Positions 1 to 17,286 of a stretch of DNA of 17,286 nucleotides are shown one piece after another; positions within the stretch are counted from its first letter, which is position 1, and each line of letters starts with the position of its first letter. The notes under the pieces are model-generated. The model worked only from the letters and a program-made list of their open reading frames with translations, was not told where the DNA came from and searched no databases. The stretch is from Ignavibacteriota bacterium (GTDB lineage: Bacteria; Bacteroidota; Ignavibacteria; Tepidaquicellales; Tepidaquicellaceae). Position numbers and translations under genes: made by a program. The DNA lies in assembly GCA_003135995.1 (NCBI GenBank), contig PNBM01000111.1, positions 15,677 through 32,962 of the forward strand, written 5' to 3'.

Positions 1-206
1 TTAAAATGTTTTTCCATATCCTCGCGGACTGACGGGTCTGCATTTTCGTTTATAGTCAATGAAGCCGAGGTATGCTTGATAAAGATATGTGCTATGCCAA
101 TAGAAAAGTTTTTTAATTCCGGAATATTTCTAAGAATTTCTGAAGTTACTAAATGAAATCCTCTGCGTTTCTGAGACAAATTAAATTCTTTTTGAAAAAT
201 ATTCAT
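1..206 (-). CDS. yjbQ: YjbQ/UPF0047 family protein, N-terminal part (cut by window edge)
   Basis: The minus strand reads 68 codons from an ATG at 206 down to the window edge without a stop, so the gene continues to the left. The protein begins MNIFQKEFNLSQKRRGFHLV and carries the family motif HTSASLTINENADPSVREDM at about residues 45-64. This motif, with its conserved His and the NADP.VR.D tail, is the hallmark of the small YjbQ (UPF0047) family, usually about 130-140 residues. Members have a low secondary thiamine-phosphate synthase activity, but their main cellular role is unsettled. No Shine-Dalgarno sequence precedes the start. The family call is from motif recognition; about half of the protein is outside the window. 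Confidence 0.85.
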   Translation of the reverse strand, partial: MNIFQKEFNLSQKRRGFHLVTSEILRNIPELKNFSIGIAHIFIKHTSASLTINENADPSVREDMEKHF

Positions 207-222
207 ATATCTTGTTTTAGTT

Positions 223-260
223 CCCCCCTCTCCTTGTAGGAGAGGGGATGGGGGTGAGGT
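223..260. repeat. C/G-rich hairpin repeat element
   Basis: A 9-bp perfect stem (225-233 with 239-247, CCCCTCTCC/GGAGAGGGG, 5-nt loop TTGTA) is followed by a G-rich tail ATGGGGGTGAGGT. It stands out sharply from the AT-rich surroundings, between the YjbQ start and the phosphatase stop. It resembles a dispersed intergenic repeat I recall from many bacterial genomes. It could also act as a structure at the 3' end of the phosphatase transcript, but there is no T tract right after the stem on either strand. Confidence 0.6.
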
Positions 261-378
261 TGAAAATTAATTAAAAAATAAATATTTACACAATAAAGTG
301 AATTTTGTTAATTGTGTTTGTTATCATCAAATAAATTTATTAAAAATAAAAACAAGAAAATATTAATGCTTGTCATTT

Positions 379-1479
379 TTAATTTTTAATCTTAATAACC
401 AGCAACGTCATATCATCCGCCTGTTGTTTCCCTGTTGAATATATATTTACAGATTTTAAAATTTCGTTGCATATTTCTTTTGCGTTCATGTTCATGCTTT
501 TACAAATGACATCTTTCATTCTGTCTGTGCCATATAAATCATCTTTTGTGTCAAATGCTTCTGTAATTCCATCCGTATAAAAAATTAAAATATCTTTATC
601 CTCAAGAATTTCAGCTCGCTCCTGGTATTTAATGTCAGGTATTGCGCCAATAATAAAACCATTTGTTTTTAATTCTGAAAATGCATTTGTTTTCCTTCTG
701 TACAATAATGGTGGATTGTGCCCGGCGTTTATGAACTTAAGTGACCTGTCGGTTTCGTTATATATGGAATAGAAAAATGTCGCAAACTTGCTTCCGTCTG
801 TAGAACTGCACATTAATCTGTTTATTTTATTCATAAATTCATTTAGCTTATCTCTGTAAATTGTTGCATTGCTCCTTACGAAGCCCACAAGCCCTGCCAT
901 CAGTAATGCAGAAGAAATCCCGTGTCCTGCTATATCCCCGATTGCAAATACAATTTCGTCTTCCTTGATTTTAAAATAATCATAATAGTCTCCGCCTACT
1001 GCTTCGGCTGGCTTGCAAATACCAAAATAATCAAGGCTTTTAATTCCCGGTTTCTCCTGCGGAAATAATTTGTCCTGAACCTGAGCGGCAATTTCAAATT
1101 CCCTCCTGATTTTTTCTTTCTCTATTTGCTTTTGTTTTTCAACCGCATTTTTTAATGATGCTAAAATAAAAATTAATATTAAAAAAAATCCAAGCTGTAA
1201 AAGCATATTCCAGTAAAATGCGAGATAATTGGGAATTTCCGGTCTGCCAATAAAGCTATCTATATACCAGGACACAAGACATAAAAAACTTATTACAAGC
1301 CCCTGCCATTTTCCGCCATACCATACTATAAACAGCACGGGTATAACATAAAATATATAAAACGAAAAATCTTCTCCCGTTGCATAATCTATAATACCGA
1401 GCAGAATTACAAATAAGACGGTAAGAATAAATACCACAGGTTTGGAAATTTTGTCAATGGAGCCGAATAATTTTGCCAT
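379..1479 (-). CDS. Membrane-anchored SpoIIE/PP2C-type serine phosphatase (RsbU-like)
   Basis: This 366-residue protein has four hydrophobic segments at about residues 14-31, 39-54, 58-73 and 87-108. A charged, probably coiled linker (110-135) follows, then a PPM/SpoIIE phosphatase domain from about 150 to the end. Metal-binding motifs are visible: GGDYYDY (162-168), GDIAGHG (181-187), NAGHNPP (251-257), YTDGITEA (301-308) and QADDMT (353-358). The acidic residues expected to bind Mn/Mg are therefore present, so it is probably an active phosphoserine phosphatase. Relatives act on anti-anti-sigma proteins in partner-switching stress pathways, but no partner kinase or antagonist is encoded here. 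The membrane part could sense a signal but matches no input domain I recognise. It is transcribed divergently from the serine hydrolase across a 103-bp gap. No Shine-Dalgarno sequence is seen. Confidence 0.9.
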   Translation of the reverse strand: MAKLFGSIDKISKPVVFILTVLFVILLGIIDYATGEDFSFYIFYVIPVLFIVWYGGKWQGLVISFLCLVSWYIDSFIGRPEIPNYLAFYWNMLLQLGFFLILIFILASLKNAVEKQKQIEKEKIRREFEIAAQVQDKLFPQEKPGIKSLDYFGICKPAEAVGGDYYDYFKIKEDEIVFAIGDIAGHGISSALLMAGLVGFVRSNATIYRDKLNEFMNKINRLMCSSTDGSKFATFFYSIYNETDRSLKFINAGHNPPLLYRRKTNAFSELKTNGFIIGAIPDIKYQERAEILEDKDILIFYTDGITEAFDTKDDLYGTDRMKDVICKSMNMNAKEICNEILKSVNIYSTGKQQADDMTLLVIKIKN

Positions 1480-1582
1480 AATAAATTTTGTATTTCAACC
1501 AAATAATTGAATATTTTTAGAAACTTTTATGAATTAATTTCGTCATATAAAATAGTAAATCTAAACTTTAAAAATAATTCCT

Positions 1583-3352
1583 ATGAAAAAGTTACTATAT
1601 ACATTTTTATTATTATTTGCGATTTGTGTCTATAATAATTCGTTTTCACAGATAAACACAGGCGACGTAAAGCTTGACGGTTACGACCGGTATGTGGAAA
1701 AAGCGATGAAAGACTGGAACGTTCGGGGATTTGCTGTCGCAATTGTAAAGAATGGAAAAATTGTTTTCGCCAATGGTTACGGACTCAGGGATGAAAAAAA
1801 TAAACTACCCGTGACTCCGCAAACGTTATTTGCAATCGGTTCCTGCACAAAAGCATTCACATCTGCTTCTGTGTGCCTTTTGGTTGATGACGGAAAAATC
1901 GATTTTGACAAACCTGTAATTGAATACCTGCCAACATTCAGATTGTTTGATGAATATGTAACGATGCACATAACTCCGAGAGATTTATTATGTCACAGGT
2001 CGGGACTTCCCCGGCACGATTTGGTTTGGTACGGTGCGGATGACTTATCGAGAAAAGATTTATTCGACAGATTACAATATCTTGAGCCAAGCAAAGGATT
2101 CAGGGAAGTCTGGCAATATCAAAACGGAATGTTTATGACGGCGGGTTACCTTGTCGAACAGGTAAGCGGTCAAAGCTGGGAGAGTTTTGTTCAGAAAAAA
2201 ATTCTCGACCCGCTTGAAATGAAATCGACAAACTTTTCTATTTTTGATATGCAGAAAGCCCCTGACTATTCGAAACCATACGGTGAAATAAAAGATAAAG
2301 TGGAAGAATTGCCTTACAGGAATATTGATGCGATGGGACCTGCCGGTTCAATAAATTCAAATGTTATGGATATGTCAAACTGGGTGATTATGCAATTGAA
2401 CGAAGGAAAATTTAAAGACAATCAGATCGTTACATCGGGAACGCTGCATCAGACACATACTCCGCAGATGGTAATGCCCGGCGAAATGAATGACGAGGTG
2501 TTTTATAGTTCATACGGTATGGGATGGATGATAACATCATACCGGGGACATCTCAGAATAGAACACGGCGGAAACATAGACGGGTTCTCGGCTTCCGTTT
2601 GTTTGCTTCCGAGAGATTCAGTCGGAATAGTAGTTTTAACAAATATGGATGGAACTTCATTACCTTCCGTAGTTAGAAATTACAGTATAGATAAAATTCT
2701 GGATTTGAGTGAAATAGACTGGAGTGAGAGACTCCTGAAAGACGTAAATAAAATGAAGGATGAATTGAAAAAATCCGAAGAGAAAAAAGAAGAAGTCAGT
2801 GAAACTACACCCTCGCATCCTATTAAAGATTATGTCGGTAAATTCGAGCATCCTGCTTATGGAACAATAGAAATAACAAATTCGGGAGATGATTTAAATA
2901 TACATTACCATTCCTTCGATATGAAACTGCATCATTACAAATATGATGTTTTTGAAACGAAAGATGAAAGATATCCGCCTATTAAAATATCATTTCTCAC
3001 AAATACAAACGGCGATATAGATAAATTATCTTCAAAGCTTCAGGAAGGTGTTAAGGATATAGAATTCAAAAGAGTGCTTGATAAAAAAACAGTTTCGGGT
3101 GCGGAACTGGAAAAATTTATAGGTGAATATGAAATCAGCGGAACAGTTATTACTGTGGACTTAAGGAATAAAACTACTTTGATTATGACTGTTCCCGGAC
3201 AGCCGCAATATGAACTGATACCGACGAACGATAATGAATTCGGACTTAAAGGTCTTGATGGATATAGTGTCAAATTTAATCCGGCTACAGGAAAAATAAC
3301 CGAAGTTGTATTTTATCAGCCGAACGGTGTGTTTACAGCGAAGAAGAAGTAG
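1583..3352 (+). CDS. Exported beta-lactamase-family serine hydrolase with C-terminal DUF3471-like domains
   Basis: The 589-residue protein starts with a signal peptide (MKKLLYTFLLLFAICVYNNSF; cleavage probably near residue 22). The class C beta-lactamase/penicillin-binding-protein fold spans about residues 30-370. The catalytic SxxK is SCTK (87-90), the Tyr motif is YQN (179-181), and the third motif is HGG (328-330), as in esterase/peptidase members. A lysine- and glutamate-rich linker (about 385-410) leads to two beta-rich regions (about 412-498 and 503-589), resembling the DUF3471/lipocalin-like tail of Pab87-type hydrolases. It probably hydrolyses peptide or ester bonds outside the cytoplasm; the substrate cannot be read from sequence and antibiotic resistance is not implied. 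The stop is TAG, showing that TAG is used as a normal terminator in this genome. No Shine-Dalgarno sequence precedes the ATG. Confidence 0.9.
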   Translation: MKKLLYTFLLLFAICVYNNSFSQINTGDVKLDGYDRYVEKAMKDWNVRGFAVAIVKNGKIVFANGYGLRDEKNKLPVTPQTLFAIGSCTKAFTSASVCLLVDDGKIDFDKPVIEYLPTFRLFDEYVTMHITPRDLLCHRSGLPRHDLVWYGADDLSRKDLFDRLQYLEPSKGFREVWQYQNGMFMTAGYLVEQVSGQSWESFVQKKILDPLEMKSTNFSIFDMQKAPDYSKPYGEIKDKVEELPYRNIDAMGPAGSINSNVMDMSNWVIMQLNEGKFKDNQIVTSGTLHQTHTPQMVMPGEMNDEVFYSSYGMGWMITSYRGHLRIEHGGNIDGFSASVCLLPRDSVGIVVLTNMDGTSLPSVVRNYSIDKILDLSEIDWSERLLKDVNKMKDELKKSEEKKEEVSETTPSHPIKDYVGKFEHPAYGTIEITNSGDDLNIHYHSFDMKLHHYKYDVFETKDERYPPIKISFLTNTNGDIDKLSSKLQEGVKDIEFKRVLDKKTVSGAELEKFIGEYEISGTVITVDLRNKTTLIMTVPGQPQYELIPTNDNEFGLKGLDGYSVKFNPATGKITEVVFYQPNGVFTAKKK

Positions 3353-3359
3353 CTTTATA

Positions 3360-3383
3360 GTTATTGAGTTATTGAGTTATTGA
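3360..3383. repeat. 8-bp tandem repeat, three perfect copies
   Basis: GTTATTGA is repeated three times without mismatch, starting 8 bp after the serine hydrolase stop codon. It is a short low-complexity array in the convergent intergenic space. Confidence 0.8.
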
Positions 3384-3392
3384 ATATTACTG

Positions 3393-3420
3393 TGGAGTCC
3401 GGAATATCTTCCGGACTCCA
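3393..3420. terminator. 12-bp perfect hairpin between convergent genes, possible bidirectional terminator
   Basis: TGGAGTCCGGAA (3393-3404) pairs perfectly with 3409-3420 across a 4-nt loop. It lies 40 bp after the plus-strand hydrolase stop and 20 bp after the end of the minus-strand 859-residue gene, which is where a shared terminator would sit. Neither side has a clear run of T, so it is not a textbook intrinsic terminator. Confidence 0.5.
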
Positions 3421-3440
3421 ATTAATTACACTCCAATTTT

Positions 3441-3710
3441 TTATTTCATCAAAACCATTTTCTTCACTGCAACAAAATCTCCGGCTATCAATTTATAAAA
3501 ATAAACTCCGCTCGCCATCTGGTTAATGGTATATTGGTTATCTGGAAATTGAGTTTCGTATGTTCCGGCTTTTTGAAACTCGTTAACAAGAGTTTCTATT
3601 TCCCGCCCGAGAATATCATAAACTTTAAGTGTTACGAATCTTGAATCTTTAATCTGATATCTTATAATCGTCGACGGATTAAACGGATTCGGATAATTTT
3701 GTTTTAACTC
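3441..3710 (-). repeat. Type IX sorting-domain cassette, copy 1
   Basis: The last 90 codons of the 859-residue gene. The DNA is closely similar, including at synonymous positions, to 6217-6486 and 8774-9043. The most conserved part is about 3590-3705, where I count five differences from copy 2 in about 115 aligned bases by eye. Confidence 0.75.
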
Positions 3711-6020
3711 GAATCTCTGCGGAATATTAGCAGATATTTGATTAACATTAATTGTGAAATTTGTATCATAAAAACTTCTTACGTATGCACATAATTGTTT
3801 TAACTTTGTAACGGACTTTAAATTTCCCGAATCTCTCGCAATCAATTGAGCTATAACAAATTTCTGCGATTCACCGGGTATGATATTAAAGTTATTCGCT
3901 CCCGAGCCCATTGCCATTCTTCTATCATGAGGAATATCCGGTACATGAACTGTTCCAGTCGAATCGTGACCGCAATTCCACATTGAACCTTTATTTTCCG
4001 TCCAACCAATATTTGTTTCAGGATCACCAGGATAGCAAAATCTTGTTTTTTTAGCTGGATTTTGTGTTGGGTCAAGCCAACAGGTAGAATCTTTTTTAAA
4101 ACCGCTTAACATTAAATATGCCGCATGTGAATCACCACTAGGCTCTAACTCACAAGGAGGAAACACATCAGAAGAAGATTGATACGAAATGAACGATGTG
4201 AATCCCACTCTTATATTCGGAGTAATGCTTCTGTTTAACGGACTGGTCAATAATAGGAAGCCTACAGCAGGAGGATTTGTACCGTAAACTTCGTCATTGT
4301 TATCAGCATTATAACAATATCCAAGTTTTAAACTTGTATCGCATCCGACATAATCATCATTTGCATCACCTAAATCAGGGTCGGAAACGATTCCCATTTT
4401 GACTTCATTCCACGTATTTGTGCTTTTATTTATTATATCGTAACTAATAAACTGCACCTCCTGTAAACCCGGTGAATCATATGCCCAGGCGGTCATATGA
4501 ACTTCGGCACCAAGCGGAAGTGTTCCTCCGCCAAAGCCTTCCCATAAAGTGTGAGAAGCCGGATTTGCATCTGTCATACATAAGAATATAGTTTCTTTTG
4601 CGTTTTTAACTCCGGGTGTATCAATAGCCGGTTCATAGATTCCGTTATTATTTACATCAATGAATGGTGCCCCGTATGGGACCATCTCTCCCCAGTGTGC
4701 CCAGTCCCAACTTGTTTGTGCGTTTTCACTTTTGCTTACTTTGTAAATTTTAAAATAATCGTTTGTATAATAATTTCCACTGACACAATAACCCGGGCTG
4801 TATTCACCTGAATACGATGCGGCTACCATTCTTATTTGTCCGTTTACTTTTGCTGCTATGGTAAAACCGGCAGAGTAAATCGCATATTTGTTTGAATTTT
4901 TAGGCCATTCGAAACCTGCTCGATTTGTACTACTACTACTATTTTGATCGAAAATACCTGTTTTTATAAAATACGAATTAATATTATTTGGTCTTAGTTG
5001 TGCAAAATAATTTGGGTGATAAAGTGAATCCTTAATCCTTTTAAATATACTTCCATTCTCACCGACAAAGTAAGGAATTTCTGCTGAATAATAATTACTA
5101 TGCAGAAGGAGACAGGAATATAAATTAAATGAAGGCACACCCGAATCCAAAACCCAACTTGTACCGCTGTTAGTTGAAAACAACACTGCACTATTACCTG
5201 TTATCCAGAGATTAACAGAATCAGTAATTGAGGCTGGAATTATTGAGTTGAGATTTTGAGAAGAATTACTTACTTGTAGCACAATATTTAATCCGCCATT
5301 CGTAGTCCTTAGTATTGTACCGCCATCTCCGACAAAAAATCCTGTGTCTGAATTGATAAACCATACAGAATTCAGATTATTATTAACTCCGGAATTTAAC
5401 GGAATCCAGGTGTTTCCGGTATCATTTGATTTCAAAATTGTGCCGTTAGCACCTGCAATCCATCCATAAGGTTCACTTATAAAAATTGCTTTCAGATTAT
5501 TTGTTGTTCCACTCTGTATTATGGTAAGGTTTGAGTCGGAACCTTGAAAATACATTTTTTTAATTATCAATCCATTTGAACCCACGGCAATAAATCTCGC
5601 ATTACTAAAGGTAGGATGTGTACCCGCAACTGCTCCTGCGTATAAATTATTCATTATTCCACTATATTTTAAAAACCAATTTAAACCGGAGTTTGTGCTT
5701 TTGAGTAATACACCGTTATTACCTAAAATATAATCCGTTCCTGTTCCGGTATTATAATTCGCCACCATTGCGTTTAGAACTCCTGAGGTATTTGAATTTA
5801 TTTGATACCAGTTTGAATCTGCGTTTGCTATTCTGAGTATAGTGCCGTTTGCACCTACTATGTAATATCCACCTAAATTTAAATTATCCCCGGTCCGTTT
5901 AATATCATATAAATTATTCGATGTACCGCTGGGAACGGGATAATAGTAATATGGAACCTGTGAAAAACAAAAAACAGAAAACAAAAAACAAAAAACAATA
6001 TGTAAAATAAATATTTTCAT
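3441..6020 (-). CDS. Large secreted protein: BNR/YCF48-like repeats, conserved central module, type IX sorting domain
   Basis: The 859-residue protein begins with a signal peptide (residues 1-20, ending FCFSQ). Residues about 35-330 hold repeats of the kind found in YCF48/BNR propellers, such as VGANGTIL (55-62), GANGTILKSNDTGNTW (190-205) and GDGGTILRTTNGG (231-243). A central module (about 340-760) has no name I can give. It contains an acidic D-N-N-N-G turn (FIDVNNNGIYEPAIDTPG, 453-470), GGGTLPLGAE (497-506) and DPDLGDANDD (547-556); these acidic turns might bind calcium. The last 90 residues (770-859) are a type A sorting domain (NYPNPFNPST, YDILGRE, SGVYFYKL), recognised by the type IX secretion system. 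The protein is therefore probably exported and released or attached at the cell surface. It is a paralogue of the interrupted gene at 8774-11329. No Shine-Dalgarno sequence. Confidence 0.85.
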   Translation of the reverse strand: MKIFILHIVFCFLFSVFCFSQVPYYYYPVPSGTSNNLYDIKRTGDNLNLGGYYIVGANGTILRIANADSNWYQINSNTSGVLNAMVANYNTGTGTDYILGNNGVLLKSTNSGLNWFLKYSGIMNNLYAGAVAGTHPTFSNARFIAVGSNGLIIKKMYFQGSDSNLTIIQSGTTNNLKAIFISEPYGWIAGANGTILKSNDTGNTWIPLNSGVNNNLNSVWFINSDTGFFVGDGGTILRTTNGGLNIVLQVSNSSQNLNSIIPASITDSVNLWITGNSAVLFSTNSGTSWVLDSGVPSFNLYSCLLLHSNYYSAEIPYFVGENGSIFKRIKDSLYHPNYFAQLRPNNINSYFIKTGIFDQNSSSSTNRAGFEWPKNSNKYAIYSAGFTIAAKVNGQIRMVAASYSGEYSPGYCVSGNYYTNDYFKIYKVSKSENAQTSWDWAHWGEMVPYGAPFIDVNNNGIYEPAIDTPGVKNAKETIFLCMTDANPASHTLWEGFGGGTLPLGAEVHMTAWAYDSPGLQEVQFISYDIINKSTNTWNEVKMGIVSDPDLGDANDDYVGCDTSLKLGYCYNADNNDEVYGTNPPAVGFLLLTSPLNRSITPNIRVGFTSFISYQSSSDVFPPCELEPSGDSHAAYLMLSGFKKDSTCWLDPTQNPAKKTRFCYPGDPETNIGWTENKGSMWNCGHDSTGTVHVPDIPHDRRMAMGSGANNFNIIPGESQKFVIAQLIARDSGNLKSVTKLKQLCAYVRSFYDTNFTINVNQISANIPQRFELKQNYPNPFNPSTIIRYQIKDSRFVTLKVYDILGREIETLVNEFQKAGTYETQFPDNQYTINQMASGVYFYKLIAGDFVAVKKMVLMK
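3635..3655. repeat. Three 7-bp tandem units inside the sorting domain
   Basis: On the plus strand the units are CGAATCT, TGAATCT and TTAATCT. On the coding strand they encode the IKDSRF segment of the sorting domain. The same array is present at 6411-6431 and 8968-8988. Confidence 0.7.
5963..5997. repeat. Five 7-bp tandem units in a signal-peptide coding region
   Basis: The plus strand reads AAAAACA five times in register, with one unit GAAAACA. On the coding strand this is the hydrophobic core of the 859-residue protein's signal peptide (F/C/L/S-rich, about residues 9-19). Confidence 0.8.
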
Positions 6021-6077
6021 GATAATATTTTGTATTTTAGCAATCTTATAATCTTTTTTTTATAAATCAACAACTTG

Positions 6078-6093
6078 TCCCGGCTTGTCGGGA
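6078..6093. repeat. Small palindrome of the TCCCG/CGGGA type
   Basis: TCCCG (6078-6082) pairs with CGGGA (6089-6093). CTTGTC is repeated directly at 6074-6079 and 6084-6089. It resembles the longer palindrome at 6136-6163. Confidence 0.5.
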
Positions 6094-6135
6094 TTTCTGT
6101 TGAGATGTTTTTTCCATGTGTTTATTGCGTAACAT

Positions 6136-6201
6136 ATCCCGACACGTCCCGACTCGTCGGGATCAAGAACAAAGAGCGATCGGGACGCAAAGAACGCGAA
6201 T
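6136..6201. repeat. Palindromic repeat element, intergenic copy
   Basis: ATCCCGAC (6136-6143) pairs with GTCGGGAT (6156-6163), and a nested 7-bp stem TCCCGAC/GTCGGGA occupies 6147-6162. The following stretch, about 6161-6200 (containing GCGATCGGGACGCAAAGAAC), aligns with the elements inside the signal peptides at 8401-8452 and 14582-14633. It lies 15 bp from the stop codon of the 749-residue gene. Confidence 0.65.
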
Positions 6202-6216
6202 GTTGCGGTGCACTTT

Positions 6217-6486
6217 TTATTTCATTAAAATCATTTTTTTCACCGCTATAAAATCTCCCGCAACCAACTTATAAAAATAAACTCCGCTTGCCATTTGGTT
6301 AATGGTATATTGGTTATTGGGAAATTGGGTCTCGTAAGTACCCGCTTTTTGAAACTCATTGACAAGAGTTTCTATTTCCCGCCCAAGAATATCATAAACT
6401 TTCAGCGTTACGAATCTTGAATCTTTAATCTGGTATCTTATAATCGTCGACGGATTAAACGGATTAGGATAATTTTGTTTTAAATC
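6217..6486 (-). repeat. Type IX sorting-domain cassette, copy 2
   Basis: The last 90 codons of the 749-residue gene, with a 7-bp tandem array at 6411-6431 matching the one in copy 1. The similarity to copies 1 and 3 fades at the start of the domain, and the upstream body is unrelated in detail. Confidence 0.75.
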
Positions 6487-8466
6487 AAATTTCTCCGGAA
6501 CTTCCGTTGAAATATTTTTCACGTTTATAAATGAACCGGGAGGATAGTTAAATAATATCATTCCATTTTGTCCGCAGACAATACCGTGAACCGAGTCAGC
6601 GAAAGAGACAGAATTTAAATGCTCCGCATTTGATTCATATTGCCTGGTCCAGGTATTTCCCATATCTGTCGATGTATATATTTTTCCATAATCCAAAAAT
6701 TGGTGGTAAAAAGAAAATGTAGCTATTATTTTATTTGGAGTCGCAAAGCATATTGAATTTGCCCCAATCATATTATTCGAATCCAGAAGTACTGAAATCC
6801 AGTTGTTACCGCCGTTAGTCGTTTTTATTATCCTTCCACCAACATCATTTTGAGAAACACAACAGAATCCTGTAGATGGATTTAAAAACTTAATTTGATC
6901 TATTTCGCTAAGGTCTGAATAATTGGTTTGTTTAATCCAATTACTGCCTGCGTTGGTTGTCTTATAAATATTATCCGAACCAACATAAAATGTATTGTTA
7001 TCTATTAATTCGCCTGAATAAAACCCCCAACTACTGATTATATTAGTATTTATTACCTGCCAATTTAAACCACCGTTAGTTGTAATCTTCAGAAATGCAG
7101 ATGTCGAATTTTGTCCTAAGAGCATTCCGGTTTGAGAATTAATAAAATTAATATCTTTATAATGTTCGTTAAAACCCTGTGAAATTAAATTAGTCCAGTT
7201 TAATCCTCCGTTAGTCGATTTATATACTCCGGAATCATTTGTATTAATTGCTATTCCTGTATTCCCATTATAAAAACAAAATTTTCCCGCTCTTACGGTT
7301 GTATCTTTTATCCAGCTTAACCCTGAATTTGTTGTCCTGCATATAGAATAATTACTTCCAACAAGAGCGGTGGAAGGATTTAATAATACACAGCCCAACA
7401 ATTCTTCGTTTGTTATATATTTGCTGTCCTTCGTCCAATTCAATCCTGCGTTAGATGAGGAATAAATTTTTCCTTCATAACCTGCTAAAATTATTTTATT
7501 ATTATTAATAAATGATACGTCATGTGCTCCGGTTATATTCAGACTATCAATACAGTTCCAATCCTGACCTGCATTTGTTGTTAAATATGAAATTGGTCCT
7601 GCTCCTATTCCTGTTGAGTAATTAAGGAATTTAATATTATCAATCCCCAAATTATTAAAATAATGAAATGACGTCCAGTTATTTCCTCCGTCTGTAGTTT
7701 TACAAATAAATCTTAATCCCGATATGTAACCGGTATTTGTGTTAAGGAATGTCATTGACAAAGGTAATACGTTATTAATACTGTCGTTCTCTGCCGTTGA
7801 ATAAAAACCATAAATTATGTTCCAACTTCCTCCGCCATCAGTTGTTTTAAGAGTGCGGAAATAACAATTTCCGTTATTCAATGATTTACCTATTAATATA
7901 TGTACATCATTCTGGTTTATAAATGATATCGGCTGTGGGAAGAATACGCTATCGAAATATACGTGGTTCCAGTTTATGCCTGCGTTTGTAGAACGAAAAA
8001 TTAAATTTTTCCACGTAGAATCAGTTCCGGTTAATAAAAATGTTTCATTACCTATATACTGAGAATAATATAAATCAAAACCAGTTAGCAAAACGTTAAG
8101 AGCGTTCCAATTTGCACCGCCGTCAGTTGTTCTGAAAACAATATTTCCGCCCACAACAACACCTGTGTTTCCATCCCTGAAAGAAACACCTCTCAAAACT
8201 GTATGTGTAATACAAGGTAAAACAACCCAGTTATTACCGCCATTCGTTGTTTTTATAATTGTACCAAAATTACCAACGCCGTAACCTGTACTTGCATCGG
8301 GAAAATTGAGAGCGTAAATATCGTTTAACGTCGGGTAAGGATTTGATGTATACCATTGTGATTGGGAAAAAACTTTTCCAAAAAATAAAAAATAAAAAAT
8401 AATCCCGATTAAAAACGAAGTGCGATCGGGATGCAAAGAGCGCAAAAATAAAAGAAACTTTTTCAT
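6217..8466 (-). CDS. Secreted BNR/YCF48-like propeller protein with type IX sorting domain
   Basis: The 749-residue protein has an unusual signal peptide: MKKFLLFLRSLHPDRTSFL is followed by a hydrophobic core and FSQ near residue 35. The body (about 36-655) consists of repeats, each ending in a (T/S)TNGGxNW-like motif; I count 13, for example TTNGGNNW, TTDGGANW, STNAGINW and STDMGNTW. This fits one or two beta-propellers of the sortilin/YCF48/BNR type, a scaffold often found in secreted glycan- or protein-binding proteins. The ligand is unknown. Residues 660-749 are the type A sorting domain, nearly the same as in the two neighbouring secreted genes, though the body differs from theirs. The segment LFLRSLHPDR comes from a palindromic repeat shared with the HEAT-cyclophilin gene. 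No Shine-Dalgarno sequence is seen at the ATG. Confidence 0.85.
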   Translation of the reverse strand: MKKFLLFLRSLHPDRTSFLIGIIFYFLFFGKVFSQSQWYTSNPYPTLNDIYALNFPDASTGYGVGNFGTIIKTTNGGNNWVVLPCITHTVLRGVSFRDGNTGVVVGGNIVFRTTDGGANWNALNVLLTGFDLYYSQYIGNETFLLTGTDSTWKNLIFRSTNAGINWNHVYFDSVFFPQPISFINQNDVHILIGKSLNNGNCYFRTLKTTDGGGSWNIIYGFYSTAENDSINNVLPLSMTFLNTNTGYISGLRFICKTTDGGNNWTSFHYFNNLGIDNIKFLNYSTGIGAGPISYLTTNAGQDWNCIDSLNITGAHDVSFINNNKIILAGYEGKIYSSSNAGLNWTKDSKYITNEELLGCVLLNPSTALVGSNYSICRTTNSGLSWIKDTTVRAGKFCFYNGNTGIAINTNDSGVYKSTNGGLNWTNLISQGFNEHYKDINFINSQTGMLLGQNSTSAFLKITTNGGLNWQVINTNIISSWGFYSGELIDNNTFYVGSDNIYKTTNAGSNWIKQTNYSDLSEIDQIKFLNPSTGFCCVSQNDVGGRIIKTTNGGNNWISVLLDSNNMIGANSICFATPNKIIATFSFYHQFLDYGKIYTSTDMGNTWTRQYESNAEHLNSVSFADSVHGIVCGQNGMILFNYPPGSFINVKNISTEVPEKFDLKQNYPNPFNPSTIIRYQIKDSRFVTLKVYDILGREIETLVNEFQKAGTYETQFPNNQYTINQMASGVYFYKLVAGDFIAVKKMILMK
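8380..8400. repeat. Three perfect 7-bp tandem units in a signal-peptide coding region
   Basis: AAAAAAT occurs three times on the plus strand and encodes most of the hydrophobic core (about residues 22-29, IIFYFLFF) of the 749-residue protein's signal peptide. It directly adjoins the palindromic element at 8401-8452. Confidence 0.85.
8401..8452. repeat. Palindromic element read in frame within a signal peptide (copy A)
   Basis: ATCCCGAT (8402-8409) and ATCGGGAT (8425-8432) form a perfect 8-bp inverted repeat around a 15-nt loop, followed by a GCAAAGAGCGCAAAAATAAA flank. Together with the adjoining array (8380-8452, 73 bp) it matches 14561-14633 at 69 of 73 positions by my count. It encodes LFLRSLHPDRTSFLIG. 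Confidence 0.85.
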
Positions 8467-8475
8467 AAGATTACT

Positions 8476-8552
8476 ATTTGAGTTTTGTAATTTAATGTTT
8501 GAGCTCTGTAACTCAACATTTATATTTAGATGTTCTGTAACTCAACATTTAT
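8476..8552. repeat. Direct repeats in the intergenic region
   Basis: TCTGTAACTCAACATTTAT (19 bp) occurs exactly at 8505-8523 and 8534-8552. A degenerate relative, about 8477-8500 (TTTGAGTTTTGTAATTTAAT), lies just upstream of the 749-residue gene. The second copy runs into a stem, CTCAACAT/ATGTTGAG (8541-8558). Confidence 0.75.
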
Positions 8553-8559
8553 GTTGAGA

Positions 8560-8578
8560 TGTATCGCTAAGCGATACA
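8560..8578. repeat. 8-bp perfect hairpin
   Basis: TGTATCGC (8560-8567) pairs with GCGATACA (8571-8578) across a 3-nt loop TAA. Another small stem, CAACAT/ATGTTG, lies at 8594-8607 and repeats the core of the stem at 8543-8556. Confidence 0.7.
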
Positions 8579-8651
8579 CACACGTTTAATGCGCAACATG
8601 AATGTTGAACATAATTCGTGTAGTCAGGAATTTCGAATCTCTTTGATAACT

Positions 8652-8730
8652 TGTCATGCTGAACTTGTTTCAGCATCTAATCTTTCTTTCTCAACTAAAT
8701 ATGAGATCCCGAAACAAATTCGGGATGACA
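8652..8730. repeat. Palindromic element with two self-complementary 27-bp arms
   Basis: 8652-8678 and 8704-8730 are inverted relative to each other and match at 22 of 27 positions. Each arm also folds on itself: TGCTGAA/TTCAGCA on the left and ATCCCGAA/TTCGGGAT on the right. A dispersed intergenic repeat with these arms is familiar to me from many bacterial genomes. The plus-strand reading frame starting here (MLNLFQHL...) is a product of the repeat and not a gene. Confidence 0.8.
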
Positions 8731-8773
8731 AAACGAGTTAGCATAACAGATACATTCTTCCTGGCTCCATTTT

Positions 8774-9043
8774 TTATTTCATCAAAACCATTTTCTTCAC
8801 AGCAACAAAGTCGCCTGCGACCAATTTATAAAAATAAACTCCGCTTGCGAGTTGGTTATTGGATAATCGTTTATTGGGAAATTGAGTTTCATACGTTCCG
8901 GCTTTTTGAAATTCGTTAACAAGTGTTTCAATTTCCCTTCCGAGAATATCATAAACTTTTAAAGTTACGAATCTTGAATCTTTAATCTGGTATCTTATAA
9001 TCGTCGACGGATTAAACGGATTCGGATAATTTTGTTTCAATTC
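8774..9043 (-). repeat. Type IX sorting-domain cassette, copy 3
   Basis: The last 90 codons of the interrupted gene. It differs from copies 1 and 2 mainly in the segment QFPNKRLSNNQLASG, where the others read QFP(D/N)NQYTINQMASG. The 7-bp array CGAATCT/TGAATCT/TTAATCT is conserved at 8968-8988. Confidence 0.75.
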
Positions 9044-10192
9044 AAAACTTAGCGGGATGTTTGTAGAAATCTGATTTACAATTATCGGGAAATTTTGTTC
9101 ATAAAAATTTCTTACGAATATACTTAATTGTTTTAATTTTGTAACAGACTTTAAATTACCCGAATCTCTTGCAATCAGTTGTGCTATTACAAATTTTTGC
9201 GACTCACCCGGAAGAATATTAAAATTATTTACGCCCGAGCCTAAAATGAATCGTCTGTCTCCGGGCGGGCTCGGTGCATGAACCGAACCTGTTGAATCAA
9301 GACCACAATTTCCAATATATCCTTTTACTTCTGTCCAGCCTGTATTTGTCTCCGGGTCACCGGTAAATTCAAATTTTGTTTTCTTCGGTGGATTTTGTGT
9401 AACGTCAAGATAAGAAGTAGAATCTTTTTTGAATCCTGACAACATTAAATAAGCGGGATACGATTGACCAAGCGGGTCACCCTCGCAAGGAGGTGGTGCT
9501 GTTCCTTGATTTTTCATATCCGTAAAAGAAGTCATTCCCAGTCTAACATTTGGCGTAATATTCCTGTTTAGAGGACTCGTTAATAGCAATATACCAACTG
9601 CCGGCGGACTTGTGCCATAAACAGCATCATAATTATCTCCGTTATATCCATAGCCAAGTAATAAATTCGTATCACACCCTATATAATCGTCATTAGCATC
9701 ACCCAAATCCGGGTCACAGACAATTCCTGTTTTGACCGCATTCCAGGTGCTTGCACTTTTATTTATTATTTCAAAATTAATAAACTGAACGTCCTGCAAT
9801 CCGGGTGCATCGTAAGCCCACGCCGTCATATGAAGTTCTGCTCCGAGAGGAAGAGTTCCGCCTCCAAACCCTTCACCGTTTGTATGTGAATTTTGATAAG
9901 CATCCGTCATACAATAAAAAATAGTCTCCTTCGCATTTTTAACTCCCGGTGTATCTATTGCCGGTTCATAGATACCATTGTTATTTACATCAATAAAAGG
10001 TGCCCCGTAAGGTACCATCTGTCCCCAGTTTGCCCAATCCCAGTTTGTTTGCGAGTTATCACTTTTATTTACTTTATAAATTTTAAAATAGTCGTTTGTA
10101 ATATAATTTCCATTCACACAATATCCAGGGAGATATTCACCATTATACGACGCCATTGCTTCCCTGAGCTGTCCGTTTACAAATGCTCCCAT
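8774..10192 (-). CDS. C-terminal half of the interrupted paralogue: central module plus type IX sorting domain
   Basis: A 472-codon frame starting at an internal ATG five codons after the amber codon. It contains the second half of the central module, with FIDVNNNGIYEPAIDTPG, GGGTLPLGAE and DPDLGDANDD as in the 859-residue paralogue, and ends in the sorting domain (NYPNPFNPST ... SGVYFYKLVAGD). It has no signal peptide. If translated on its own it could not be exported, and no Shine-Dalgarno sequence precedes its ATG. It is best read as the separated 3' part of one ancestral gene. Confidence 0.7.
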   Translation of the reverse strand: MGAFVNGQLREAMASYNGEYLPGYCVNGNYITNDYFKIYKVNKSDNSQTNWDWANWGQMVPYGAPFIDVNNNGIYEPAIDTPGVKNAKETIFYCMTDAYQNSHTNGEGFGGGTLPLGAELHMTAWAYDAPGLQDVQFINFEIINKSASTWNAVKTGIVCDPDLGDANDDYIGCDTNLLLGYGYNGDNYDAVYGTSPPAVGILLLTSPLNRNITPNVRLGMTSFTDMKNQGTAPPPCEGDPLGQSYPAYLMLSGFKKDSTSYLDVTQNPPKKTKFEFTGDPETNTGWTEVKGYIGNCGLDSTGSVHAPSPPGDRRFILGSGVNNFNILPGESQKFVIAQLIARDSGNLKSVTKLKQLSIFVRNFYEQNFPIIVNQISTNIPLSFELKQNYPNPFNPSTIIRYQIKDSRFVTLKVYDILGREIETLVNEFQKAGTYETQFPNKRLSNNQLASGVYFYKLVAGDFVAVKKMVLMK

Positions 10193-10207
10193 ACAAAGAC
10201 CTGCTGT

Positions 10208-11329
10208 CTAAATATCTTTCTTGCCTGAACCTTTCGGCCATTCAAAACCTGCTGTATTTGTAATTGCCATATTTTGGTCAAATATTCCTTGTCTGGTAAA
10301 ATAAGCGCTTATATTATTAGGCCGTAATTGTGTCCAGATATTAAGATGATACATTGAATCGAGTGTTTTTCTGAAAATCTTTCCTCCCTCTCCGACAAAA
10401 TATGGAATACTAGTTTCGTAAATATGTGTATTGATATTAGAACAAGCGAAAAGATTGTATTGAGGTACTCCCGTGTCAAGAATCCATGTTTCTCCGTTAT
10501 TTGTAGAATAAATAACGGTCTTATTTCCTGCTATCAAAAGATTTGTTGCTGACTGAGTATAAATATAATTAAGATTTTGTGTGGTGCCGCTTGATTTTTG
10601 AATCCAGTTCAATCCTCCGTTCGATGTTTTCAAAATAACACCACCATCGCCAACAGCAAATCCCGTTACCGAATCTAAAAAGCTAACGGAATTAAGATTG
10701 TTTGTAATTAAAGAATTTCGCGGGTTCCAGGTATTTCCCGTATCTATAGAATTTAATATTGTACCGTTTGCACCTACAATCCATCCGTATCTATTAAAAT
10801 AACTTATTGATTTTAAATCTTTATTTGTACCACTTTGTATTACAACCCAGCTTGTGTCCATAGGAAGAACTAAATACCTTCTTATTATTAATCCATTTGC
10901 ACCTACAGCCATATATCTTGAGGAATAATATAGCATACCTGAATACATACCTGAATAAATATTATTAGAGACGCCTACATATTGTTGTAACCAGTTAATT
11001 CCGGAATTAGTAGATTTCGGTACGATTCCATTATTACCAAATAATAAGAACGGATTTAAATTCCCGTTAGATTTTAAATGTAATATCCCGTTCAAATCGG
11101 TTGTTGTATTGGTAATAACAGGAAGCCAGGCAGAATCAGGGTAATTTTGGTGAAGTAAAATTCCATTCGCTCCGCAAATATAATTTGAGTTCCCTGTACT
11201 ATATTGATTTTGAATATCATACAAATTATTCGTCGTTCCGCTGGGGACCTGGTAGTAATAATATGGTACCTGCGAAAATGCAGATAAAGTTAAAACGAGA
11301 TTAAGTATTAGCGCGTAGATATTTTTCAT
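10208..11329 (-). CDS. N-terminal half of the interrupted paralogue: signal peptide and BNR/YCF48-like repeats
   Basis: 373 codons from ATG to the amber codon. The signal peptide is MKNIYALILNLVLTLSAFSQ, followed by VPYYYYQVPSGTTNNLYDI, nearly the same mature N-terminus as the 859-residue protein. Repeats such as VGANGTILNSIDTGNTW and VGDGGVILKTSNGGLNW follow. It ends GFEWPKGSGKKDI, just inside the central module. The product would be exported but lacks the sorting domain, so it would probably remain in the periplasm or be degraded. Unlike most genes here it has a good Shine-Dalgarno sequence, GAGGGG. Confidence 0.75.
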   Translation of the reverse strand: MKNIYALILNLVLTLSAFSQVPYYYYQVPSGTTNNLYDIQNQYSTGNSNYICGANGILLHQNYPDSAWLPVITNTTTDLNGILHLKSNGNLNPFLLFGNNGIVPKSTNSGINWLQQYVGVSNNIYSGMYSGMLYYSSRYMAVGANGLIIRRYLVLPMDTSWVVIQSGTNKDLKSISYFNRYGWIVGANGTILNSIDTGNTWNPRNSLITNNLNSVSFLDSVTGFAVGDGGVILKTSNGGLNWIQKSSGTTQNLNYIYTQSATNLLIAGNKTVIYSTNNGETWILDTGVPQYNLFACSNINTHIYETSIPYFVGEGGKIFRKTLDSMYHLNIWTQLRPNNISAYFTRQGIFDQNMAITNTAGFEWPKGSGKKDI

Positions 11330-11338
11330 GTTTCAATT

Positions 11339-11344
11339 CCCCTC
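11339..11344 (-). promoter_or_regulatory. Shine-Dalgarno sequence of the interrupted secreted gene
   Basis: GAGGGG on the minus strand, 9 nt before the ATG at 11329. It supports this start; only this gene and the ferritin gene have such a site in the window. Confidence 0.65.
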
Positions 11345-11614
11345 AAATAATAATTTAAGATAAATATCTAATTTATAATGGAACACCTGAAACAATTACA
11401 AAATATTGAAAATTGAAGGAAATAAGATTGCACTCCTGCAAAATCATATTTCAAATAATGTAATGAGAAATATTTCAAAATGCAACAATAATTAGAAGTA
11501 GGATTGGTATTAACTATACACCTGTTAATATAGTAATTTATTAAATATGATTTAATTAATTACATTAAAACAATACAGCGTAGTCTTGTAATATATAAAA
11601 TTGACGTTGGATAT

Positions 11615-11642
11615 AAAAAATCCCCTGATAATCAGGGGATTT
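11615..11642 (-). terminator. Rho-independent terminator of the ferritin gene
   Basis: AAATCCCCTGA (11618-11628) pairs with TCAGGGGATTT (11632-11642) across the loop TAA, an 11-bp perfect stem. On the minus strand it is followed by a run of T (complement of AAAAAA, 11615-11620). It lies about 28 bp downstream of the ferritin stop. Confidence 0.9.
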
Positions 11643-11669
11643 AATGAAAATTAAAAAATTATAACATTT

Positions 11670-12182
11670 TTATGCTGTTGCAGCAGGAGGTGTAAACACG
11701 CGGGCAGCAAGTTCCTGGTCAATCATCAATAATCCGTATCCGTTTCCTTCGACGAGCTTGAGTTTACTTAATATTTTTTTATCCGTAGATTCTTCTTCTA
11801 CCTGCTCATCAACAAACCACTTAAGAAAACTTGCGGATGCGTGGTCGTTTTCTTTCACGGCAATATCCATCAGCTCGTTAATGCTTTTCGTAACGAAACG
11901 TTCGTGCTCAAGCGTTTTTTCGAAAAGTTCCGTGACCGATTTAAATTCTACCGGCGGTGAATCGATTTTTTTAAGTATTACCCTGCCGTCGCAGTCCGTT
12001 ACGAAGTTAAACATTTTCATGGCGTGGAAATGCTCTTCCTGCGTTTGCACCATAAAGAAATTTGCAAACCCGTCCAAATCCATTTCGTAACAATATGCCG
12101 CCATAGAAAGATACAGGTATTCGGAATAAAGCTCTTTGTTTATTTGTTCGTTGAAAGCGTCCTGAAGTTTTTGAGATAACAT
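11670..12182 (-). CDS. ftn: Non-heme bacterial ferritin (iron storage)
   Basis: 170 residues, the usual length of FtnA-type ferritins. All ferroxidase-centre positions of the E. coli FtnA numbering are present: Glu17, Glu50, His53, Glu94, Gln127 and Glu130. Conserved surroundings include LYSEYLYLSMAAY (18-30) and QTQEEHFHAMKM (46-57). It would oxidise Fe(II) and store it as a mineral in a 24-subunit cytoplasmic shell. It lacks the heme-binding Met arrangement of bacterioferritin, so the non-heme call is firm. It is a single-gene unit with a strong AAAGGAG ribosome binding site, a 16-bp palindrome just upstream and a clear terminator, consistent with high and regulated expression. Confidence 0.97.
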   Translation of the reverse strand: MLSQKLQDAFNEQINKELYSEYLYLSMAAYCYEMDLDGFANFFMVQTQEEHFHAMKMFNFVTDCDGRVILKKIDSPPVEFKSVTELFEKTLEHERFVTKSINELMDIAVKENDHASASFLKWFVDEQVEEESTDKKILSKLKLVEGNGYGLLMIDQELAARVFTPPAATA

Positions 12183-12191
12183 TTGTAATTT

Positions 12192-12198
12192 CTCCTTT
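12192..12198 (-). promoter_or_regulatory. Strong Shine-Dalgarno sequence of ferritin
   Basis: AAAGGAG on the minus strand, 9 nt before the ATG at 12182. It is the clearest ribosome binding site in the window and fixes the ferritin start. Confidence 0.85.
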
Positions 12199-12203
12199 CG
12201 GTT

Positions 12204-12219
12204 TTTATGTGCACATAAA
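12204..12219. promoter_or_regulatory. 16-bp perfect palindrome upstream of ferritin, possible operator
   Basis: TTTATGTGCACATAAA is perfectly self-complementary and lies 21 nt before the ferritin ATG, directly upstream of the ribosome binding site. The position suits a repressor site, or the 5' end of the transcript. It is not an obvious Fur, PerR or DtxR consensus, so I do not name a regulator. Confidence 0.5.
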
Positions 12220-12391
12220 TTTTTTACCGTAATTTTTCATATGTGTTTGTGCTTTTATTAATAAAAATTAATTAATTGGTGCAGAAATAATCCGCGAAAC
12301 TCTGTGTAATAGACTAAAACGATTTATTTTTATAATTTGTTTCGTCTAAATTAAGAAATTAATAAATATTTAGCTACTTATTAAATTAAGA

Positions 12392-12412
12392 ATTCTGAAT
12401 GCTGAATTATGA
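12392..12412. repeat. Three 7-bp tandem units, left arm of an inverted array pair
   Basis: The units are ATTCTGA, ATGCTGA and ATTATGA. The stretch 12391-12408 is exactly complementary to 12439-12456 (18-bp stem, 30-nt loop). Confidence 0.8.
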
Positions 12413-12439
12413 ATTATCTTTCATTTTGCTGTTTTTAAA

Positions 12440-12467
12440 ATTCAGCATTCAGAATTTAGAATTCAGC
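12440..12467. repeat. Four 7-bp tandem units, right arm of an inverted array pair
   Basis: The units are ATTCAGC, ATTCAGA, ATTTAGA and ATTCAGC, the reverse complement type of the left array. The array lies 5 bp from the stop codon of the HEAT-cyclophilin gene, so its transcript would end in a long hairpin. Confidence 0.8.
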
Positions 12468-12472
12468 ATTTA

Positions 12473-14653
12473 TTAATACTCTATAATTAAAATTTCTAAA
12501 GCCTTATCCCCGACCTGAATTTTATCAACAACGTCCATTCCTTCGGTTACTTCGCCGATGATAGTATAGCGCCCGTCGAGATGGTAATGAGGTGAGTGCA
12601 TAATAAAATACTGGCTGCCTTCGGTATCTTTTCCGTCCGAAGCAATACCTACTAAACCTCTCTCATAATATAACGGAGAAAATTCCGAACGAATGGAATA
12701 TCCGCATCCTCCCCAGCCGTTATTGAGCGGGTCTCCGCCCTGTATAACAAAATTCGGAACAACGCGTGGAAACTCCAACCCGTCATAAAATTTTTTCTGT
12801 GCCAGCTTTACAAAATTCTGAACGGAAAAAGGTGCAGCTTCGGGGTAAAATTTAATTTTAATCTCACCATATTCGGTTTTTATTACCGCTGTTTTTTTTG
12901 AAAGCGATTTTATAAATTCCCAATCAAAATCAGTCCGCGGTTTTGTTTTAAATTTAAATTTCTTTCCGGTAATCTTTTCCAGCGCCACGGCAGATGCTTT
13001 GCAGATATCATAATCGGGAGAATTCAAATTTTTCTTTAGTATATCTAACCCTTTTTTAAATTTTAATTCTCCGATTTCGTTTATGTAAAGCATCATCACT
13101 TCTTTGTCTTTCGGATAGGTTAATTCAGAATAATCCATTACAAAAAATTCCTGCATGAAATTAAATTTTCCGGATTCAAGTGTGTCGGAATTTATGAATG
13201 TAATGCATTCATCTACTATAACCGGTTCTTTTGAATCTGTAAAAGCTGAAATCAGAATTCTTATATTTGCTTTTGTTGTATCATCTGCTTTTTTATACAA
13301 TTCCGATAACATCCCTACGTAAGCAATGTAAATCTTTCCAAGTTCTTTTGACTGAATCATATCTCCGTCAGGCGTTTTGAAAATAATATTGTACCTCTGA
13401 ACATCAGCGCTGATAGTATCAGTTAATTCCCTCCAGACCAGGGCATTATCAAAGTATTTAAAGGCTCCCACTATAAAGGGTTTTATATCATAACCCGGCG
13501 TCTCTGAATATTTCTGAAGCAAAATATTTTTAACGGAATCTTTAAAAATCATTCCGTACGAATTAATCGCTTCGCCGATATCTCTCCAGTCAACTGCTAT
13601 GTCAGGTTTCAGATACCATTCGAGTTTATTTTTTATTACCTGAAGAAATTTATTTTCGGAATTAAGTTTTGAGAAAAGTAATCCGGTAACAGTAAATCCG
13701 GTTATTCTCACATTAGGATTCATATCATCGAAGGAAGAGAATAAACATTCAATTAGTTTTTGATTTAAAACCGACTCGTCCGCTTTTTTATAATTGTTAA
13801 ATGAATTTAATATATTAGTTTTCACCATCCAGCTCGATTCGGAAGAATATTTGTCGAGTACAAAATCAATATCGTGAGTATCTGCAATATATCCCAGCGC
13901 AGTAAAAGCCCACATTCGGGAGAACTCATTTTTTGAATTGCAAAGCTTTAAAATTTCTTCGTGAATCGGAGTTAATAATTCTTTTGAGCGCATACGAAAA
14001 AGTGCATATGCTATTTTTTCTTCGAGTTCTTTAGACGGGTTACTGTTAATTAATTCTTTTAAGTATTTAATTGCTTCATTACTTTTTATTCCTCGAATCG
14101 CAAATCGGGCAATTGATAACGCAACATATTCATTTACTCCGGGGTCAGAGTATTGAGAGGATAAAATTAATTCAAGTGAAGATTTGTCGCCGACTTTTCC
14201 AAGCGCGTCGAAAATATATTTTACTACTTCGGGCGTTTCTTCTTTATACCGCGAACTATCGAGATAAAATACGGATTTCCCGCAGGGAATCTGTCCGAGA
14301 GCAAAAGCGGAAAATTTCCTTACCTCAGTTCGTGGATCACTCAGAAGTATTTTTCCAATTTCATCAACTGTCATAGAATCAGAAATATTTGCGAGCGCAT
14401 TTAACGTCAGAGTTACAATTTTTTCATTGGAAGATTTCAAATAATTCAGAAGTTCTTTGTTAGGTCCTAAATCCCTTGTGTCCTGGTATGTAAGAATTTT
14501 CTTTTCGTCTGCAGAATATTCCTGCGAGTAAATGTTTGCAAAAAATAAAAAACTGAAAATAAAAAATAAAAAATAAAAAATAATCCCGATTAAAAGCGAA
14601 GAACGATCGGGATGCAAAGAACGCAAAAATAAATTTGTTTTATTATTATACAT
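12473..14653 (-). CDS. Exported HEAT-repeat protein with C-terminal cyclophilin-type peptidyl-prolyl isomerase
   Basis: A 726-residue fusion. An unusual signal peptide (MYNNKTNLFLRSLHPDRSSLL, a long hydrophobic stretch, then YSQ near residue 44) is followed by alpha-helical HEAT-like repeats over about residues 60-580, such as DPRTEVRKFSAFALGQI and DYDICKASAVALEKITGKKF. Residues 587-726 form a cyclophilin domain. The motif FPRVVPNFVIQGGD (628-641) contains the catalytic Arg630. GSQYFI (679-684) and HLDGRYTIIGEV (691-702) match the active-site wall. It probably acts as a periplasmic or envelope foldase, with the HEAT part binding clients or partners. It is the third gene of a probable pgi > GNAT > cyclophilin operon, 51 bp after GNAT. 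The N-terminus contains a palindromic repeat shared with the 749-residue gene. Confidence 0.88.
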   Translation of the reverse strand: MYNNKTNLFLRSLHPDRSSLLIGIIFYFLFFIFSFLFFANIYSQEYSADEKKILTYQDTRDLGPNKELLNYLKSSNEKIVTLTLNALANISDSMTVDEIGKILLSDPRTEVRKFSAFALGQIPCGKSVFYLDSSRYKEETPEVVKYIFDALGKVGDKSSLELILSSQYSDPGVNEYVALSIARFAIRGIKSNEAIKYLKELINSNPSKELEEKIAYALFRMRSKELLTPIHEEILKLCNSKNEFSRMWAFTALGYIADTHDIDFVLDKYSSESSWMVKTNILNSFNNYKKADESVLNQKLIECLFSSFDDMNPNVRITGFTVTGLLFSKLNSENKFLQVIKNKLEWYLKPDIAVDWRDIGEAINSYGMIFKDSVKNILLQKYSETPGYDIKPFIVGAFKYFDNALVWRELTDTISADVQRYNIIFKTPDGDMIQSKELGKIYIAYVGMLSELYKKADDTTKANIRILISAFTDSKEPVIVDECITFINSDTLESGKFNFMQEFFVMDYSELTYPKDKEVMMLYINEIGELKFKKGLDILKKNLNSPDYDICKASAVALEKITGKKFKFKTKPRTDFDWEFIKSLSKKTAVIKTEYGEIKIKFYPEAAPFSVQNFVKLAQKKFYDGLEFPRVVPNFVIQGGDPLNNGWGGCGYSIRSEFSPLYYERGLVGIASDGKDTEGSQYFIMHSPHYHLDGRYTIIGEVTEGMDVVDKIQVGDKALEILIIEY
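14540..14581. repeat. Six 7-bp tandem units in a signal-peptide coding region
   Basis: On the plus strand the units are AAAAAAT, AAAAAAC, TGAAAAT and AAAAAAT three times. On the coding strand they form the hydrophobic core of the cyclophilin protein's signal peptide (about residues 25-38). Confidence 0.85.
14582..14633. repeat. Palindromic element read in frame within a signal peptide (copy B)
   Basis: ATCCCGAT (14583-14590) and ATCGGGAT (14606-14613) flank a 15-nt loop, with the same flank as copy A (8401-8452). It encodes LFLRSLHPDRSSLLIG in the same reading frame as copy A. Confidence 0.85.
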
Positions 14654-14704
14654 AAAATTATTTTGAATTATGAATACTTTATATATTTATAAATACTTTC
14701 GGGT

Positions 14705-15208
14705 TTATAATGTATCATCGATTATTTTCTGATACGCAACGACGTCCAGTATCCTTCCGAACTTTTCGCCGACCTTTTTAAAGTGAGCACATTTTTCGAA
14801 TCCGCACTTATTCATTAATTTAATGCTCTGTATATTTTCTTCCGCGATAATTCCAATCAGGTTTTTTATTCCGATTTCTCTCGCGACGCTTTCAATCTTA
14901 TCAATCGTAATTTTTCCGATACCTTTGCCCGAGTATTCCGGTTTTAAGTATAAAGACAATTCGGCTGTTCTGTCGTATGCTTTTCTTTTGTTATGCTGAG
15001 ACAGATAACAATATCCGCATGCAACATTATCACATTTAATCAGGAAAGATTTATATTTCGGATGCCCTGTTAATATTTCTTTTTTCAATTCTTCGGCAGT
15101 CAGTTTATCTGTGTGAAAAGTTACAGTTGTGTTGACAACGTAGTAATTATAAATTTCCTTAACTACTTCGAAATCTTTTTCCTTTAAATCCGTAAATTCA
15201 ATTTTCAT
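14705..15208 (-). CDS. GNAT-family N-acetyltransferase, phosphinothricin acetyltransferase-like
   Basis: 167 residues, the usual length. The N-terminal segment IYNYYVVNTTVTFHT (19-33) is typical of the Pat/MnaT subfamily. The acetyl-CoA pyrophosphate loop is SGKGIGK (93-99), and the late motif NIQSIKLMNKCGFE (125-138) completes the fold. It would transfer an acetyl group from acetyl-CoA to the amine of a small molecule or amino acid analogue in the cytoplasm; the true substrate is unknown. It follows pgi by 18 bp and precedes the cyclophilin gene by 51 bp on the same strand, so the three genes are probably co-transcribed. No Shine-Dalgarno sequence is seen. The subfamily name is a best match by motif, not proof of substrate. 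Confidence 0.88.
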   Translation of the reverse strand: MKIEFTDLKEKDFEVVKEIYNYYVVNTTVTFHTDKLTAEELKKEILTGHPKYKSFLIKCDNVACGYCYLSQHNKRKAYDRTAELSLYLKPEYSGKGIGKITIDKIESVAREIGIKNLIGIIAEENIQSIKLMNKCGFEKCAHFKKVGEKFGRILDVVAYQKIIDDTL

Positions 15209-15226
15209 AAATTAAATTTTTTGATT

Positions 15227-16546
15227 TTATTTTTTCCCGAGCAGTTTAAACATATTTTTTTTATACATTTCCACTCCCGGCTGGTTAAAAGGATTTACGC
15301 CAAGCATATATCCGCTTACTCCGCAGGCTTTTTCAAAAAAATAAATCAGCATTCCGAGATAATATTCATTAAGTTCCGATATTGAAATCAAAATATTCGG
15401 TACTCCGCCATCCACGTGCGCCATAGCTGTTCCGAGCATTGCCTTCTCGTTTATTTCATTCAGATTTTTTCCTGCAAGATAATTAAGCTCGTCGAGGTTC
15501 TGCTTATCTTCGGGCACGGTAAGATTTCGTTTTGCATTTTCAATCCACACAACCGTTTCAAAAATATTTCTTGTCCCTTCCTGAATCCACTGTCCCATAG
15601 AATGTAAATCGGTTGTGAAATTTACACCTGCGGGAAATATTCCTTTTCCTTCCTTGCCCTCGCTTTCACCGTAAAGTTGCTTCCACCACTCGATGAAAAT
15701 ATTCATCGAAGGAGTATAGCTCACGAGAATTTCAATCGCTTTACCTTTCCTGTGCAAAATATTTCTGACTGCCGCATAAAGATTTGCCGGATTTTTTTCA
15801 AGAGAAGTTTCAGTGTTCAGAAATTCAGACATTTCTTTTGCGCCGCTCAATAATTCATTAATGTTAAATCCCGAAGAAGCAATTGGAAGCAGACCGACAG
15901 GAGTAAGAACCGAATACCTTCCTCCGACATCATCCGGAATTACAAAAGATTTATATTTTTCCGTATCGGCGAGTTTTTTCAATGCTCCCTTTGAATTATC
16001 CGTGATTGCAACTATTCTTTTTCTCGTTTGTTTCTTCCCGTATTTTTTTTCAAGATGGTTTTTAAGTATGCGAAATGCAATTGCGGGTTCGGTTGTGGTA
16101 CCCGATTTGGAAATTACAATCAGAGAATAATCTTTTTTATCAAGAATTTCCAGCAAGTTGTATAAATAATCCTCGCCGATATTCTCTCCGGCATACAATA
16201 CGAGCGGGTATCTTAATTTTTTTCTCTGCAGAGATTTGAAATTGTTAGAGAGCGCGTCTATAACGGCTCTCGCCCCGAGGTATGAGCCGCCGATCCCTAT
16301 TACAACAATAATATCGGATATATTAGCAAGCGCCTTTGCTGATTTTTCAATATTTTTGATTTCGTCATCCGAAATATTTGAGGGAAGTTCGAGCCAGCCG
16401 AGATAATCACTTCCTTTACCTGACTTATTTTTCAGAAGTTCTTCAGCGTTTTGAATTTCGCTCTGCACGGATAAAATTTCTTCCTTTGAAACAAAATTCA
16501 AAACGTCCTTAACGCTTAATTTAAATCCATTATAATTTATTTCCAT
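15227..16546 (-). CDS. pgi: Glucose-6-phosphate isomerase
   Basis: 439 residues, close to the short (about 450-residue) Pgi of Firmicutes rather than the 550-residue E. coli form. Motifs in order are GIGGSYLGARAV (84-95, sugar phosphate-binding loop), SKSGTTTEPAIAFR (146-159), DDVGGRYSVLTPVGLLP (205-221), YGESEGKEGKG (292-302, with the expected catalytic Glu), DLHSMGQWIQEG (313-324), AHVDGGVPN (376-384) and the signature LGVNPFNQPGVEMYKKN (415-431). It interconverts glucose 6-phosphate and fructose 6-phosphate in glycolysis and gluconeogenesis in the cytoplasm. It is the first gene of a probable minus-strand operon with GNAT and the cyclophilin fusion. Confidence 0.97.
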   Translation of the reverse strand: MEINYNGFKLSVKDVLNFVSKEEILSVQSEIQNAEELLKNKSGKGSDYLGWLELPSNISDDEIKNIEKSAKALANISDIIVVIGIGGSYLGARAVIDALSNNFKSLQRKKLRYPLVLYAGENIGEDYLYNLLEILDKKDYSLIVISKSGTTTEPAIAFRILKNHLEKKYGKKQTRKRIVAITDNSKGALKKLADTEKYKSFVIPDDVGGRYSVLTPVGLLPIASSGFNINELLSGAKEMSEFLNTETSLEKNPANLYAAVRNILHRKGKAIEILVSYTPSMNIFIEWWKQLYGESEGKEGKGIFPAGVNFTTDLHSMGQWIQEGTRNIFETVVWIENAKRNLTVPEDKQNLDELNYLAGKNLNEINEKAMLGTAMAHVDGGVPNILISISELNEYYLGMLIYFFEKACGVSGYMLGVNPFNQPGVEMYKKNMFKLLGKK

Positions 16547-16852
16547 GATAATTTACTTTAGAATTTGCAAACATAATTTAACAATTAAAATTTAAAATTA
16601 AATTAATTCAAGTCAGAATCACTGATTAATCTGATTTCGTTGATTTTGCTGATTAAAAATTTATAAAATTTCTGCCGTTGTTGGTGTTAGCTGTTCTTTG
16701 GCGTTATCAACAACCTTATTTTTATTTATTTTACCGAAATTTTTTTAGTTAATTTTTTGTTAAAAATTTTATCTAACATCATCTTTTTTAAGAACGTATT
16801 GCATAATTTATTTTTTCATTATTTTTATATATCTTAGGCATATTACTATTCT
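16547..16852. other. Divergent intergenic region between pgi and the cytochrome gene
   Basis: About 306 bp of AT-rich DNA that should hold promoters for both pgi (minus) and the cytochrome (plus), since the genes diverge. I could not pick out convincing -35/-10 boxes. It contains a 9-bp period array at 16620-16655, listed separately. Confidence 0.55.
16620..16655. repeat. Four degenerate 9-bp tandem units
   Basis: CACTGATTA, ATCTGATTT, CGTTGATTT and TGCTGATTA share the core TGATT in strict 9-bp register. It is upstream of pgi, and its role is unknown. Confidence 0.65.
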
Positions 16853-17286
16853 ATGAAAAAACATTTACTTGATTATAATTTAAAAGTCCGGTTACCGATA
16901 ATATTATTTGTGGTTTTATCGGTTTTCACAATCACATATTATGCCTCCTACGCAGAACGAAACGGAATCGGTTACTCTCCCGAACAGCCAATAAAATTTT
17001 CACATAAACTTCACGCGAGCGATATGTTAATCGATTGTAAATATTGCCATGTAGGCGTTGATAAATCGAGAGCCGCAAGCATTCCGTCTGCAGATATTTG
17101 CATGAATTGCCATACACTTGCAAGAACTGATAAGCCCGAAATACAAAAATTAGGAGATTATTATAAAAACGGGAAACCGATTTTATGGAAACGTATTCAC
17201 AAAGTTCCTGATTTCGTTTACTTTAACCACAGCGTTCATGTTAATAAGGGAATAATTTGCATAAACTGTCACGGAGATTTAAAGCA
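16853..17286 (+). CDS. actA: Multiheme cytochrome c, probable ActA subunit of alternative complex III (cut by window edge)
   Basis: 144 codons are visible with no stop. The start MKKHLLDYNLKVRLPIILFVVLSVFTITYY gives one N-terminal hydrophobic segment (about 14-30) that would export or anchor the protein with its hemes outside the cytoplasm. Three heme c motifs are present: CKYCH (62-66), CMNCH (83-87) and CINCH (136-140). Paired His residues such as FSHKLH (49-54) and FNHSVH (124-129) could be distal ligands. The sequence PIKFSHKLHA...DCKYCHVGVDKSRAASIPSADICMNCH is typical of the pentaheme ActA of quinol:cytochrome c oxidoreductase (alternative complex III) in the Bacteroidota group. If so, ActB and the other subunits should follow to the right. 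A different membrane multiheme cytochrome is possible. Confidence 0.85.
   Translation, partial: MKKHLLDYNLKVRLPIILFVVLSVFTITYYASYAERNGIGYSPEQPIKFSHKLHASDMLIDCKYCHVGVDKSRAASIPSADICMNCHTLARTDKPEIQKLGDYYKNGKPILWKRIHKVPDFVYFNHSVHVNKGIICINCHGDLK

Follow-up and report, generated by a model that had tools for sequence, protein, structure and literature searches.

Two unrelated exported proteins of an Ignavibacteriota bacterium carry, in frame within their signal peptides, a 42-bp (14-codon) hairpin element that interrupts a short tandem array of the heptamer TTTTTTA. The element is best explained as a non-autonomous hairpin repeat, mostly 29-52 bp long and with the core GCGYTCTTTGCRTCCCGAY...RTCGGGAY, which has multiplied in one Ignavibacteriota lineage. 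This hairpin has probably been inserted into arrays and palindromes, and repeats of the spacers have probably been kept in genes mainly within peptides that are discarded on export. As a mechanism, the element would insert precisely into tandem arrays of short period and into other palindromes at their centres.

The window, i.e. the whole stretch of 17,286 nucleotides that was analysed (contig C282:15677-32962), is part of a 4.23-Mb genome in 383 contigs. It contains a 73-nt direct repeat (8380-8452 versus 14561-14633), identical at 69 of 73 positions and with mismatches at 8415, 8421, 8422 and 8440. The first-pass annotation, which had treated the shared 73-nt segment as the repeat, counted its matches correctly, and the 8-bp inverted repeat that it described (ATCCCGAT/ATCGGGAT) is present as the stem. 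The segment does contain a dispersed palindrome, but 31 of its bases belong to the flanking (TTTTTTA)n array and only 42 bp, carrying all four mismatches, form the element proper. Copy 1 (GCGYTCTTTGCATCCCGAT..ATCGGGAT; 8402..8443, minus strand) occupies codons 8-22 of the gene at 6217..8466(-) (MKKFLLFLRSLHPDRTSFLIGIIFYFLFF...), which encodes a YCF48-like BNR propeller (PF14870) with a C-terminal T9SS sorting domain (PF18962; 6220-6519), the loop of which has no insert. Copy 2 (14583..14624, minus strand) lies close to the start of the gene at 12473..14653(-) (MYNNKTNLFLRSLHPDRSSLLIGIIFYFLFF...), encoding an exported protein of HEAT repeats and a cyclophilin domain (PF00160). Frames and Pfam content agree with the earlier claim that two exported proteins, unrelated to each other, share an in-frame repeat in their signal peptides. 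On its 3' side, copy 1 is bordered by the array at 8380..8401 (minus strand, coding for IFYFLFF in the hydrophobic core of the signal peptide), with a 5' remnant at about 8444-8453; the corresponding array of copy 2 is at 14556..14582 (minus strand, IFYFLFFIF), with a 5' remnant at about 14625-14632.

With up to two mismatches, TTTGCATCCCGATC occurs three times in the window against an expectation of 0.14. A third relative of the element is intergenic (6137..6197, minus strand), longer and composite, consisting of GCGTTCTTTGCGTCCCGA and a second module, TCGCTCTTTGTTCTTGATCCCGA, between the arms CGCAACAT/ATGTTACG. Judged from its sequence, the loop of the two signal-peptide copies looks like a remnant of this sister module, which is fuller in the intergenic composite. 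A (TTTTTTG)n array at 5978..5998 (minus strand), free of any palindrome, codes for the hydrophobic core in yet a third signal peptide, that of gene 3441..6020. Other repeats are dense in the spacer upstream of the BNR gene (8490-8690; ctgtaactcaacatttatgttgag, atcgctaagcgat, catgctgaacttgtttcagcat), and a 30-nt inverted repeat pair with AATTCAG-like heptamers lies downstream of the HEAT-cyclophilin gene (12384-12463). The adjacent ORFs 8774..10192 and 10208..11329 (8774-11329, minus strand) jointly resemble the single 859-aa gene 3441..6020, and are probably its frameshift-split paralogue.

Excision of either 8402-8443 or 14583-14624 restores a perfect TTTTTTA array and leaves ordinary signal peptides, MKKFLLFFIFYFLFFGKVFSQ and MYNNKTNLFFIFYFLFFIFSFLFFANIYSQ, with the BNR frame open. 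The signal peptide of another T9SS protein (L264:5333), MKKLFLFLIFYFLFFGDLFAQ, is likewise encoded by an array and equal in length to MKKFLLFFIFYFLFFGKVFSQ. In both window genes, the landing site would have been a (TTTTTTA)n array coding for the hydrophobic core of the signal peptide, and since a 42-bp insertion keeps the frame, the protein would have gained 14 residues (RSLHPDR..) ahead of an intact core. In a comparison with orthologues of the HEAT-cyclophilin, RSLHP is absent from the signal peptide of all 24 relatives with a readable N-terminus of this protein (29 loci fetched). The 21-nt TTTTTTA array was found in none of 39 relatives. When the same boundary rule is applied to 32 copies, the length is divisible by three in only six of them, both signal-peptide copies included. 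Masked bases form part of one of these six, and a pair of signal-peptide copies, which may moreover share an origin, is too small a number for a test.

The position of the element near the gene starts could also mean that it lies outside the protein, with translation beginning at a TTG inside or after it and the hairpin regulating translation from the 5' leader. An in-frame TTG (CTTTGCAT) is indeed present within the element, the copy in L202 precedes a gene whose start resembles a signal peptide, and a survey of REP sequences cautions that REPs at N-termini are frequently extragenic (PMC3733652). This reading is nevertheless improbable: there is an upstream ATG with a canonical MKKFLLFL start, both genes keep the frame from their ATG, the joined flanks form complete ordinary signal peptides, and the folding of the window copies does not exceed that of shuffles (z -0.0 and -1.2). 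A structured RNA was rejected on this folding result and on an Rfam search of the window, in which no family reached the gathering threshold. Still less credible is a selected function, in which recruitment of the element would have served to make the n-region of signal peptides longer or to tune it. Both copies add R, H and R charges ahead of the core, but only two of 41 distinct copies are located in signal peptides, export segments tolerate several types of repeat, of which the element is one, and the readable orthologues lack it.

Insertion into existing arrays is the preferred reading. There are 24 places in the genome with TTTTTTR arrays of 20 nt or more; five of the 23 distinct ones examined are clear signal-peptide cores, and the palindrome is present in two of these five. 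Each heptamer array encodes one and the same heptapeptide in all frames because 7 and 3 share no factor: (TTTTTTA)n gives the hydrophobic FIFYFLF, and (GGAAAAT)n the hydrophilic GKWKMEN. The early suggestion that a repeat is reused to provide export signals suits the heptamer array, with its coding for the hydrophobic core, better than it suits the palindrome, which only lengthens the n-region. A TTTTTTA array also codes for the hydrophobic core of a lipoprotein-type signal in L280 (IFYFLFFIFLLSGC).

The two copies need not stem from two insertions. There is a little under an even chance that a single insertion into one signal peptide was copied to the other, 6 kb away, by gene conversion or ectopic recombination via the TTTTTTA homology, a course of events compatible with the main explanation. 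Both copies share the loop remnant CGYWCTTCGYTTTTA, found otherwise only distantly, in L003, among the copies read, and both are surrounded by 31 identical array bases. Any insertion into the same heptamer, however, should be bordered by identical array flanks, the homology ends where the arrays end, and four of the 42 element bases differ.

The two copies belong to a dispersed palindromic repeat, as had been proposed from the window, with at least 42 copies in the genome. The exact 14-nt core (TCTTTGCRTCCCGA) occurs at 42 places in the source genome, or at 47 once matches to TGYGYTCTTTGCATCCCGA with up to one mismatch are added. By itself, TGYGYTCTTTGCATCCCGA with up to one mismatch is found 38 times, its reversed control not once. 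The 42 distinct copies that were read (copies with identical flanks being merged) have the form GCGYTCTTTGCRTCCCGAY, loop, then RTCGGGA, and the common form combines a 7-bp stem (ATCCCGA/TCGGGAT) with the loop CTTG and an 11-nt 5' segment. For the 32 copies with both flanks, core lengths are 28 (19 copies), 33 (4), 35 (3), 41 (2), 51 (2), 39 (1) and 50 (1), two of these lengths containing masked bases. The window copies are the length class 41, or 42 bp including the next base.

An artefact of a fragmented metagenome assembly is very improbable as the source of the window copies. The genome is split into 383 contigs, some copies elsewhere contain NN joins, and the last 125 bases of source contig C123 (L221) equal the end of PMIW01000124.1 (L153), a contig of another Ignavibacteriae assembly; C123 is possibly a misbinned neighbour contig, broken at an element copy. 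Near the window copies, on the other hand, there is no N, the copies differ at four sites, their flanks differ beyond the arrays, and the host genes have open frames of 726 and 749 aa.

The element is found in four of 40 relatives, the source genome included, and the other three have 1, 3 and 7 copies. In a draw of 395 genomes of the phylum, which left out these three element-positive relatives, the core is present in two genomes including the source, with 38 places in the source and one place among the other 394. A spread across bacteria was considered and rejected: an 18-mer scan of genome contigs returned 35 stretches, of which 18 are in Ignavibacteriae/Ignavibacteria records and about 15 are expected by chance (an estimate), and in the matches from other phyla the second arm is mostly missing.

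Copies of the element interrupt pre-existing short tandem arrays or palindromes. Some lie within arrays, e.g. of ATTTAAC, CCATTTT, AAAAAAT or ACTTGATAA, and others between the arms of palindromes such as CCACGACTT/AAGTCGTGG, CACAACAT/ATGTTGTG and GTCATCCCCGAATG/ATCGGGGAT. The match between flanks was measured for 32 copies as the longest exact direct or inverted match in 20 bases on each side, and compared with 2000 permutations in which left and right flanks were re-paired. The mean longest match is 7.6, the best permuted mean is 5.9, and none of the 2000 permutations reaches the observed value, with the reservation that the copies are not fully independent, because several share one host-palindrome family. 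Period 7 is the commonest tandem period (18 of 43 arrays in spacers and nine of 20 in coding DNA) in a non-random sample of 922 kb in 61 stretches, many of them picked for T9SS hits. The element is presumably mobile through the action of an enzyme; no transposase was found and no clear target duplication is seen at the copies; the flanks do match, though the targets are repeats themselves, and an insertion in L173 leaves no duplication.

Coding copies are few. Among 41 distinct copies (identical ones merged), six overlap ORFs of 120 aa or more: two in signal peptides, one in a T9SS loop (L228:1626), one near an ORF C-terminus (L212:19316, with masked bases nearby), and two others. The overlaps in L202 and L207 look extragenic or spurious, and in L202 the gene start is more likely downstream. 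That all copies other than the window pair are intergenic, a case the first-pass annotation had considered, is nearly so, the exceptions being the in-frame T9SS-loop copies in L228:1626 (source genome) and in L053 (a relative). The preference for signal peptides that it had proposed was not upheld, since the two signal-peptide copies among the 41 are both in the window and palindromes in the first 40 codons account for three of 22 coding copies (p=0.41). This share is not above expectation, and a signal-peptide hot spot was rejected on that basis.

The export segment in which repeats are enriched is the loop of the T9SS sorting domain. The genome has at least 150 sorting-domain matches over the cut-off (150 of 320 candidates scored; TIGR04183/PF18962). 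Among 136 distinct loops in the DNA of the source genome that was examined, 112 span the standard 29 residues and 24 exceed that length, and by eye 22 of these 24 hold recognisable repeats, a few of them degenerate. The repeats comprise CCCCCCTT.GAAGGGGGG, GTCATTCC/GTCATCCCC palindromes, GGAAAAT arrays and two nested cases. Both nested cases form clean pairs of a filled and an empty site: L173 minus exactly the 33 bp of the sister module is the sequence of L167, and removal of 29 bp from L035 leaves a GGAAAAT array like that of L266 but for one additional G, by which the frame is restored. In a relative (L053/L146), the element is found at the same T9SS loop, in frame. Two GTCATCCCCGAA-type palindromes stand in tandem in the T9SS loop at L216:4153-4202; beyond them the reading frame seems to be broken, at masked bases.

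A first test of loop enrichment was partly circular, as some palindrome patterns derived from loops, and it was repeated with window-derived patterns and with palindromes detected de novo (arms of at least 8, GC-rich). The density of de novo palindromes per 100 kb is 45 outside ORFs (at least 120 aa), 75 in the T9SS loop, 1.2 in the first 40 codons and 0.89 in other coding DNA. Seven of the 14 de novo coding palindromes are in the loop, which makes up 1.2% of coding bases (p=1e-10), although six of the seven belong to a single CCCCCC family, so that paralogous copying rather than independent insertion may inflate the enrichment. Patterns drawn from the window element and from its hosts in spacers put five of 13 coding copies in the loop (p=3e-7), those of the element and the sister module alone two of six (p=0.002). 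The genome sample had been selected in part for T9SS hits. An all-against-all repeat survey was set aside because spacer fragments of T9SS and BNR genes swamp the repeats.

An AlphaFold model of an insert-bearing T9SS domain is a confident beta-sandwich (mean pLDDT 78), in which the insert (residues 32-53) falls within a low-confidence stretch that separates strand 24-31 from strand 54-61. The best two fold matches in the PDB are T9SS C-terminal domains with E ~2e-3, none reaching E <= 0.001, and a sequence search of this domain against solved structures gave nothing relevant. In relatives, 21 of 43 T9SS loops exceed 29 residues, mostly without clear palindromes, in a search biased by a query that carried the insert; the loop therefore varies for other reasons too. 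An insert-free T9SS segment, IRYQIKDSRF (window 6220-6519, 3444-3743 and 8777-9076), is apparently coded by an AGATTNN-like heptamer, so that standard loops may also derive from arrays. An exception to the rule of export segments is the sister module at L212:14893-14925, in frame in a 727-aa ParB protein (PF02195, PF17762), ahead of the ParB_N domain. Searches of the open-licence PubMed Central literature returned no report of repeats in T9SS sorting domains.

Both the T9SS C-terminal domain and the signal peptide are cleaved on export, and inserts in these segments need not disturb the mature protein. Spacer repeats would be kept in coding DNA where the peptide should be discarded, in the signal peptide and much more often in the T9SS loop. 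Cleavage would explain both their in-frame survival in these segments and their rarity elsewhere, assuming that the host proteins are expressed and exported normally and lose the inserted peptides. A more far-reaching and tentative proposal, which we consider possible but doubtful, is that the genome builds and remodels its export signals from frame-neutral repeat DNA, with arrays as landing pads for hairpins and cleaved export segments as the evolutionary gateway of repeats into proteins. Arrays that encode the same heptapeptide in every frame could then, at any landing site, turn into the core of a signal peptide or the loop of a sorting domain. The question of how spacer repeats turn into protein sequence thereby becomes countable: at least one discardable export segment looks as permissive for repeats as the spacers of the source genome, precise filled and empty pairs inside genes constrain how a hairpin element moves, and frame neutrality offers a simple reason why 7-bp arrays become coding DNA.

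REPs, described as hairpins of 20-40 bp in many copies, some of them within ORFs, are similar in size, and the intragenic ones are reported at variable positions along ORFs, many in genes of DNA synthesis and repair (PMC3733652). The present element differs from GTAG-REPs in that the copies read have GCGYTCTTTGC ahead of the stem and lack GTAG at that place. CGTC-REPs are described with an unpaired CGTC (TGTC/CCTC) end, a stem of 8-9 bp, a loop of 4-5 nt and a CCA-like tail (PMC3733652), whereas the element copies read are without an unpaired CGTC, and the GCGTCCCGA subtype has TC inside the stem. Mobilisation by a RAYT was considered and rejected: six PF01797 matches (five over the cut-off) have no module-1 or module-2 match at their loci, and these six Y1_Tnp loci have other small palindromes, including one generic CCCGACTTGTCGGG hairpin in L095. 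The tight palindromes that flank the RAYT/Y1 genes in L094, L095 and L099 are of different types (GTGCCGTAGGCAC, ATCCCGAAGGGAT, CCCCGAAGGGG).

The Yersinia YPAL/RU-2 MITE is described as a mobile palindromic repeat within the predicted signal peptide of YPO1552 (PMC2229807). That case concerns a candidate new gene, whereas here the insertion is into existing exported proteins and is nested in a heptamer array. The yeast mitochondrial gene var1 contains an in-frame GC cluster. Such clusters are described as short and palindromic, as adjoining AT-rich DNA and as merging with one another (PMC4478555); they differ in belonging to an organelle and in targeting AG nucleotides, and are not known to be linked to export signals. 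The TAACTGA heptamers of the Beggiatoaceae are described as dispersed 7-bp direct repeats between genes (PMC4679880), in contrast to the several units found here, some of which code for signal-peptide cores or T9SS-loop peptides.

The likeness to Rickettsia palindromic elements (RPEs), drawn at first pass, applies to behaviour and not to membership. RPEs are described as palindromic and mostly intergenic, but also as present in frame in unrelated protein genes (PMC2229807, PMC1950309), a property shared by the window element, and as 105-146 bp long with 12-bp inverted ends (PMC2229807), compared with an insert of 42 bp and a stem of 8 bp. In-frame insertion is already published for RPEs, as are REPs inside genes and a Yersinia MITE that supplies part of a signal peptide. 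Landing sites in arrays and palindromes, together with the association with export segments, set the element described here apart from RPEs as these are described.
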